In this document: positions 1 to 64,000 of the stretch, one piece after another
How positions within the stretch are numbered: position 1 is the first letter of the stretch
Layout of the letters: each line of letters opens with the position of its first letter
Source: Arthrobacter sp. ov407
Lineage (GTDB): Bacteria; Actinomycetota; Actinomycetes; Actinomycetales; Micrococcaceae
DNA: 64,000 nucleotides
Assembly: GCF_900102895.1 (NCBI RefSeq)
Contig: NZ_FNGD01000003.1
Location: 1-64,000 of the forward strand
Direction: 5' to 3'
Notes under the pieces: generated by a model
Database searches by the model: none
What the model was told of the DNA's origin: nothing
What the model saw: only the letters and a program-made list of their open reading frames with translations
Translations under genes and position numbers: made by a program

Positions 1-2
1 GC

Positions 3-290
3 CGCCTCGAGAAGCGCCTCAAGGACAAGGACATGGGCATCGAGCTCACGTCCGCGGCCAAGGTGCTCCTGGCGACCCGCGGCTACGACCCCGCCATGGG
101 TGCCCGGCCGCTGCGCCGCACCATCCAGCGCGAGATCGAGGACCAGCTCTCCGAGAAGATCCTCTTCGGCGAACTGCACGCCGGCGACATCGTGGTGGTG
201 GATGTGGAAGGCGAAGGCGACGACGCGAAGTTCACCTTCGCCGGCAACGCCAAGCCGCGCATCCCGGACGCACTGCCCGCCGCAGGCTGA
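3..290 (+). CDS. clpC: ATP-dependent Clp protease ATPase subunit ClpC, C-terminal end (5' partial)
   Basis: Only the last ~95 codons are in the window; the frame is open from base 3 to a TGA at 288-290. The peptide carries the C-terminal small subdomain of the second AAA+ module of class I Clp/Hsp100 ATPases, with the arginine-containing sensor-2 stretch GARPLRRTIQREIED and the following SEKILFGEL segment. ClpC unfolds substrates and feeds them to ClpP in the cytosol. ClpC is preferred to ClpB because of the short acidic tail ending PRIPDALPAAG after the last beta strands; ClpB tails differ. The N domain, both Walker A motifs and the ClpP-contact loop lie outside the window, so function cannot be checked further. 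Confidence 0.9.
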   Translation, partial: RLEKRLKDKDMGIELTSAAKVLLATRGYDPAMGARPLRRTIQREIEDQLSEKILFGELHAGDIVVVDVEGEGDDAKFTFAGNAKPRIPDALPAAG

Positions 291-726
291 CCGGATACCG
301 CCGCTGGCCACCGCCGGGCCGCAAGGACCATTTCATCCGGATCGTTCCTACGTCCATCAGCCGCCGCCGCTTCACCGTCACACCACCGCCAACCTGGTGG
401 AGCTCCCTGGATGACGCCACCCGCCGGGTTGGAATGACATCCCGGTCACCTTCACAAGGGCTGAAGCCCGGGGGTCGTCGGTCCTCAGTCGGACTTTCCA
501 CGATCGGCTGCTGAGGTAACTGCGCCGGAGAGCGAGGCATCTTCCGGATTCACTGAGGTAGTAGGGGAAATGAATCAACTAGGTCAGAGACAGCGGCAAC
601 TCTCGAGAATCCCGGCCGGGAACAGGCCGACGAATTGAAGCAGCGCGATCGGCCGGCTGCTGCGGCGTAGTCGCTTAGGTCAAATGGGAGTAGATTTGCA
701 GATGCCCACAGAACAAGGGAGTTTCC
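291..726. other. Non-coding gap between clpC and a small hypothetical gene
   Basis: About 436 bases with no convincing gene on either strand. Short open frames here have no ribosome binding site and no recognisable peptide. I see no strong terminator hairpin directly after clpC. The last ~20 bases hold the AAGGGAG ribosome binding site of the next gene. Confidence 0.5.
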
Positions 727-1080
727 ATGGGTGACGTGTGGATTCGTACCGCCGACCAGGGCCTGATTCGGGCCGCCAAAGTCACTGAAATTAGAACTTC
801 TCGTGGATCGGTCCACGAGGAGACGGGATATGCGGTAACGGTGGTCGCGGGAGGTAAGGCTTTCCATGTTATCGACAACAGCGAGCTCGTCGGAGCGCAG
901 GCTGAAAGGCTTGACTATGCACGGCGGCTGCAGGATGCGTTGTTGCTGGCGATGGATACGGCCCAAGGCGCCGAGGCGCCGATGGTGATTAGCTACGAGA
1001 AGGACAGGGAAGGCTGGATGCTTACACCGGCGTCTGATTTGGCCCGCGATTTCCCGCCCCTGAGTTACGCGAAGGACTAG
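727..1080 (+). CDS. Hypothetical protein, 117 aa
   Basis: Starts at ATG 727 with a good AAGGGAG site five bases upstream. The N-terminal half reads as a small beta-rich unit (VWIRTADQGLIRAAKV, then YAVTVVAGGKAFHVID), which suggests a small beta-barrel or sheet followed by a helix (residues ~55-80) and a mixed tail. There is no signal peptide, membrane segment or Cys motif. I do not recognise the family. It stands alone, with clpC upstream on the same strand and a convergent MerR gene downstream. Confidence 0.65.
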   Translation: MGDVWIRTADQGLIRAAKVTEIRTSRGSVHEETGYAVTVVAGGKAFHVIDNSELVGAQAERLDYARRLQDALLLAMDTAQGAEAPMVISYEKDREGWMLTPASDLARDFPPLSYAKD

Positions 1081-1159
1081 CCATCCGAGGGCCAGTGCGA
1101 ATTCTCCGGCCGCCGGCTGTGATCCCGACTAGAGAGGAAGCGCCAGTCCAACCGTGGTC

Positions 1160-1191
1160 GCAACGCCGCAACGCCGCAACGCCGCAACGGC
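1160..1191 (+). repeat. Short tandem repeat, 8-bp unit GCAACGCC, four copies
   Basis: Three perfect GCAACGCC units and a fourth with one changed base (GCAACGGC) lie in tandem in the intergenic space between the converging gene at 727-1080 and the MerR gene. No gene reads through it. It is a simple-sequence tract that could vary in copy number. Confidence 0.8.
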
Positions 1192-1308
1192 GAGCCTGGC
1201 CACTGTGGCCACGGCCCGAGCCGTCGCCGCCGGGCAGCTCCGCTTGAGCCTGTTGACGGGCGGAAACTTGAAGCGAAGGTCAAGTCCAGCCGCGTAGGTG
1301 CGGCGAGG

Positions 1309-1698
1309 TTAACTTGCGGTCTTCTCCGCGACAACACCCAAGGCTGAGTCCGTGGCCTTGATGTACCGGGTGATGGAGTCACGGTTGTGGACGAGTATGT
1401 CGATCTTCTGGGTCATCCGGTCACGCTCCTGGAGAAGTATCCCCCGCAGTTCTGGGTGCGGGTCGGTGACCACGATAGTCTGCCGTCGATCCAGGCAGGG
1501 CAGGATGTCCCCTATGATCCGGGTCGGTATGCCTGCGTCGATCAGGCCACGGATCTTGCCGACGCGGTCAACGAGATGTTCGTCATATGACCGGTAGCCG
1601 TTATCGAGGCGGCGAGGGGTCACCAGGCCCTGTTCCTCGTAATACCGCAGCATCCGGGCCGGAACACCTGACCGTTTGGATAGCTCACCAATGCGCAT
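1309..1698 (-). CDS. MerR-family transcriptional regulator
   Basis: 129 aa starting at ATG 1698, preceded by AAGGAGG. The open frame extends far upstream, but the strong Shine-Dalgarno and the classic MerR opening MRIGELSKRSGVPARMLRYY fix this start. Residues 1-70 are the winged-helix DNA-binding domain (helix-turn-helix, then YYEEQGL wing); residues ~80-118 form the long dimerisation helix. There is no cysteine in the C-terminal part, so it is not a metal sensor; the class resembles short redox- or drug-responsive MerR proteins. It is divergent from the oxidoreductase at 1789, and the shared region holds a typical over-long MerR promoter, so it probably activates that gene. Confidence 0.9.
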   Translation of the reverse strand: MRIGELSKRSGVPARMLRYYEEQGLVTPRRLDNGYRSYDEHLVDRVGKIRGLIDAGIPTRIIGDILPCLDRRQTIVVTDPHPELRGILLQERDRMTQKIDILVHNRDSITRYIKATDSALGVVAEKTAS

Positions 1699-1723
1699 AG
1701 GGGCCCTCCTTCGTGAACGCGAA

Positions 1724-1755
1724 TTGACCTTCACACTAATGGAAGGGTTCAGAAT
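1724..1755 (+). promoter_or_regulatory. MerR-type promoter with 20-bp spacer and dyad operator
   Basis: A -35 like TTGACC (1724-1729) and a -10 like CAGAAT (1750-1755) are 20 bases apart, longer than the usual 17. The spacer holds the dyad CCTTCACACTAATGGAAGG. Over-long spacers with a central dyad are the mark of promoters that MerR proteins untwist. It drives the reductase at 1789 and lies just upstream of the MerR gene. Confidence 0.75.
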
Positions 1756-1788
1756 GGAGCTAATTACAAGCTCAATGAAGGGATTCAC

Positions 1789-2532
1789 ATGAAGATCGGC
1801 ATCCTCGGAGCAGGATCCATTGGCGCGACACTGGCCCGCAAGCTTAGTGGAGCCGGACACGAGGTCAAGGTCGCCAACTCCCGTGGTCCGGAGACCATCA
1901 ACCCCGAGATCGTGGCAGCAGGAGCCCGGGCAGTAGAGGCCACCGATGTTGTCACCGACGTCGACGCCCTCATTATCTCCATACCACTGAGTCGTATCCC
2001 CGCGATCAAACCCCTTATCGCCAACCTTCCAGCCGATGCAGTCATCGTCGATACCTCGAACTACTACCCCACGCGTGATGGACAGGTGCAGGCACTCGAT
2101 GACGGGCAAGTCGAGAGCGTATGGATCACCGAGCAGCTCGGACGTCCCGTGGCCAAGGCCTGGAACGCCATCGTGGCTGGGTCGTTCGAAGCCAAGGGCA
2201 AAGCAGCAGGCGACCCCGATCGCATCGCAATCCCCATTGCCGCGGACCGCGAGGCGGACAAGGCAGTAGCAGTGAGCCTGGTGGAGGACACCGGGTTCGA
2301 CGCTTTCGACGCGGGGTCCCTTGCCGATTCCTGGCGCCAGCAGCCGGGAGCTCCCGCTTACTGCACCGATCTCACGCGCCAGGAAATCCCTGAAGCTCTT
2401 GCAGCCGCCAAGAAGGATCGGATCTCGCAGCGGAGGGACCTGGCGATGGCCGCAATCTCGGAAAAGCTCGAGACCGGTGCGACCCTCACCTCCGACGACG
2501 TCGTCGAAGTCAACCGAGCCATCTACATCTAA
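1789..2532 (+). CDS. NADPH-dependent F420 reductase-like NAD(P)-binding oxidoreductase
   Basis: 247 aa. The Rossmann motif GILGAGSIGATLA at residues 4-16 binds the dinucleotide; the first strand ends in VANSRGPE, where Ser-Arg suits NADP(H). The fold matches the NADP-oxidoreductase, F420-dependent family (Pfam F420_oxidored), which moves hydride between NADP and coenzyme F420 or acts as an imine/ketone reductase. The length is slightly above the ~220 aa usual for F420:NADP reductases and an internal QQPGAPAY segment suggests the reductase-with-own-substrate subgroup. The MerR regulator is divergent, so it is probably induced by a small molecule. The substrate cannot be told from sequence. Confidence 0.85.
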   Translation: MKIGILGAGSIGATLARKLSGAGHEVKVANSRGPETINPEIVAAGARAVEATDVVTDVDALIISIPLSRIPAIKPLIANLPADAVIVDTSNYYPTRDGQVQALDDGQVESVWITEQLGRPVAKAWNAIVAGSFEAKGKAAGDPDRIAIPIAADREADKAVAVSLVEDTGFDAFDAGSLADSWRQQPGAPAYCTDLTRQEIPEALAAAKKDRISQRRDLAMAAISEKLETGATLTSDDVVEVNRAIYI

Positions 2533-2641
2533 CCACTGGTTCGGGCCACCGACCAAGGAACCGAGACCGGCGGTCCGATGGCGGACCCTGCGCGGAGCCA
2601 AGCGCTTCCGAAGCCCGTGCCGCTGGCGGTGGCTCGTCGGT

Positions 2642-3703
2642 CTAGACGAGGCCTGGTGTGTTGTTCCGGCGTTTTTCGGCGATACCGGCAATGGCCGCCA
2701 CCCCGCTGCGGAGGGCGATGGCCATGATGAATGCCGTTGCCAGGGCGAGGGCGATCCAGGCATAGGTTTCGCGGCCCGGGAGGTTCGCTGCGGCGAACCA
2801 GCGGACGGCGTAGTTTGCGGTGGTGGCGACGGGGAAGGTGAAGACCCAGAAGAGGGGGCTAAAGGGGAGCTTGCGGTACTCGCCGATAAGGAACAGTTGC
2901 ATGAGCAGCATGATGATCAGCACTCCGGTGAGGCCGAGCTGCAGCGCTCCCATGGGTCCCGGGTGTGAAACCATCCAGGCGACGCTTGCGGTTGCTGGCG
3001 CGGCCAGGTAGGCCGACAGGCCGGTCTTGGCCGCCGGGGGGAGAGCGCCTGCGGTCATCAGCCGGACTGTGACGACGGTTCCGACGACGAGCCAGAAGAA
3101 GGCGCCGATGCCGAAGGCGGCCAGCGCCGCGTCGTGGGCGTGGATGCTGGAGAATCCGATGCTGGCGACGAAGGATCCGGCCACGACGGGCAGGAAGTAG
3201 CCGGGGTGAATGGCTTGCATTGAAACTCCGCCGGTAATCCAGTGGGCGAAGAGCTGGGTGGCCACGACAGTAAGGGCGGCGATGAACGCAACGCACACCC
3301 ACATGCCTAATGCGGGAAGGTATTCGCTGTAGTGGGCTGAGAGCAGGATCCCCACCAGAGGGATGAAGGATGCAAACGGGCCGGCTATCTGGTGCCGGCG
3401 ATCGGCGCGGAAGGCTCCTTTGCGGCGCAGGCCGCGCAGCAGATAGATCGTGGTCAGGATGAGCCAGGTGGCACTGGCGGCTCCGTAGAGGACTTCCTCC
3501 GGCCAGGCCGGCGCCCCGAGGGTGGCCCGGGCCGCGGACCATCCGGCGCCCAATCCGGCGAGGCCCAGCGGAACACCGAAGAGGCTCAACGGCAGCATGC
3601 CCGACGGGGCGGCGGGCGAAGGGTCGGCGGGTGATGGTGGGCCCGGTGAGGGGGCGCCCGGGCCGGCCGTTGCCGGCCCGGTCCTGATTTCGGTAACAGT
3701 CAT
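2642..3703 (-). CDS. TDT-family (TehA/SLAC1-like) membrane transporter
   Basis: 353 aa from ATG 3703, with GAGGAG upstream. After a ~35-residue Pro/Ser/Ala-rich cytoplasmic lead (GPGAPSPGPPSPADP) there are about ten hydrophobic helices, in the pattern of the tellurite-resistance/dicarboxylate transporter family, which includes TehA and the plant anion channel SLAC1. Recognisable pieces are LFGVPLGLAGLG in TM1 and GIGAFFWLVVGTVV mid-protein. Members are anion channels or exporters (for example dicarboxylates, sulfite, tellurite derivatives). It is divergent from an HxlR regulator with paired operators between them, so expression is probably controlled by that repressor. The anion carried is not known. 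Confidence 0.85.
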   Translation of the reverse strand: MTVTEIRTGPATAGPGAPSPGPPSPADPSPAAPSGMLPLSLFGVPLGLAGLGAGWSAARATLGAPAWPEEVLYGAASATWLILTTIYLLRGLRRKGAFRADRRHQIAGPFASFIPLVGILLSAHYSEYLPALGMWVCVAFIAALTVVATQLFAHWITGGVSMQAIHPGYFLPVVAGSFVASIGFSSIHAHDAALAAFGIGAFFWLVVGTVVTVRLMTAGALPPAAKTGLSAYLAAPATASVAWMVSHPGPMGALQLGLTGVLIIMLLMQLFLIGEYRKLPFSPLFWVFTFPVATTANYAVRWFAAANLPGRETYAWIALALATAFIMAIALRSGVAAIAGIAEKRRNNTPGLV

Positions 3704-3807
3704 TCCGTACTCCTCGGAGCTGGGGTCGTCAGTGGGGCGTGAGATCGTGGTGCGGTGATCGGCAAGGATTGCTTCATCCTGTTGGTGGCGTAGAGTCACG
3801 GTACAAG

Positions 3808-3845
3808 CTTTCTTTAAGAAAGTAAATAAACTTGCTTCAAGAAAG
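3808..3845. promoter_or_regulatory. Paired HxlR operators between TDT transporter and hxlR-like gene
   Basis: Two near-palindromes, CTTTCTTTAAGAAAG (3808-3822) and CTTGCTTCAAGAAAG (3831-3845), are spaced 23 bases apart in an AT-rich island in otherwise GC-rich DNA. The second ends about 26 bases before the regulator start. The spacing is about two helical turns, which fits two dimers side by side. HxlR proteins are known to bind tandem sites of this kind (ACTT/AAGT half-sites). Confidence 0.75.
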
Positions 3846-3871
3846 TAAGCACCTCTTTGGAAGGGATCCTG

Positions 3872-4378
3872 ATGCCGCTTCGCACTAGCTGGTCGGAAGA
3901 CAAGTGCCCCATCGCCCGGGCCGCCGACGTCCTGGGGGATCCGTGGTCCCTGCTGGTGCTGCGGGAGGTGTTCCTGGGCAACAACCGGTTCGACGGTATG
4001 AAGAAGGAACTGCGGGTCGCCGACAATGTCCTCAGTGAACGCCTCCGGCGCCTGGTCGGGGCGGGTGTTCTGACCGCCGAGCCTTACAGCGCGGGAACCC
4101 GCCCCCGGAATGAGTACCGCCTCACGGCAGCCGGGACCGACGCGCTGCCCGTCCTGCATGCGCTCACAGTGTGGGCGCAGAGGCACACGCAGTCGCCGGG
4201 CGGAAAATCAATGCGCATTATTTGCACGACCTGTGGAACCGAGTCCGCCTCCGGTGCCTGGTGCCAAACATGTGGGGCGGAACTCACGGTCGCAACCACC
4301 GCCTGGGCTCATCCGAAGTCCAGTGAAAACCTCATCGAGTTGGCCCGTGCAGGCACACCACAAAAGACCAGCGACTAA
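3872..4378 (+). CDS. HxlR-family winged-helix regulator with C-terminal zinc ribbon
   Basis: 168 aa from ATG 3872, which has GGAAGGG at the right distance; a TTG at 3857 is less likely. Residues ~10-105 form the HxlR domain: CPIARAADVLGDPWSLLVLRE is the diagnostic opening with the redox-sensitive-type Cys of this family, followed by RFDGMKKEL and a wing (SAGTRPRNEYRLT). After the domain there is an extra ribbon, CTTCG-(8)-WCQTCG, two Cys-x2-Cys pairs that probably hold zinc. Divergent from the TDT transporter with paired operators in between; most likely its repressor, reacting to electrophiles or oxidants. Confidence 0.9.
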   Translation: MPLRTSWSEDKCPIARAADVLGDPWSLLVLREVFLGNNRFDGMKKELRVADNVLSERLRRLVGAGVLTAEPYSAGTRPRNEYRLTAAGTDALPVLHALTVWAQRHTQSPGGKSMRIICTTCGTESASGAWCQTCGAELTVATTAWAHPKSSENLIELARAGTPQKTSD

Positions 4379-4512
4379 AGTCGGGGCGGCCCGGCCAGTG
4401 GGCCGCTCGGTTAATGCGCCTCAGGCACATCACCCCGTCGATGTAGATTTTCCCGACACTAATGTCGACAGAGCCGTCCGGGCAGCGGTGGATAATCCGT
4501 CGCTGTGTGCCA

Positions 4513-4853
4513 CTAAGGAGCGGATGTCGGTCGAGGCCGGGACTCCGCAAGTATGTCCAATGCGGCGCGGCCGCTGTGACAAATGGTGCTGCGAAGATCC
4601 GGCCGGTCATGTGCGTCTGCACACCCGGGGTTGAGTGCCCAGGTGTCGCCTTCAAGGCGATAAATGCTCGTTACCCGCAGATCAAATGGCGATATTTTGT
4701 CGCCTCCTCCGACCTTGGCCTGCCAGTGTTCTATGTCCAGGAAGCAGGCGAGATGGGTAGTGACGTGCTTGGTGAGGGCATCAAAAGCCGTGACGCGTCC
4801 ATCTTTGAACCGTGCCGCCGCTGAATCGAGGGCCTCTGATACTCGAAGGGAGG
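4513..4853 (-). pseudogene. Remnant of SnoaL/DUF4440-like protein (5'-truncated)
   Basis: Translating the minus strand gives SAAARFKDGRVTAFDALTKH followed by a ...HWQAKVGGGD...PFDLRVTSIYRLEGDTW tail, the pattern of a SnoaL-like/DUF4440 cone-shaped domain, then a scrambled end where family members read LVHRHAD. There is no start codon or ribosome binding site in frame, and the reading frame meets the broken cupin gene (next entry) in a different frame. It is a decayed internal fragment. Confidence 0.6.
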
Positions 4854-4865
4854 GGGGAGGAGGCG

Positions 4866-5019
4866 GTGCGGGCGCCGGGAGAGAACCGGACGGTAGCGAC
4901 GACCATGGTCTGGGTGGACTCGTGGGGCAGTGCGATCGGGTCGAGCCACACGTCGCCGGCGAACTGGGCCGCCGGGTTTTTCGAGGTGGGCGCGGAGGGT
5001 TCGATGTTGATGATGTTCC
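4866..5019 (-). pseudogene. 5' fragment of a cupin-domain gene
   Basis: Directly after the stop of the carboxymuconolactone decarboxylase gene the minus strand reads NIINIEPSAPTSKNPAAQF, then GDVWLDPIALP and VVATVRFSPGARTA. This is the N-terminal ~48 residues of the cupin that often follows such decarboxylase genes; homologues continue with WHSH, the first metal-binding histidines, which are missing here. No ATG is in frame at the 5' side. The break lies at about 4865, where SnoaL-like remnant sequence begins, so a deletion fused two genes. Confidence 0.65.
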
Positions 5020-5352
5020 TTACTTCTTGTCTGTGAAGAGCTGTTTGGCTACGCCCATCGCAGCCATGCCGTTGGGCCAGCCGGAGTAGAGCGTGACGTG
5101 GGTGATGGCTTCGATGAGCTCTTCCTGCGTCACGCCGTTCTCCAGGGCGCGGCCGAGGTGGAAGCCCAACTGGTCGGTGTTCCCGCCGGCGGTGAGTACG
5201 GCCACGGTGATGAGGCTGCGGTCCCGTGCCGAGAGTTCGGGACGGTTCCAGACGTCCTCGAAGAGCACGTCGTCGGTGAGCTCGGCAAGCTTCGGGGCAA
5301 AGTCGCCGAACATCTTGCGGCCGCCTCCGAGCTGCTTGGGCTGGTCAGTCAT
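5020..5352 (-). CDS. Carboxymuconolactone decarboxylase-family protein (AhpD-like fold)
   Basis: 110 aa from ATG 5352 with AGAAGGA upstream. The all-helical CMD domain spans most of the chain; RDRSLITVAVLTAGG at about 44-58 and the HLGRALENGVTQEEL helix pair are typical of 4-carboxymuconolactone decarboxylases. There is no CxxC pair, so the AhpD peroxidase-type activity is unlikely. In relatives it is paired with a cupin gene, and a broken cupin does follow here. Upstream is an MFS efflux gene on the same strand, 58 bases away, so the two may form a short operon. Confidence 0.85.
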   Translation of the reverse strand: MTDQPKQLGGGRKMFGDFAPKLAELTDDVLFEDVWNRPELSARDRSLITVAVLTAGGNTDQLGFHLGRALENGVTQEELIEAITHVTLYSGWPNGMAAMGVAKQLFTDKK

Positions 5353-5410
5353 GATGATCCTTCTTTCGATGTGTGCAGCGCGGCAGCTGCAGGCTGTTAC
5401 CTGGATTTGC

Positions 5411-6610
5411 TCAGAGGCGGCGTGGGAACGCCGACCGTCGGCCATACAGGGTGAGCAGGAGAGCCGCGATGCCGAGGGCGATCATGACGACCGGTAGCGC
5501 CAGTCCGTCGAATGGCGTCAGGAGGAGTGCGCCGAGGATGCCGGCGCCGAAGATTGCCAGGTTGAAGGCGACCGGGAGGAACGCGTTGGCGACGTCGGCG
5601 TTTTCGCCTCCTGCGGTGGTCAGCGGGCCCTGCAGCTGGGCTGACGCGCCGCCGAAGGCGACGCCCCAGAGGGTGGCCGCGATCACGATGGCCGGGGAAG
5701 ATGTGTGTCCGATGAGCAGGATGACTCCGGATGCGACGAACGCGGTGACGCTCAGGTGCAGGAGGGGCCGGGGGTGGCGGTCCAGCAGCGCTCCGGTGAT
5801 GGCCACACCGATGACCGATGCGATGCCGTAGATCAGCAGGATGAAGTCGGTGGAGAGGTCGGTTTCTGTGGCGCGGAGATAGGGGGCAATGTAGGTGTAG
5901 ATGGTGCTGTGTGCGAGCATCCAGGCGACGATGACGGCGAGGATGAGGGCGACTCCGGGGATCCGGAACACGCGCCCCAAAGGAAGCCGCGACGTGGCCG
6001 GCTGCCCGGGGGCATCAGGGACGAACGCGATGATCAGTGCAACGACGACGAGTGCGAGGACGGAGAGCGCGCCGAAGGACCATCGCCAGTCGAAGGTCGT
6101 TCCGATCCAGGAGCCGAGGGGGGTGCCGAAAGCGAAGCCGAGCGGCGCGCCCGTGGAAACGATGGCCAGGGACAGCCCGGCGTTCTGGGGCGGGCTGATG
6201 CGGCGGCCGTAGGCAGCGAGCATCCCCCAGATGATTCCCGAGAACGCGCCGGCGAAGAATCGTGAGACGAGAGACAGTGCAACCTCAGGGGAGAACGTGG
6301 TGAGTGTGTTTGCGAGCACGAGTCCGGTGATACTCGCGAGCAGCAGCGGCTTTCGTCGCATACCGCGGGTGAAGGTGATCGCGGGAATGGTGGCGAGGAC
6401 CGTGCCGAGGGCGTAGGCGCTGACGAGCAGACCGACAGTTCCTTCGCTGGTGTGGAGGCCTGCCGCGATGACGGGTAGCAGGCCGGCCGGCATAGTTTCG
6501 GTCGCGACGAGGATGAATCCCATTGCGGCCAGGACGACAAGCGCGACCAAAGGCAGTCTTTGCTGTGCCCTGGCTTCCGGTGCTGGTGTTCGTGTGGGGG
6601 CGGTTGTCAT
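5411..6610 (-). CDS. MFS transporter, DHA1-type efflux
   Basis: 399 aa with 12 predicted membrane helices. The N-terminal half has the DHA1 (drug:H+ antiporter-1) landmarks: TETMPAGLLPVIA in TM1, SAYALGTVLATIP in TM2, the loop basic cluster TRGMRRKPLL (motif A) and GAPLGFAFGTPLGSW (motif C, antiporter motif) in TM5. Members export drugs, sugars or arabinose-like compounds using the proton gradient. ATG 6610 is preceded by AAAGGAG. It is followed 58 bases on by the CMD gene. The substrate cannot be inferred. Confidence 0.9.
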   Translation of the reverse strand: MTTAPTRTPAPEARAQQRLPLVALVVLAAMGFILVATETMPAGLLPVIAAGLHTSEGTVGLLVSAYALGTVLATIPAITFTRGMRRKPLLLASITGLVLANTLTTFSPEVALSLVSRFFAGAFSGIIWGMLAAYGRRISPPQNAGLSLAIVSTGAPLGFAFGTPLGSWIGTTFDWRWSFGALSVLALVVVALIIAFVPDAPGQPATSRLPLGRVFRIPGVALILAVIVAWMLAHSTIYTYIAPYLRATETDLSTDFILLIYGIASVIGVAITGALLDRHPRPLLHLSVTAFVASGVILLIGHTSSPAIVIAATLWGVAFGGASAQLQGPLTTAGGENADVANAFLPVAFNLAIFGAGILGALLLTPFDGLALPVVMIALGIAALLLTLYGRRSAFPRRL

Positions 6611-6668
6611 GTGGCTCCTTTCGTGCGGGTCGGAGACGCCGGGATCGGGCTTGGAGATCGGACGCGGC

Positions 6669-6705
6669 GGGAGGTCTATCCCACGGGCCGTGGGGTAGAC
6701 CTCCC
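6669..6705. terminator. Strong hairpin downstream of the alcohol dehydrogenase
   Basis: A 16-bp stem (6669-6684 with 6690-6705, one G-T wobble) and a 5-base loop lie between the dehydrogenase stop and the MFS gene start. On the plus strand it is followed by GGGTTTT; on the minus strand, where the flanking genes lie, there is no T-tract, as is common in actinobacteria. It should separate the two transcripts. Confidence 0.75.
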
Positions 6706-6787
6706 GGGTTTTGGCCTTTGCCGTGTTACCCGTTATCGGGCGGCAGCCTCTGCGGCGTGCCTGGACGGTTCGGCGAGGTGAATTGGA

Positions 6788-7804
6788 TCAGATTGTGAGC
6801 AGCACCTTGGTGGCTCTGCGCTCGTCCATGGCTTTGTAGCCTTCGGCGGCCTGTTCCAGGGGCAGGGTGAGGTCGAACACCTTGCCGGGGTTGATCTTGC
6901 GGTCCCAGATCAGCCGGATCAGCTCGGGCAGGAAGCGGCGCACGGGGGCGGGGCCGCCCTCGAGCTGCACGCCGGTGAAGAACAGGTCCAGGCCGTTGAG
7001 CTCGACGTCGTGGCCGACTCCGACGTAGCCGATGCGGCCGCCACCGCGGGCGGCGTGGATGGCCTGCCACATGGATTCCTGGGTTCCCACGGCCTCGACG
7101 ACGCCGTGGGCGCCGTATCCGCCGGTCATCTCCTTGATCTTCGCGGCTCCCTCGTCGCCGCGTTCTTCGACGATGTCGGTGGCGCCGAACTCACGGGCCA
7201 GCGCCTGCCGCTCCGGGTGCCGGCTGAAGGCGATGATGCGCTCGGCGCCGAGCTGCTTGGCGGCGAGGACTGCCGAGAGTCCGACGGCACCGTCTCCGAC
7301 CACGGCGATCGTCTTGCCAGGCCCTGCCTCGGCAGCGACTGCGGCATACCAGCCGGTGCCGAGCACGTCAGACGCTGCCAGCAGGGACGGCAGCAGATCT
7401 GCCTCAGGTACTCCGGGAGTGGGGACCAGCGTGCCGTCCGCGTGGGGGATGCGGGCGAGTTCGGACTGGGTGCCCGTCATGAACACCCGGTGGATGCAGC
7501 CGGACTGGTAGCCGGCCTGGCAGACCTCACACGTGTTATCTGAGGCGACGAAGGAGCCGACAACGAAGTCGCCGACCTTGACGTTCTTCACGTCGTGACC
7601 GATCTGCTCGACCACGCCCGCATACTCGTGGCCCATATGGACCGGTCCATTCAGCTTCTCGATTCCGCGATACGGCCAAAGGTCAGAACCACAGATACAC
7701 GTTGCAGCGAGCCGGATCACCGCATCGGTGGGCTCGGCGATCTTCGCATCCTCAAGTTCTTCGACGCGCACGTCACCGGGGGCGTACATGACAACACCAC
7801 GCAT
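6788..7804 (-). CDS. Zinc-dependent alcohol dehydrogenase (MDR superfamily)
   Basis: 338 aa from ATG 7804 (GGAGAG upstream). The catalytic zinc site is seen as CICGSDLW and GHEYAGVV; the structural zinc loop is CEVCQAGYQSGC, slightly reduced relative to the four-Cys norm. The Rossmann motif VVGDGAVGLSAVLAAK follows, and ISFSRH-like HPERQALAREFGA suits NADP(H). It resembles the glutathione-independent formaldehyde/aldehyde and tartronate-type MDR group of actinobacteria. An XRE/MmyB regulator is divergent at 7929, so it is probably controlled by that protein. The substrate is likely a short alcohol or aldehyde. Confidence 0.88.
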   Translation of the reverse strand: MRGVVMYAPGDVRVEELEDAKIAEPTDAVIRLAATCICGSDLWPYRGIEKLNGPVHMGHEYAGVVEQIGHDVKNVKVGDFVVGSFVASDNTCEVCQAGYQSGCIHRVFMTGTQSELARIPHADGTLVPTPGVPEADLLPSLLAASDVLGTGWYAAVAAEAGPGKTIAVVGDGAVGLSAVLAAKQLGAERIIAFSRHPERQALAREFGATDIVEERGDEGAAKIKEMTGGYGAHGVVEAVGTQESMWQAIHAARGGGRIGYVGVGHDVELNGLDLFFTGVQLEGGPAPVRRFLPELIRLIWDRKINPGKVFDLTLPLEQAAEGYKAMDERRATKVLLTI

Positions 7805-7928
7805 AATTTGCTCTCCTGTTGGTTGGGTACAACCAGTCAAGCTCTACTTCCGTGCGCGGGGGAGTCTCTGTTGAGGGGTGTACCGAGAGGGAACCCCTCG
7901 TTCCTGCGCGCCGATTTACCCTTGAAGC

Positions 7929-8816
7929 ATGGATAACCGGACTGAAGTGCGTGAGTTCCTGATGTCGCGGCGCGCACGACTCACACCAGAAGACGCCGGC
8001 ATTGCCGCAGGGTCGAATCGTCGAGTGGCCGGGCTGCGGCGCAGCGAGGTGGCGCTACTTGCCGACGTCAGCGTGGAGTACTATGCCAAGCTCGAGCGCG
8101 GTTCCATCGCGGGCGCGTCCTCGTCCGTGCTCGAATCCGTCGCCCGCGCCCTCCGGCTCGATGACACCGAGCGCGCGCACTTGTTCGACCTGGCCCGGGC
8201 GGCAGATGGCATCCCCACCTCCGGCAGGCCCCGCAAACGCGCCACCACCCAAGCCGGGGCCCGCTTGAGCCTGCAGTGGGCGCTCGAAGCGATTACCGAG
8301 GGCGTCGCATTCGTCCGGGACCCTTACCAGAACCTGCTCGCGACCAACGCCTTGGGGCGCGCCTTCTACTCGCCGGTGATCGGAGACGGCGGCCGCACCC
8401 CGAACCTCGCGCGGTTCCAATTTCTCGACCCGGCCTCGCGGGACTTCTACCCCGACTGGGAGCTGTTCAGCGAGATGTGCGTCGGCATCATGCGTGCCGA
8501 AGCAGGCCGGGACCCCCACGACCGCACAATGCAGGACCTCGTCGGAGAGCTCTCGACGCGAAGCGAGACCTTCCGCGCACTATGGGGCGCGCACAACGTA
8601 CGCACCCATGGCTCCGGAACAAAACGCTTCCATCATCCCGTGGCCGGGGAACTTACCCTGGCGTACGAAGAACTCGCGATCACCGCAGAGCCAGGTCTCG
8701 TGCTTATGGTCTACACCGCAGAGCCAGGTTCCCCCTCAGCGGAACGGCTCCGCCTCCTCGCAAGCTGGGGAGCGAGCGAGCACACGCCCACCGAAAAGCA
8801 CCGAACCACGAGCTGA
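7929..8816 (+). CDS. XRE-family regulator with MmyB-like ligand-binding domain
   Basis: 295 aa. Residues 1-80 hold a Cro/C1-type helix-turn-helix: LRRSEVALLADVSVEYYAKLERG is the standard opening of this actinobacterial class. The rest (from ~100) is the MmyB-like PAS-type domain: DPYQNLLATNALGRAFYSPV, then a FLDPASRDFYPDWE patch and KRFHHPVAGELTLAYEEL, which in relatives binds fatty acids. It is divergent from the alcohol dehydrogenase at 6788-7804 with only 124 bases between, so that gene is the obvious target. Confidence 0.9.
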   Translation: MDNRTEVREFLMSRRARLTPEDAGIAAGSNRRVAGLRRSEVALLADVSVEYYAKLERGSIAGASSSVLESVARALRLDDTERAHLFDLARAADGIPTSGRPRKRATTQAGARLSLQWALEAITEGVAFVRDPYQNLLATNALGRAFYSPVIGDGGRTPNLARFQFLDPASRDFYPDWELFSEMCVGIMRAEAGRDPHDRTMQDLVGELSTRSETFRALWGAHNVRTHGSGTKRFHHPVAGELTLAYEELAITAEPGLVLMVYTAEPGSPSAERLRLLASWGASEHTPTEKHRTTS

Positions 8817-9124
8817 CAAAAGTTTCACTCGCTCTGGCCCCTGAAAGCATGGGGATTTTCTCTTCTCGAGCTATTTATGAGCAATACCCCTGGGGCAGAC
8901 GTATGCCCGGCCGGCGCCGTTTAGCATTGCGAAGATACCGCCTTGGTCCGCGGGTGTAGCGGCGCTCACGTCACCTGCCGTTCCGGAGCCCAAGGACACC
9001 ACGCAGTTCCTTTCATACCTTTGTTCTCGGCTGGCACGTCTGCTTCGGCCGCCGTTGATATCGCGTTCCCTGCCGCGTCCGGACGTGGTGTGCAGGGGTC
9101 GTTCTGCCCGATGCACAACGCGGC
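8817..9124. other. Non-coding gap
   Basis: 308 bases between the XRE regulator and the convergent hypothetical gene. Short open frames here have no start signals or recognisable products, and no strong hairpin is visible. Confidence 0.5.
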
Positions 9125-9502
9125 CTAGGGCTGGGTGCCGTAGATGAATTCCTTCGCGTGACTGACGGCTTTTCTGAAGGCGTCGTTCCGGAGGGAGAGC
9201 TGTTCCTGGGTACTTTCCTTGCCACCCTCTGTGTAGGCGGTGATTCCGGGCCGCAGCACCCAGATGTCGCCGGCCGGAGGGAGATAAAAAACTCCGAAGG
9301 AGCGGTGCCGCGGGTCTTCGGTCCAGATGGGTACCACCGCGAGGGCAGCACCGGTGTCCGGGTTGATCCACTGGGCCCGCGGCAGGGGGTGCTCATGCAC
9401 CTCGGGATCCAGAAACGGTGCCGTTCCCTTTCCCCAGCGTTGTTCGAACCGCTCGTAGAATGCCGGCAACAGCTGGCTGTCGTACGGGCGCCAAGCGCTC
9501 AC
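9125..9502 (-). CDS. Hypothetical protein, 125 aa
   Basis: The start is a GTG at 9502 with GGAAGGAG six bases upstream, far better than the longer ATG frame. The chain is soluble and rich in Trp, Tyr and Pro: SAWRPYDSQLLPAFYERF, then WINPDTGAALAVVPIW and FGVFYLPPAGDIWVLRPG, ending in a helix with KEFIYGTQP. It reads as a small mixed alpha/beta domain. I do not recognise a family. It lies 72 bases downstream of hsp20 on the same strand, so it may belong to the heat-shock transcript. Confidence 0.7.
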   Translation of the reverse strand: MSAWRPYDSQLLPAFYERFEQRWGKGTAPFLDPEVHEHPLPRAQWINPDTGAALAVVPIWTEDPRHRSFGVFYLPPAGDIWVLRPGITAYTEGGKESTQEQLSLRNDAFRKAVSHAKEFIYGTQP

Positions 9503-9574
9503 ATCGGACTCCTTCCCGGGCTGAGTGGCGGGATGGTCCCCGGTCCACGAGGAGCCGGGGACCATCAGTGGGGG

Positions 9575-10000
9575 TTAGGCGTTGATTTCCTGGCGCTGGT
9601 TTCTGTCGGTCTCGATCTCGATGCGCCGTGGCTTTGCCCTTTCGGCCATCGGGATCCGCAGCGTCAGTACCCCGGCGTCGTAGCTGGCCTTCACGGCCTC
9701 GGTATCGAGCGCGTCGCCGAGGATGAGCTGGCGGCTGAAGACACCCCGGGGACGCTCGGCGGCGATCAGCTCCGTATTTTCACCCGTCGGGTCCTTGCGC
9801 TCTGCCCTGACCGTGAGGACGTTGCGTTCGACGTCGATGTCCACCGAATCCACGGAGATTCCGGGCAGGTCTAACGCGACGACGAATTCTTCCCCCTCTT
9901 GCCACGCATCCATGGGCATGGCCGCGGGGCGGGCCGTGGTGCCAAGGACCTGCTGGGCGAGCCGGTCGAGCTCGCGGAACGGGTCGGTACGCATCAGCAT
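9575..10000 (-). CDS. Hsp20/alpha-crystallin small heat-shock protein
   Basis: 141 aa. The alpha-crystallin domain spans about residues 33-125, with [30 protein letters not shown] and the closing strand [11 protein letters not shown]; a short N-terminal arm ([13 protein letters not shown]) and a tail with IEIE finish it. It is an ATP-independent holdase in the cytosol. ATG 10000 has AAGGAG ten bases upstream; ATG 9994 is an alternative. A MerR/HspR-like regulator is divergent, with a dyad between the two genes. Confidence 0.95.
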
Positions 10001-10049
10001 GGTCTATTCACTCCTTGCAGTCGATCCTGTCATTCCATCCCAACCGATT

Positions 10050-10071
10050 ATCTATGGTGGCTGGCATAGAT
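10050..10071. promoter_or_regulatory. Dyad operator between hsp20 and the MerR/HspR-like gene
   Basis: Perfect arms ATCTATG (10050-10056) and CATAGAT (10065-10071) with 8 bases between. It sits 50 bases upstream of hsp20 and 64 upstream of the regulator. HspR binds HAIR dyads (CTTGAGT-N7-ACTCAAG); the geometry is alike but the arms differ, so the site would be a variant. Confidence 0.7.
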
Positions 10072-10134
10072 TTTTTATAACACTGGTGTGAAACTGGAGC
10101 AAGGGGTTTTTGGGGAATTTTTGAGGAGGACCTG

Positions 10135-10428
10135 ATGGAGCGGAAAATCGGAAGAAACGTGGCGGTGTATGCCATTTCCGTGGCAGCGGAGCTTGTGGGG
10201 ACCGGGCAGCAGAACCTCCGGCTATACGAGCGAAAGGGCCTGCTGGAACCGGGCCGGACGGTCGGCGGAACACGCCGGTACAGCGAACAGGATCTGGAGA
10301 CCCTGCGCAGGATCAGCGCCCTACTCGAGGACGGACTGAATCTGGCCGGCATCCGCCTCGTCCTTGAACTAGAAGCGACCATCAGGCGCCTCGAACGGGA
10401 ACTGGCGGCGGCCCGGACCAGGCCCTGA
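10135..10428 (+). CDS. MerR-family regulator, HspR-like
   Basis: 97 aa with the MerR winged helix at residues ~10-80: YAISVAAELVGTGQQNLRLYERKGLLEP, then GTRRYSEQDLETLRRI. The opening AVYAISVAAEL and the short length resemble HspR, the heat-shock repressor of actinobacteria, although HspR itself usually sits in the dnaK operon. A C-terminal helix (LELEATIRRLERELAAA) is the dimer coiled coil. It is divergent from hsp20 with a perfect dyad in between, which supports a role as the hsp20 regulator and its own. Confidence 0.88.
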   Translation: MERKIGRNVAVYAISVAAELVGTGQQNLRLYERKGLLEPGRTVGGTRRYSEQDLETLRRISALLEDGLNLAGIRLVLELEATIRRLERELAAARTRP

Positions 10429-10577
10429 GTGGGCTTCGTCCCGGGTCACCCCAAGCGGGTGCTGAGGTAAGGCGCGGCGCTTGAGGCCGTCACGGACGGT
10501 GCGGGCTCCGGGGGCTAGGTTCGGACCGTGGGGGCCTGCCCGTGCCCCCGGTGATCCCCGGTCGGGTACCGGACGGG

Positions 10578-11079
10578 CCCTAGGCGGCCGGGGCTGACGC
10601 CGGGCCGTTTCCTTCCGTGGGCTCCTGGCCGATCGGGGCGGATCGGATGTCGTCGGCGGCATTCCTTTGAATCTCCTGGGGGAGCGATGCGAGCGGGAGT
10701 TCCCGGTGGAGGATGTAATCGCAGGCAGCGGGGCCGGTCATCGCCAGCCCTGTGCACAGGCCGCCGCGCTGGTTGGGCCGGATGTTCACCGCGCGCAGCC
10801 CCGCTCTGAAAGTTCTGGCTGGGGCGGGCGCGAATCCCCGGAGGGAGCACCAGCTGAGGTATAGACCGTACAGCTCTTCCTGGGTGAGCCCGTCAGCGTC
10901 CTGATTCCGGGCGATGCAGTCATTGACGAATTCGTGTAGCGGTGACTTCAACATCTTGGCCTCCTGCGTCCGGCGGCGTAGCCGCTCAACTGGCACAGCT
11001 ATCAAGGGGTGAAGCAAAACCATCCCGGGCTTCGCCGGGCACATAGAAAACTTAAAATGTCGGGCCGTGCTTGTCAACG
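10578..11079. repeat. Copy 1 of a ~500-bp dispersed direct repeat
   Basis: This stretch and 60336-60836 are nearly identical (roughly 95% by eye) in the same orientation, 50 kb apart. Each copy carries one complete 124-codon gene plus ~125 bases upstream, ending at ...GTCAAC. No inverted terminal repeats or transposase are seen, so it is a plain segmental duplication. Confidence 0.9.
10580..10954 (-). CDS. Primase-type winged-helix-like protein, 124 aa (copy 1)
   Basis: Starts at ATG 10954 with GCAGGAGG upstream. LTQEELYGLYLSWCSLRG followed by RTFRAGLRAVNIRPNQRGG resembles the winged-helix domain at the C-terminus of phage/plasmid P4-type (D5-like) primases, where the same YxxYxxWC...G...R.F...L pattern occurs. 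That match is mine from pattern only. The helicase core is absent, so this is a single small DNA-binding-like domain with a disordered Pro/Ala tail. The paralogue at 60338-60712 differs at only a few residues (for example FAP/STP and QEP/REL). Confidence 0.7.
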   Translation of the reverse strand: MLKSPLHEFVNDCIARNQDADGLTQEELYGLYLSWCSLRGFAPAPARTFRAGLRAVNIRPNQRGGLCTGLAMTGPAACDYILHRELPLASLPQEIQRNAADDIRSAPIGQEPTEGNGPASAPAA

Positions 11080-11179
11080 GGGACATGCGCAGGCTCGGAA
11101 ACATGGACGGCAAACGTCGGGACGCCGCTCCGCCGAGGGTACGCGTAAGCCAGCAAGCGCCCGGTTCTTGCCGATTGCG

Positions 11180-11782
11180 TCAGCGAGAGAGCAGTACGCC
11201 GACCTGGGTCCGGATGTCCCGAACAATCTCGTCGATGCTCAATGCGGCGTTCACGGTCGCCGCCATGCTGAGGAACATGATGGCGGTGACGATGCGGGCC
11301 GTCGTTGCGGCATCACCTGCACCGGCCAGCTCGTGCCTGCCCAGGACGGCAGCGATGGCCTCCTCGGTCTGCGCGACGATGGACAGAGCTTCGCTGTGTC
11401 GTGGCTCCTCGGGATCACCGAAGACCATTTCCCGCAGGTAGGTGCGCCCGTTGTCGACCTGGACGCGGTTGCATTCCACAATCGGCCGCACGATTGCCAG
11501 CACCGCATCGAGGACTCCAGGAATCGTTGCAGCATCAGCCCGACCTTGCTGAAGTGCTTCGGCGTAGTGGGCGTTCTGCACGAGCAGGAGCAGCTCGCCT
11601 TTGGTCTTGGCGTAAAGGAACAGGGTCCCGGTGCCGATGTCCGCCTTGTCTGCGATCTGCTGGGTCGTGACGTCCTCGATGCCGTGTTCGGCCAACAGCT
11701 CGCTGGCCGCTGCCACGATGCGGTCCAGCTTCTGCTGCTTGTTCCGCTCGCGCCGTCCGACCGGCTGGGAGGCGAGAGACAT
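11180..11782 (-). CDS. TetR-family repressor of the redox island
   Basis: 200 aa. The N-terminal helix-turn-helix is at residues ~18-60: LDRIVAAASELLAEHG then VTTQQIADKADIGTGTLFLY AKTKGELL. The C-terminal part (~70-200) is the all-helical ligand pocket and dimer face. It is divergent from the OYE gene with a 26-bp dyad between the two starts; the same dyad type stands before the quinone oxidoreductase at 15930. It is therefore a good candidate for the single controller of the converging operons 11948-13811 and 15930-14017. Confidence 0.9.
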   Translation of the reverse strand: MSLASQPVGRRERNKQQKLDRIVAAASELLAEHGIEDVTTQQIADKADIGTGTLFLYAKTKGELLLLVQNAHYAEALQQGRADAATIPGVLDAVLAIVRPIVECNRVQVDNGRTYLREMVFGDPEEPRHSEALSIVAQTEEAIAAVLGRHELAGAGDAATTARIVTAIMFLSMAATVNAALSIDEIVRDIRTQVGVLLSR

Positions 11783-11809
11783 GGTGATGGATCCTCCGGA
11801 ATAGATTCT

Positions 11810-11835
11810 GACTGCACTCAGTTATGAGTGTAGTC
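11810..11835. promoter_or_regulatory. TetR operator, ACTCA-N4-TGAGT core
   Basis: GACTGCACTCA (11810-11820), spacer GTTA, TGAGTGTAGTC (11825-11835): 11-bp arms with a single mismatch. It lies 27 bases before the TetR start and 113 before the OYE start, so it can control both. Confidence 0.85.
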
Positions 11836-11947
11836 ACTACTGTGTGGGTTCGAATGTTCCTTCGTTCATTCTCCCACGCAAGGGTCGAACCCAGTGTTCC
11901 GCCCGGCACAGTGGCGCCGAAACCCAACGACGCAAAGGATCGCACGC

Positions 11948-13021
11948 ATGACTTCCTCCCTCTGGCAACCATTCACTCTCGGCAGTGTGGAGCTGCCGCA
12001 CCGGCTCGCGCTGGCCCCGCTGACCCGGAGCCGCGCGAACCCTGACGGCACCCCTGGCGAGCTGGCCGCGGAGTACTACGGCCAGCGCGCCTCACTCGGG
12101 CTGATCATCACCGAGGGCACACAGCCGTCCGAGGACGGCCAGGGCTATCTGAACACTCCCGGCATCCATACTCCCGAACACATCGAGGGATGGCGAAAGA
12201 TCGCCGACACGGTGCACGCAGGCGGCGGAGCACTGTTCATCCAACTGATGCACGTCGGCCGGATGGCGCACCCGGATAACACCCCGCACCACCGTCAGCC
12301 CGTGGGCCCGTCGGCGATCTCGGCCGAGCAGGACATGTTCACTCCAACCGGCCCGCACAAGACCCCGGTGCCGCGTGAGCTGAGCGCCCACGACATCCAG
12401 GCAACCATCGCCGGGTTCCGCCACGCCGCAGCCTCCGCTATCGCAGCGGGAGCGGACGGCGTGGAGATCCACAGCGCGAACGGGTACCTGCTCCACCAGT
12501 TCCTCTCGCCGAACTCGAACCACCGCACGGACGAATACGGCGGATCCGTGGAGAACCGGTCCCGGTTCGTCGTCGCGGTCGCCCGCGCGGTAGCAGACGA
12601 GATCGGAGCAGACCGGACCGGCATCCGCATCTCACCGGCGTTCCCGCTGGGCGGAATCAACGAAGGGGACCCCGCCGACGTCCGGACACAATATCGCCAC
12701 CTGGTCGGCGAACTCGCCACCCTGAAACTTGCGTACCTGCACGTACACCACCTCGGTGACGACGAACTGCTGCGGTCCTTCCGCGACACGTGGCCTGCTG
12801 CCATCCTCGTCGTCCGGTACGGGCGCGACCGCGAGCAGATCGCCGACGACATCGACGCCGGGCTCGCGGACATCGCGCCGCTGGGCCGATTCGCCCTGGC
12901 GAACCCCGACATTGTCGAGCGCCTGCGCACCGGCGCGCCGCTAAACGAGCTGGACCCGGCAACCCTGTACGGCGGCGGCGCGGCCGGGTACACCGACTAC
13001 CCCACTCTGGCACACGCCTAG
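11948..13021 (+). CDS. Old Yellow Enzyme-family ene-reductase
   Basis: 357 aa from ATG 11948 with AAAGGAT upstream. It is an FMN TIM barrel of the OYE class: LAPLTRSRANPDGTP at the start, then H175-x2-N178 (EIHSANGYLLHQF), the anion-binding pair for the enone oxygen, and the family signature HRTDEYGGSVENRSRF. The C-terminal half ends in VVRYGRDR and LADIAPLGRFALANPD. It reduces C=C bonds of unsaturated carbonyl compounds, nitro-esters or similar electrophiles with NAD(P)H in the cytosol. It is the first gene of a two-gene operon with the SDR at 13098 and is divergent from its TetR. Confidence 0.93.
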   Translation: MTSSLWQPFTLGSVELPHRLALAPLTRSRANPDGTPGELAAEYYGQRASLGLIITEGTQPSEDGQGYLNTPGIHTPEHIEGWRKIADTVHAGGGALFIQLMHVGRMAHPDNTPHHRQPVGPSAISAEQDMFTPTGPHKTPVPRELSAHDIQATIAGFRHAAASAIAAGADGVEIHSANGYLLHQFLSPNSNHRTDEYGGSVENRSRFVVAVARAVADEIGADRTGIRISPAFPLGGINEGDPADVRTQYRHLVGELATLKLAYLHVHHLGDDELLRSFRDTWPAAILVVRYGRDREQIADDIDAGLADIAPLGRFALANPDIVERLRTGAPLNELDPATLYGGGAAGYTDYPTLAHA

Positions 13022-13097
13022 TCGTCGGTCGCGGGCCGCACGCCACCGACATCACACACCCCCTAGCCATCAGAACCATCAGAAAGAAGAAACACGC

Positions 13098-13811
13098 ATG
13101 CCCTCACTCAACGGAGCTGTCGTCCTCATCACCGGAGCCAACGGCGGAATCGGCACGCAGTTCGTGCACGAAGCCCTCGCCAGGGGAGCTGCAAAGGTTT
13201 ATGCCTCCGCCCGCACACCCCGCATTTGGAACGACGAACGCATCGTTCCGCTCGCCTTGGACATCACCGACTCGGCCTCCATCCAGGCAGCGGTCGAGGC
13301 GGCACCGGATGTGACCGTACTGATCAACAACGCCGGCGCGTCGGTCTCCAGCCCCGGGATCCTCACCCACACGGACGAGGAAATCCGCAGCAACGTCGAG
13401 ACGAACTTCCTCGGTCCGCTCTTCGTAGCCCGCGCATTCGCCCCGGTCCTGTCAGCAAAGGACGAAGCGACGCTCATCGACATCCACTCGGCCCTGAGCT
13501 GGTACGCCGTCGCCGGCATCTACAGCGCCACCAAAGCCGCCCTCTGGTCCGCGACTAACTCCCTCCGCCTCGAACTCGCTCCCGCCGGCGTGCATGTCGT
13601 CGGCGTCCACGTCGCATACGTCGACACCGCGATGGCCGCGCACGCGACCGACCCGAAGCTCGACCCGGCCGTGCTCGTGCGCACCGTATTCGAGGCCATG
13701 GAGGCGGGGGAGTACGAGGTCCTCGCCGACGACACGTCTGTCCAGCTCAAGGCCGGACTCAGCGCACCCCTCGAAGCGGTCTACCCGCAGCTGGTGGACA
13801 CGAACGCATAA
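13098..13811 (+). CDS. Short-chain dehydrogenase/reductase (SDR)
   Basis: 237 aa. Rossmann motif TGANGGIG at residues ~11-18, NNAG at ~75, and catalytic Y142-x3-K146 (YSATK) with an upstream serine (DIHSALSW). It is a classical SDR that uses NAD(P)H on a ketone or alcohol. It starts 76 bases after the OYE stop with a weak AGAAGA site and ends at a double hairpin. With OYE it would give stepwise reduction of an enone to an alcohol; that pairing is inference. Confidence 0.9.
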   Translation: MPSLNGAVVLITGANGGIGTQFVHEALARGAAKVYASARTPRIWNDERIVPLALDITDSASIQAAVEAAPDVTVLINNAGASVSSPGILTHTDEEIRSNVETNFLGPLFVARAFAPVLSAKDEATLIDIHSALSWYAVAGIYSATKAALWSATNSLRLELAPAGVHVVGVHVAYVDTAMAAHATDPKLDPAVLVRTVFEAMEAGEYEVLADDTSVQLKAGLSAPLEAVYPQLVDTNA

Positions 13812-13821
13812 GCGAACAACG

Positions 13822-13860
13822 GGCGCCACCGCGTTCACCAAAAGTGAGCGCGGTGGCGCC
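13822..13860. terminator. Hairpin terminator after the SDR gene
   Basis: A perfect 12-bp stem, GGCGCCACCGCG (13822-13833) with its complement (13849-13860), and an inner TCAC/GTGA extension. It lies 11 bases after the SDR stop, with no T-tract. Confidence 0.8.
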
Positions 13861-13930
13861 GCCCATCTCACCCGAATCGATCGCCTGGTGCCTTGGCCTT
13901 CACGCCACATGCCGGGATAGTCACGCCAAT

Positions 13931-13966
13931 GGCTCTGCCCGCCCGTATTCACGGGCGGGCAGAGCC
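13931..13966. terminator. Second hairpin between converging operons
   Basis: A perfect 16-bp stem (13931-13946 with 13951-13966) around the loop ATTC. It lies 50 bases beyond the hydrolase stop on the other strand, so it probably ends the minus-strand operon and backs up the first hairpin. Confidence 0.8.
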
Positions 13967-14016
13967 ACAACGCCTTTCTGCTCTGTTGGGGCCGAGTTGT
14001 ATCGCGCACGTCCTGG

Positions 14017-14883
14017 TCAGTGGGCGAGGAATTCGACGGCGACGGGGGAGAACCTGTCGTGGAACTGGAAGATGCCGCCGTGGCCCGAGTCGGGGTAGAT
14101 GATCAGCTCGGATCCCTTGATGCGCCGGTGCAGATCCCCGGAGAGGATCGAAGGCACCATGCGGTCGTTGTCGCCGTTGGCGATGAGGGTGGGGTGGGTG
14201 AGCTGCGACAGGTCCGACGGCGCAGAGCGGCCGAATCTCCGGATTGCCTTCAGCTGCGTCTGGAATGCCCTAACGCTGATCGGCATGTCGCGGTCGACCG
14301 TGCGCTCCTGCAGGCGCTTGATGAACGCTTTCGCGGCGGGCTTGCCGGTGGCGTTGCGGTTGAAGAACAGGAACTCCTTCGGGTCCGCGCGCGTCAGGGT
14401 CGCGCGGAGGATGTCCCAGTAGGTCGTGCTGACGACCTTGTCGATGTCCTTGCCGCCGCGCGGCCCGGTGCCGGCCAGCACGACCTTGCGGACGAGGTCG
14501 GGATGTTTGAGGAGCAGGTCCTGGGCGATCATGCCGCCCATTGAGAAGGAGAAAATGTCGACCTGGTCGAACCCGAGGACCTTGATGAACGTGTAGGCGT
14601 CGTCGGCCATCGCCTCGATGCTGCCGGGAACCTGCCCGGTGGATGCGCCGACACCGCGCTGGTCGAAGGTGATGACGTGGCGGTTCTTCGCGATGGGCTC
14701 GATGATGCGGGGGTCCCAGTTGTCCAGGGTCGCGGCGAGGTGCACGAAGAATACGACGGGGATTCCGGCCTTGGGCCCCAGCTCGCGGTAAGCGTAGGTG
14801 ACGCCACCTGAAGTGATGGAGCGTGTGACCGCCTTCGCGTACGAGGTGACGACAGAGCCGTTCGGGGTGTCAAAGCTGCTCAT
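14017..14883 (-). CDS. Alpha/beta-hydrolase (haloperoxidase/esterase-like)
   Basis: 288 aa. The nucleophile elbow is SFSMGG with Ser114; the oxyanion region is FFVHLAATLDNW rather than the common HG-x-P, so the fold is an alpha/beta hydrolase with a slightly unusual first loop. FDQRGVGAS follows, and the acid-base end is DNDR plus DSGHGG. Family members are esterases, C-C hydrolases or cofactor-free haloperoxidases. It is the second gene of the operon that begins with the quinone oxidoreductase at 15930 (48-base gap). Confidence 0.88.
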   Translation of the reverse strand: MSSFDTPNGSVVTSYAKAVTRSITSGGVTYAYRELGPKAGIPVVFFVHLAATLDNWDPRIIEPIAKNRHVITFDQRGVGASTGQVPGSIEAMADDAYTFIKVLGFDQVDIFSFSMGGMIAQDLLLKHPDLVRKVVLAGTGPRGGKDIDKVVSTTYWDILRATLTRADPKEFLFFNRNATGKPAAKAFIKRLQERTVDRDMPISVRAFQTQLKAIRRFGRSAPSDLSQLTHPTLIANGDNDRMVPSILSGDLHRRIKGSELIIYPDSGHGGIFQFHDRFSPVAVEFLAH

Positions 14884-14931
14884 GCTGGTAGTCCTCCTGA
14901 GTGGTCTGTGAGGTGAATGGCTGCCGGCGGC

Positions 14932-15930
14932 TCAGGAGGGAAGGGTGACGACGGCTTTGCCGCGGAGGCCGCCCTTGGCCAGCGACTCGAGCGCCTGTGG
15001 GGTCTGGGCGAAGTCGAAGACCTGCCCCACGACCGGGCGCAGCACGCCGTCGTCAACCAGGGCGGTGATCTGGCGCAACTGGTCGCCGCTGGCACGCATG
15101 AAGAGGAACTCGTAGCTGACGCCGAGCTTCTTCGCCTGCCGCCTGATCCTGCTGCTGAGCCCCGCGATGGCCAGGCGCAGCACAGGGTTAAGACCGGCTT
15201 TGCGCGCGAACGCCGGGTCCGGCGGACCGGCGATTCCGATCGCCTTCCCGCCGGGCTTCAGGATCCGCAGTGACTTCACGAGGTTCTCCCCGCCGAGGCT
15301 GTCGAGCACCAGATCGTACCCGGTGATGAACTGCTCGAAGTCCTGCGTGCGATAGTCGATCACCGTGTCCGCGCCGAGGTCGCGCACAAAGTCGGCATTG
15401 GAGGCACTTGCGGTGGTGGCGACGGTGGCGCCGAGGTGCTTGGCGAGTTGGATCGCGATCGACCCGACCCCGCCGGCCCCGGCGTGAATCAGAACTTTCT
15501 GCCCCGGTCGCACGTTGCCTTGCTCAACGAGGGCCTGCCACGCCGTAAGTGCAACCAGCGGTAGCGAGCCGGCCTCCTCCATGCTGATCGATGCGGGTTT
15601 CAGTGCCAGATCAGCCTCGGTGATGGCGATGCGCTCGGCGAACGTTCCGATGCGGTCTTTGTCGGGGCGGGCGTAGACCTCGTCACCGGGCTTGAATCCG
15701 CGCACCTTCGCCCCGACACGGATGACTGTGCCGGCGACGTCGTTGCCGAGGATCAGCTGAAGCTTGTACGGGAGGATCTGTTTGAACTCACCCAGGCGGA
15801 TCTTTTCGTCCAATTGGTTGAGCCCAGCTGCCTGGACCTGGACCAGCACATCGCGGTCGCCGACGGTCGGCTCAGGGACGTCTGCTGCCCGTAGCGGCTC
15901 CTTGTACTTGGTGACGACGAATGCCCTCAT
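14932..15930 (-). CDS. NADPH:quinone oxidoreductase-like MDR enzyme
   Basis: 332 aa from ATG 15930 with GAGGAG upstream. There are no zinc ligands. The quinone oxidoreductase pattern is clear: AAGLNQLDEKIRLG, NDVAGTVIRVG, then AGAGGVGSIAIQLAKHLGA and a glycine-rich NADP site. It reduces quinones or enones, one electron or two, in the cytosol. It heads an operon with the hydrolase at 14017. The two ACTCA/TGAG dyads upstream match the TetR site at 11810-11835, so it should share the TetR at 11180. Confidence 0.9.
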   Translation of the reverse strand: MRAFVVTKYKEPLRAADVPEPTVGDRDVLVQVQAAGLNQLDEKIRLGEFKQILPYKLQLILGNDVAGTVIRVGAKVRGFKPGDEVYARPDKDRIGTFAERIAITEADLALKPASISMEEAGSLPLVALTAWQALVEQGNVRPGQKVLIHAGAGGVGSIAIQLAKHLGATVATTASASNADFVRDLGADTVIDYRTQDFEQFITGYDLVLDSLGGENLVKSLRILKPGGKAIGIAGPPDPAFARKAGLNPVLRLAIAGLSSRIRRQAKKLGVSYEFLFMRASGDQLRQITALVDDGVLRPVVGQVFDFAQTPQALESLAKGGLRGKAVVTLPS

Positions 15931-15968
15931 GGCGTGCTGCTCCTCTATGGCGTGCGGTAGGCTAAAAA

Positions 15969-15996
15969 TGAGTTTACTCAATTTTGAGCGTACTCA
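15969..15996. promoter_or_regulatory. TetR operator, ACTCA-N4-TGAG core, before quinone oxidoreductase
   Basis: TGAGTTTACTCA (15969-15980) and TGAGCGTACTCA (15985-15996) overlap as a larger dyad whose centre reads ACTCA-ATTT-TGAG, with GTA beyond it. The 4-base spacing and half-sites are the same as in the dyad at 11810-11835. Confidence 0.8.
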
Positions 15997-16180
15997 GAAA
16001 CATTGTCAAGGAGGACCGTTAGATGCGCGCGTTCATTTGAATGTTCCCGGAGACGTGAGATAGGGAGTTTCGGGCGTCCATCGCCGGGGCCACGTTCCCG
16101 CGATGGATCTTGAGGACATTCCATCAGCGGCACCGTCTCGTTCGACGACGACTTCTGAGCCACGGGGAGTGCGCCTCGGT

Positions 16181-16220
16181 TCCGGCCGCGTCGCGGGGTC
16201 AGGCCCGCGACGCGGCCGGA
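16181..16220. terminator. Hairpin terminator after the CHAD gene
   Basis: A perfect 17-bp stem (16181-16197 with 16204-16220) around the loop GTCAGG, 100 bases beyond the CHAD stop. The rest of the 15997-16319 gap holds no gene that I can support; a smaller CCGAGC/GCTCGG dyad lies at about 16246-16261. Confidence 0.8.
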
Positions 16221-16319
16221 GCTGTCTGGCCTTGGTGGTCGGTTGAAACCGAGCCGACGCTCGGCTGCGGCGGTCCCCTCGACCGCCGGTAACGCTCGAG
16301 TTGGCGGCTCTGGTGCGTT

Positions 16320-17339
16320 TCAGTTCCCGCTCTCGGTCCGCGCGACTGACCTCCCCGGGTCGTACTGGAGGGAGGCGGCGTTGGGCAGCCAGGCGGCCTC
16401 GTCGTAGAGGCTGCTTAGCCGGCGCGGAAGCTTCTCCAGAACACGGTCGGTGCGGACCTGCTCCAGGGCGTCCACCAGGTAGTACGTGCTGGTCGGATGA
16501 CCTTTGGCGGACGCGGCGGAACCGAGCCCTTGCACCACTGGGCGGGTCACGGCCGCGTCCTGGTATTCGCCGAGCAGGTCCTGGAGCTTCTTGGCCTGCT
16601 GGCCCAGCCGCCGGGCGGGTTTGCCGACGACGGGGGTGGCGACGTCGATCACGTAGCGGAGTTGCTTGTCGGCCTTGCGGGCGTCGTGCAACGCCTCATC
16701 CCGCTCCGTCCCCGCCGGCAGCGCCTGGGCGGCCAGGAGGTGACGGTCGAGCGTGCACAGCGCCTTGGCGATGCTCTTTGGCAGTTCCTCCGCCGCGGGC
16801 CGCGCCGCGCGCTCGGTGAAGGGCGGGTCGGCTGGCGGCCAGTCCAGCACCTGACGGAGCGCGGCGTAGCGATCGCTGTCGAGCGTGGCGTGGGTGGTCT
16901 GGCTGCTACTGACGGCGAGCTGGTCCAGCTGGGTCCGGGCGTCGTCGAACACCGGGCCAACGATCAACTCCGACGGCAGTGCGTCGTGCTGTCGTTTCAG
17001 CTCGATGAGTGTCCTCTGGGTGTCGTTCTCCTCGCCGAGCTGGCGGCCCAGCCACGCCAGCTCGGTGCACACCGGTCGAGTGACCTGCCGATCGAGGATG
17101 CGGGAGAAGCCGCGAAGGATGGAACGTAGCTGGCGGATGGCGACCCTCATCTTGGTGATCCCCTTCGGGTCGCCGTCGCGCACCTTGCACTCGGCCTCCC
17201 GAAGCGCTCTGGTCTGGGCGAGGAGGGCCTGCAGCACCACCTCGCCGGCCGTGGGCGGGGACGCGGTCGCCGTCTGGTTCTTCGACGACTTGGTGCGGCG
17301 GGTGGACGGCTCTCGGGTGTTCGTCGCGGTGGTGGTCAT
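16320..17339 (-). CDS. CHAD-domain protein
   Basis: 339 aa, all helical and charged. The CHAD domain fills residues ~35-310. Its two conserved helices are visible: ITKMRVAIRQLRSILRGF (residues ~63-80), where the usual His of VHxMRV is replaced by Thr, and EALHDARKADKQLRY, which keeps its His. CHAD proteins bind polyphosphate through the basic groove. The start ATG overlaps the stop of the ABC transporter by one base (TAATG), so the two are translationally coupled. What a polyphosphate-binding protein does with this exporter is not known. Confidence 0.88.
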   Translation of the reverse strand: MTTTATNTREPSTRRTKSSKNQTATASPPTAGEVVLQALLAQTRALREAECKVRDGDPKGITKMRVAIRQLRSILRGFSRILDRQVTRPVCTELAWLGRQLGEENDTQRTLIELKRQHDALPSELIVGPVFDDARTQLDQLAVSSSQTTHATLDSDRYAALRQVLDWPPADPPFTERAARPAAEELPKSIAKALCTLDRHLLAAQALPAGTERDEALHDARKADKQLRYVIDVATPVVGKPARRLGQQAKKLQDLLGEYQDAAVTRPVVQGLGSAASAKGHPTSTYYLVDALEQVRTDRVLEKLPRRLSSLYDEAAWLPNAASLQYDPGRSVARTESGN

Positions 17340-19234
17340 TAGAAGGCTCCGATGGTGGTGAGGCGGGTGCGGTCGGCGGAAGAGTCTGCCGGAACGATCT
17401 CGGGCAGCTCGGTGTCCAGGACGCCGCCCCGGCGCAGGTAGACGGTGCGGGTGGCCAGCGCAGTGACCGCGGGCCGATGCGTCGTCGCGATGATCGTGCG
17501 GCCTTCGACTAGCCGGCCCAGCGCCTGGACAACGAGTTCCTCGGCGTGAACGTCCAGGCCGGCGGTGGGTTCGTCGAGGAGCACAACGGGGGCGTCGACG
17601 AGCAGTGCGCGGGCGATGCCGACGCGCTGGCGCTGCCCGCCGGAAAGCCCGGTCCCGCCGGTGCCGACGGTGGTGTCGAGCCCGTCGGGGAGGTCATCGG
17701 CGAACTCGCTGACCAGGGCCGCCGCGGCGGCGGCAGCCACCTCGGCGTCCGTGGCGTCGGGGCGGCCGTAACGGATGTTGTCGACCAGTGTGCCGGAGAA
17801 CAGGAAGGTGTCCTGCAGGACCATGGCCACCTGCTGGTGCAGCCAGTGCTCCGGGACGTCGGGGACCGAGTGTCCGTCGAGCAGGACCTGGCCGGTGGTG
17901 GGACGGTAGAGGCCGCCGATCACGGACAGGAGGGTCGACTTGCCGGCGCCGTTGTCACCGACCAGGGCGATCCGCTCGCCAGGGGTGACGGTCAGGTCGA
18001 CGTCGGTGAAGACCGGGCCGCGGCCGGTGCCGTAGTCCAGCGTGACCTTGCGCAGCTCGATGCGGCCGTCGACGCGGGCCGGCAGCGGCTCCTCGGCGCC
18101 CTGGTGGTCGGTGGGCTGGTCGAGGATGTCGGCGATCCGTTGGGCGGAGGCGGCGCCCTGGGTGAAGCTAGGTGCTAGCTTGGCCAGGGACTTCATCGGC
18201 GAGAGCATGGTCTTGAGGTAGCTGGTGATAACCACCAGCACCCCGACCTGCCACCAGCCGTTCAGCGCTCCGTAACCGCCGACGAACAACACCAGCGCGG
18301 TGCCCACGGCGGCGACCAACTGCAGGGTGGGGGAGAACTTGGCGCTGACCTTGACCGCGTGCAGCGACAGGCCGAGCACGTTGTCGTTCTGCGTGGCGAA
18401 CCGCTGGTCCTGCACCCGCTGGCTGCCGAACGCGTGCACGGTGCGGATGCCCATCAGGGACTCGGTGACGAGCCCGGTCAGGTGGCCGGTCGCGGCGCGT
18501 TTGCGACGGGCGTACTGCCGGGTCAGGCCGGCGAAGTGGTTGGCCGTCAGGAATACCAGCGGGGCGACCACGAGCCCGATCAGCCCGAGGCGCCAGTCCA
18601 CCGCGACCATCACGGCGGCGGTGCCGGCCAGGGTGAGCACGGACGGGACGAGGTCGGTGCCCACATCCCGCAGGGTCGATTCCACCGTGGACGTGTCGGA
18701 GACGACCCGGCTGGTCAGCTCGCCGACGTTCTGCCGGTCGTGGAAGGCCATCGGCAGCCGCTGGGTGTAGGCGAACACATCCGCGCGGATGCGCGAGGTG
18801 ATCCGCTGGCCGGACCCGTTCATGTACATGTCGCCCAGGTAGGAGAACATCCCCGCGGCAGCGGTGATCACCACCACGGCGCTCGCCGCGACCAGCAGCA
18901 TCGCCATCGACGAACCGCCGAACCACCCGGCGACGGCGTGCAGGATCCCGCTCTTGCCCTGTCCGTTGCCTTGGCCCTTGTCCTGGAGCAGGTCGTTGAT
19001 GACCAGCGCAAGCGGCCAGGGAGCGGCAAGATTGGCGACCATTTGCCCGCCGTTCATCAGCACGCCCAGGACCAGCGACTTTCGCTCGGGCCGGCCGTAG
19101 TCCTTGAACCGCCACAGCTCGCGCAGAGTGCTGAGATCCCAGCGCGAACGCCCATCGGCGCCGTGTCTTTGGGGTTTGACTGCGTCGATGTCTTCCGGGC
19201 TGGATGGCCGGTCGTCCGTGAAGTGGACGGTCAT
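17339..19234 (-). CDS. ABC transporter, fused membrane and ATPase domains (exporter type)
   Basis: 631 aa from ATG 19234 with GAGGAG upstream. Six membrane helices lie at about residues 50-360, with the type-1 exporter (MsbA-like) loop NVGELTSRVVSDTSTVEST. The ATPase domain follows: GDNGAGKST (Lys ~432), LSGGQRQRVGIARAL (~530), VVLLDEPTAG (~550) and ATTHRP (~583). It is a half-transporter and probably a homodimer that exports lipids or hydrophobic compounds. Its leader is a copy of those before the P450 at 32937 and the ACT protein at 35104, with paired CATAC dyads; the CHAD gene is coupled behind it. Confidence 0.92.
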   Translation of the reverse strand: MTVHFTDDRPSSPEDIDAVKPQRHGADGRSRWDLSTLRELWRFKDYGRPERKSLVLGVLMNGGQMVANLAAPWPLALVINDLLQDKGQGNGQGKSGILHAVAGWFGGSSMAMLLVAASAVVVITAAAGMFSYLGDMYMNGSGQRITSRIRADVFAYTQRLPMAFHDRQNVGELTSRVVSDTSTVESTLRDVGTDLVPSVLTLAGTAAVMVAVDWRLGLIGLVVAPLVFLTANHFAGLTRQYARRKRAATGHLTGLVTESLMGIRTVHAFGSQRVQDQRFATQNDNVLGLSLHAVKVSAKFSPTLQLVAAVGTALVLFVGGYGALNGWWQVGVLVVITSYLKTMLSPMKSLAKLAPSFTQGAASAQRIADILDQPTDHQGAEEPLPARVDGRIELRKVTLDYGTGRGPVFTDVDLTVTPGERIALVGDNGAGKSTLLSVIGGLYRPTTGQVLLDGHSVPDVPEHWLHQQVAMVLQDTFLFSGTLVDNIRYGRPDATDAEVAAAAAAALVSEFADDLPDGLDTTVGTGGTGLSGGQRQRVGIARALLVDAPVVLLDEPTAGLDVHAEELVVQALGRLVEGRTIIATTHRPAVTALATRTVYLRRGGVLDTELPEIVPADSSADRTRLTTIGAF

Positions 19235-19299
19235 GGGTTGCTCCTCTGTACAGGGCGGTATGGGCAACGGCGCCGACGATGCGGGATGCACCGCAGAAA

Positions 19300-19335
19300 C
19301 ATACGTTGTATGGAAGTTCAACCATACAATGTATG
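19300..19335. promoter_or_regulatory. Paired CATAC-N3-GTATG operators (ABC exporter leader)
   Basis: CATACGTTGTATG (19300-19312) and CATACAATGTATG (19323-19335), 23 bases apart. The same arrangement and flanking bases stand before the P450 and the ACT-domain gene. No TetR gene adjoins this copy; homology stops at about 19352. Confidence 0.85.
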
Positions 19336-19439
19336 GAAGCTAGGCCGCAAGACCGACCGCCTGTGGTCGAAGCAATTTCTGGAAGTCTCTCGGGGGGACA
19401 GGCGTTGCCTGGTCAGGGACACCGGTGCCACAGTGAACC

Positions 19440-19751
19440 ATGGCCACAGAGGAAGATGTCCGGCAGATCTGCCGTGGACTGCCGGGGGTTAGCGAGCGGC
19501 CCAGTTGGGGCCAGCCGGCATGGTTCGGAAAAACCCTGATGGCACGGATCTGGGAAGACGGCGTCCTCACCGTGAAAACCGAGGAACGGGAAGCACTCGC
19601 AGGGACCGGCCCCGACACATACTTCTGGACGCCCCACCACGAACGGTCCCCGAAACTGGTGCTGGTCCGCTTGGAAAGGATCGACGTCGGGGAACTAGAC
19701 GAGCTGCTGCAGGAGTCGTATCGCTTGGCTGGCGGGGGAGCGGGCAGGTAA
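19440..19751 (+). CDS. MmcQ/YjbR-family protein
   Basis: 103 aa. The family's double-wing DNA-binding-like fold (DUF419) is recognisable: VRQICRGLPGVSERPSWGQ, then FGKTLMARIWEDGVLTVK and LVLVRLERIDVGELDELL with a closing helix. The function is unknown across the family; structures suggest DNA or small-molecule binding. It stands alone between the ABC leader and the nitroreductase operon. The upstream ribosome binding site is weak. Confidence 0.85.
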   Translation: MATEEDVRQICRGLPGVSERPSWGQPAWFGKTLMARIWEDGVLTVKTEEREALAGTGPDTYFWTPHHERSPKLVLVRLERIDVGELDELLQESYRLAGGGAGR

Positions 19752-19823
19752 GCGCCGGGCCCTCGGTGGAACACGTCCTGCGGCAAAGCACGGGCTCCCC
19801 GAGGGGGTCCATGCACCACAAAA

Positions 19824-19866
19824 GGCAGGGTCTTCTTCATCGCTGCTTCGAAGGAAGAACCCTGCC
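19824..19866 (-). terminator. Rho-independent terminator of the aromatic operon
   Basis: A ~15-bp stem (GGCAGGGTCTTCTTC with GAAGGAAGAACCCTGCC) which on the minus strand is followed by TTTTGTGG. It lies 20 bases beyond the nitroreductase stop, at the end of the five-gene operon. This is one of the few classical U-tract terminators in the window. Confidence 0.85.
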
Positions 19867-19885
19867 TGCCGTGGAATGTGGTCAG

Positions 19886-20512
19886 TTAGATGGTTCGTAC
19901 GGCGATGTCGGCTGAGAGGCGGGGCAGGCGTGGGAACCAGGCGTTCTCGCCCGGTTCCCCGACGTTGACCAACATGAACGCCCGGTGAGTGGTGCCGGCG
20001 TTGAAGTCAGCGTCGACGCCGGCGGCGTCGAATCCACCCATGGGGCCTGCATGGAGTCCGACTGCGCGGACCGCCATGATGAAAATCCCGGATTGGAGCC
20101 AGGCGTTGTTCTTGCCGATTTCGGCGCGTGTGATTCTGTCGCCGTCGAACATTGCTTTGCGTTCGGGTGCGGGCGGGAAAAACGTCGGGAAATGTTCGTG
20201 CCAGTCGCTGTCATAGGACAGCACCGCGACTGCCGGAGCGGTGCGGGTCTTCTCCTGGTTGCCTTCGGCCAGGTGCGAGGCAAGGCGTTCGCGGGCTTCG
20301 GGTGACTGGACCCAGGTGATGCGCAGCGGCTGGTTGTTCATCATCGTGGGGCTCATCTTCGTCAACTCGTAGATCGCGGCCAACGTGTCGGCTGAGACTG
20401 GTTTGGAGGAGAAGCTATTGGCGGTCCGCGCTTCGAGGAAGAGCCGTTGGGTGCTGTCGGAATCGATGGCGAGAGTGTCGTCGATCGTGGCTTGGGTTGT
20501 CGTCGGGTTCAT
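19886..20512 (-). CDS. Nitroreductase-family protein, RutE/HadB-like
   Basis: 208 aa. An FMN nitroreductase fold of the malonic-semialdehyde reductase (RutE) subfamily: RTANSFSSKPVSADTLAAIY, then MSPTMMNNQPLRITWV, the FMN-contact stretch, and GPMGGFDAAGVD. FMN-bound homodimers reduce nitro groups, quinones or 3-oxopropanoate. It starts nine bases after the stop of the monooxygenase with AAAGGAAC, so it is the last gene of the operon from 26088; a strong terminator follows. In a meta-cleavage operon it could reduce a semialdehyde product or open a nitroaromatic substrate; the sequence does not decide. Confidence 0.88.
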   Translation of the reverse strand: MNPTTTQATIDDTLAIDSDSTQRLFLEARTANSFSSKPVSADTLAAIYELTKMSPTMMNNQPLRITWVQSPEARERLASHLAEGNQEKTRTAPAVAVLSYDSDWHEHFPTFFPPAPERKAMFDGDRITRAEIGKNNAWLQSGIFIMAVRAVGLHAGPMGGFDAAGVDADFNAGTTHRAFMLVNVGEPGENAWFPRLPRLSADIAVRTI

Positions 20513-20521
20513 GGTGTTCCT

Positions 20522-22054
20522 TTAGTTTTCGGGTAGGGGAGCGGTTGACGTGAACGACGGCAGGCGGGTGAGGCTTCCAGCGACGGAGTCGGAGGTGAAC
20601 ATCACGGCGCGATCCGGGCGGATAACCGCAGCAGCGATCTGGTGTCGGACGAGCCACTGGTGGAGCTCAGATCCGGGGTCGGGGACGACGGGCGCCGCGC
20701 CCTTGTGCAGGATCTGTTCGTGCTCCTCGGGAGTGATCGCGAGGGCCAGCAGCGCGAATCCGTCTCCGGCGACGTCATCGAATCGCCTGGCGTCCGGGGT
20801 GACCGAGGTGCGGGAGTTGGGGAAGAGACGTCCGACGGCGGAGGTGCGGGCGAGTGCCGAGAGCCGAGAGCCCAGGGGGATAGCTGTCCATGACTGTGCC
20901 GGAAGGCCTGCCACGAGGTGCAGGCCCGGTGCGAAAAACCTCCGCAGGGCCGTACCGACGCGACCACCCGCGGTCATGGTGAGACCGAACAGCTTTGCGA
21001 CGGTGATGGTTCTTCTCGCGTGCCGCTTGCGCTCGGTCTGGTAGCTGGCCAGCGTGGTTGCGGGGAGGTCGCCGGCAAGCACACCGGCGAGCTTCCAGGC
21101 CAGGTTCATCGCGTCTCGGAGTCCCGCCCCCATGCCCTGACCTATAAAGGGAGGACTCAGGTGAGCGGCGTCGCCGAGGAGGAAGACCCGGCGGTCGCGC
21201 CACTTGCTGGCGACCTGGGCGCGGAAGGTGTAGTCGGCGACCCGGATCACGCGCAGATCGTCCAACGGGACGTCGCCGGTCCAGGGCCGGATCAGCGGAT
21301 GGAGCGCATCTATCGTCGCAAAGTCGGCGGCAGTCTCGTCAGGCAGCAGCCGGAACTCCCAGCGGTAGCGGACCTCTCCGACGCGCATGTAGGTACCGGC
21401 GCGGTGGGAGTCGCACAGCTGGTGGATGCCTTCCCACTGGTTCAGTTGCGCCGAAGTGTCGATGTCGACAACCAGCCAGCGCTGTTCGAAGCCCAGGTCC
21501 TCCATCTCCGCGCCGATGGTCCCCCTCACCATGCTGCTGGCGCCGTCGCAGCCGAGGACGTGGCTGGCACGGACCGACTCGCGTGCCCCTGTGGCACGAT
21601 CCGTGAAGTCCACCTGGACTTCCGCGTTGCCTTGGGTCACACGGAGAACCTCGACATTTCCGCGCAGCGTCACCGTAGGCATGATCCGGAGATTGTTGCG
21701 CATGAGCTGCTCGAGGTCCGGTTGATCAAACATGTTCGCTTGGGGATAACCGTGGGCGCCGCCATCGGCCGGTCGGCGGAACTCCGCGAGCACTCGGTGG
21801 TCGGGTGCGAGCAAACGTAGCCCGTGTGCAGGGCGGCTGAGCCCAGCGAATTGCGTCCCCACGCCTAGACGGTTGAGGATGCGATAGACCTCGTCGTCGA
21901 GATGCACCGCCCGTGGTAGCGGGTAGACGCCCTCCCGGCGTTCCAGGACGAGGCACTCGATGCCGTACTGGCCGAGTAGGGTGGCGACAGCCAGCCCGGA
22001 AGGGCCAGCGCCGACCACGACCACCGGCGGCGCGCCGTCGTTGTGGGCGCTCAT
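20522..22054 (-). CDS. FAD-dependent aromatic monooxygenase (MhpA/PheA-like, group A)
   Basis: 510 aa from ATG 22054; ATG 22075 is a possible earlier start. The FAD site is VVVVGAGPSGLAVATLL (residues ~11-27); the second motif is GCDGASSMVR, and the third GDAAHLSPPFIGQGMGAG with the LAWKLAGVL helix. It is a p-hydroxybenzoate-hydroxylase-type enzyme that hydroxylates a phenolic ring with NAD(P)H and O2; members such as MhpA act on 3-hydroxyphenylpropionate. It lies between the acyl-CoA ligase and the nitroreductase in the five-gene operon. Confidence 0.9.
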   Translation of the reverse strand: MSAHNDGAPPVVVVGAGPSGLAVATLLGQYGIECLVLERREGVYPLPRAVHLDDEVYRILNRLGVGTQFAGLSRPAHGLRLLAPDHRVLAEFRRPADGGAHGYPQANMFDQPDLEQLMRNNLRIMPTVTLRGNVEVLRVTQGNAEVQVDFTDRATGARESVRASHVLGCDGASSMVRGTIGAEMEDLGFEQRWLVVDIDTSAQLNQWEGIHQLCDSHRAGTYMRVGEVRYRWEFRLLPDETAADFATIDALHPLIRPWTGDVPLDDLRVIRVADYTFRAQVASKWRDRRVFLLGDAAHLSPPFIGQGMGAGLRDAMNLAWKLAGVLAGDLPATTLASYQTERKRHARRTITVAKLFGLTMTAGGRVGTALRRFFAPGLHLVAGLPAQSWTAIPLGSRLSALARTSAVGRLFPNSRTSVTPDARRFDDVAGDGFALLALAITPEEHEQILHKGAAPVVPDPGSELHQWLVRHQIAAAVIRPDRAVMFTSDSVAGSLTRLPSFTSTAPLPEN

Positions 22055-22103
22055 ACTCTTGCCGCCGTAAAACATCCAGCCAGCGCTATCGTGGGGACGG
22101 TGA

Positions 22104-24002
22104 TCATCGTTCCGCCTTTCGGGTGGGCCGGTGCGTGATCCGCCATCGGACGCCGTACTCGTCGAGGGCGCACTTGACGGCCGCATGCGATGCCTCGTCA
22201 GCACCCACGGTGACGACAATCGTGCCGTCCTCGATCTCGGTCTCCACGGCGTGAACGGCGGCGATCTCCTGCAATGTCTCGCTCAGCGCTACCCTGGTGG
22301 CGTCCGCCCGGAGCGCGAGCTTGTAAAGTTTGCCGACGGCAGTGACCGGAAGCTGGTCGACGATTGTGACCGACTTCGGCGAGGACGCTCGTTCCCCGAC
22401 CCGGTCGTCCGCCCATCGGATCAGGTCCTCGGTCCTGGTGGTCGCACCCGCAGCCAACGTTACGTAGGCGACAGGTACCTCTCCCGCATGCCGGTCTGGT
22501 CTGCCGACCGCCGCTGCTCCCGTCACGTCCGGGTGGGTGAGGAGGGCGTCCTCGACGATTGCCGGGTCGATGTTGTGGCCGCCTCGGATGATCAGATCCT
22601 TGGCCCGACCGGTGAGCTGGACAAATCCGTCCTCATCGACCTGTCCGAGGTCGCCGGTGTCAAGCCAGCCGTCCCGCAGTTTGCCTAGGCCGTCGAGCAG
22701 GATGCCGTCGGGGCCGTTGCCGATGACGTAGCCGGGAAAGACCGTCGGGCCCTTGATCACCAGCTGGCCTCTTACGCCTGGTCCGACATCATGCCAGTGT
22801 CCGGCGTCGTCGACGTGCACCGACTTGATCTCTTGGTAGGGCAGCCGGCAGCCGAGCGAACTCGTGGTGGCGCCTGGGAAGCTTCGGACGCTGACGCACG
22901 TCGCTTCCGTCAGGCCGTAACCTTCGATGAGGGCGACGCCGGTGGCTGTCTCGAAGCCGGAACGCACGGCCGGGGGCAAGGGGCTGGCTCCGACCATGGC
23001 GTGGCGCAGGCTGCTGATGTCGGCGTTCACGGGGGACGCGGCGAGCGTGGCGTACACGGTTGGGACGGCGCTCATGGCCGTAAGCCGGTGGTGCTCGACC
23101 AGCTTCCAAAAGACGCCGTAGAGGGCAGGATCGCGGTAGCCCAGCGGTCCGGACCATACGACGGACTGGCCCTTGAAAAGGGGAGCGAGGACGGTCACCA
23201 CGAGAGCATTGACGTGGAACAACGGCAGGGCGGCGAAGTACACGGCGTCCTCGTCGGGGAAGTCGTTGGCTGCGAGCATCCAAGCGTCGGCGACCTCGTT
23301 GGCTTGGGTGTGTGCCGCCAGTTTCGGGGTGCCGGTCGTGCCGCCAGTGTGGAAGAGCGCCGCCAGATCGCCTGGTCCGGGCTGATCGCCGTGGAACTGC
23401 TCGGACGACGCGTTTGCTGCCCGGCGTGTCAGGTAGTCAACGCTTGCGGATCCGACGGTCGAGGCCGGTCCGGCGGGTGACTGCCCGGTCGGTGACATGA
23501 GGAGCACATAGTCCACCAGGCCCTTCCTCGCGAGGCTGAAAGCGGCCTCGGTGACGACGGGATCGAGATCGGGTCCGGCCGCCACCAGCACACGCGCGCC
23601 CGAGCGCTGGAGCAGCTCGGCGATGTGGTCCCCGGACAAGCCGGGGTTGATCGGGACGGCGATTCCGGCAGTCTGGGCGGCCAGAGTCGCGGAGATGAGT
23701 TCCTGGCAGTTGGGCGAGAGCAAGGCCACCGTGTCCTGGCGGCCGACCCCGATTTCTGTCAGCAGGTTCGCTGTCCGGTTCACATTGGCGAGAAGCTCAG
23801 CGAACGTCAGCTTGACGGGTTCCTGCCAGCGCTCGGTGTTCCGAAGTACTGCCGCTGCCGTCCGGTCCGGCCAGAGCCGGGCGGCTCGGCATAGCAGCTC
23901 GTACGTCGATGCCGGAAGTCCGCGTTCGGAGAGGGGGGTCCTCTCGATCTCGACGACGTCGCCGGGGCACGAGTACCGCGGCCAGAGAGGCATGCCGTTC
24001 AC
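22104..24002 (-). CDS. Acyl-CoA synthetase (AMP-dependent ligase)
   Basis: 632 aa, GTG start at 24002 overlapping the upstream stop by four bases (GTGA); ATG 23993 is nearly as good. Adenylation motifs are clear: FHTGGTTGTPKLAA (A3, ~220), EGYGLTEATC (A5), GWLDTGDLGQVDEDGF (A7), GRAKDLIIRGGHNIDP (A8) and the catalytic Lys of VTAVGKLYK (A10). A ~60-residue extension after A10 resembles fatty-acyl-CoA synthetases with a tail. It activates a carboxylic acid with ATP and CoA. In this operon it probably loads a ring-cleavage product or the aromatic acid itself. Confidence 0.92.
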   Translation of the reverse strand: MNGMPLWPRYSCPGDVVEIERTPLSERGLPASTYELLCRAARLWPDRTAAAVLRNTERWQEPVKLTFAELLANVNRTANLLTEIGVGRQDTVALLSPNCQELISATLAAQTAGIAVPINPGLSGDHIAELLQRSGARVLVAAGPDLDPVVTEAAFSLARKGLVDYVLLMSPTGQSPAGPASTVGSASVDYLTRRAANASSEQFHGDQPGPGDLAALFHTGGTTGTPKLAAHTQANEVADAWMLAANDFPDEDAVYFAALPLFHVNALVVTVLAPLFKGQSVVWSGPLGYRDPALYGVFWKLVEHHRLTAMSAVPTVYATLAASPVNADISSLRHAMVGASPLPPAVRSGFETATGVALIEGYGLTEATCVSVRSFPGATTSSLGCRLPYQEIKSVHVDDAGHWHDVGPGVRGQLVIKGPTVFPGYVIGNGPDGILLDGLGKLRDGWLDTGDLGQVDEDGFVQLTGRAKDLIIRGGHNIDPAIVEDALLTHPDVTGAAAVGRPDRHAGEVPVAYVTLAAGATTRTEDLIRWADDRVGERASSPKSVTIVDQLPVTAVGKLYKLALRADATRVALSETLQEIAAVHAVETEIEDGTIVVTVGADEASHAAVKCALDEYGVRWRITHRPTRKAER

Positions 24003-24937
24003 CGGGCGTCCCTCACCGTCGTGCGCTGGCGCCCCAGATCGATCTTCCCGTCGTCGGTGCTGATGGCGATCTCGATGACGTCACCGCTCTTGAGGTATTT
24101 CGGATTGCGGCCCTGGGCCTTGAAGAACAGGCGCCACTTGGTGGCCCGGGGGAGCAGATTGCTGATGATCTCGACTGGCTTCGGTGGTGCGCTCAGTGCG
24201 GTGCCGACAGGGGTGCCTGTCAGGACCAGGTCGCCCGGGGAGAGGTGCTGGAAGCGGGTGAGCGCCCGCAGCGCCTCGACGGGGAGGTAGATCATGTCGG
24301 CCACCGTCATGTCCTGACGGACCTCGCCGTTTACCCACAGCCGCAACCGCAGCTCACCAAAGCGGCTCCAGTCCTCGGCGTCGAAGAGCACAAGCGTCGG
24401 TCCGGTGGGCGTAAAGCTCGGGTAGGACTTGGACTCGTAGAACTGGGTCTTCGGGAGTTGCAGGTCGCGGGCCGAGATGTCGTTGGTGATCACGAGCCCA
24501 GCGACGTAATCGGCGATCGTGTCATCGGTGATGTCAGAGCCGACCGGGGTCTCCTGGCCCATCACGAGGCCGATCTCAGCCTCGTAGTCGAGGAACCGCA
24601 CGTGCGCGGGCCGGACGACGTCGTCATGGGGCCCGCTGATCGAGCCCGAGGACTTGCGGAAGAAGGTCAGCGGGATCTTCTTAGGATCCATGCCGGCGTC
24701 CCTCACGTGCGAGGCGAAGTTCGTCATCTGGGCCACCACGCGGCACGGCACTGTGATCGGCGAGATCAGGTCCAGGTTTTCCACCGGCACAGTTTCGCCG
24801 CCGCCGATCGCGGCTTGGATGGCCGCCCGATCGGCGATCAGCTCGCCCGTGGTGGTCGCAGGAGTGGCGATACGGGCGGCACCGGTGGGCGTGTGGACCC
24901 ACCAATCGTCGGCGGTACGCAGGATGGAGACGGTCAT
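23999..24937 (-). CDS. Fumarylacetoacetate hydrolase-family protein
   Basis: 312 aa. The FAH fold is shown by SHVRDAGMDP, FFRKSSGSISGPHDDV and the metal-binding triad region RFLDYEAEIGLVMG (E-x-E), then NDISARDLQ and TGTPVGTALSAPP. Members hydrolyse C-C bonds of acylpyruvates or isomerise/decarboxylate dienoates using Mg2+. It overlaps both neighbours: its ATGA start joins the dioxygenase stop and its stop overlaps the ligase start. After an extradiol dioxygenase it would be the hydrolase of the ring-fission product. Confidence 0.92.
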   Translation of the reverse strand: MTVSILRTADDWWVHTPTGAARIATPATTTGELIADRAAIQAAIGGGETVPVENLDLISPITVPCRVVAQMTNFASHVRDAGMDPKKIPLTFFRKSSGSISGPHDDVVRPAHVRFLDYEAEIGLVMGQETPVGSDITDDTIADYVAGLVITNDISARDLQLPKTQFYESKSYPSFTPTGPTLVLFDAEDWSRFGELRLRLWVNGEVRQDMTVADMIYLPVEALRALTRFQHLSPGDLVLTGTPVGTALSAPPKPVEIISNLLPRATKWRLFFKAQGRNPKYLKSGDVIEIAISTDDGKIDLGRQRTTVRDAR

Positions 24938-26088
24938 GAGGTGGCTACTTTCATCAGGCCGCGCAGGCGCGCGAAATCGAACTCGTTGTCGTCGCGGAGC
25001 GCGGCGACCATCGAGGCCAGTTCACGCAGCGACTCTCGCCCAGGGGCCATACCGAGGAAATCCTTGCTGGCCGGAGGGCCCCACTGGGCGAGATTGGACG
25101 CGGACATTTGTGCCCACCCGGGCTCGAGGGTGCAGTCGAACATGTCCCCATCGGTGAAGTGCTCGACCAGGAAGCCGTTGGGATCGCGCCAGTAGTCGAA
25201 GATTTGGCTGCCCTGGATGTGGCGGCCGATCCCCCACGAACGGTGGTAGCCGAGGTCGTGCAGAAGCTCACCGCCGGCGGCCAGGGCGTCGATGTCAGCC
25301 ACCTGGTATGCCGAGTGCACGTAGCGATTCGTCGGTCCCAGCGTCATCGCGATGGTGTGATGATCGGTTGGTGTCGAACCCCGGTCGCAGCGGATGAAGC
25401 TCATTGTCGGACCGCGCTCACGCTGGCCAGGGTAATAGAGGAAGTCACTGACGATCAGGCCGAGGTGCTCCAGGTACCAGTCGAGCGTTTCACGGTACTT
25501 TGTGCTCTGCAGCACGACGTGACCGAGGCGCTGAACCGTCGCTGGTTGACGCAGTGGCCGCTGGGTCTGGTTGACCCGAGCCAGCTCGTGGCCGACGTTG
25601 AACGTCAGGGGCGTCTGGGCCGGCAGCGACGGGAGTTTGTGCGTGTCTGCGACGACGCGAATCGCGGCGCCGCTCGGATCCACGAGGTCGACCCCTATGC
25701 CACCGATCGTCTCCGGTAGTTTTTTCGGGGTCGTGCCGGTCGCGTTAGCCAGGCGAAGGACGTCCGAGGCCTCGGCCGCAGTGAACGCGGCGCCCAGGTA
25801 TTTTGATCTCGGTCCGCGCCGTACGATCACGCACGGAGCTCCGGTGTCGGTGCCCCGGAGGTGCAGCTCGTCAGCGGTGCGCAGGCTCGTGGCGAACCCG
25901 AAGGCGTGCGCGAAGGTCTCAGCAGCGAGCAGGTCTGGCTTCTGGAACTCGAGCCAGGCGATGTCATGCACCTTGATGATCGGGTTCGCCGCCCGTCCGC
26001 GGTGCTCGCCTCGCAGCGCCCCTTGCTCGCTGTGCAGGTCAGTGTGCAAGTCACTGTGGGTCCCAGGGTGGTCATGGTGGTCGTTCAT
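24934..26088 (-). CDS. Extradiol ring-cleavage dioxygenase, type I (VOC fold)
   Basis: 384 aa from ATG 26088 with GTGAGG upstream. After a ~30-residue His/Asp-rich lead (a run of HHDHPGTH-like residues) come two VOC modules. The C-terminal module has the 2-His-1-carboxylate ligands: RLGHVVLQS, DHHTIAMT and GFLVEHFTDGDMFD. It cleaves a catechol next to the two hydroxyls with Fe2+ and O2. It is the first gene of a five-gene operon (dioxygenase, FAH hydrolase, ligase, flavin monooxygenase, nitroreductase), divergent from TetR at 26219. The His-rich lead is unusual. Confidence 0.9.
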   Translation of the reverse strand: MNDHHDHPGTHSDLHTDLHSEQGALRGEHRGRAANPIIKVHDIAWLEFQKPDLLAAETFAHAFGFATSLRTADELHLRGTDTGAPCVIVRRGPRSKYLGAAFTAAEASDVLRLANATGTTPKKLPETIGGIGVDLVDPSGAAIRVVADTHKLPSLPAQTPLTFNVGHELARVNQTQRPLRQPATVQRLGHVVLQSTKYRETLDWYLEHLGLIVSDFLYYPGQRERGPTMSFIRCDRGSTPTDHHTIAMTLGPTNRYVHSAYQVADIDALAAGGELLHDLGYHRSWGIGRHIQGSQIFDYWRDPNGFLVEHFTDGDMFDCTLEPGWAQMSASNLAQWGPPASKDFLGMAPGRESLRELASMVAALRDDNEFDFARLRGLMKVATS

Positions 26089-26105
26089 GAATGGCCTCAC
26101 TTTCT

Positions 26106-26162
26106 GAATATATATTCGGTTATGAAGATATCGTCAGTCAAGAGTAGTTGAAGATTTCTTCA
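26106..26162. promoter_or_regulatory. Operator dyads between the aromatic operon and its TetR
   Basis: A perfect palindrome GAATATATATTC (26106-26117), 17 bases before the dioxygenase start, and a second dyad TGAAG-ATTT-CTTCA (26149-26162) in the same AT-rich 130-base gap. Both are candidate TetR sites. Confidence 0.65.
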
Positions 26163-26218
26163 CTATTGATGGCGCGCTGGTAGGATTCCTATGACCGGAT
26201 GACCTCAAGGAGCCAGCG

Positions 26219-26917
26219 ATGACCCAAGCCCTAGCCTCGTCCCCGGAACCAACCCGGTCCCATCGACGGAAGGCGCGGACTCGCGCCGCGTTGGTCCGCG
26301 CGGCACAGTCCTTCCTGGCTCAAGGACAGACCAACACGCCGGTGACGGAGATCACTCAGGCCGCCGACGTTGGGATCGGCTCCTTCTACAACCACTTTGA
26401 GTCGAAAGAGCAGCTGTTCGAGGCAGCGGTCGAGCACGTCATGGACCTCCTAGGCGCGGTCCTCGACGAGCTCACCACCAACGTCGACGACCCCGCCGTC
26501 GCGTTTGCGACCAGCTTCCGGTTGACCGGTCGCTTCCACCGCCGGGAACCTCAGCTCAGCAAGGTGATCCTGCACAACGCCCTCGACCTCCTGGGCGCGC
26601 AGAAAGGGCTGACGCCGCGTGTCCGGCGTGACATCGAGGCCGGCGTCGCATCCGGTCGGTTCACAATGACAGACGTCGACGTCGCGGTGGTGTGCGCCGT
26701 CGGCGCGGCAACCTTTCTCGGACAGCTCATCCATGCCGAACCGGACCGCGACGACGCCGAGACGACGGATCGGGCGGCCGAGGCGCTCCTGCGAATGCTG
26801 GGTGTGTCTGCCAACGAAGCGCGTGCAATATGTCGCAGTCCACTTCCTGAACTCCATACTGCCGGACTGCGCGGTGCCGACGACGAGGCGACAGCGAACG
26901 GGGACGCTGCCCGCTGA
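26219..26917 (+). CDS. TetR-family regulator of the aromatic operon
   Basis: 232 aa. The helix-turn-helix region at residues ~20-65 reads ALVRAAQSFLAQG, VTEITQAADVGIGSFYNHF, ESKEQLF. The C-terminal domain from ~75 is a helical ligand pocket. It is divergent from the meta-cleavage operon with two dyads in the gap, so it is probably the repressor released by the aromatic substrate or a pathway product. Confidence 0.9.
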   Translation: MTQALASSPEPTRSHRRKARTRAALVRAAQSFLAQGQTNTPVTEITQAADVGIGSFYNHFESKEQLFEAAVEHVMDLLGAVLDELTTNVDDPAVAFATSFRLTGRFHRREPQLSKVILHNALDLLGAQKGLTPRVRRDIEAGVASGRFTMTDVDVAVVCAVGAATFLGQLIHAEPDRDDAETTDRAAEALLRMLGVSANEARAICRSPLPELHTAGLRGADDEATANGDAAR

Positions 26918-26961
26918 ATTGCCCGACCTCGGGATGCGGACGGACAACGACCGTCGCCATA

Positions 26962-28152
26962 TTAATCGCGCTCTGGAGATTCTGGCGCTTTCCGAGTTTC
27001 GAGCTTTTGGAGGCCGCCCGCAAATTGGCAGTTGTGAATTAAGAGTTCGGTGAAGTCAAACCCGCTCATTTCTTCACTGCCTGCAAATATGTTCTTGTCG
27101 AAGGTGCAGTTGATGAATGACAAGGATTTGGGCCGCTGATACGTGGCGAAGCTAAAGCTGCCGTCTTCAAATCGGCAGTCTTTGAAGGTTAGGGACAGGG
27201 CATCGCGGCTTTGTTCGACATTTTCAAATTTTGTTCCGCTGAAAGTGCAGCGGTTGAAGTCGATTCGACCGCGACCACTGCCGTTTTCGTCGATGCTGTA
27301 TCTGATGCTGCCGCCATGAAACACGGAGTCCTGGAAGAGAAGATTGCCCAGGTCCAACTGAAGATCGGTCAGGTCGACGCTGCCGGCTGCCATGTACCAC
27401 CTGATCATGAAGCCGATGTCATAGTCTCCACGCTCCTCGGCACGAACGCCTCGAAGGTCCAACTGTGCGCCATTGACGTATAGGTCGGAAATGTTGGACG
27501 GAGCGTGATATGCCATGTTGATGCGCAGCCCCCAGTACCGTCCCTCCGCGAGCCCTGCCTTTAAGCGGCCGAGGATCGTCGCGCTAATGAGCGAGCCTAC
27601 ATTCGAAAGATTATCTTTGTCCTTCTTCGCCAGTCTTAGAAATTCAGTCAAAAGACTGACACAGTTTTGCCGCTCAACTTCGTTACGCTGCTCAAACCAT
27701 TCATCGGTCAGGGACTCGATTGAATGGACGCCAGCAATGGCAAGGGGGAGTTTCTTGCTCCCCAGCTGTTCTGCTGCAAGTGAGTAACGGTCCCTGAGGG
27801 CGGAGACCACCTCGGTATCATGCTGCCGTTGCTGTAGTTCCAAAAGGCTGTTGGTGATCGAGAGATTTTCCTCTGTCGCCCTTTGACGCCGGTAGGTGAG
27901 GAGAAGCGTCACACCAACACCGAGCGCAGCCGCTGCTGTCACGGCGTTACGAAGAACGCCGGACTGTTGATCAGTCGTCAGCGTCTGCTGATTTCCCAAG
28001 GGTGTCAGACTCTGCGTGGTGTAGGCGGCAAAGACGTACGATAGCGCCGCGACCAAGGCTAGAGAGGCGAGAAACCCGAGTAGAACCAGCCCCCACAGGC
28101 TGACCTTTTCCTTCGAAGCAGCCACCGGGGACTCGTGACGTTTCCTAGACAT
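26962..28152 (-). CDS. Membrane-anchored pentapeptide-repeat-like protein
   Basis: 396 aa. Two membrane helices lie at residues ~18-45 and ~68-86 (GVLRNAVTAAAALGVGVTLLLTYRRQR), followed by a coiled-coil stretch and RYSLAAEQLGSKKLPLAIAGVHSIESL, the typical anchor part of actinobacterial pentapeptide-repeat membrane proteins. The C-terminal ~150 residues form a right-handed beta-helix-like series of imperfect repeats (FNRCTFSGTKFENV, FKDCRFEDGSF, FINCTFDKNIF). Its base composition is more AT-rich than its neighbours, suggesting transfer. The function is unknown; it sits alone between the TetR and an alcohol dehydrogenase. Confidence 0.82.
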   Translation of the reverse strand: MSRKRHESPVAASKEKVSLWGLVLLGFLASLALVAALSYVFAAYTTQSLTPLGNQQTLTTDQQSGVLRNAVTAAAALGVGVTLLLTYRRQRATEENLSITNSLLELQQRQHDTEVVSALRDRYSLAAEQLGSKKLPLAIAGVHSIESLTDEWFEQRNEVERQNCVSLLTEFLRLAKKDKDNLSNVGSLISATILGRLKAGLAEGRYWGLRINMAYHAPSNISDLYVNGAQLDLRGVRAEERGDYDIGFMIRWYMAAGSVDLTDLQLDLGNLLFQDSVFHGGSIRYSIDENGSGRGRIDFNRCTFSGTKFENVEQSRDALSLTFKDCRFEDGSFSFATYQRPKSLSFINCTFDKNIFAGSEEMSGFDFTELLIHNCQFAGGLQKLETRKAPESPERD

Positions 28153-28212
28153 GGCATCCTCGATTGTCTCGAATGTTGAGGGAAGTGGTCTTGATGAACA
28201 TCTGTTCAGGTG

Positions 28213-29259
28213 TCAGGGCACCAGGATGAAGCGGATCGGGTCGCCGATCTTGTTCGCCAACCGGTTGACCGCGTCGGCGGCCTCGGCGAGCGGGAAGTGG
28301 TCGGTGATCGAGGGCGCGAGGTCTAGACGGCCGACCTCGGCCAGCCGGACCAGTTCGCTGACGGACTCGGGGGTGCCGCCGTAGTGGCCGCGTACCTGCT
28401 TGCCGAGGTAGTTGAAGGTCAGGCCCTCGGTGATGGTGAGGGGCCTGGGGCTGATGCCGACCAGGATGAGGGCGCCGTTGAGGCCGAGTACGGAGGCGGC
28501 CTGCTCTCGGACGGCGGGCACGCCGGCGCAGTCGAAGGCGAAGTCCAGGCCTCGTCCGCCCGTAGCCGTGCGGATGTGGTCGGCGAAGTCGTCGGCTGCG
28601 GGGTCCAGGGCAAAGTCCGCACCGAAGGCCAGGGCACGCTCGCGGGCGCTGGGCAGCGGGTCGACGGCGATGACCGGCGCGGCGCCGGCCATGCGGGCGA
28701 CGCGGACGTTGTGGGCGCCGACTCCGCCGACGCCCCAGATGCCGACGGACTGAGCGGGGCGCACCCCGGCGGTGGCAACGACGGCGGCGTAGGGGGTGGA
28801 AACCGCGTCGGGAATGATCGCAGCCTGATCGAAGGGGAGGTTGTCGGGGATGGGGATGAGCGTGTCCTCGCGGGCGAGGGTGTACTGGGCCCAGCCGCCG
28901 TCGTAGTCAATGCCGGCGGTGAGCATCTGGGTACAGGGGCGGCGGCGCACGCAGCCGGCGCACTGGCCGCAGGTCTTGCCGGCCTCAAGGGTAACGCGGG
29001 TGCCGACGGCCAGGCCGCGCTTGAGGTCAGGACCGAGGGTGTGGATCACCCCGGCGACCTCGTGGCCGACGGTGACCGCGTCGGAGGTGGCGAACAGCGG
29101 GACGAGGGAACCGTCGAGCAGGTGGACGTCCGACAGGCAGACACCTGCGGCCTTCACCTCGATCAGGATTTCACCCGGCCCCGGAACGGGGATGGGGACC
29201 TCCTCCACGGCGAACTTCTTGCTGTCCAGGTGGAAGCGTGCGGCGAGCATGGTATGCAT
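28213..29259 (-). CDS. Zinc alcohol dehydrogenase (P450 cluster)
   Basis: 348 aa. Catalytic zinc ligands: AGVCLSDVHLL and TVGHEVAGV; the structural zinc loop is CGQCAGCVRRRPC (four Cys). The NAD site is GIWGVGGVGAHNV. The start is ATG 29259 or 29250. It lies 169 bases after the 60-aa peptide gene and ~460 after the P450, on the same strand, so it is probably co-transcribed with them. In this context it could oxidise an alcohol made by the P450, for example a hydroxy fatty acid; that is inference. Confidence 0.9.
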   Translation of the reverse strand: MHTMLAARFHLDSKKFAVEEVPIPVPGPGEILIEVKAAGVCLSDVHLLDGSLVPLFATSDAVTVGHEVAGVIHTLGPDLKRGLAVGTRVTLEAGKTCGQCAGCVRRRPCTQMLTAGIDYDGGWAQYTLAREDTLIPIPDNLPFDQAAIIPDAVSTPYAAVVATAGVRPAQSVGIWGVGGVGAHNVRVARMAGAAPVIAVDPLPSARERALAFGADFALDPAADDFADHIRTATGGRGLDFAFDCAGVPAVREQAASVLGLNGALILVGISPRPLTITEGLTFNYLGKQVRGHYGGTPESVSELVRLAEVGRLDLAPSITDHFPLAEAADAVNRLANKIGDPIRFILVP

Positions 29260-29340
29260 GGTGATCTGCTTTCTCTGAGCGGCATTTCCTGGCGGTTCGG
29301 GCCGATGGCTGCCGTGTGGTTGGGGTGTTTCGCAATCGGG

Positions 29341-29394
29341 TGGTGGCCGGGAAGGTGCGGTGTCGGGTCCGCCGCACCCGCCCGGCGTCTGGGG
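29341..29394. repeat. Hairpin repeat A, after the 60-aa peptide gene
   Basis: CCGGG-AA-GGTGCGG (29347-29360) pairs with CCGCACC-CG-CCCGG (29372-29385). The flanking GTGGCCGGGA... and ...CCCGGCGTCTGGGG bases recur as repeat B (29658-29714), so the peptide gene is bracketed by two copies. Confidence 0.75.
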
Positions 29395-29428
29395 GGATCA
29401 GGCGAGTGTTTGGGCCCCGCCGCGGTTT

Positions 29429-29611
29429 TCAGTCAGCTGCGGTCTCGCAGTACCAGCCCGCCCATGGCGTATGGGTCAGCTCGCAAGCCTGCCGGTGCTG
29501 AAGGTGAGCAGGTGCAAGTTGCGGTGGCGGTAATGTCGTTGCATCGGTTTTGCCGATGGCTGTCAGGATGCCTTCTTGAGGGGCGGCCGTGGCCTGGGTT
29601 TCCGTCGCCAT
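29429..29611 (-). CDS. Small peptide, 60 aa, unknown function
   Basis: ATG 29611 has a near-perfect AAAGGAG at the right distance, which supports real translation. The N-terminal half is Ala/Thr-rich and soluble (MATETQATAAPQEGILTAIG), the middle is proline-rich (TLPPPQLAPAHL) and the C-terminus is distinctive: a CELTHTPWAGWYC loop with two Cys and three aromatic residues, then ETAAD. There is no signal peptide or membrane segment. A leader-plus-compact-core shape is a possibility (modified peptide or a small metal or protein partner) but I recognise no family. It lies between the P450 and its alcohol dehydrogenase and is flanked by two copies of a GC-rich hairpin. Confidence 0.6.
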   Translation of the reverse strand: MATETQATAAPQEGILTAIGKTDATTLPPPQLAPAHLQHRQACELTHTPWAGWYCETAAD

Positions 29612-29657
29612 GGTGACTCCTTTGTTGATTTGCTGAGTGGTGTGTTTGGCCGGTGAG

Positions 29658-29714
29658 TGGTGGCCGGGAGGGTGCGGGATTTCGGGACCACCGCAACCTC
29701 CCGGCGTCTGGGGT
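29658..29714. repeat. Hairpin repeat B, between the P450 and the 60-aa peptide gene
   Basis: CCGGGAGG-G-TGCGG (29664-29677) pairs with CCGCA-A-CCTCCCGG (29691-29704). Sequence and setting repeat those at 29341-29394. On the minus strand it directly follows the P450 stop and precedes the peptide gene by ~50 bases, so it may end or attenuate the P450 message. Confidence 0.75.
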
Positions 29715-29715
29715 A

Positions 29716-32700
29716 TTAGGCGAAGACGTCCTGTTGGTAGCGCGCATCGGCCTCGAGCTGGGCGAGCCACTGCTGGGCGGCCTCGTCGTCGCTGCCGGTC
29801 CGCTCGCGGTAGATCGCCGCGAGGGCCTCGCGCACGGCGGGCGCCATGCGGCGGCCGTCACCGCAGACGTAGATGTACGCGCCGTCTTCGATGGCCTGCC
29901 ACAGCGTGTCGGCGGCGTTGGTGATGGCGTTCTGGACGAACCGGGCCGGGTGGCCGGTCACCGCGGAGTAGGCGGTGTGTACTTGGGCGATCCCGGCCTG
30001 CTCCCAGTCCTGCATCTCCTGCCGGTAGAAGTAGTCGTGCTCCGGGTGACGGCAGCCGACGAAGACCTGCGACAGTCCCACCTCAGTGCCGTTCTCGTGC
30101 TGCGACTCGCGTTCCTCCAGGAAGCCGCGCAGTGGCGCGATGCCGGTGCCGGGGCCGATGAGGATCAGCGGCGTGGCGGGGTCGGCCGGCGGGGCGAAGG
30201 TCGGGGAGGGCACGCGCACGTAGCCGTAGAAGACGTCCCCGGGCTCAAGGCCACCGATGTACGACGAGCAAGTGCCCCGGTACTGGCCGTCACCGGACCG
30301 GGCCGGGCCTTCCAGCAGGCCAACGGTCAGGCGCACGTGGCCGGGGTTGGCCAGCGGGGCGGAGGAAATGGAGTAGAACCGCGGGCGGATCGGGCCCATC
30401 ATGTCCAGGAAGACCGCCAGCGGCAGCTCTACCGCCCGGAAGCGCTCCAGCAGGCCCAGCACGGAGACCCGCTTGCCCAGGATCTCAGTCTGATAGCGCT
30501 CCTCGGATTCGGCGGTGTCGGCCGTGTAGGCCTGCAGCTGCGGTCGGGTCCACGGGCACTCAGTGTGCTCAGCCAGCGTCCGCATCTGAGAGCGGGTGGC
30601 CACGTCCTGCAGCTCGAGGAAATCGGTGAGCAGTAGTCCTGCCGTCACAGGGGTGCCCACAGGGAGGTGGGTGCGGCCGCCGGCGGGCAGCTCCAGGCGC
30701 AGGACCTGATCGCGGTCGACGCCGAGCCCCGCGAGGGCGCGGTTCACCAGGGCCGGTTCGTTCTTGGCGAAGACGGCCAGATGGTTGCCCGTCTCGTAGG
30801 TGACACCCTCCGGCAGCCCGATGGTGATGGACTTCGCCGATGGGCGCGGCGGCTCGAGGCTGAAGTCCCACAGGCCGGTCGCGTCGGCCACGAGTTCCTC
30901 GTTGGCCACCACCGTGAGGGGGTAGGCCTGCTCGGAGACGATCGCGGGGCGCACGTCCGCCTCGGTGAGCAACTGCACCTGGAAGCGCGGACTGCTCGCC
31001 TCGGAGGTGTCGGCGGCGTACTCCTCGGCCAGGGTGGCCCACAGGGTTTCCATCCAGCGGGTGGCCATGCCGTCGAAGTCACCGGCGGCATCCGCGGCGC
31101 CGCGCTCGATGACGGGGGTGGCGCCGGCTGCCAGCAGGCCTCCTTCGATCCGCTTGGGGAAGCCCTGGTAAGTGGCCACCCACTGGGTGTTGCCGGCCCC
31201 CAGCAGTGCGAACCGCACGTCCGACAGCGAACCCTCCGGGAGTCCGGCGGCGAGCAGGTCGTCGAAACGCTGCGCGTTGTCCGGGGCCTTGCCGTTGTAG
31301 CTGGAGGCCACCACGACAAGCAGGCCCTCGGTGGGCAGGTTGTCGCCCAGCTCGTCCAGACCGATCAGCGTGGTGCCAAAGCCGGAGCGCTCACTGCGGT
31401 CGGCGATAGTGCGCGCCAGGTCCTCGCACGAGCCGAGGCTGGAGCCGTAGGCGACGGTCAGGTTCACCCCGACACCGCTGACCGCGGCCTGCGCCCGCGT
31501 GTCACCGGTCTGCACGTCCACTGCGCCGAACGCGGTCCGCTCGTGCTCCTGACGGGACCGCACTTCCAGTTCGAAGCCGCCGGGCTTGCGCGTCAGCGCC
31601 TCCTGGACATCCATCTTGTAGTCGTTGGTGTCGGCGAACTTGAACTTCTGCAGCACCAGTGCGAGGGCCAAACGGGCCTCGGTGAGCGCAAACTGCCGGC
31701 CGATACAAGCACGCACGCCGTTGCCGAACGGCTTGTAGGCGTGCGGGTGGTGGTTGACCCGGTTCTCCGGCAGCCACCGGTTGATGTCGAACTCCTCCGG
31801 CCGGTCCCACGCCTTGGGGTGGGTGTGCAGCGGGCCCTCGAGGATGTTGACCCGCGCTCCCTTCTTCAGCTCGTAGCAGCCGCCGATGACGGTGTCCTCC
31901 AGAGGGGACTTGCCGATCATCGGGATGGGAGCCCACAGGCGCAGGGTCTCCTCGAGGATGCGCGGGATCACGTCCATCTGCATGATCGTGTCGTAGTCCG
32001 GGACCGTGTCGCCCGGCAGCAGTCGGTCCACCTCGGCGTAGGCCTGGGCCAGCACGTGCGGGTTACGCATCAGCGAGTACGTGGCGAACGACAGTAGACC
32101 ACTGGTGGTCTCGTGACCGGCGATCAGGAATGTCACCACCTGGTCACGGACGTTGTCGTCGTCCAGCCCCTTGCCGGTCTCCGGGTCGGTGGCCTCCAGC
32201 ATCAGACCCAGCAGGTCATCCTCAGCAGTGCTCTTTCCCTCACGGCGCTCCTTGATCACACTCTCGACCAGGTCTCGCATCAGCTGGATGTTCGCGCGGT
32301 AATTCTTGTCATCGGCCTTGCGCAATTTGGTCATCATCGGCAGCTCCTGCGTGCGCCGCAGCGACTCAACCAGCGCCTCCAGCAGCGCGTTGAGGAAGGG
32401 GTGCAGATCCTCCTTGGCGAAAGAGTCGAACCGGTAACCGAATCCCGAAAGGGCGATGGTGTCCAGGGTCAGCCGGGTGTAGTCGTCGGTGATGTTGACC
32501 GACTGGCCCTCCCTGCGGTCCCACTTGCCCACCAGGTTCTGGGCTATCTCCAGCATCTGCCCGTAGTAGCCCTTCATCGCCCGCTGGCTGAAGGCCGGAA
32601 GAAGGACTCGGTGTGCTGCGCCCCATTCCTCCTCGTGCTGGTGGGCCGTGAACAGGCCGGCGCCCGTGAAGTCGCGGACATGGGCCAGCGGCGTCTTGTC

Positions 32701-32937
32701 GATCTGCTTGAAGAACCGGGTCTCGTCGCAAACCTCTGCCACCAGGTCCGGGTCCCAGACGAAGACCTGCTCGATGCCGGCGATCTCCATGCTGTAGAGC
32801 CCCTCGGGGAACTGCTTGGACAGTTCGCCGAAGTACTCCACCGGGTTGGTGCTGGGGATCTGCGGTGTGTGGCCGAAGAGCGGGACCCCGCGCGGAGACC
32901 GGATGGGTCGCGGGTCGTTCTTGGACTGTGTGGTCAT
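29716..32937 (-). CDS. Self-sufficient cytochrome P450-reductase fusion, CYP102 (BM3) type
   Basis: 1073 aa, the usual CYP102 length. The P450 domain (~1-470) has the BM3-like GAGLFTAHQHEEEWGAAHR, the oxygen-activating AGHETTS in helix I (~275) and the heme thiolate loop FGNGVRACIGRQFAL with Cys411. A flavodoxin-like FMN domain (VAYGSSLGSCEDLARTIA, from ~490) and an FAD/NADPH reductase domain (RFYSISSAP, then IGPGTGIAPLRGF and VYVCGDGRRM) follow. It hydroxylates fatty acids or related lipids with NADPH in one chain. ATG 32937 has CAAGGAG. Paired CATAC dyads and a TetR gene lie upstream, as BM3R1 does for BM3; the peptide and dehydrogenase genes follow. Confidence 0.95.
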   Translation of the reverse strand: MTTQSKNDPRPIRSPRGVPLFGHTPQIPSTNPVEYFGELSKQFPEGLYSMEIAGIEQVFVWDPDLVAEVCDETRFFKQIDKTPLAHVRDFTGAGLFTAHQHEEEWGAAHRVLLPAFSQRAMKGYYGQMLEIAQNLVGKWDRREGQSVNITDDYTRLTLDTIALSGFGYRFDSFAKEDLHPFLNALLEALVESLRRTQELPMMTKLRKADDKNYRANIQLMRDLVESVIKERREGKSTAEDDLLGLMLEATDPETGKGLDDDNVRDQVVTFLIAGHETTSGLLSFATYSLMRNPHVLAQAYAEVDRLLPGDTVPDYDTIMQMDVIPRILEETLRLWAPIPMIGKSPLEDTVIGGCYELKKGARVNILEGPLHTHPKAWDRPEEFDINRWLPENRVNHHPHAYKPFGNGVRACIGRQFALTEARLALALVLQKFKFADTNDYKMDVQEALTRKPGGFELEVRSRQEHERTAFGAVDVQTGDTRAQAAVSGVGVNLTVAYGSSLGSCEDLARTIADRSERSGFGTTLIGLDELGDNLPTEGLLVVVASSYNGKAPDNAQRFDDLLAAGLPEGSLSDVRFALLGAGNTQWVATYQGFPKRIEGGLLAAGATPVIERGAADAAGDFDGMATRWMETLWATLAEEYAADTSEASSPRFQVQLLTEADVRPAIVSEQAYPLTVVANEELVADATGLWDFSLEPPRPSAKSITIGLPEGVTYETGNHLAVFAKNEPALVNRALAGLGVDRDQVLRLELPAGGRTHLPVGTPVTAGLLLTDFLELQDVATRSQMRTLAEHTECPWTRPQLQAYTADTAESEERYQTEILGKRVSVLGLLERFRAVELPLAVFLDMMGPIRPRFYSISSAPLANPGHVRLTVGLLEGPARSGDGQYRGTCSSYIGGLEPGDVFYGYVRVPSPTFAPPADPATPLILIGPGTGIAPLRGFLEERESQHENGTEVGLSQVFVGCRHPEHDYFYRQEMQDWEQAGIAQVHTAYSAVTGHPARFVQNAITNAADTLWQAIEDGAYIYVCGDGRRMAPAVREALAAIYRERTGSDDEAAQQWLAQLEADARYQQDVFA

Positions 32938-33003
32938 GGGTTGCTCCTTGTGCAGGGCGGGGATGGGCTATTGCGCCGGTGATGCGGAGATGCATCTCCG
33001 AAA

Positions 33004-33039
33004 CATACAATGTATGGAAGATCAACCATACAACGTATG
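33004..33039. promoter_or_regulatory. Paired CATAC-N3-GTATG operators (P450 leader)
   Basis: CATACAATGTATG (33004-33016) and CATACAACGTATG (33027-33039), 23 bases apart as in the ABC leader and the ACT-protein leader. They are 67 bases upstream of the P450 and ~97 before the TetR start. Confidence 0.87.
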
Positions 33040-33103
33040 AAAGATCGACCGCAACCCTGAATGTCGGGCGACCGCCATCCCGCCGCGAGGCCGAGGTTAT
33101 TTC

Positions 33104-33119
33104 CATACGCTGTACGTAT
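33104..33119. promoter_or_regulatory. Third CATAC-like operator, at the tetR-1 promoter
   Basis: CATACGCTGTACGTAT is a slightly degenerate copy of the same dyad, 17 bases before the TetR start. The matching place before tetR-2 has CATACACTGTATG (35271-35283). It suggests autoregulation. Confidence 0.75.
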
Positions 33120-33135
33120 TTGATAGTGTCCGAGT

Positions 33136-33798
33136 ATGGAAAAAACGAAGAGCTCTCCGCGCGGGACCAGGAAGAGGGAGGTGCCGCTGACCGAGGCCGG
33201 CATCTACGCCGCCGCCCTGCGGCTCATCGACGCGGACGGGGTCGACGCGCTCACCATGCGTAAACTTGCCACCGCGCTCGATGCGAACCCGATGTCGCTC
33301 TACTACCACGTGCCGAATAAGGACGCCGTGCTGCGCGGCGTGGCGAGAATGGTCGGCGCCCAGTTCCGCACCGTGAAGCTGGAGGACGCTCCCTGGCAGG
33401 AGCGCATCCGTCTGCTCGCCACGGATTTCCGGACGCTGGCGCACAGCCACCCCAAGCTCATGGGCTACTCGTTCAGCCTCCAGTCGGACTTCATCCAGCC
33501 TGACGACCCGTTCTGGATTGAGCTCACTGCGATCCTGGACGCCGCAGGGATGCCGCACTCGGAGCTCTCTCATTTCACCGCTCTCGTGGGCTTCGCCATC
33601 AACGGTGTCCTCACCGCCGAACTCACCGGCGCGCTCCACCGGTGGTCGAGCCTCAAACCCCCCAGTGTCGGCGAAGACGGGCTCACCCCTCCAGGCCGTG
33701 ACGAGAACCGCGTCTTCCGCCTGGCGCTGGACACGATCATCATGGGCCTGGAGGGCCAACTCGCCGCCTATGGTGACTTCCAGGGCGCCGACCATTGA
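33136..33798 (+). CDS. TetR-family regulator tetR-1 (P450 cluster)
   Basis: 220 aa. Helix-turn-helix at residues ~15-60: PLTEAGIYAAALRLIDADG, LTMRKLATALDANPMSLYYHV, NKDAVLRGV. The C-terminal domain is of the TetR_C type. It is divergent from the P450 and ~80% identical to tetR-2 at 35303 over the DNA-binding part, differing at a few recognition-helix-side positions (TAL/SVL, YYHV/YHHV). A BM3R1-like repressor that fatty acids release is a reasonable model. Operators lie at 33004-33039 and 33104-33119. Confidence 0.92.
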   Translation: MEKTKSSPRGTRKREVPLTEAGIYAAALRLIDADGVDALTMRKLATALDANPMSLYYHVPNKDAVLRGVARMVGAQFRTVKLEDAPWQERIRLLATDFRTLAHSHPKLMGYSFSLQSDFIQPDDPFWIELTAILDAAGMPHSELSHFTALVGFAINGVLTAELTGALHRWSSLKPPSVGEDGLTPPGRDENRVFRLALDTIIMGLEGQLAAYGDFQGADH

Positions 33799-33879
33799 TT
33801 GCAGTCCTGTAGCATTCCGGCCCAAAAAGCGCCCGGCTAGGCGGCTTTGGTGAGGGGGAGTTCGTCCCAGTAGATTTCA

Positions 33880-34127
33880 TCAACTGGATGACGACGGCGG
33901 TGCCGCAAATCTCTCGTCTCGGGGTGCTGCTGGAATCCGGAGAATGGCGGCGGCCTGCATGTCCACGAGCTTGCGTGTTCCGGTCCTTGAGCAAATGATC
34001 CAGAGGACGGCAGGGTCTGGTTCACCGTTCCTCGGTGCAGGACCTTGCCGAAGCGCCTGGCTTCGATCTCGTCACCGTAGGAAAGTTCCGAGCATGAGCG
34101 GATAGGTGAGGGCTGGGCTGCCGCCAT
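33880..34127 (-). pseudogene. Small conserved protein gene with internal frameshift
   Basis: ATG 34127 has a strong AAAGGAG. The first frame reads SYGDEIEARRFGKVLHRGTV then NQTLPS, the next frame continues LWIICSRTGTRKLVDMQAAA and ends at 33880. Joined, these give the expected small protein with a TG(T)RKLVDM motif; unjoined, the first frame runs on to 33837 as a low-complexity, Arg/Pro/His-rich tail of 96 aa. So one small indel near 34010 seems to have broken it. It follows the ACT-domain gene by 53 bases and a hairpin lies just upstream. I do not know its function. Confidence 0.65.
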
Positions 34128-34141
34128 GGTTGTCTCCTTTC

Positions 34142-34170
34142 GGTGCGGTTCCCGCTACGGGGACCGCACC
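34142..34170. promoter_or_regulatory. GC-rich hairpin before the frameshifted small gene
   Basis: GGTGCGGT (34142-34149) with ACCGCACC (34163-34170), an inner CCCG/CGGG and a three-base loop. The GGTGCGG core and place (after the operon's first gene, just before a small gene with a strong ribosome binding site) match hairpin repeats A and B at 29.3-29.7 kb. Confidence 0.65.
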
Positions 34171-34180
34171 TCCCGGCCTT

Positions 34181-35104
34181 CTATTGCCGGGGCCTTACCA
34201 GGTGTTTTCGTGTCAAGTCAGTGAGCTCGGCGAGCTCGGCTAGCCGGTGCGCCCGGGCGGATTCGGCCGGGGTGAAGGGCGCCCGGGGGCGGGAGAAGCC
34301 GAGGGGTCCGTGCCGGGGGGATGGTATTTTCAGGACGGTCCCATCACATGCCGGTTTGCTGGCCGCGGGTGAGGTGCTGTCGCCGGTGGGAGCCGCGACG
34401 GGTTCGGCGTCGAGCAGTTCGGCAACCGCGAGTTGGAGTTCGCCCGGGTCCTCCACGACCCGCAGGGCCAGGGCGAGGGCCTTGGTCTGGCCGTCCGCCA
34501 CGGTCTGGGCTGTCGCCGGCCACGCTCGGACATCCCGTCCTCCGCCGCCCGCGGCCGCAGCGAGCAGTTCCGCGTGGGTGACATGATCGGGCGCGGAGAC
34601 GACCAGCTCGTCCAGCATCCCGCCGGCAACGGTGTGATTCCGGCACACGAGGATCTCGGCGTCGACGCGGGAGATGGCCTCTACCAGTTTCTCCTGGGCT
34701 TCGTTGCTGTAATCGATCAGCGTGCGGACCCGCCACAGGGCCGCAGAGTTGTGCAGCCGGCCCCGCTGGCGCAGGGCCGGTGCGTGCAGCCAGCCCCGCA
34801 GCGCGCGCCGGACGGAGGGCTCGGCGACCCAGATCACCAGTACGGTGGCCGTCAAAGTCAGGACCAGTACCTTTAGAACATAAGGCAGCGCCGCGTTCAC
34901 TACGGCGGCGTGAACCAACAGCTCAATCGGCAGCATGGCTGTGACGTTGGCCAAGGTAAGGCGGGCTTTTGAGGGATGGGGCAGTTGGCCGCAGGCGTCA
35001 CACAGAAGCGCTTTGATGGGGTTCTTTCGAGGCGTTGAGGTGGCTATGCTGTGGACGCGCGGGGACCGGCTGGATGCCAGGTCGTTGGTGGAGTGTACGG
35101 TCAT
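34181..35104 (-). CDS. Two-TM membrane protein with ACT-like domain
   Basis: 307 aa from ATG 35104. After ~60 soluble residues, including CDACGQ, there are two membrane helices (LANVTAMLPIELLVHAAVV and YVLKVLVLTLTATVLVIWVA), then RRALRGWLHAPALRQRG. Residues ~125-235 look like an ACT domain: WRVRTLIDYSNEAQEKLVE, GGMLDELVVSAPDHVTHAEL, GGGGRDVRAWPAT, DGQTKALALALRVV; ACT modules sense small ligands. The tail is Pro/Arg-rich. The first ~12 codons (MTVHSTNDLASS) are a copy of the ABC transporter's start, so leader and start were duplicated together. Confidence 0.8.
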   Translation of the reverse strand: MTVHSTNDLASSRSPRVHSIATSTPRKNPIKALLCDACGQLPHPSKARLTLANVTAMLPIELLVHAAVVNAALPYVLKVLVLTLTATVLVIWVAEPSVRRALRGWLHAPALRQRGRLHNSAALWRVRTLIDYSNEAQEKLVEAISRVDAEILVCRNHTVAGGMLDELVVSAPDHVTHAELLAAAAGGGGRDVRAWPATAQTVADGQTKALALALRVVEDPGELQLAVAELLDAEPVAAPTGDSTSPAASKPACDGTVLKIPSPRHGPLGFSRPRAPFTPAESARAHRLAELAELTDLTRKHLVRPRQ

Positions 35105-35168
35105 GGGTTGCTCCTTTGTACAGGGCGGTATGGGCAACGGCGCCGACGATGCGGCGTGCACCGCAAAA

Positions 35169-35204
35169 CATACGCTGTATGGAAGTTCAACCGTACAGCG
35201 TATG
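35169..35204. promoter_or_regulatory. Paired CATAC-N3-GTATG operators (ACT-protein leader)
   Basis: CATACGCTGTATG (35169-35181) and CGTACAGCGTATG (35192-35204), 23 bases apart. The whole ~100-base leader back to the start codon matches that of the ABC exporter. Confidence 0.87.
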
Positions 35205-35270
35205 GAAGGTTGACCGCAATCCGGAGCCGCACGGGCGATTGCCATTTCGCCGCGCGGCCGAGGCCAGTTT

Positions 35271-35283
35271 CATACACTGTATG
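35271..35283. promoter_or_regulatory. CATAC-N3-GTATG operator at the tetR-2 promoter
   Basis: CATACACTGTATG, 20 bases before the TetR start, in the same place as the degenerate site before tetR-1. Confidence 0.82.
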
Positions 35284-35302
35284 TATCTGATACCGTCCCT
35301 GT

Positions 35303-35953
35303 ATGGACAAAGTGAAGAATCGCGCGCGGGGAACCAGGAAGAGAGAGGTCCCTCTGACCGAGGCCGGGATCTATGCCGCCGCCCTGCGGCTCATCGACGC
35401 GGACGGGGTCGAAGCGCTCACCATGCGCAAACTCGCGTCCGTGCTCGATGCGAACCCGATGTCGCTGTATCACCACGTGCCGAACAAGGACGCCGTGCTG
35501 CGCGGCGTGACCAGAATGGTGGGCACACAGTTCCGCACCGTGACGCTGGAGGACGCTCCTTGGCAGGAGCGCATCCGCCTGCTCGCCACGGATTTCCGGA
35601 CGCTGGCGCACAGCCACCCCAGGCTCATGGGCTACTCGTCCTGTCACAAGGCGGACTTCATCCAGCCCGACGACCCGTTCTGGATTGAACTCACCGCGAT
35701 CCTGGACGTCGCAGGGGTGCCGCGCTCCGAGCTCCCGCATTGCACCGCCCTCTTGGGCGCCGTCATCACCGACGTCCTCACCGCCGAACTAAACGGGGCG
35801 TCAAGCCTCAATCCCCCCAATGTTGGTGAAGGCGGGCTCACCCCTCCAGACAGTTACGAGAACCGCGTCTTCCGCCTGGCGCTGGACGCGATCATCATGG
35901 GCTTGGAGAGCCCACTCGCCGCCGATGGTCACTTCCAGGGCTCCGACCATTGA
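35303..35953 (+). CDS. TetR-family regulator tetR-2 (paralogue of tetR-1)
   Basis: 216 aa, closely similar to tetR-1 along its length; the DNA-binding part is nearly identical (PLTEAGIYAAALRLIDADGV), and a 4-residue deletion in the C-terminal part (TGALHRWSSLK versus NGASSLN) separates them. It is divergent from the ACT-domain gene with three operators between. The duplicated block runs from the paired operators through the gene and a few bases beyond (both stops are followed by TTGATTG). Ligand specificity may have diverged. Confidence 0.92.
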   Translation: MDKVKNRARGTRKREVPLTEAGIYAAALRLIDADGVEALTMRKLASVLDANPMSLYHHVPNKDAVLRGVTRMVGTQFRTVTLEDAPWQERIRLLATDFRTLAHSHPRLMGYSSCHKADFIQPDDPFWIELTAILDVAGVPRSELPHCTALLGAVITDVLTAELNGASSLNPPNVGEGGLTPPDSYENRVFRLALDAIIMGLESPLAADGHFQGSDH

Positions 35954-36113
35954 TTGTGCAGCCCTGTAGCGTTGCCGCCTGAGAGCGCCCTGGCGGGCTC
36001 AGGCCGCAACGCATTAGGGGGCATCCTTGCTTCCAGTATCTGTATGGGATTTCTCGCAGCTCCGGTGCGGGCGGATGGTGTCGCGGTGGGGGAGCGGTTT
36101 GCGGGTGGCAGAT

Positions 36114-36671
36114 TCAGCTGGAGGAGGCAGGCTGGTCGGGGCGAGCCAAGTCGGTCTGGATCGCGCGGATGATCGAGGCGAGGATTCCGGAGGTGAGAAG
36201 TCCTGGCCCCAGCGGGCCGGCGGAATTTCCCCCCAGCGGTGGCAAGCGCCGGAGCGCGGACCGGGCTTCGGCGCTCATGTGCTCTAGTTGCCAGTGGACC
36301 TCGTCGTCGACCGTCTGGGGCCGATCGGGCGCCGCCAGTCCGGCCGCTTTCGCGGCATACGCGGCTGCCCCCAAGGCGTGCGCACCCATGTGGGCGACGG
36401 CTGCGGCTTGCGTGGCGGACCGGGCGGCAGCCATCGCGGCAGGGCTATTCACCTCGCCTGCGGCACGGCCAGCCACAAACCGCCGGCGGATCTCTTCGGC
36501 GGCACTGAGCTCACCGTGAGCGAAGGCACGGGCTCGGGCGATGGCGTCGCGGGGGCGATCATCTGCCGGCGCCTCTGCCTCAAATAAGGCCACGACCCGC
36601 TCAGCGCAGTCTGCGGCCCAAGTCGCGACGACACGGCGCTCGGCCTCGCTTAGCGTCTGCGGAGATGCCAT
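36114..36671 (-). CDS. Putative Imm5-like immunity protein
   Basis: 185 aa, all helical, Ala-rich. RARAFAHGELSAAEEIRRRFVAGRAA and the AVAHMGAHALGAAAYAAKAAGLA stretch resemble the putative immunity proteins (Imm5-like) of polymorphic toxin systems, which bind a matching toxin. No toxin gene is beside it, so it would be an orphan. The start at ATG 36671 has only a weak ribosome binding site; the frame is open further upstream. This family label is from pattern only. Confidence 0.6.
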   Translation of the reverse strand: MASPQTLSEAERRVVATWAADCAERVVALFEAEAPADDRPRDAIARARAFAHGELSAAEEIRRRFVAGRAAGEVNSPAAMAAARSATQAAAVAHMGAHALGAAAYAAKAAGLAAPDRPQTVDDEVHWQLEHMSAEARSALRRLPPLGGNSAGPLGPGLLTSGILASIIRAIQTDLARPDQPASSS

Positions 36672-36797
36672 ATCAGTACCATACTCACGGCCTGCGGGCC
36701 GATCCCCCTTACCCGACGTCAAGCGTGACACCCAGCCCCGAGAAACCCCGCTACGGAGCGCTGGGCCCGCCCTCGCCTGCAAGAATGGGCCCCCGGG

Positions 36798-37235
36798 TCA
36801 GTCGTTCTTCAGTTTCTCGGCGAGCATCACGAGGATTCCGCTGGGACCGCGGAGGTACGTGAGTTTGTAGACGTCCTGGTAGGTCGCCACGCCGCGTAGC
36901 GGCCTGCATCCGTGCCTCGCGGCGATCTCAAGGGCCTTGTCGATGTCGTCGACCGAGAAGGCGACGCGGTGCATGCCGATCTCGTTGGGACGAGTGGGGC
37001 TTGACTCGATCGCTTCAGGGTGGATGTACTCGAAGAGTTCAAGGCGACCGTGACCGTCGGGGGTCTGGAGCATCGCAATTTTGGCGTGGTTGCCATCAAG
37101 GCCCACGGCAGTATCGGTCCACTCACCACTGACGGTGTCACGGCCGACGACCGTGAGACCGAGGTCGGTGAAAAAGGCGATGGTTGCTTCGAGGTCGCGG
37201 ACGGCGATGCCGACGTTCTCAAGTTTAATGGCCAT
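36798..37235 (-). CDS. VOC-superfamily protein (glyoxalase/dioxygenase-like)
   Basis: 145 aa from ATG 37235. Two beta-alpha-beta-beta-beta modules: KLENVGIAVRDLEATIAFF, then GMHRVAFSVDDIDKALEIAARHG and LRGPSGILVMLAEKL. Metal ligands of glyoxalase I (His, Glu, His, Glu) can be placed only partly (GRLELFEYIHPE supplies Glu). The function is not clear; such proteins bind or act on small organic ligands or antibiotics. Confidence 0.82.
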   Translation of the reverse strand: MAIKLENVGIAVRDLEATIAFFTDLGLTVVGRDTVSGEWTDTAVGLDGNHAKIAMLQTPDGHGRLELFEYIHPEAIESSPTRPNEIGMHRVAFSVDDIDKALEIAARHGCRPLRGVATYQDVYKLTYLRGPSGILVMLAEKLKND

Positions 37236-37429
37236 GCATTGCACGCTACCGAGTCGGGCCGAATAGCTCCAGTGGAGCGGAGAGACTCAACCCATCACGC
37301 CCGTGGGCAATCAGGGCAACGGTAGTTCTGTCATGGGCCAAATCCGAGGTGACGGCGGCGAACCCTGATGCGGTCGCCCTCTTAGGGGTCCGCTTACGTT
37401 CTATGCACTTGAAGGAGCGTTGATCCTCG

Positions 37430-37840
37430 TCAGTTGATGATTTCGCCTCGCTCGTCCGCACGGAGTTCTGCCAGGCGTTCTTTCCACGTCTGTAGCGCCT
37501 CGGGCGCCTGTCGTGCCCAATCGGTGACTTCGCCGACGACCCTGAGCGGGGCACTGCTGCGATATGAGCGGGTGGGGTTGCCGGGGAATTTCTTGTCGGT
37601 CACGTTTGGGTCGTCCTCGAATGCCCCGGTTGGCTCGACGGCGTAGACGCGCGGGGCGCCGTCGCCCGCGGCGAGTTCCGCAGCGAGTCCCGCACCGTTC
37701 GGAAGAGCGGTGAAATAGATGTGATTCATCACGACTTCGGGACGGTAGTTCGACCTGAAGCCCGCCCTAAGGAGATCACCGTCCCGGAGGTTGGCTTTCG
37801 TGCCGTGAAAGAACGGACCCTCGTCCAGCGGTTGGCTCAC
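37430..37840 (-). CDS. arr: NAD+-rifampin ADP-ribosyltransferase
   Basis: 136 aa, the usual Arr length, from GTG 37840. The family pattern is clear: GPFFHGTKANLRDGDLL, SNYRPEVVMNHIYFTALPNGA, AAGDGAPRVYAVEPTGAFEDDPN, DKKFPGNPTRSYRS and LRVVGEVTDWARQ. Arr transfers ADP-ribose from NAD+ to the C23 hydroxyl of rifamycins and so blocks RNA polymerase binding. The His of HGT and the YFT region carry the NAD site. It is chromosomal, with no mobile element nearby. Rifampin resistance would be the prediction. Confidence 0.93.
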   Translation of the reverse strand: MSQPLDEGPFFHGTKANLRDGDLLRAGFRSNYRPEVVMNHIYFTALPNGAGLAAELAAGDGAPRVYAVEPTGAFEDDPNVTDKKFPGNPTRSYRSSAPLRVVGEVTDWARQAPEALQTWKERLAELRADERGEIIN

Positions 37841-37994
37841 AGCTACAGCCTAATCCCACGACATCGCCGAACAGGGCTCCGGCCCGGCGGACGCTCGATT
37901 TACGGGCGATGGGGAGGCCAATTTCCCCGGTCTTTGTCCCGCTCATCCAGGATCCTGGCCTCGCGCCAAACACATCAAACCCGGCAACTGGGAG

Positions 37995-38381
37995 TCATGC
38001 AGCGCCCGATCCATACGGACGCGTGATCGCCTCGAGGAAATGTCCGTCAGGATCCGCGAAGTAGACGCCGCGTCCGCCGTCGTTGTGGTTGATCTGCTGT
38101 GGGCGGGACCGTCCCGGGTCTGCCCAGTAGGGGATGCCCTCGTCCTGGATTCTTGCGAAGATTCCGTCGAAGTCCTCCTCGCTGACCAGGAAGGCGTAGT
38201 GCTGCGGGGAGATGGGCCGGTCCGCCGTGGCGAAATCGAGGGCTACTCCATGGTCAAGCGGTACGGTCATGAAAGACCACATAGGCTGCGGTTCCGGCAG
38301 CCCGAGTACGTTGGCCAGGAACTTCGCCGAACGGCGCTTGTCTGTTGCATAGACGATGGTGTGGTTGAAAGCGATCGTCAT
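37995..38381 (-). CDS. VOC-superfamily protein (glyoxalase-like)
   Basis: 128 aa with CAAGGAGG before ATG 38381. FNHTIVYATDKRRSAKFLAN, DHGVALDFA, HYAFLVSEEDFDGIFARI and DPDGHFLEAITRP are standard VOC strands; the His/Glu set of metal ligands is largely kept. The substrate is not known. It is on the same strand as arr but 150 bases away. Confidence 0.87.
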   Translation of the reverse strand: MTIAFNHTIVYATDKRRSAKFLANVLGLPEPQPMWSFMTVPLDHGVALDFATADRPISPQHYAFLVSEEDFDGIFARIQDEGIPYWADPGRSRPQQINHNDGGRGVYFADPDGHFLEAITRPYGSGAA

Positions 38382-38884
38382 GGTGGCCTCCTTGGGTGTG
38401 GTTGTCTGACACCATCTGACGTCCAGCCCCCTTCAGATTTCAAGAGCGCGCGCTACATCCGTACACCCTTCATTGGGCCAGCCTCAGCACCGGGGAACGG
38501 CAGGCGATACCGACTGGATCGCCGCCCTCGAGAAGTCCGTCCTGCACGCTGCCATCCATCGGCTCAGGAGGCTGTCTGAATTTCGGTGCTTCTGAGATGG
38601 CCTGACTGAAGGAACGGGTTTTGGCCATTGTCCCTGTCGGCTATGGAAGGGCCGCTTCCGGCCGCGCCGGAAGTTCGGGGGTGGAAGAGCTGATCGGGGC
38701 GCTGGCTGACCTGGCTGCGAGCCTGGAGGCCGCGACCAGCGATCTGGACGCCCCCAGTCCTGCCTGACACGGCGGTGACCGTGGGGTGCGGTCCTCCACC
38801 GGCGGGCTCGCTTGGCTGGACGGGGCGGCAGTAGGCAGCCGTCCGAGGAATGTCATCTGCTGTGTCGTGGAGCATACTGGGGTT
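38382..38884. other. Gap before the GH15 gene
   Basis: About 500 bases. A short plus-strand frame at ~38680-38767 reads VEELIGALADLAASLEAATSDL, a coiled-coil tail, but has no clear start; it may be a decayed or unannotated small gene. I see nothing else firm. Confidence 0.4.
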
Positions 38885-40813
<1,929 letters not shown>

Positions 40814-41243
40814 CAGCAGAAGCTACCGACCGGGGGAGCTGTGAAGCGGCTCGGCCTACTGCTTCAGCCCTACGCTGCCCTCCTGCTGTCGGCGGCGCCC
40901 GCCGGGGGTGCGAGCAACAGGCCGCTGCCGCCTATTGATCGCTATGGGTTCGCCAGCTGCAGTGGGTTGTTCTCATTAATGATCGACTAGTGAGACAGGC
41001 CGGCGTCGCCCTGGGCGTACCTGTCAGCCGGGAACGGCGGTTAAATTGCAGCCTCAGCCAGGAGTGCGTCGCGCTGCAGGTCTGTGGTCTGAGACCCGTC
41101 GGCCTTCGAGACACGCATGTATCCGACAAGCACGGCCGCTCCCCTCTGTCATTTATGCGTTTGTTTTCGCTTGTAAGCGCCACGATTCAGATGTGGTCTG
41201 ATGCAGGCATGACAAAGCCCGTGCCCGGCGACTCCACCCGGGC
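40814..41243. other. Gap after the GH15 gene
   Basis: About 430 bases. A 49-codon plus-strand frame from GTG ~40841 ends PPIDRYGFASCSG, which resembles the FPPIADYGF opening of GH15 proteins, so it may be the scrap of a second GH15 gene. Otherwise no gene is seen. Confidence 0.35.
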
Positions 41244-41903
41244 TCAGCCGCGCGGCGCCGGCAAATCGAGGTTCCAGTGGCGCGAGACCATCAGTAGCCA
41301 CCTGGTGTCGTCCTCGTCGTGGCCAAGACCTGCGGGTCCTGGTGTGATGTAGAACCGCGAGACGACGCGCTGCGAGCCTTCGGCGTCTCCATAAAGCACG
41401 TCGACGGCGAAGCCGTCGTCGCCGGCGGCTCCCTCCGTGGCGTTACGGTAGTCGGCCGACTCCGGGTCCCGGATGGCGACCTGGCAGAAACCGGCGTCGT
41501 TGGACGGCACGTAGATGTCGCGTGTCAGCCGGTGGAACTCCTCGACTGGTGCCAGCGGAGCCCTGGCGTCCGGTGGCAGATGCCAGCCGTGCAGGATCGC
41601 CACCCCTGTGCCGGCGTTGCGCACAGACATCACCAGGTACACGGTGTTGTCGGCGATCTCGAGGGCGGCGTGGCCACCCTGCACGACCATCCATTTGCCT
41701 TCCATAAACCGCACCTTCTGCGGGGCATCCGACCAATTGGAAGGCAGCAGGATGGGGCGCAACCCGTTCAGCAGTGCGCGCTCGGCCAGCCGCGCCGACC
41801 GGTTGGCTGACCTAGTGGAGATGAATGTCGCGATGGCGAGCACCGTCGTACCGAGAGCGGTGCCGAGGTTGGAGAGGAGAAGCCAGTCGATCATAGGCAA
41901 CAT
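41244..41903 (-). CDS. Membrane-anchored hypothetical protein
   Basis: 219 aa. One N-terminal membrane helix (LGTALGTTVLAIATFIS) is followed by a basic stretch (RSANRSARLAERALL) and a ~150-residue soluble beta-rich domain (FMEGKWMVVQGGHAALEI, VYLVMSVRNAGTGVAILHGW), resembling small anchored proteins of unknown function in actinobacteria. ATG 41903 or 41894 is the start. Its neighbours give no clue. Confidence 0.7.
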   Translation of the reverse strand: MLPMIDWLLLSNLGTALGTTVLAIATFISTRSANRSARLAERALLNGLRPILLPSNWSDAPQKVRFMEGKWMVVQGGHAALEIADNTVYLVMSVRNAGTGVAILHGWHLPPDARAPLAPVEEFHRLTRDIYVPSNDAGFCQVAIRDPESADYRNATEGAAGDDGFAVDVLYGDAEGSQRVVSRFYITPGPAGLGHDEDDTRWLLMVSRHWNLDLPAPRG

Positions 41904-42165
41904 TCAACGCCATCCCCAGCCTCGCCAGCAATCGACGCCGGACGTCTGCAGAGTCAAAGCAGGCGCGGCGGGCAACAGTGCTGCGCGTCGGGGCAGGCAA
42001 TCCCTCCTCCGTGCACGCGCGGACGATGTCGCGGTGAACCACCGGTTTACGGGCACTCCTACGAACCGCGAAACGGCGCAACGCTCGAACTCGATGCTAG
42101 TCTCCGGACACCTTGCCGACTCCTTTATTGATTGGGAGGGGCCGGGCCGCGCTCTTGCCAGGCCC

Positions 42166-42753
42166 CTAAGCCCGTGCCCTGGCAACCAGGTCTCCTGCAG
42201 AGCCGAGGATAAAGTCCACATTGAGGGATGAGCTGGGCCCCTCACCCATAGATATCTTCTCGTCGAAAGACCCAAAGGTGGCCGGCAAGAAGTACCCCAC
42301 GTTGTCCCAGTAATACTGGAAGACATACAGGACGGGATCTTCGATCGTATCCAGGTCCTCCCCAAGGCGGTACACAACAATGGCCTTCTGGCGGACTTCT
42401 TGCGAATTCGAGCACCAGGGCAGAATCAGCCCTCCCGCATTAGCCATATTTCTAGCCGGAACCTGATCCGTGTCCCTCGGAATGATCCCCGAAGGATCGC
42501 CCGGGCCAAAGAGGGGATTCCACTCAAGGTCCTCGTAGAACAGGTTCATGCCCACATCGGCTGGCTGTCCCGGCAGACGGGTTCGGTTGGTGAGCCTTTC
42601 CAGGCCTGAATTCCACAGTAGGGGTCCTCTGCGGTCCTGGGCACCGTACGAAACTTTCTTCCGCGACGCGGAAATGGACGCCCGCGCCGCGTCTTTGGCG
42701 GCCCTAGCCGAAGTTACCGTCTTTGGGCCTGGGGGCGGTTGCTCGAGATCCAT
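42166..42753 (-). CDS. Hypothetical protein, 195 aa
   Basis: ATG 42753 has an ACAGGAGA ribosome binding site. It is soluble and acidic in the C-terminal half (YYWDNVGYFLPATFGSFDEK); the N-terminal ~45 residues are basic and Ala-rich. The sequence DIL..VYRLGEDLDTIEDPVLYVFQYY is distinctive but matches no family I can name. Codon use is less GC-extreme than in its neighbours. Confidence 0.65.
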   Translation of the reverse strand: MDLEQPPPGPKTVTSARAAKDAARASISASRKKVSYGAQDRRGPLLWNSGLERLTNRTRLPGQPADVGMNLFYEDLEWNPLFGPGDPSGIIPRDTDQVPARNMANAGGLILPWCSNSQEVRQKAIVVYRLGEDLDTIEDPVLYVFQYYWDNVGYFLPATFGSFDEKISMGEGPSSSLNVDFILGSAGDLVARARA

Positions 42754-43289
42754 CCTTAATTCTCCTGTCCAAGAGGTGACCGGAGCGCTCCCGTGGTTGA
42801 CCGCAGGCGGCTCCGCCCGGGAGGGCTCAAGGGATGCAATATGCTCCGCCGTGCAGCGGTTGTTGCGGCATGAGGGCCGGGCCCGGACGGTTATCGGCTA
42901 TCGGAGGCATGGCTCTCGTGTGAACTTTGCGTCCGGTGCTTGCAATGCGTCAAGGGACTATGGGCACTGACAGTCCGGATAGTTCCGCGTCCCCGGGCAG
43001 AGGCAAGGGCCGCTGAGCACACATACCCATGACCACCACAGGAATCACCGTCAACTGACGGCCGAGCTCACCGGCCTCGAGAGCGTCAAGCTCGGAGTCC
43101 TGGCCGGCACTTCGTGCCGCACCGCACTCCGGGACAGCCGCTGGCCGTACGAGGTGCCCCTGCAGGGTCTCGGTATCGGCCAGCAGTTCGGATGGCTGAC
43201 CGCTGAGCTCACCGGCCACCACCGGGGAGCCCGCATCTGGTGCAGCACCCGGCGGGAATTTTCGGTCGGGGCCGGCGTTAGGTCTGAGT
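42754..43289. other. Gap before the quinone oxidoreductase-like gene
   Basis: About 535 bases. A repeated bit GAGCTCACCGGCC occurs at ~43066 and ~43205 in one plus-strand frame (LTAELTG twice) that has no start; it may be decayed coding DNA. No firm gene. Confidence 0.4.
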
Positions 43290-44321
43290 ATGAAAGCAAT
43301 CGTGTACCGTGCCACCGGCGATCCGTCTGTTCTCGAGCTCGTCGACCGCGAGATCCGCGACCCGGGGCGCGGGGAGGTGCGCGTGCGGATCATGGTTTCC
43401 GCGGTGAACCCCACCGACTGGAAGTCGCGCCGCGGCGCCAAACCGGGCGAGCCCTTGCCCTTCGCGGAGGTCGTGCCGAACCAAGACGGCGCCGGAGTGG
43501 TGGACGCCGTCGGACCCGGCGTCGAACACCTCCACGTCGGTGACAGGGTCTGGCTGGCCTTGGCCGCCTACCAGCGCGCCGACGGCGGGACAGCCCAGGA
43601 GTTCGCCGTCCTTCCGGTCGAGCGGGTCTTTCCGCTGCCGGAGAACGCCGGGTTCGACCTCGGCGCAAGCCTGGGCGTTCCCGCGATCACCGCCCACCGG
43701 GCCCTGACCATCGCCGAGGACGGCCCGCGGCGGCTGCACCCGGGAACCTTGGACGGCAAAGTAGTTCTCGTCGCTGGAGGGGCCGGCGCCGTGGGCCATG
43801 CGGCGATCCAGCTCGCCAAGTGGGCCGGCGCCGTCGTGATCACGACCGTGAGCGGACCGGCGAAGGCTGCGCTGGTCACGGCCGCCGGCGCCGATCACGT
43901 CATCAATTACCGGGAAACCCACGCGGCCGCGGAGATCCGCCGGATCGCTCCCAACGGCGTCGACCAGATCGTGGAGGTGGCACCCGCGCAGAACGCGGAA
44001 CTCGACCTGGCAGTGATCCGCAACCGCGGCTCCGTCGCCGTCTACGCCAACAACGGCGGCGATCAGATGAGCCTGGACGTGCGCAGGCATTTCAGCCTCA
44101 ACGTCCGCTACCAGTTCGTGCTGCTCTACACCGTTGGCATGGCGGCGGTGCAAGCCGCCGCGGAGGACATCAATGCGGCCATCGCCGACGGCGCGCTTCC
44201 GGTGGGAGAGGCCGCAGGCCTGCCGCTGCATCGCTTTGACCTGGCTGACACCGCTGCGGCCCACGCGGCGGTGGAAGAGAACATCGTCGGCAAGGTGCTG
44301 ATCGATGTGTCGGCGGGCTAG
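43290..44321 (+). CDS. NADPH:quinone reductase-like MDR enzyme
   Basis: 343 aa. There are no zinc ligands. VMVSAVNPTDWKSRRG, PNQDGAGVVDAVG, GVPAITAHRAL, then VLVAGGAGAVGHAAIQLAKWAGA (NADPH site). It matches the quinone oxidoreductase/zeta-crystallin group. The preceding bases lack a strong Shine-Dalgarno. It is followed 68 bases later by the Hsp31-like gene on the same strand; both deal with reactive carbonyls or quinones, so a joint role is plausible. Confidence 0.9.
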   Translation: MKAIVYRATGDPSVLELVDREIRDPGRGEVRVRIMVSAVNPTDWKSRRGAKPGEPLPFAEVVPNQDGAGVVDAVGPGVEHLHVGDRVWLALAAYQRADGGTAQEFAVLPVERVFPLPENAGFDLGASLGVPAITAHRALTIAEDGPRRLHPGTLDGKVVLVAGGAGAVGHAAIQLAKWAGAVVITTVSGPAKAALVTAAGADHVINYRETHAAAEIRRIAPNGVDQIVEVAPAQNAELDLAVIRNRGSVAVYANNGGDQMSLDVRRHFSLNVRYQFVLLYTVGMAAVQAAAEDINAAIADGALPVGEAAGLPLHRFDLADTAAAHAAVEENIVGKVLIDVSAG

Positions 44322-44389
44322 AAAGCAGTAACGAGGGAGGGCCCGAATTGGGCTGGGCGTAGGGTGGAAGTTAGACGAAAGGACACCTC

Positions 44390-45166
44390 ATGAAGAAAAT
44401 CCTCATGGTACTGACCAGCGTTTCCGAGATCGGCGATACCGGAGAGAAGACCGGCTACAACGTGGCCGAAGCTGCACATCCCTGGAAGGTCTTCAAGGAT
44501 TCCGGGCATTTCGTCGACTTCGCGTCCATCCAGGGCGGCCAGCCCCCGCGCGACGAGGTGGACGCAGGAGATCCCATCCAGGTCGCCTTGACGGAGGACG
44601 AGACCACGCGTGCCGGTCTCTATAACACTGCCCGTGTCGACGTCGTTGATCCCGACCAGTACGACGCCGTCTTCCTCGTGGGCGGCCACGGCACCATGTG
44701 GGACTTCCCGGACAGCGAAGGCTTGCAGAACCTGGTGGCCAGCATCTACAACGCCGGCGGCGTGGTGGGCGCTGTCTGTCACGGGCCGGCCGGACTTGTG
44801 AACGTGGAACTGGCCAACGGCTTTCGGCTGGTCGAGGGCCGGAAGGTCGCCGCCTTCACCAACGACGAGGAAGTTGCCGCAGGGAAGGACAAGGTCATCC
44901 CATTCTTCTTGGCAGACCGGCTTGAGGAACAGGGTGCCACCCACGTCTCCGCTGGTGTCTTTGAGGAGAAGGTTGTCGTCGACGACCGGCTGGTGACCGG
45001 CCAGAACCCGGCATCAGCCGCCGGCGTGGCCAAGGAGATGGAGAAGCTCCTGGCAGAGGTCATCCACCAGGAAAAAGCCGAGGAACAGCACGAGACGGAG
45101 GCTCTGCGCGCCGCGAAGGACGCCGAGAAGAACGCAAAGAAGGCTGCCGCAGAAGCGGAGCACTAA
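44390..45166 (+). CDS. DJ-1/PfpI-family protein (Hsp31/glyoxalase III-like)
   Basis: 258 aa. The type-1 glutamine-amidotransferase-like fold is clear; the nucleophile elbow is GAVCHGPAG with the catalytic Cys, with Glu upstream in the early EIGD loop and His in ...HGP. It is longer than usual because of a highly charged tail of ~40 residues (QEKAEEQHETEALRAAKDAE), which is probably a helix. Family members hydrate methylglyoxal to lactate without glutathione, or act as chaperones or deglycases. Confidence 0.9.
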   Translation: MKKILMVLTSVSEIGDTGEKTGYNVAEAAHPWKVFKDSGHFVDFASIQGGQPPRDEVDAGDPIQVALTEDETTRAGLYNTARVDVVDPDQYDAVFLVGGHGTMWDFPDSEGLQNLVASIYNAGGVVGAVCHGPAGLVNVELANGFRLVEGRKVAAFTNDEEVAAGKDKVIPFFLADRLEEQGATHVSAGVFEEKVVVDDRLVTGQNPASAAGVAKEMEKLLAEVIHQEKAEEQHETEALRAAKDAEKNAKKAAAEAEH

Positions 45167-45242
45167 CACAGTCCTCACTCAATGCTCGTCATGACGTGGT
45201 TGAACGCGATGAAGGCATTCGAGCATTATTTGGACAGCAGGA

Positions 45243-45791
45243 TCAGCGTGAGAATGATGCAACGAGGCGAGCGAGCGGCGGAGGCGCATGTCCGGCCGGC
45301 AATGCGTCGACTAGCAGTGGCGCGTATCGGACCTTGTTACCGCTGCGTCCTCCGAAGAACCGGCGCAACTGGGCTGCTATTGGCCGCTCTCGCAGTGACG
45401 GCTGGCGCTGGAGGAGCCGGAACGACGCGAGCTCGCCTTGGGCTGCGATGACTTTGAGCACGGCATCGATCCCAAGGCAGCGGATGAGTTCGTCCTCTAG
45501 ATCGGCCTGACAGACGTGGAACCCAAGCTCGGCCAGCGAACCGGACCCGATACCTGCCCGGCCGAGCGCGCGGGCGATGCCACGAGATTCTCCTTCATCA
45601 CACAGGCCGAGCAACCGGTGGCCCGCGCCATTCGGGCCGTAGCGGTCGAGGAAGTGGACGATGCTGGTCGCGCCTCCCATCGGTACGACCGACACCCGCA
45701 TAGCTGTCAGGTCATGGCCAAGGCGAAGGGCCAGCGTCTCGACCGCCAGCCGGTCACTCTCGCCCTCGACCAACACCGTCGTCGCCTGCAT
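45243..45791 (-). CDS. Stand-alone TOPRIM-domain protein (OLD-like)
   Basis: 182 aa from ATG 45791 (weak ribosome binding site). The TOPRIM acid is in VLVEGESDRLAVETLA, followed by the D-x-D-like LGLCDEGESRGIARAL; the second half is helical. OLD-family nucleases couple such a domain to an ABC-type ATPase, but no ATPase is fused or adjacent here. It may be a regulatory or degenerate relative. The function is not assigned. Confidence 0.75.
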   Translation of the reverse strand: MQATTVLVEGESDRLAVETLALRLGHDLTAMRVSVVPMGGATSIVHFLDRYGPNGAGHRLLGLCDEGESRGIARALGRAGIGSGSLAELGFHVCQADLEDELIRCLGIDAVLKVIAAQGELASFRLLQRQPSLRERPIAAQLRRFFGGRSGNKVRYAPLLVDALPAGHAPPPLARLVASFSR

Positions 45792-45908
45792 AAAACTAGT
45801 ATGTCGGACGCCCAGCCGCGGCGGCTCTCGTTTCGTCGAGCGGTGCGGGGCCGGAGGTTCAAGTGTCGGGGCCGAGGTTGCTCCCGGGCGGGACACTTAG
45901 GCCCGGCT

Positions 45909-46592
45909 TCATTCGGCGTCGGGCACGCCGTCCCCTGACGCTTCCGCTGACTTGAGCTTCCGGCGTCTGCGCCGGCGCCAGACGATCACCAGGCCAAGTA
46001 CGACGACGGGGACCAGCACCCAGCCGCCGATGTCGAGAGCGTCACCGATGGCTTGGGCGATGGCCCCGGCCAGATAGGCGAGAATGCTGAGGCTCGCGAC
46101 CCAGGCAATGGACCCTGTGATGGTCCACAGCAGGAACATGGGCCACGGCATCTTGGCAGCCCCCGCGGCAATGGCGCCCCAGAGCCGGACGACAATGACC
46201 CAGCGGCCGAAGAACAAGGCTTTGCCGCCGTGTCGCTCGAAGAACGACTCCAGTTGGACGATGCGATTCTGGTCGGCGTGGAAGCGCTGTGCAAGTCGCA
46301 GCATCAACGGACGGCCTCCCATCCGCCCAAGTACGTAGCCAATAGTGCTCCCGAGCATGGCCCCCAGGCTGCCGACCGCGATAACGGCGGCAAGGTTCAG
46401 ATCTCCGTGGCGCGCCGAGGCGTAGGCGCCAAGCAGTACGGCCACGGCGGGAAGCGGTACACCGGCGCACTGGGCCAGCACAATCACGAAGACGCCGAAG
46501 TAGTACCCCCAGTCGTCGGCAATCCCTGCTTCCGCGGCGATGAAGCCTGCCCAGCCGAGCGCCACGAAGCGGAGGGCAGCTAATCCGGTCAT
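45909..46592 (-). CDS. DedA-family membrane protein
   Basis: 227 aa with five or so membrane helices. DedA/SNARE-associated family landmarks: GVPLPAVAVLLGAYASARHGD, GAMLGSTIGYVLGR, GGKALFFGRWVIVVRLWGAIAAG (family G-x-x-F-x-R-F/W-x-P-x-x-R pattern) and a basic tail RRRRRRKLKS. Members are proton-dependent flippases of polyprenyl or phospholipid carriers. Confidence 0.88.
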   Translation of the reverse strand: MTGLAALRFVALGWAGFIAAEAGIADDWGYYFGVFVIVLAQCAGVPLPAVAVLLGAYASARHGDLNLAAVIAVGSLGAMLGSTIGYVLGRMGGRPLMLRLAQRFHADQNRIVQLESFFERHGGKALFFGRWVIVVRLWGAIAAGAAKMPWPMFLLWTITGSIAWVASLSILAYLAGAIAQAIGDALDIGGWVLVPVVVLGLVIVWRRRRRRKLKSAEASGDGVPDAE

Positions 46593-46790
46593 CGTTCACA
46601 CCTCACTCCGCTGCTCCGCCGTGGTTCATAATGACGGCCCCCCCGCTTCCCGCGTTTGTCCTGCGGTGGTGACCCCCGCGACGACACCGGGATGGCCCTT
46701 GTATACCCTTGTGGCCCGAGCTGCGTCAAGGGCACGCTGCGGTCACAGCCCGGCCCGGTGGCGGCACCGCGTTAAGGGGGAAATGGGATT

Positions 46791-47603
46791 TCAGGTCAAA
46801 TGGTCGAAGTCTCCTCGGGCCCAGGCAGCGTGCCGTTGGGCGGAATCGTGCAGAATGGCCTTGGCTCCGGACGCGATTACATTGTTGAAGTTGCCGTAGA
46901 TCCGGTCGAACTTGAGCTCTCCCAGCTGCGCGGCGATTCGCAACGCCACCGCGCCGGACAGCGGCAAACGATTCGGGTAGCTGCGCATGAAGGCGATGGA
47001 ACGACGGTCTGGATTCGGAAACACGCTGTCACCGGTCAGCAGAACTCCTCTGCCGGCCGCTCCTGCAGCCCAGTGCACCACCGCGCTGCCCGGGAAATGC
47101 CCCCCGGTCTGGTGCAGTGTCAACCCTTCGGCGATAGTTTGACTGCCGGACCAGAATTCGATGGTCGGATCATGGCGCCCCAGCCATCGCCGGTCTGCGT
47201 CCGCCACAAGTACAGGGACGCCACCGAGCCGATGCGACCATTCGACCTGCACACCAAACATGTGTGGATGGCTAGCGGCGATAGCCAGGACCGGGCCCCG
47301 CTCGAGCGCCGCCGTCACAGCGTTGTCATCGACATATCCGGCCGGATCCCACAGCAGCGAACCCTCGGTTGTCACCACAAGCTGAGCGGTCTGGCCGATC
47401 CCGACTTTTGGCTCCGTCGTGATACCGATCAGTCCCGGCTCGTTCTCCTTCAACACTGTCTGCTGGCCCTGCTGCGCCAGCCCGTCCAGTGTGAGCCACT
47501 TTTGTCCGTCCTCGGGCACATACTGCCGCTCATCGGCGCACATCGGGCAGACCGCCGGGGCGGGTTCGTCGCGTTCGACGGCGCAAGCTGCGCAGATCAG
47601 CAT
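46791..47603 (-). CDS. MBL-fold metallo-hydrolase with N-terminal zinc ribbon
   Basis: 270 aa. Residues 1-30 carry a Cys-x2-Cys pair set (CAACAVERD and CPMCADE), a small zinc ribbon. The metallo-beta-lactamase fold follows, but the usual HxHxDH is ASHPHMFG, which is partly lost; HQTGGHFPGSAVVHW and LLTGDSVF (GD) are kept. It may be a degenerate hydrolase or act on an unusual substrate. AAGGGA precedes ATG 47603. It lies 17 bases from the HhH-GPD gene stop... start region, so the two are close but separate. Confidence 0.78.
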   Translation of the reverse strand: MLICAACAVERDEPAPAVCPMCADERQYVPEDGQKWLTLDGLAQQGQQTVLKENEPGLIGITTEPKVGIGQTAQLVVTTEGSLLWDPAGYVDDNAVTAALERGPVLAIAASHPHMFGVQVEWSHRLGGVPVLVADADRRWLGRHDPTIEFWSGSQTIAEGLTLHQTGGHFPGSAVVHWAAGAAGRGVLLTGDSVFPNPDRRSIAFMRSYPNRLPLSGAVALRIAAQLGELKFDRIYGNFNNVIASGAKAILHDSAQRHAAWARGDFDHLT

Positions 47604-47619
47604 GGTCGGTCCCTTCTTG

Positions 47620-48204
47620 TCAGCGCTCAGATGCTTTCGCGGCTTTGACGGCGGCCTTGGCAGCCTGCTTGCTGGCGCGCACTTTTTTCAGCGACTCGGG
47701 GTCCACAATGTCGGCGACAGAAAGAAATGCGCTCTCCTGGCCATAGGGCTCAGCAGCCTCACGCCAGCCTCGTGCCTGGAGTCCGCACTGCTTGCCGAGT
47801 AATGCGAGGAAGATCTTTGCCTTTTGCTCTCCGAAGCCGGGCAATCCCTTCAACCTCCGCAGCACTTCCTGTCCGTCAGGGTCGTCCTGGTTCCAGATGG
47901 CAGTTGCGTCCCCATTCCAATCGCGCTGTACGGTCGCGGCGAGGTCTTGGACGCGGCTGGCCATAGAGCTAGGAAAGCGGTGGACGGACGGACGCTCCTT
48001 GAAGATCTCAACGAAGCCTGCCGGGTCATATTCGGCGATTGCGGCAGGGGCCATGGACCCGATGCGAGTCCGGATCTTTTCGGGTCCGGCAAACGCAGAC
48101 TCCATGGTCACCTGCTGGTCAAGCAGCATGCCGGTTAGGAGTGCGAACGCGTCATTGCTGAGCAGTTGGTCGGCGGCGGGGTCGCCAGTGATGTGCAGTT
48201 CCAT
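47620..48204 (-). CDS. HhH-GPD-type base-excision repair protein
   Basis: 194 aa from ATG 48204 with GGAGGATG upstream. A short HhH-GPD DNA-glycosylase-like fold: LLTGMLLDQQVTMESAFAGPEKI, then LKGLPGFGEQKAKIFLALLGKQ, the helix-hairpin-helix. The catalytic Asp expected ~15 residues after the hairpin is not obvious (WREAAEPYG), so it may bind but not cut. A lysine-rich tail (KKVRASKQAAKAAVKAA) ends it. Confidence 0.82.
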   Translation of the reverse strand: MELHITGDPAADQLLSNDAFALLTGMLLDQQVTMESAFAGPEKIRTRIGSMAPAAIAEYDPAGFVEIFKERPSVHRFPSSMASRVQDLAATVQRDWNGDATAIWNQDDPDGQEVLRRLKGLPGFGEQKAKIFLALLGKQCGLQARGWREAAEPYGQESAFLSVADIVDPESLKKVRASKQAAKAAVKAAKASER

Positions 48205-48473
48205 GCGCCCATCCTCCCATCTGCTCCGAGCCGCGTCATGGCACCTGCGACGGCAGGGCATTCCGACGGCATCCGCGGGGAAGCGAATGGGCCAAAGTCT
48301 GTCCCTGTCCCGTTCGGGGGTTGTTGCGTCTGGTCCATGGCGGGGCGGTGGCGTAGTCGGCGAGCATCTTGATGGCGAACTCGAAGTCTCGTGAGTCAAT
48401 CAGTTGTGTCATCTAGTGGCGGCGAGAACCATGACACAGGGACGGATCTACCTGCTAGCCCGCTGCGCGGCAT
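48205..48473. other. Gap with a small scrap frame
   Basis: A 58-codon minus-strand frame from ATG 48412 to 48236 starts MTQLIDSRDFEFAIKMLADY but has only a weak ribosome binding site and ends in low-complexity residues. I take it as a decayed gene start. Confidence 0.35.
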
Positions 48474-49006
48474 GATCCTGAGCATCGACGGGCCTGCCTG
48501 GCCTACGCGGCCTTTGTCTCGGTGGCGCAGGTCGGATGGGTAGCACTCATCTTCGCCTCGCTCCCGATCGGGACGACGTCGTGGATCATCGTGGCTCTCA
48601 CCGGGGTCGAGCTGGCGGGCCCGCTCCTCGCCGAGCGCAAGGACGGCGGCACCCCGTGGCATCCCCACCACATCGCCGAACGGTACTCGCTGCTCGTGAT
48701 CATCACACTCGGCGAGGTGATCCTCGGCACGGTCCTGGCGATCTCGGCTGTCGTCGACCGATCGGGTTGGTCGGTCGAGGCCGTGCTCGTCGCCTTCGGC
48801 GGCACTGCACTCGCCTTCGCGATGTGGTGGCTGTACTTCGCGCGGCCGCGATCGTCCTTGCATCCGCCGTGGTCGCGGTGGGCCTGGGTGCGAGCGTGGG
48901 CGCCACACCCCTCCTCGTCGCCGTCTCGCCAGCCCTCATCGACGTCGCATACGAGACAGTCGGCTACCGACACGAGGAGCAGGCTCTGAAGCAGGCTGGG
49001 GTCTGA
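48474..49006 (+). pseudogene. ltrA: Broken ltrA (low-temperature-requirement A) gene
   Basis: From ~48490 one frame reads LAYAAFVSVAQVGWVALIF, GVELAGPLLAERKDGGTPWHPHHI, ERYSLLVIITLGEVILGTVL and FAMWWLYFA, all LtrA-family membrane segments, with no start codon (the 5' third is missing). At ~48845 the frame changes: the sequence continues in another frame as VVAVGLGASVGATPLLVAVS and VGYRHEEQALKQAGV to 49006. So it is 5'-truncated and frameshifted (probably with an internal deletion). Confidence 0.8.
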
Positions 49007-49107
49007 CGCCGCACCATCCCTGTCCGTGAGGTGGTGAGAATGACCAGTCCATCGTCGTCATCGACTGGCAGGGAGGCAGCTGAGCAAGGCTCACCCGGGC
49101 CGTATTC

Positions 49108-49617
49108 TCAGCCGAACGTGCAGTCGACGATGACTTTTCCAAGGGCGGTCTCGAGAACGGCGAGTTCCTGATCGTCGAGCCGCTCGACGAACAGTTTGGA
49201 CACACCGCGAAGATGCACAGGCACCGTTTCCGCCAGACGGGCGACGCCGGCGTCGGTCAACGCGACAACCACGCCGCGCCCGTCCCCGGCGACGTTCGCC
49301 CGGCGCACCAGGCCATCATCAACCAACCTCGCGACGCGGCGCGTCAATCCCGAGCGCGAGATGAGCGTGCGGACTGCGAGGTCAGTCATCCGTAGCTCGC
49401 CGCCCGCCGCGGCCAGCTGAGCCAGGACGTCGAAATCGGCGAGGCGCAGGCCGGTGTCCTCCCTGAGATCGGTGTCGAGCTGGCGCATGAGTGTGGCGTG
49501 GGCGTGCAACAACGCGCGCCATGCCTTCTCTCCGCGCTGCCCGGGAAGCGACTCGTCGACAAGCCGGTCGAAGAGGGCAGCCACGGCGGTTGGTGGGGAA
49601 TTTTCGTCCATGTTCAC
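49108..49617 (-). CDS. MarR-family regulator
   Basis: 169 aa from GTG 49617, seven bases after AAGGAG. The winged helix (residues ~45-120) shows LAQLAAAGGELRMTDLA, SRSGLTRRVARLVDDGLVRR and the wing GDGRGVVVALTDAG. It is divergent from the LUD gene at 49679; the TTGC-AATC-GCAA dyad lies between. It is likely to repress that gene. Confidence 0.9.
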   Translation of the reverse strand: MNMDENSPPTAVAALFDRLVDESLPGQRGEKAWRALLHAHATLMRQLDTDLREDTGLRLADFDVLAQLAAAGGELRMTDLAVRTLISRSGLTRRVARLVDDGLVRRANVAGDGRGVVVALTDAGVARLAETVPVHLRGVSKLFVERLDDQELAVLETALGKVIVDCTFG

Positions 49618-49632
49618 CAGTTAACTCCTTAG

Positions 49633-49652
49633 GTATTTGCAATCGCAAGTAC
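49633..49652. promoter_or_regulatory. MarR operator
   Basis: GTATTTGCAATCGCAAGTAC: an imperfect dyad around TTGC-AATC-GCAA between the divergent MarR and LUD genes, 15 bases from the MarR start and 27 from the LUD start. Confidence 0.75.
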
Positions 49653-49678
49653 AACAGAGCGGTGAGGAGGACCGTCTC

Positions 49679-50320
49679 ATGAGTGAAGTACAGCCCAGCA
49701 GGACACTGAGTCGCGAATTCTCGGCCCAGGCCGAGGAGGACCGCGTGGCGCGGACCGCGGTCGGGCTGGAAGCGAACGGGATCACCGTCCTTCGCGCCCG
49801 GACCAGCGCAGAAGCCAAACGCATGGTCCTGGATCTCATCCCCGCGGGGTCGCAAGTGCATCAAGGCGCATCGGCCTCGCTCGAGGCTGCGGGCATCACC
49901 GAGGAGATAGAGAAGTCCGGCCGGTACAAGCCGCTCCGACCACGGCTCCACGCCATGGACCGCGCGACGCAGGCCGGCGAGATCCGCCGCCTCAGCGCGT
50001 CGCCCGACGTCATGCTCGGTAGTGTCCACGCCATCACCGAGACCGGGTCGCTGGTTGTCGCCTCCGCAAGCGGCAGCCAAATCGGCCCGTACGCATCCGG
50101 CGCCGGCAAGGTCATTCTCCTGGTTGGGACGCAGAAAATCGTTCCGGGCCTTGAGGACGCACTGCGCCGCGTCCATGAATACGCCTTCCCGCTGGAGGAC
50201 GCGCGGGCCCAGGCAACCTACGGTGTGCACAGCGGCGTGAACAAAGTTCTCATGATCAATCGCGAGTGGGTCCCTGGCCGCATCACGGTCGTCCTCTGCG
50301 ATGAGGCGCTGGGGTTCTAG
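49679..50320 (+). CDS. LUD-domain protein (LutC/YkgG-like)
   Basis: 213 aa from ATG 49679 with GAGGAGG. The LUD fold is recognised by SQVHQGASASLEAAGI, the motif HAITETGSLVVASASGSQIGP and AGKVILLVGTQKIV. In other bacteria LutC is part of the lactate utilisation complex with LutA and LutB; neither is present here, so this is a lone member. MarR at 49108 probably controls it. Confidence 0.88.
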   Translation: MSEVQPSRTLSREFSAQAEEDRVARTAVGLEANGITVLRARTSAEAKRMVLDLIPAGSQVHQGASASLEAAGITEEIEKSGRYKPLRPRLHAMDRATQAGEIRRLSASPDVMLGSVHAITETGSLVVASASGSQIGPYASGAGKVILLVGTQKIVPGLEDALRRVHEYAFPLEDARAQATYGVHSGVNKVLMINREWVPGRITVVLCDEALGF

Positions 50321-50395
50321 TCGTGCCAGAACGGACGCTCGGTGTCGGGAATGTCGGTAACCGTCAGGGTGAGGAATTGCGGCTTGATGGGCCGC

Positions 50396-51097
50396 CTAGT
50401 CCGCGACGCGTCGATACCCGCCGCTGACCCAGTCGGCGACCAGTCGGCCGTAGTCCTCCGGTGCTTCTTCCCACGCGAAGTGGCCGGCGTCGAGAGGATG
50501 CATCTCGCTGTGGGGGAGGAGGTCGTCCAGGTATTCGCTGTTCGACCACGGCACGAGGTCATCGTGGCGGCCCGCGACAATTTGGGTCGGCGTGGTGATG
50601 GACGGCAGCAGATCGTGCAGCACCGGGTTCTGCTCGGGGTAGGTCCGCACAAACCGCGCCGACTCTGCGAAGCGCCCGAGGTCGTAAGCGCTGACGTAGT
50701 CCTCGTGGACCTCCGGCTCGCTGATGCTCGGGGCGGCCGGCTCGACCGCGTATCCGATATTCGTTCTGGCGTCGAGGGCGCGCACGTCATCCAGAGTCGG
50801 CGCTTCGATGATCTCCTTGAGCGCCCCGCCCGCGTCGATCGGAAAGCGGACCGCGCCGCCGCCGATGGTCAGGCTCGTGACCCGATCTGGGGCCTTCGCA
50901 GCAAGGAAAAGCGCCGCGGCCGTGCCAACGTCCGGGCCGATGACGTGCGGAACTCCCAGGCCCCATTCATCGATCAGGCGGGCCAGGAAGGCTCCGGAGC
51001 CGTCCGGGGCGATCAACTCCGGGCGACCGGCCGACCGGCCGTCCGCCGGCGGCTCTGCCTCGGCGGTCCGGTTCGAGGCGCGACAGTGCCCGAGCAA
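50396..51097 (-). pseudogene. 5'-truncated alpha/beta-hydrolase (epoxide hydrolase/dehalogenase-like)
   Basis: The last ~200 residues are well preserved: FLARLIDEWGLGVPHVIGPD with the nucleophile elbow GPDVGTAAALF (Asp nucleophile, as in epoxide hydrolases), VAGRHDDLVPW and DAGHFAWEEAP. But the first ~80 residues of the fold, with the HG-x-P oxyanion loop, are missing, and the present start (MLGHCRASNRTAEAEPP) is low-complexity. The break is next to the GH15 fragment at 51142. Confidence 0.7.
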
Positions 51098-51141
51098 GCT
51101 GGGGGAGTAGGGGGCTGGGAATAGGGCGTGGCCGACGGCTT

Positions 51142-51294
51142 CGGGACGGGCTCGTCCTGCGCTACCGCACCGAGGAGACCGACGACGGACTCACCGGCGT
51201 CGAGGGGACCTTCACGACCTGCTTCGTCGGGCTCGTCTCAGCCCTCGTCGAGATCGGAGAGGTGGTACGCGCCAAGGCACTGTGCGAACGTTGA
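51142..51294 (+). pseudogene. Fragment of a GH15 gene
   Basis: About 150 bases nearly identical (roughly 93% by eye) to 40479-40628 inside the intact GH15 gene: DGLVLRYR...TDDGLTG...EGTFTTC...LVSALVEIGEV, ending in CER then TGA. It has no start and no fold. It marks a recombination or duplication scar. Confidence 0.8.
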
Positions 51295-51382
51295 AAACCG
51301 TTGCTTCGCAGAGGGATCATGTGACAGCTTCGAAGTGATCCCGTCGCCGGGGCGGCGACGGGCGACAGAGAAGGAGCACGGC

Positions 51383-52006
51383 ATGGGACTCATCCATATC
51401 GACCTGTTCACCACGCTCGACGGCGTCGCGCAGGCGCCCGGCGGGCCGGACGAGGACACTGACGACGGTTTCGCATTTGGCGGCTGGCAGGCGCCTCTCA
51501 TAGACGAGGTAGTCGGCGAGCAGATCAACTCTGGGATGGCGGGGATGGACGCGCTGCTGCTTGGGCGCCGGACCTACGACATCTTCGCCGCGTACTGGCC
51601 GCACGCCGACGGGGAAATCGCGCGGCTGTTCAACCGCCTCCCGAAATACGTGGCCTCGCGCCAGACGCCCACCCTCGAGTGGGCCGACTCCACACTGCTC
51701 GGCCCTGACGTCGTCGCCGCCGTGCGCGAACTGCGCGACCGGCACGCGAACATCCACGTCATCGGGAGTCTCGAGTTCGTGCAGACCCTGTTCGCCGAGC
51801 AGCTCTTCGATCGGCTCACGCTCTGGGTGTATCCGATCCTCCTCGGCGGTGGAAAGAAGGTCTTCGCCGGCGGGGTGGTTCCGACGAACCTCAGACTCAT
51901 CGAGCCGGTCGTCGTCTCACCGAAGGGTGCGGTGCTGCAGCGCTACGCGCTCGCCGAGGGCACGCCTGGCGTAGGCGATATGTCGGCCGTTGACCAGGGG
52001 GGCTAG
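51383..52006 (+). CDS. Dihydrofolate reductase-family protein (RibD C-terminal-like)
   Basis: 207 aa from ATG 51383 with AGAAGGAG. The RibD_C/DHFR-like fold: FTTLDGVAQAPGGPDED, ALLLGRRTYDIFAAYWP, YVASRQTP, NIHVIGSLEFVQTLF and YPILLGGGKKVFAGG. Such stand-alone proteins bind NADPH and reduce unknown pyrimidine- or pterin-like molecules; they are not folate DHFR. It is followed by a strong bidirectional terminator. Confidence 0.88.
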   Translation: MGLIHIDLFTTLDGVAQAPGGPDEDTDDGFAFGGWQAPLIDEVVGEQINSGMAGMDALLLGRRTYDIFAAYWPHADGEIARLFNRLPKYVASRQTPTLEWADSTLLGPDVVAAVRELRDRHANIHVIGSLEFVQTLFAEQLFDRLTLWVYPILLGGGKKVFAGGVVPTNLRLIEPVVVSPKGAVLQRYALAEGTPGVGDMSAVDQGG

Positions 52007-52045
52007 GCGTGTTTCCAATACCAGTGCTGCGCTGCCGATGACATG

Positions 52046-52078
52046 AAACGCCACCCGGCAGCTGGCCGGGTGGCGTTT
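52046..52078. terminator. Bidirectional terminator
   Basis: AAACGCCACCCGGC (52046-52059) and its exact complement (52065-52078), 14-bp stem, 5-base loop, between converging genes. Plus-strand read ends GTTT, minus-strand ends GTTT as well. Confidence 0.88.
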
Positions 52079-52127
52079 CCATGGGGGCTGTTTGGCCGGC
52101 GGTCACCGACCGGACTGCTGCAGGTGT

Positions 52128-53825
52128 TTACTTTCCCGAGTTGTTGTTGCCGTGCTCGGTGGAGGCGACGGCGCCGGTCTGTTCGTTGAGCAGGACCTTG
52201 TCGTTGCGCTGTTTGTCGAAGTTGAACATGGCGTTCACCGAGCCGGCGGTGGCGTCGGCAGAGGCGTCGCCGATCTGGCCCGTGCGCCAGTTGTCCTCGA
52301 TGAAGCGCAGGATCGAGGCCTGGTCGGTCTGGGTGTGGTCCACGTAATTCTTCTTCGCGTAAGGGGAGATGACCACTAGCGGCTGGCGGGGGCCGGGGCC
52401 GCAGCGGTCAGCGTAGCCGCCGGCCATCGGGACTCCGCTGGCTGCGGCGTTCCGGCACCAGGCGTCGTCGTCGGCGGTGTTGGAGGAGTTCTTTGCTTTG
52501 GCGGCGACGTGGTCGTACCAGCCGTCCGAGTCGTCGTAGGCGAGCACCACGGCCGTGTTCTCCCAGTTCTGGGATTTCTGGATCTGGTTCACGGTGTTGG
52601 TGATGAAGTTCTGCTCGTCGACCGGGTCAGAGTAGGCGGCGTGGCCGTCCTGGAACATTCCCGCTTTCAGGAAGGACACGGCGGGCATGTTGTCGGTGTT
52701 GACCACCTTGTTGAACGCGGTGAGGTCGTACTGGTGGTTCGCCTGGCCGTTGTGGCCGATTTCCGCGTCGGACGCCGGTGCCAGGTGGTGCGGGTTGGCG
52801 GTGGAGGCGTAGTACTGGAACGGCTGGTGGTGCGGGGAATAGTCAACGACGCTGGCGCCGGCGGCGTTCGTGTGGCTGGACAGGCACGACCCCGGGGCGG
52901 TCGCTGTCGCGGCGGTGGTCGGTGTGAAGCCGCCCTGGAACCAGCCCCAGGACGTGCCCTTGGCGTTGAGCAGGTCGCCGATGTTCCGGCCGCTCATGCC
53001 GGCAAGGTTGCCGGCCTTGGCGTGGCTGTTGTTCGAGCAGTCGTCGTGGACCGGGTCCGGGTCGTTGATGACGGTGCCGACGCCGTTCGCATCCGGCTGG
53101 CGGACGGCGCTGCTGCCGCCTGCCGGCGTGGCCACGGGTTGTCCGGTGGGGGTGTATTCGGTGGCCCCATGTGTCTGGCCGGAGACCAGATTCAGCGCCC
53201 CCGGTGTGGAGGGGCCGAAGACGGTGCTGAAGTGATTGTCGCTCATTGAGTAGTTCTGGGCGTAGTTCCAGATACCGGTGACGGTGTTGCCGTCGTAGTA
53301 GTCCATGGTCAGGCCGGGACGTCCGTACTGATTCGTGCCGCAGGCGTCGCGGCTGGTGAACTGGACGAACTTGTCCATCGCCCCGCCGTTGTAGGCCTTC
53401 TGCTCCGCGCCGTAGTTGTGGTCCTGGTCGCAGGTGACGGCCTGTGCCGGCGAGAGTCGGGCAGGCTGCGCCGAGTTGGGGTTGTTCGGTGCCAGCAGTC
53501 CGGTGGTGGCCAGAGTGTTGATGTCCTTGGGGGTGTTTTTCGCGGCGGTGAAGGAGGCCGCCGCGGTGCCGGTGCCCTGCTGGGTTTCACCCGGGGCGTT
53601 GGCAGCGTGGGGGTAGGTGGCGAAGTAGTGGTCGAAGGAGACGTTCTCCTGGAAGATCACCACCACGTGCTTGATCGGCGTCGCGGTACCGTTGTGGTTT
53701 CCGCCTGCGGAGGCCGGACCTGCGCCGATACCGATCAGGCCGGCTGTCAGTGCCGAGGCCGCCAGGGCTGTGGCGCCCGTGGCGGCGGCGATGCGCTTTC
53801 GGGTGAATCGTTGTGGACGAGGCAT
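52128..53825 (-). CDS. Secreted phosphoesterase (phospholipase C/AcpA-like)
   Basis: 565 aa from ATG 53825 (a TTG at 53837 with AGGA is an alternative). A basic start and hydrophobic h-region (RKRIAAATGATALAASALTAG) end in PASAGG, a signal peptide. The mature chain is of the phosphoesterase/phospholipase C family: IKHVVVIFQENVSFDHYFATYP (metal site), NYSMSDNHFSTVFGPSTPG, LAYDDSDGWYDHV and PLVVISPYAKKNYVDHTQTD. It hydrolyses phosphate esters outside the cell. It follows the DUF6454 gene by 82 bases. Confidence 0.92.
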   Translation of the reverse strand: MPRPQRFTRKRIAAATGATALAASALTAGLIGIGAGPASAGGNHNGTATPIKHVVVIFQENVSFDHYFATYPHAANAPGETQQGTGTAAASFTAAKNTPKDINTLATTGLLAPNNPNSAQPARLSPAQAVTCDQDHNYGAEQKAYNGGAMDKFVQFTSRDACGTNQYGRPGLTMDYYDGNTVTGIWNYAQNYSMSDNHFSTVFGPSTPGALNLVSGQTHGATEYTPTGQPVATPAGGSSAVRQPDANGVGTVINDPDPVHDDCSNNSHAKAGNLAGMSGRNIGDLLNAKGTSWGWFQGGFTPTTAATATAPGSCLSSHTNAAGASVVDYSPHHQPFQYYASTANPHHLAPASDAEIGHNGQANHQYDLTAFNKVVNTDNMPAVSFLKAGMFQDGHAAYSDPVDEQNFITNTVNQIQKSQNWENTAVVLAYDDSDGWYDHVAAKAKNSSNTADDDAWCRNAAASGVPMAGGYADRCGPGPRQPLVVISPYAKKNYVDHTQTDQASILRFIEDNWRTGQIGDASADATAGSVNAMFNFDKQRNDKVLLNEQTGAVASTEHGNNNSGK

Positions 53826-53907
53826 GGGGGTATCCAATCGTTCCTGTTCAGGGACGCCGGTGGCTGATGGCCGGCATTCGTATGCTGCTTGGGGGACCGG
53901 ATTCCCG

Positions 53908-54915
53908 TTACTTGGCGGGGGTGACGGTGGCTTCGTAGGTGAGGATTTCGGTGCCGCTGCCTTCGTCGCCGTTGTCGGGGGCCACCTTCATGGTGAGGTG
54001 TCCGCCGTCGGCGGTCATTTTGAACGGGTTGCGCGTGGCCACGTGCCCTGCCGTGGACCACTGCTGGAACGGGACGTCGCGGATCACGCTGCGGGATTTG
54101 AGGTCGATCATCGCCATGCCGCCGAGTTCGTAGGTGGCGCCGGTGCCGCCGGCCGCCGGGGTCTGCGGGAGGTTGGTGATCCCGCTGCAGAGCATCCTGG
54201 AGCCGGGCACGTACTGGCAGTCCTGGTAGTCGACGAAGTAGTTCGGGTTCTGCCAGGTCGAGAGCTGCTTGCCCTGCAGGTCCCATTCCGCGAAGCGGCG
54301 CGAACCCCAGGTGTTGCCGACCAGATGGCCGGTCTGCTTGTCCATCACGATGCCGCCGAAGTGGTCCTTCACCTGGAACTGCTTGTGCACGTCGAGGGTG
54401 CTCGCGTCGACTCGGTAGATGATGGCGCTGCTGTCGGGCCGGTACTGGGCCACGGGAACCCAGACATTGGTGCCGTCGAAGTCGATGCCGCCCGGGTGGT
54501 ACATGTCGCCCTCGCCCAGGATGATGTCCTTTTGCAGGTTGCCGGCCTTGTCCATGACGAACAGGTGGCCGACACCCCTGCCGGGGGTGCGGTCGAACCC
54601 GTTCTGCGGGGTCGGGAACTTCACGGTCGGTTCAATGATCTGAACTGCCGAGAGGAAGATGTGGTCCTGGCTGTAGGCGATTCCCTCGGTGTGGTACGTA
54701 GGGAAGTTCAGCTTCAGCTTGGAGGTCTGCTGCCATTTCGTGTTCCGGTCAACACCGTTGAAGGTGTCGGCCAGGGCCGTGTTCCTGTCAGCGTGGTTGC
54801 CGGAATCGGTGTTGTTGCCTGCGGCCTGGGCGGCCGCAGTGGCGCTGATTGCAGACGCGGCCAGGACGATTGCTGCGGCGGCCGTGAGGATGCCTCGGGT
54901 GCGAGTCGTGCTCAT
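53908..54915 (-). CDS. Secreted DUF6454-like beta-propeller protein
   Basis: 335 aa from ATG 54915 with GAGAGG. A signal peptide (RGILTAAAAIVLAASAISATAAAQA) precedes a beta-rich domain: FPTYHTEGIAYSQDHIFLSA, GGIDFDGTNVWVPVAQYRPD and GNTWGSRRFAEWDLQG, with blade-like repeats. I think it belongs to DUF6454 (propeller-like, function unknown). It is immediately upstream of the phospholipase-like gene on the same strand, so the two are probably exported together. Confidence 0.75.
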   Translation of the reverse strand: MSTTRTRGILTAAAAIVLAASAISATAAAQAAGNNTDSGNHADRNTALADTFNGVDRNTKWQQTSKLKLNFPTYHTEGIAYSQDHIFLSAVQIIEPTVKFPTPQNGFDRTPGRGVGHLFVMDKAGNLQKDIILGEGDMYHPGGIDFDGTNVWVPVAQYRPDSSAIIYRVDASTLDVHKQFQVKDHFGGIVMDKQTGHLVGNTWGSRRFAEWDLQGKQLSTWQNPNYFVDYQDCQYVPGSRMLCSGITNLPQTPAAGGTGATYELGGMAMIDLKSRSVIRDVPFQQWSTAGHVATRNPFKMTADGGHLTMKVAPDNGDEGSGTEILTYEATVTPAK

Positions 54916-55120
54916 TCGGGAGCCTCTCAAAGTTGGATCTCAACAAGAGATCGCCACGTTACTTGCCGGTAATGAACCCCCGGTACGGACAGGTGAACGG
55001 CAGATGGCCACAAGCGAACCGGCGGAGGCGGACACAGGACATCGCGTATGTCTGGTGCAGATGCGGCCGGGACCGGTGTGGGGCCATTTGTGAAGACCGT
55101 GCTGTGCTTAGAATGCAGGA

Positions 55121-55603
55121 ATGTTGCTAAGGCCCACGTCAGTCGCTGATCTGGACGTTTTCCTGAGCTGGATTCCCGACGAAGAAGCCATGGTGCTGTG
55201 GACAGGACCTACGTTCTCGTGGCCACTAAGCCGATTCCAGCTGGAGACGTACCTGGCCAATGCGAACCGCCAGTACTGGACTGGAATCGATGAAACCACC
55301 GGCGCGGTTCTCGGGCACGGCACCCTGCTGCTCGACGACGAAGCACGGACGTGTCGTCTGGGCTCCATCATCGTCGATCCGGGCCGCCGGGGCGAAGGGC
55401 TGGGGCGGAAGCTGATGGAACTGTTGAGGGCCACAGCCTACGGGACCCCGACCGTAACCGAATTGACCCTAGGCGTGATCGCCCACAACACTCCGGCCCG
55501 AAGCCTCTATGAGTCGCTTGGCTTCCGGGGATCCGAGGTTGTCAGGCGTACCCCGATGGGTGACCAGATGTGGGAAGCGATCTCAATGCGGCAAAGCCGG
55601 TGA
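55121..55603 (+). CDS. GNAT-family N-acetyltransferase
   Basis: 160 aa. The acetyl-CoA motif A is SIIVDPGRRGEGLGRKLMELL (Q/RxxGxG/A form), with TELTLGVIAHNTPARSLYESLGF as motif B. It acetylates an unknown amine. It is followed 24 bases on by the DUF2278 gene, so a two-gene operon is likely. Confidence 0.9.
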   Translation: MLLRPTSVADLDVFLSWIPDEEAMVLWTGPTFSWPLSRFQLETYLANANRQYWTGIDETTGAVLGHGTLLLDDEARTCRLGSIIVDPGRRGEGLGRKLMELLRATAYGTPTVTELTLGVIAHNTPARSLYESLGFRGSEVVRRTPMGDQMWEAISMRQSR

Positions 55604-55627
55604 GTATCCGAAGGATTGGAGTCCAAA

Positions 55628-56680
55628 ATGCCGTTGAAAGAATATGGAGTTCTTAAGGGGACCCCCATTAATCGTAGGTTGGGGTCCGGCAGCAATCCTC
55701 ATTATCAGATCCACGTGGTTGACGACACGACCGACTACCGCATCGCAGTCAACGTTGCCTCTGCCCTCAGCCCCTCGGAGGTTGAGTACCTTGTGGATTC
55801 TCACTTCGAGCATCCCTTCCTGGCGCAACTTGATGCACTGGAAACGGGCTGGCACCAACTCGAGTCGACGCCGGGCGGCCCGGCCCTGGATTTCATTCGA
55901 TCCAATCTGTTCGACCCGCGCGACATGGTGCCGCTGCCATTCAACGTTCCCGGACCGGACAACGATCTGAATGAGAAAATCGACCATTATGTGCAGCGGG
56001 CGATGGCTGACGAAGACGCGTTGATCTACGCCTTCGGGGAGCGATGGGGGCCGGAGGAACGCAAGAAGGACAAGATCTTCGGATTCATGCCGGGCAATGG
56101 CGTGCACGATATCCACATGAATCAGGCAAACGTTGGCCGCTTCGTCGCGGACGACGGCGTCTACCAGGACGGCGCACTGGTCCTGTACTTTCCGCACCAA
56201 AACCAATGGGTGGGGATATTTCTCAAGTTCCAGTCCCAGACCTGGCACACTGACGATACGACGGGCCATCAGATCAGGTCGGAGGTCAGCGGTCCGCCTT
56301 CGGATTCGGGCATTTCGCTGCGGCCGTTTGATCCTGGCTTCCTTCCGACGCCGGAAGCACCCGACGGTGCGGTACGCATCGTGGGAGCCCTGGCGAATCC
56401 CGTGGTGTCTCCAGAAGTTGAGACGGTGACCCTGCTTAACGCCACGGGCCAAACCGTGGACCTGCATGGTTGGCGGATACTCGACAAGGACAAGAACGCG
56501 ATGGATTTGTCCGGTTCGATTGAGGCCGGCGACACAGTTCGGATCACGCTGATACCGACGGTTGTGCTGCCGAACAACGGAGGCCAGATTACACTGCTCA
56601 ACCCGGACGGGTTGCGGGTCGACGGCGTCGCCTATACCGAGCGGGACGCATCACTTCCCGGGTTCTCGATTGCATTCTGA
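55628..56680 (+). CDS. DUF2278 (YukJ-like) protein with lamin-tail domain
   Basis: 350 aa from ATG 55628 with GGAG. Residues 1-~220 are DUF2278: MPLKEYGVLKGTPINRRLG, VHDIHMNQANVGRF and WVGIFLKFQSQTWHTDD. From ~260 a lamin-tail domain (beta immunoglobulin-like) follows: VTLLNATGQTVDLHGWRI, MDLSGSIEAGDTVRI and GGQITLLNPDGLRVDGVAY. DUF2278-LTD fusions are common; the function is unknown. It is coupled to the GNAT gene and converges on the LigD gene with nine bases between stops. Confidence 0.9.
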   Translation: MPLKEYGVLKGTPINRRLGSGSNPHYQIHVVDDTTDYRIAVNVASALSPSEVEYLVDSHFEHPFLAQLDALETGWHQLESTPGGPALDFIRSNLFDPRDMVPLPFNVPGPDNDLNEKIDHYVQRAMADEDALIYAFGERWGPEERKKDKIFGFMPGNGVHDIHMNQANVGRFVADDGVYQDGALVLYFPHQNQWVGIFLKFQSQTWHTDDTTGHQIRSEVSGPPSDSGISLRPFDPGFLPTPEAPDGAVRIVGALANPVVSPEVETVTLLNATGQTVDLHGWRILDKDKNAMDLSGSIEAGDTVRITLIPTVVLPNNGGQITLLNPDGLRVDGVAYTERDASLPGFSIAF

Positions 56681-56689
56681 AGGCGGGCT

Positions 56690-57925
56690 TTAACGCCCCG
56701 GCCACTCTTTGCCCGCCCACGGGTCGTAGTCAGCGACGAGCTCCTCCTGTGACGGCCGCTCATTTTCGGGGACATGCTGCAGGTTCACCCGCACCCGGTA
56801 CCAGAGCGAACTCGATCCGCGCATTCCGTCGACGAGTATGTCGGCGGGATGCAGGGCCGGGACAAGGCCCGCATGCCGTGTCTTCCATTCATCGAGCGCC
56901 GCGAGCGCCTCGGGCTTGGTCTTGGTCCGTGCCACCTCGATAAGCGGCATCACCGACTGCCGGCGGCCCAAGCCATCGCCAGCGCGCGGCGGCTTTTCGG
57001 CGGGTCCTAGTTCGGCAGCCAAAGCGATGAGTCTGTCGAGTGTCCCTACCGCGTCGTCGATGCCGGAGTGGGGGTCGCCCATCACGGCGAAGCGCTCAAG
57101 CACCGTGGGCGCCGTGAACTGTTCCGGCCGGGTGGAGGTAACCTCGTCCCAAGTGAGCGGGGTCGAGACCCGGGCGTCGGGCAGGGGTCGGATCGAGTAA
57201 GCCGATGCTACGGTGCGGTCCTTGGCGTTCTGATTGAAATCGACGAACACACTCTCACCACGCTCCTCCTTCCACCACCGCGCGGTGGCGAGGCCCGGAG
57301 CGCGGTTCTCGACCTCGCGGGCGAGGGTCTCGGCGGCGAGCCGCACGTCACGGTAGGACCACTGGGGCGCGATGCGTACCAAGATGTGGAGTCCCCGCGA
57401 ACCGCTCGTCTTCGGCCACCCCACCAGTCCCACATCGTCGAGCACCTCCCGCGCGACATAGGCGACGTCAACGATCTGCGACCAGTCGACCCCCGGCATC
57501 GGGTCGAGGTCGACCCGGAGCTCGTCGGGGTGCTCGAGGTCCTCCGCGCGCACGGGGTGCGGGTTGAGGTCCAGGCATCCAAGATTCACGACCCACGCCA
57601 AGCCCGCAGCATCCCGGATGACGGTCTCTTCGGCTGATGTCCCCGACGCGTAGTGCAGCGTCGTCGTGTAGATGAAGTCAGGGTGGTTTTCAGGCACGCG
57701 CTTCTGAAAGAACGGCTCAGCGCCGATCCCCTTCGGGAAGCGCTTGAGCACCATGGGTCGTCCGCCGGCGCCCCGCAGCGCACCATCCGCGACGGCGAGA
57801 TAGTAGCGAACCAAGTCGAGCTTGGTCAGCCCGGGCTCGGGGAACACCACCTTGTCCGGATTCGAGATGCGAACCTCGTTACCGGCAATGTCGAGGATCT
57901 CGGCGGGGGTCTTCGACGGGTTCAT
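56690..57925 (-). CDS. LigD polymerase-domain protein (stand-alone)
   Basis: 411 aa. The primase-polymerase fold of bacterial NHEJ: NPDKVVFPEPGLTKLDLVRYY, the catalytic acids in RVDLDPMPGVDW (~140), GWPKTSGSRGLHILVRI and SAYSIRPLPDARVSTPLTWDEV. In the window it stands without ligase, nuclease or Ku genes; many actinobacteria keep the three parts separate. It adds nucleotides at broken DNA ends. A ~90-residue C-terminal extension (LVPALHPADILVDGMRG and so on) differs from the classic domain. Confidence 0.92.
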   Translation of the reverse strand: MNPSKTPAEILDIAGNEVRISNPDKVVFPEPGLTKLDLVRYYLAVADGALRGAGGRPMVLKRFPKGIGAEPFFQKRVPENHPDFIYTTTLHYASGTSAEETVIRDAAGLAWVVNLGCLDLNPHPVRAEDLEHPDELRVDLDPMPGVDWSQIVDVAYVAREVLDDVGLVGWPKTSGSRGLHILVRIAPQWSYRDVRLAAETLAREVENRAPGLATARWWKEERGESVFVDFNQNAKDRTVASAYSIRPLPDARVSTPLTWDEVTSTRPEQFTAPTVLERFAVMGDPHSGIDDAVGTLDRLIALAAELGPAEKPPRAGDGLGRRQSVMPLIEVARTKTKPEALAALDEWKTRHAGLVPALHPADILVDGMRGSSSLWYRVRVNLQHVPENERPSQEELVADYDPWAGKEWPGR

Positions 57926-58075
57926 TCCGCCACGCTAGCAATGATCGGATGTCCCAGCCAGAGCAGCTGTGCGGCCGGCGAAATTGCTGACGTTAATTGG
58001 TTCGCACGACCCCATAAGCTGGCCCGCAGGCATACTCTACGACTGAAGGCTTTCTTCCAACGCCGGGAGCTCATC

Positions 58076-58399
58076 ATGGACGCCGAATTCGCTGAGGTCA
58101 TCGATCATGACGTCACCACCATCACCTGCGTATGCGGCAATACCGTCAGCAACGAGGGATTGATTCAGGCCAACTCACAAGGCATCCCGGTTCACATCGG
58201 CGGAAACACGGCAGTGCCCGCGGGGCTGGCTACGTGGCCTGAAGACGAGGATCTCTACACCCTGTGTCCCTCATGCGGCCGCGTTTACCATGACGTGGTC
58301 ATCGAAGAGACAGGGACCGCGCCCGTTGCTTTCCGAGTCGATATCACTGCCGGACCGATTGCAGAGGCAATCCGTGTCCACTGGGACCTCAACACGTAG
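58076..58399 (+). CDS. Hypothetical zinc-ribbon-like protein, 107 aa
   Basis: ATG 58076 with CGGGAGC upstream. Cys pairs at CVCG (~18-21) and CPSCG (~64-67) form a likely zinc site; the rest is a small mixed fold (VRVDIT, IRVHWDLNT). I do not recognise a family. It is followed by the DUF1876 gene 103 bases on. Confidence 0.72.
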   Translation: MDAEFAEVIDHDVTTITCVCGNTVSNEGLIQANSQGIPVHIGGNTAVPAGLATWPEDEDLYTLCPSCGRVYHDVVIEETGTAPVAFRVDITAGPIAEAIRVHWDLNT

Positions 58400-58502
58400 T
58401 CCCCGTGACCCTGCATGAGCCTGCACAGCGGGGAAGTTTGCGGACCTTGACGGCTTGCCCAGTGCTTGGCATGGTGGAAGTCAGATCGGGGAGGCGAGCA
58501 CC

Positions 58503-58769
58503 ATGCAAGAGAAAAGCTGGTCGGTGAACATCGTTATCGACGAACATGAAAACCAAACGCGGGCCACGGCGCGATTGAGGGCTGAGAACCGGGCAGAACT
58601 GGAAGGTGTCGGGTTGGCCAGGCTGAATCCGATTGACTCCGATGTCCCGGAGATCGGGGACGAGCTGGCGACCGCACGCGCCCTGGCGGACTTGGCGCAT
58701 CAGCTGATCGAAGTCACCGCGGCCGATATCGAGAAAGTCACCAAAGAACCTCCGCATCTCCGCGCTTAG
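58503..58769 (+). CDS. DUF1876-family protein
   Basis: 88 aa from ATG 58503 with GGGGAGG upstream. SWSVNIVIDEHENQTRATARL and LATARALADLAHQLIEVTAADIE match the DUF1876 domain, a double-stranded-RNA-binding-like fold common in actinobacteria and often linked to hypoxia or stress. No other partner is visible. It is followed by SelO 41 bases on. Confidence 0.88.
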   Translation: MQEKSWSVNIVIDEHENQTRATARLRAENRAELEGVGLARLNPIDSDVPEIGDELATARALADLAHQLIEVTAADIEKVTKEPPHLRA

Positions 58770-58810
58770 CCCTGCGACGTTGCTGACAGTGTCGACCGTA
58801 TCCTTGATAG

Positions 58811-60274
58811 ATGAGTGACATCGCGCATTCAACTGTCACATTTGATGGCCGCTTCGCCCGGGAGTTCAAGGAGATGGCTATTCCTTGGCGCGCGGAGGAG
58901 GCTCCGGACCCGCACCTTCTGGTGCTCAACGAGCAACTCGCCACCGAGCTAGGTCTCGATCCGGCCTTTCTGCGGAGCCCTGAGGGTCTGCTTTTGCTGA
59001 TCGGCAACGCCATCCCTGCGGAGGCCAGTCCGGTGGCGCAGGCATACGCCGGCCACCAGTTTGGCTGGTACGCACCCCGTCTCGGCGACGGACGCGCACT
59101 CCTGCTCGGCGAGATCGGGCACGCGGACGGGCAGCTCCGCGACATCCACCTCAAGGGATCGGGACGCACGCCGTTTGCGCGAAACGGCGACGGCCAGGCA
59201 GTGGTCGGTCCCATGCTGCGCGAATACATCGTGAGCGAGTCGATGCACGCGCTGAACATTCCCACCACACGATCCCTCGCCGTCGTCGCGACGGGGCGCT
59301 CGGTGCAGCGCGAGACGGTCCTGCCCGGCGCCGTTCTTACCCGGGTTGCCAGCAGCCACCTGCGCGTCGGCAGCTTCCAGTACGCCCGGTCCACGGGCGA
59401 CATCGGCCTCCTTCGCCGCCTCGCCGAATACGCAGTATCCCGTCACCACCGGGCCGCCGCGGAGGCCGAGAACCGTTATCTCGCACTATTCCAAGCGGTC
59501 ATATCCGCCCAGGCTTCGCTGGTGGCCCAGTGGATGCTCGTAGGATTCGTTCACGGGGTCATGAACACCGACAACATGACGATCTCGGGCGAAACCCTCG
59601 ACTACGGGCCGTGTGCCTTCATGGAAGGCTTCGACCCCGCCGTCGTCTACAGTTCGATCGACGAAACCGGGCGCTACGCCTACCGCAATCAGCCGGTGAT
59701 GGCGGAGTGGAACCTTGCCCGGCTCGCGGAGTCCCTCCTGCCTCTGCTCCACGATGACCAGGAGCAGGCGGTGGAGCTCGCGGTGGAAGCACTCAGCGAC
59801 TTCCGCCGGCAGTACAGTGAAGCCTGGTCGGCAGGCATGAAGACCAAGCTGGGGTTCCGCGAAGGGCTCGACGATGAAGTGACCTCGCCTCTTGTGGACG
59901 AACTTGTGGCTCTGATTCGGGAGTCACGGGCGGACTACACATCGTTTTTCCGGCACCTCGGCAAAGCCGCCCGCGGCCAGGCTGAGCCTGCGCGGGGCCA
60001 GGTTCTGGACCCGGCAGGGTTCGATGCCTGGGTAAGGCGCTGGCGCGCCCTGGCGCCGGATGCTGACGCCATGGACGGGGTCAACCCCGTCTACATCCCG
60101 CGGAACCATCTGGTGGAGGAGGCCCTGACCGCCGCCACCGGCGGGAACACGGGTCCGTTGGAACGGTTGATGGACGCGGTAGCCTCACCCTTCGAAGAGC
60201 GGCCCGGTCTCGAGAATTACGCCGCTGCCGCCCCGGAAAACTTCGGCCCTTACCGGACCTTCTGCGGAACCTGA
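58811..60274 (+). CDS. selO: Protein adenylyltransferase SelO
   Basis: 487 aa, the normal length. The pseudokinase signature is complete: [23 protein letters not shown] (Gly-rich loop), [37 protein letters not shown] (catalytic HGVMNxDN) and [12 protein letters not shown] with a C-terminal Cys in the place of selenocysteine. SelO transfers AMP to proteins during oxidative stress. It is followed by copy 2 of the 500-bp duplication. Confidence 0.96.
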
Positions 60275-60335
60275 GCTGCTGAGGCAGGTTGCGGCACGTA
60301 ACCATCGTCCCCGACGGTTCGAGGAATCCGCTCAG

Positions 60336-60836
60336 GCCTAAGCGGCCGGGGCTGACGCCGGGCCGTTTCCTTCCGTGAGCTCCCGGCCGATCGGGGCGGT
60401 TCGGATGTCGTCGGCGGCATTCCCTTGGATCTCCTGGGGGAGCGGTGCGAGCGGGAGTTCCCGGTGGAGGATGTAGTCGCAGGCAGCGGGGCCGGTCATC
60501 GCCAGCCCTGTGCACAGGCCGCCGCGCTGGTTGGGCCGGATGTTCACCGCGCGCAGCCCTGCTCTGAAAGTTCTGGCTGGGGCGGGCGTGGATCCCCGGA
60601 GGGAGCACCAGCTGAGGTATAGACCGTACAGCTCTTCCTGGGTGAGCCCGTCAGCGTCCTGATTCCGGGCGATGCAGTCATTGACGAATTCGTGTAGCGG
60701 TGACTTCAGCATCTTGGCCTCCTGCGTCCGGCGGCGTAGCCGCTCAACTGGCACAGCTATCAAGGGGTGAAGCAAAACCATCCCGGGCTTCGCCGGGCAC
60801 ATAGAAAATTTAAGATGTCGGGCTGCGCCTGTCAAC
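60336..60836. repeat. Copy 2 of the ~500-bp dispersed direct repeat
   Basis: See 10578-11079. The gene and ~125 upstream bases, including the CCCGG-GCTTCG-CCGGG hairpin, are repeated. It sits just after SelO, between unrelated genes. Confidence 0.9.
60338..60712 (-). CDS. Primase-type winged-helix-like protein, 124 aa (copy 2)
   Basis: Start ATG 60712 with GCAGGAGG upstream, as in copy 1. The same LTQEELYGLYLSWCSLRG pattern and Pro/Ala tail. Most differences from copy 1 are conservative or in the tail, so both copies look under selection for protein. Confidence 0.7.
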   Translation of the reverse strand: MLKSPLHEFVNDCIARNQDADGLTQEELYGLYLSWCSLRGSTPAPARTFRAGLRAVNIRPNQRGGLCTGLAMTGPAACDYILHRELPLAPLPQEIQGNAADDIRTAPIGRELTEGNGPASAPAA

Positions 60837-61004
60837 CAGAACATATCTCTTGATTCGCTGCCCGCCGGACCAGCCGGCGGGGCTCGCAGGGCCTCGCCTC
60901 CAGGACATCCACGTCGGCGGCATCCAGCAACACTGGCCCTTACCTTCACGACATTCAATTGTTAGCGTGAGGGGAGTTGTCTGCCGAAGGAGCTGGAGAA
61001 AGTC

Positions 61005-61190
61005 ATGAGCAACGAATCGAGCGTGCCGGGCGAAAACGTGAGTGACGGCGGACGGGACGGAACCCGTCGCATCCCGAGAGACCCCAGGGACGATGAAGGC
61101 ACTACGGCGTCCTCCGGCCCGGCCGAGGACCAAGACAGCGAATCCCCGGACACCCGGGGCCTGACAACAGATACTTCACCCAGCGAGTAA
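61005..61190 (+). CDS. Small acidic disordered protein, 61 aa
   Basis: ATG 61005 with two GGAG boxes upstream (AAGGAGCTGGAGAAAGTC). Made almost only of Asp, Glu, Ser, Thr, Gly and Arg (DDEGTTASSGPAEDQDSESP); no fold expected. I do not recognise it. Confidence 0.55.
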   Translation: MSNESSVPGENVSDGGRDGTRRIPRDPRDDEGTTASSGPAEDQDSESPDTRGLTTDTSPSE

Positions 61191-61312
61191 CATGCCATGG
61201 CGGTGCTTCAGGGGCCGGACCCGGCCATTGGCAGCGCCACAGGAGATCACACGGGATACCGGATATCCGTCCGTCTGTCCCCCGCACGGGACAACACAGC
61301 TGCGAAAGGTGC

Positions 61313-61840
61313 ATGACCATGAACGCTGGAGAGCACGGGAATGACACAACCGGGGAGAGTTCGTTGGCCGCGTACCTGCACAGTCACCTGATAGCCGCGG
61401 CGGCTGGCGAGCGTCTCTTCGGACAGGCGGCCAAGACGTGGAAGGACTCGCCAGGCGGCGAAACTATCGGCCGGCTCGCGTTGGAAGTCAGCGAAGACAA
61501 GGCAGCACTTCAGGGCATCACCGAAGGGCTCGGCCTGGGCATGCCGGTCTACAAAAAGCCCTTTGCCTGGACAGGGGCGCACCTGGCGTCCCTTGGCCCG
61601 CTCAATCCGCTGCACGCCAGGACCGGCGCCGCCGAACAGCTGGAGCTCGAAGCCCTGATCAGTGCCGTCACCGGTAAGTCACTGCTCTGGAAGACGCTGG
61701 TCCTGCTGTCCCGCATCGACCCACGCATCGGGCATGAGCCGGTCAAGAATCTGTTGGACCGGGCCACGGGACAGCTCCGAGAACTCGAGGGTCTGCTCCT
61801 GGATACGGCGGCGGAACGGTTCACCGACGCCGGCCGGTGA
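61313..61840 (+). CDS. Hypothetical helical protein, 175 aa
   Basis: Start ATG 61313 (AAAGG) or 61319. Mainly amphipathic helices (SLAAYLHSHLIAAAAGERLF, EQLELEALISAVTGKSLLWKTL, VKNLLDRATGQLRELEGLLLD) in a bundle-like order. There are few Cys and His, so an iron-binding ferritin centre is unlikely. The function is unknown; related proteins occur near stress genes. Confidence 0.65.
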   Translation: MTMNAGEHGNDTTGESSLAAYLHSHLIAAAAGERLFGQAAKTWKDSPGGETIGRLALEVSEDKAALQGITEGLGLGMPVYKKPFAWTGAHLASLGPLNPLHARTGAAEQLELEALISAVTGKSLLWKTLVLLSRIDPRIGHEPVKNLLDRATGQLRELEGLLLDTAAERFTDAGR

Positions 61841-61997
61841 GATTCCGCCGTTTGCCGACAGAACTGTCGACCTGAGGATCAGCGTGCTGCCAGGTCACTA
61901 ACGTGGAGCCACGCCTGCCCGGGTTCCTTCGCAGACGGAGCGTGAGTCTGTCCAGGACGGCTCTTCCGGCGGTGCTGTGTGATGTCTTTCGACGGAC

Positions 61998-62459
61998 TCA
62001 GCGTGCCGCGACGAGGGCCTGGGGTGCGGCCTGTTTCATCCGGGTTTGCAGCCAGCGCAGCTGGGTGGCTGTTTCGGCATCGCATTGTTCCACGACGGCG
62101 AGTAGCTCCTTATCGCGCAGCGCGGACCCTGCCTGTTTGACCATCGTCCAGGTGACGTCGACGAGGCTGGCCAGCAGGTAGAGGTCCTGCAGGTCGCGCA
62201 GGAGCCCGACGGGACCCTTGCGGGTCGTGTTCAGGCCTTGGGCGTGTAGCCGTTCGGGCTCATTGTCTGAGCTGTTTTCACCGTAGCGATGTACGACGGG
62301 GCCGAGGAGTTCACCGTGGCGGTCGCACTGCGCTGCCAAGGTACGGCAGAGGAAGTGGACGTCCGGCTCTGCCCCATGGCCCTCTGCCACTTGGCGGAAA
62401 GATTCGGCGAGGGTGTTCTCTGCCTGGTGGAGCATACCCAGATAAATGTTCAGGTTCAT
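61998..62459 (-). CDS. Helical protein coupled to a molybdopterin oxidoreductase
   Basis: 153 aa from ATG 62459, which overlaps the stop of the upstream oxidoreductase (ATGA), so it is translationally coupled. Four helices (MNLNIYLGMLHQAENTLAES, HFLCRTLAAQCDRHGELLGP, LLRDLQDLYLLASLVDVTWTMVKQAG) with several His and Cys residues in the first two suggest a ferritin/hemerythrin-like bundle. The role is probably to help or mature the enzyme. Confidence 0.72.
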   Translation of the reverse strand: MNLNIYLGMLHQAENTLAESFRQVAEGHGAEPDVHFLCRTLAAQCDRHGELLGPVVHRYGENSSDNEPERLHAQGLNTTRKGPVGLLRDLQDLYLLASLVDVTWTMVKQAGSALRDKELLAVVEQCDAETATQLRWLQTRMKQAAPQALVAAR

Positions 62460-64000
62460 GGCTGGCGACCCTCCCGGGCGTTTCTGATCGCGTCGGGGAA
62501 CCGGGGTGCAGGTTCGGTACCCGGCGTTTCCGTGGCGTGGGCCCCGTCGCCGCCGGCAGTGGCCGGGACCGGTCGGGAACCAGGGGCCGCGGCCGGCCGG
62601 GACGCTGTCGTGGTCGGGGCCGGCGCCGGTCCGGTGGCATCTCCGATCTTCTCCACAGTCACCGCCGCGTTCTTGAACATCGGCTGCTTGGATACGGGGT
62701 CCCATTCAGTCGCGGTCAGTTCATTCGCGGCCGCCGGATGGGCTCCGGGTCCGCCGCCGGTATCCCAGTAGCCGTAGTGGAACGGGGCGAACACCGTGCC
62801 GGGCGCGATCCAGCTGACTCTTGCGGGGATCTCGATCCGGCCCCGGCGGGAGGTGACCCGGACCAGGTCGCCTTCGGAAATTCCGAGCCGGTCCGCGTCC
62901 TCCCGGGCCAGTTCCACCCAGGCCCGCGGCGCCGCGTCAGTCAGGGGGCGGGAGCGGCCCGTTTTGGTGCGGGTGTGGAAGTGGTAGGCTGTGCGCCCGG
63001 TCGTATACCGGAGCGGGTAGTCCTCGTCGGGTTCCTCGTGCGGCGGGTGGAACGGGGCGGTCTTGAACAGGGCCCGTGCGCCGGTGTCCTGAGCGCGGAA
63101 GGCCTGGGCTCCCACCGTGGCGCCGGTGAGCAGGTCATGGCCGTAACTTTCGCAGTAATCCGGGTCCGTGGGAAAAACGCCGTCCCCGTACAGGCGGTCC
63201 GTTCCGTTCGGGTGGTCCTCGTTGCAGGGCCAGGGGATACCGCTGCCGCCGCGCAGCCTGTCATAGGTGATTCCGGTGTAGTCGCACGGGCGTCCGCGGG
63301 AGCAGTTTTTCCACGCCTCGAACGCGTCTTCGGGCCCGGTCCAGTCCAGCAGCGGCCCGCCGTCCAGAGTCGTGAAATTCATTCTGCGCGCATAGTCGAG
63401 GAAGATGTCCAGATCGCTTCGGGCCTGGCCTGGAGGGTCAACCGCCTTGTCGGAGAGGTGCACGATGCGGTTGACATTGGTGAACGTTCCGGTTTTTTCG
63501 CCCCACCCGGCTGCCGGCAGCACCACGTCCGCGTACTGGGCTGTTTCGGTGAGGTAGAGGTCCTGGACGACGAGGAAGAGGTCGGGTTTGGCAAGGATGT
63601 CCCGGATCCGGGGAAGTTCCGGCATGGACACCGCCGGGTTCGTCGCCGAGATCCACAGAAAGTCGATCGAGCCCTGCTCGGCGTAACGGAAGATCTGCAT
63701 GGCATGGGTCGGCGGCGCCCAGTGCGGGATGGTCATCGGATCCACTTTCCAGAGCCGGGCCAGTTCATGGATGTGGTCGGGATTTTCCCAGTTGCGGAAT
63801 CCGGGCAGGTCCCCGTCTGCGCCGCATTCCCTGTTGTTCTGCGCCGTGGGCTGGCCATTCATTTGGAGGACCCCGCGCCCTGGCTCCCCGAGCATTCCGC
63901 GCAGCAGGTGCAGGTTGTTGACCTGGCACGACGCGGCCGTCGCCTGCGAGGACTGGTAGAAACCCTGCAGCACGGTGGATACGACCCGGGCGGAGGTGCC
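62456..64000 (-). CDS. Molybdopterin oxidoreductase (nitrate-reductase/formate-dehydrogenase-like), 5' partial
   Basis: At least 515 aa, running off the right edge. Molybdopterin-binding domains are seen: SQATAASCQVNNLHLLRGML, NGQPTAQNNRECGADGDLPG (GxGxN-type stretch), WISATNPAVSMPELPRI, YADVVLPAAGWGEKTGTFTN and the C-terminal aspartate-decarboxylase-like domain with RYTTGRTAYHFHTRTKTGRS, DADRLGISEGDLVRV. It resembles assimilatory nitrate reductases (NasC) and related enzymes. The N-terminal [4Fe-4S] part lies outside. A Pro/Ala-rich tail (~60 residues) is unusual. Confidence 0.85.
   Translation of the reverse strand, partial: GTSARVVSTVLQGFYQSSQATAASCQVNNLHLLRGMLGEPGRGVLQMNGQPTAQNNRECGADGDLPGFRNWENPDHIHELARLWKVDPMTIPHWAPPTHAMQIFRYAEQGSIDFLWISATNPAVSMPELPRIRDILAKPDLFLVVQDLYLTETAQYADVVLPAAGWGEKTGTFTNVNRIVHLSDKAVDPPGQARSDLDIFLDYARRMNFTTLDGGPLLDWTGPEDAFEAWKNCSRGRPCDYTGITYDRLRGGSGIPWPCNEDHPNGTDRLYGDGVFPTDPDYCESYGHDLLTGATVGAQAFRAQDTGARALFKTAPFHPPHEEPDEDYPLRYTTGRTAYHFHTRTKTGRSRPLTDAAPRAWVELAREDADRLGISEGDLVRVTSRRGRIEIPARVSWIAPGTVFAPFHYGYWDTGGGPGAHPAAANELTATEWDPVSKQPMFKNAAVTVEKIGDATGPAPAPTTTASRPAAAPGSRPVPATAGGDGAHATETPGTEPAPRFPDAIRNAREGRQP

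Follow-up and report, generated by a model that had tools for sequence, protein, structure and literature searches.

A small open reading frame (ORF) of 60 codons was found on the minus strand of the window, by which is meant the whole stretch of 64,000 nucleotides of Arthrobacter sp. ov407 that was analysed. The original prediction had placed a small gene with a near-perfect ribosome-binding site between a P450 gene and a dehydrogenase gene, and this was confirmed at 29429-29611 (-). The features of the locus are as follows:

29716..32937, minus strand: upstream gene, P450 fused to FMN/FAD reductase, 1073 aa
29663..29705, minus strand: hairpin copy 1, immediately behind the P450 stop codon
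29617..29623, minus strand: ribosome-binding site AAAGGAG, 5 nt before the ATG
29579..29629, minus strand: ribosome-binding site and first 11 codons resembling the start of an intradiol (catechol 1,2-type) dioxygenase gene, from comparison with genomes G544 and G461
29429..29611, minus strand: 60-aa small protein gene with ATG start, from the ORF call and from homologs at the same place in loci L025, L026 and L027
29450..29479, minus strand: codons of the conserved tail motif L45-T-H-T-P-W-A-G-W-Y54
29347..29385, minus strand: hairpin copy 2, between the 60-aa gene and the dehydrogenase gene
28213..29259, minus strand: downstream gene, zinc-binding alcohol dehydrogenase, 348 aa
33136..33798, plus strand: TetR-family regulator, divergent from the P450 gene
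35056..35979, no strand assigned: second copy of 32889-33822 (TetR gene, promoter region and P450 start), 84% over 940 nt

The domain order encoded by the upstream gene (P450, flavodoxin, FAD and NAD domains) suggested that the fusion should be read as CYP102-type. Onward on the same strand, genes were found for an FAA hydrolase, an AMP-ligase, an FAD monooxygenase and a glyoxalase-fold dioxygenase-like protein, the last of which scored below the dioxygenase cut-offs, and these genes fit catabolism better than peptide biosynthesis. The copy at 35056-35979 shows that tandem duplication has occurred at the P450 locus. A 354-aa ORF (34181-35245), which had no Pfam or NCBIfam match at E ≤ 1, starts inside the second P450 start region. 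An inverted repeat, TGTATGG..CCATACA (33011-33032), was observed upstream of the P450 start and represents a possible TetR operator. The region 26962-28152 encodes a 396-aa protein with a pentapeptide-like C-terminus, whose gene also comes after the dehydrogenase gene in L025 and L027, and which matched the model of the anti-phage Hailong effector HalA with an E value of 1e-6, far below the cut-off.

The product of the small ORF, MATETQATAAPQEGILTAIGKTDATTLPPPQLAPAHLQHRQACELTHTPWAGWYCETAAD, is preceded by the start context AAAGGAG-TCACC-ATG, which contains a strong ribosome-binding site; a Shine-Dalgarno core 5-14 nt upstream was present for 8 of the 293 ATG ORFs of 50-100 aa in the window, nested starts being counted. 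The product contains Cys43, Cys55, Trp50, Trp53 and Tyr54, and its residues 45-54, LTHTPWAGWY, display the tail pattern defined below. Third-position GC was 0.62 in the ORF versus 0.90 in the P450 and dehydrogenase genes alike. The segment 29579-29629 aligned with the beginning of an intradiol dioxygenase gene at 92% identity over 51 nt in G544 and at 88% over 43 nt in G461, so that the present start of the ORF looks borrowed from a dioxygenase gene, which is the direction of transfer that we infer. No Pfam or NCBIfam match was obtained for the ORF at E ≤ 1. An AlphaFold2 model based on four sequences had a mean pLDDT of 58, with residues 1-17 below 50 and means of 71-76 across residues 41-60, and comprised a helix (34-42) and two strands (43-48 and 52-57), which lends weak support to the view that the tail probably forms a short beta-hairpin.

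A scan of genome contigs revealed three Arthrobacter relatives of the ORF, in 131MFCol6.1 (83%), ok362 (75%) and Bi26 (88%), which correspond to G502, G581 and G019 of the genome searches and were counted once. In each of them, the ORF followed the P450 3′ end and preceded the dehydrogenase gene. A 42-aa form was found in G572, with just remnants of the P450 and dehydrogenase genes within the 19-kb stretch examined, while in another genus of the same family (G710) a 99-aa ORF lay between an intact P450 gene (91% identity) and the dehydrogenase gene, starting with a degenerate dehydrogenase start and ending THTPWAGWYYETDPD. A dehydrogenase-derived start codon was in frame with the tail in G710 (99 aa), ok362 (102 aa) and G572 (84 aa). 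The frame was open in all six genomes carrying the P450-type ORF, including the shorter G572 form, which stays in frame with 18 codons fewer. Among four genomes, the 183-nt ORF showed zero indels, versus five gap patterns in the 172-column 3′ spacer. Moreover, ten tail residues were identical in the four closest genomes, and synonymous codons vary while residues are retained. The original prediction had described a Cys/Trp-rich C-terminal loop and made its conservation in relatives the point to check; the tail L-x-H-x-x-W-A-G-W-Y proved to be conserved, and the idea survived in part, since Trp-x-Gly-Trp is kept but both cysteines vary. Cys43 is replaced by Gly in ok362, and relatives further away, which retain Trp-x-Gly-Trp, have Tyr, Glu, Gln, Phe or Ile in place of Cys55.

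The two hairpins that flank the ORF belong to direct-repeat families whose copies lie 317-319 nt apart, D1 with 80% identity over 40 nt and D3 with 88% over 32 nt, and their RNAs folded at -33.8 and -36.7 kcal/mol (z -3.9 and -4.1), with 0 of 200 shuffles as good. No further good copy was found in the genome, in which the sole other match covered 18 nt (E 0.44), and no Rfam family was matched. Neither of these strong hairpins was among the terminator-like sites listed for the minus strand, the pattern expected of an intrinsic terminator or attenuator being a GC hairpin followed by a T run. Second-copy remnants of the dehydrogenase gene were observed directly before the tail ORF in G710, G572, ok362 and 131MFCol6.1; they comprised leader and start (90% over 87 nt) and an internal piece (91% over 75 nt) in ok362, and a single piece (83% over 53 nt) in 131MFCol6.1. 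In the window and Bi26, only the hairpin remains of the duplicated segment upstream of the small ORF. Immediately behind the ORF, G710 retains 76 nt of another P450 copy (76% identity, E 9e-13; residues 925-970 by tblastn). From these remnants we conclude that a segment comprising the P450 end, the hairpin and the dehydrogenase gene was duplicated in tandem, the first dehydrogenase and the second P450 copy being mostly lost thereafter, and that two hairpins surround the small ORF because of this old duplication. Thus, the position between two near-copies of one hairpin, regarded earlier as unusual, is real but is explained by duplication rather than by function. The proposal that upstream hairpins of different genomes are mutually closer was rejected, identities being 0.88-0.90 between upstream hairpins versus 0.82-0.96 between upstream and downstream ones; one loop base alone separates the two kinds (T in 4/4 versus A in 4/4).

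The tail was not restricted to the P450 operon. The tail family was defined by the C-terminal pattern [LV]-[TV]-[HS]-x-x-W-[AVIS]-G-W-[YH], located in the last ~30 residues of an ORF of at most 80 aa. A profile built from the four 60-aa forms and the G047 ORF yielded three new strong matches (G513, G572 and G544) among 206 genus genomes, and many weak matches, the first bridging ones having E values of 0.002-0.023 per genome over the same 206 genomes. Three weak motif-bearing matches (G461, G387 and G479) were added to give profile A4, which produced 36 matches in 35 of 204 genus genomes at E ≤ 4.3e-7, the later matches of the 52-aa branch being not independent of the choice to include the bridging G479. 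Thirty-three of the 36 were fetched, leaving out G540, G266 and G521, and these comprised five of P450 type, four of HpaB type, one of HsaA type (G387) and 23 of a 52-aa branch (22 analysed together, plus G591). The proteins of the set share the tail and have differing N-termini. An oxygenase gene, or what remains of one, was present at the loci of all 33 fetched matches, counting G513 and G572, with remnants only in the stretch examined, Bi26, where the contig cuts the P450 gene, and L132, whose contig ends before the monooxygenase gene. Of five weaker A4 matches (E 6.7e-4 to 2.7e-3), the four that were fetched (G585, a second one in G461, G579 and G574) were tail ORFs at oxygenase operons, and the fifth (G530) contained three stops.

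The P450/HpaB tails (profile A7) matched the 52-aa branch with bridging sequences excluded (A6) at E 2.9e-4 and 41% probability in profile-profile comparison, and matched the H..WAGW form of that branch (A8) at E 2.8e-7 and 93% probability, aligned at the tail. Together with the genomic setting, these comparisons provide independent support for linking the branches, a link that rests on about 12 residues. Five relatives' proteins had no NCBIfam match at E ≤ 0.01, eight Pfam scans of relatives returned only AcrF3 for the 46-aa protein of G461 (E 0.053, below cut-off), and profiles A6 and A7 had no match in the PDB at E ≤ 10. None of six sequence words of the family occurred in any paper of the library searched, and no title or abstract opening retrieved on small proteins of Arthrobacter, indole/IAA and hydroxyquinol clusters or CYP102 operons mentioned such a gene. 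No relative was found in the viral contigs and plasmids searched with the window peptide.

Patterns of the tail were also sought at several taxonomic levels. A narrow DNA pattern matched 1 of 396 order-level genomes, namely the window itself. The GTNCAY..WAGW pattern matched 18 places in 15 of 204 genus genomes, versus 6 genomes with the reversed control, and 5 of the 18 were judged true tails. Among 325 family genomes, H..WAGW[YH] matched 11 places in 10 genomes versus 4 genomes with the control, four matches being judged true (the window, G710 and two in G387), while among 325 class-level genomes it matched 7, the window alone being judged true, and the control matched more (about 14). Outside the family, the latter pattern shows no excess over the control. 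Profile A9 gave three matches at E ≤ 0.01 in 137 family genomes, the third of which (G624, E 0.001) adjoins a gene read as NirD-like and was judged to be chance. Weak matches of the first search (e.g., L007, L008 and L012) look like chance frames, and of seven Rhizobium/Neorhizobium plasmid records matched by the 46-aa relative (E 0.01-6), the three fetched were all membrane-protein-like, and these matches were rejected. No match to the tail was obtained in three named plasmids that carry HpaB operons. The Paenarthrobacter ureafaciens plasmid pADNL1 (L149, 3001-3100) carries a 31-aa ORF, MKNVKLIHDRRMQWERTH.., between an aldehyde dehydrogenase gene and a DUF779 gene, with a ribosome-binding site and N-terminus like those of the 52-aa branch and without the tail.

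The genomic settings of the tail ORFs were compared. In all 22 loci, the 52-aa gene had a divergent AraC gene on one side and an SDR gene on the other, and a StyA-type monooxygenase gene, whose product matches the StyA model NF045732 below cut-off, was present in 21 of 22, the contig of L132 ending. A flavin reductase was sought in just three loci of this branch, those viewed at length (G479, G387 and G591), and a second monooxygenase and a flavin reductase followed in 3/3. In L121, from the same branch, the small gene was seen by eye to be flanked by two similar upstream regions, with TAGAGTC.CTT and ATGACGCA blocks, perhaps two copies of an AraC-controlled promoter.

In the HpaB type, the tail ORF was directly behind hpaB in G544 and G585, in operons with a flavin reductase and an intradiol dioxygenase, and behind a 29-32-codon remnant of the hpaB end in G047 and G513. 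In G461, which has HpaB with flavin reductase and intradiol dioxygenase, two tail copies were found around a maleylacetate reductase gene, one of them overlapping its stop codon as ATGA. For the tail before the maleylacetate reductase gene (L063, 7941-8140), the closest good start is in a different frame, and this copy represents a frameshifted gene or else a 24-aa peptide that begins with TTG. An HsaA-type oxygenase with flavin reductase and maleylacetate reductase accompanied the tail in G387, G574 and G579. Thus, the tail was present at four oxygenase classes (the P450-reductase fusion and StyA-, HpaB- and HsaA-type flavin monooxygenases), and at the loci viewed at length the common factor was an oxygenase served by a flavin reductase. 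A full HpaB (E ≤ 1e-100) was found in 6 of 101 genus genomes, none of whose six loci had a tail ORF inside about 1.5 kb, the one in G047 lying ~6 kb off; counting G544, G585 and G461, 3 of 9 HpaB loci had an adjacent tail, and the tail is not obligatory for HpaB loci.

Selection differed between branches. In the 52-aa branch, pN/pS over all pairs of the 22 sequences was 0.17 overall, 0.10 in residues 2-26, 0.10 in the tail (residues 34-47) and 0.82 in the linker, and this StyA branch is under strong purifying selection. In the P450 branch, pairwise dN/dS of the ORF was 0.33-1.02 (six pairs), versus 0.07-0.12 for the dehydrogenase and 0.10-0.18 for the P450, and in residues 43-60 pN was 0.069 versus a pS of 0.104 (six pairs, with too little divergence for a firm reading). 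Our reading is of a weak constraint that falls mainly on the tail, the serious alternative being a functionless relic.

Taking membership and role jointly, the explanation that we favour, tentatively and at slightly below an even chance, is that the ORF represents, in the P450 operon, a set of small Arthrobacter proteins (about 42-80 aa) that appears to be undescribed and would act as accessory or regulatory proteins of oxygenase operons. The 60-aa ORF would be translated in the window strain, and its tail hairpin would dock on a partner, the likeliest candidates being the oxygenase, the flavin reductase that serves it and the dehydrogenase, all made from the same operon. The small protein would thereby tune activity, assembly or stability. 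The N-terminal part would be replaceable, the window version having a start that matches a dioxygenase gene start. A small partner or regulator of the P450 was among the options of the original prediction, and it gained support from the recurrence of the tail in several kinds of oxygenase operon and from purifying selection in the 52-aa branch, but selection in the P450 branch is weak. Nothing pointing to a toxin, which the original prediction also named, was noticed. A bolder version, which we consider unlikely, is that Trp-x-Gly-Trp is a portable docking module shared by four unrelated classes of flavin-reductase-fed oxygenases, where it might recognise a shared feature, such as the reductase surface or reduced flavin; the N-terminal sequences differ, with starts from the dehydrogenase, the dioxygenase or their own.

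That the family is real elsewhere and the P450-operon ORF a decaying, functionless leftover at a duplication junction is somewhat unlikely, and it is the alternative with most in its favour: a dN/dS far above that of the neighbours, the atypical third-position GC, a 5′ part repeatedly rearranged with a borrowed start, and P450 and dehydrogenase debris as flanks in relatives. The persistence of the G572 ORF with only remnants of both genes in the 19-kb stretch examined counts against the accessory or regulatory role. Against a decaying sequence stand a frame open in all six genomes and still kept in the shortened G572 form, the lack of ORF indels among the four closest genomes beside a spacer with five gap patterns, ten identical tail residues in those genomes, and a tail that remained in frame with a start codon despite several 5′ changes. 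It is quite improbable that the small protein targets transcription or the operon regulator, which is TetR here and AraC or LuxR-type elsewhere, instead of the enzymes. The 52-aa gene does sit immediately between AraC and the catabolic genes in 22/22 loci, an AraC gene adjoins the tail ORF in G387, with a similar gene near in G574, and a LuxR-type gene, by reading, adjoins it in G579 and G047; but the regulator families differ between loci, and no adjacent regulator was recognised in G544 and G585, where the ORF is behind hpaB, or in G461, where it overlaps the maleylacetate reductase stop codon.

Attenuation, in which the ORF, with two Trp codons, would be translated as a leader peptide and would set dehydrogenase expression together with the hairpin that follows, would agree with the shortness of the ORF and with the strong hairpin before the dehydrogenase start. 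It is nevertheless very unlikely, as the other hairpin precedes the ORF, neither is among the minus-strand terminator-like sites or in an Rfam family, and in G544, G047 and G579 a convergent gene comes after the tail ORF, leaving nothing downstream to control. The original prediction also raised a modified-peptide precursor, of which cross-linking of the C-terminal W-A-G-W-Y-C by the P450 into a small natural product would be an example. An aromatic-rich C-terminus does adjoin a P450, and P450-modified RiPPs with aromatic cores exist (PMC11450843), but this explanation is not supported and is highly improbable. The P450 gene encodes a reductase fusion and shares its strand with FAA-hydrolase, ligase and monooxygenase genes, the same tail occurs beside unrelated catabolic flavin monooxygenases and maleylacetate reductase, the cysteines are unconserved, 8-25 further residues follow the tail in several relatives, and the KSLK-type leader motif of atropopeptides (motif list in PMC11450843) is absent from the 60 residues by reading.

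If the accessory or regulatory role is real, a small protein encoded next to the oxygenases has been overlooked in the biodegradation operons of a well studied soil genus. The gene is short and no member scanned has a family model, and leaving out such an accessory protein could make a difference when these oxygenases are produced in other hosts. The locus also illustrates how a small gene originates and persists, with a duplication pocket between hairpins, swapped starts and a short tail held in frame.

Compared with known systems, the ORF resembles the precursors of atropopeptides and biarylitides (PMC11450843, PMC13417212) in being short, in its aromatic C-terminus and in adjoining a P450, whereas it differs from them in having no KSLK-type motif, in its catabolic setting and in a tail common to non-P450 operons. 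In the available portions of the literature on Arthrobacter styrene/indole-type monooxygenase operons and the like, including that on the Providencia indole cluster (PMC9871250), no mention of the 52-aa gene was found. These Arthrobacter operons house the best-conserved tail relatives, between the AraC and SDR genes. A further likeness is to the effector or coupling proteins of the MmoB, TmoD and DmpM kind, which are small, cofactor-free proteins of oxygenase operons, thought to tune the enzyme. Both groups are small proteins encoded within oxygenase operons. However, proteins of the MmoB kind serve diiron oxygenases and are folded domains with a length of about 90-140 aa, whereas those of the tail set, which had no Pfam match above cut-off among the proteins scanned, have about 42-80 aa, conserve only a 12-residue tail and lie beside flavin monooxygenases and a P450.
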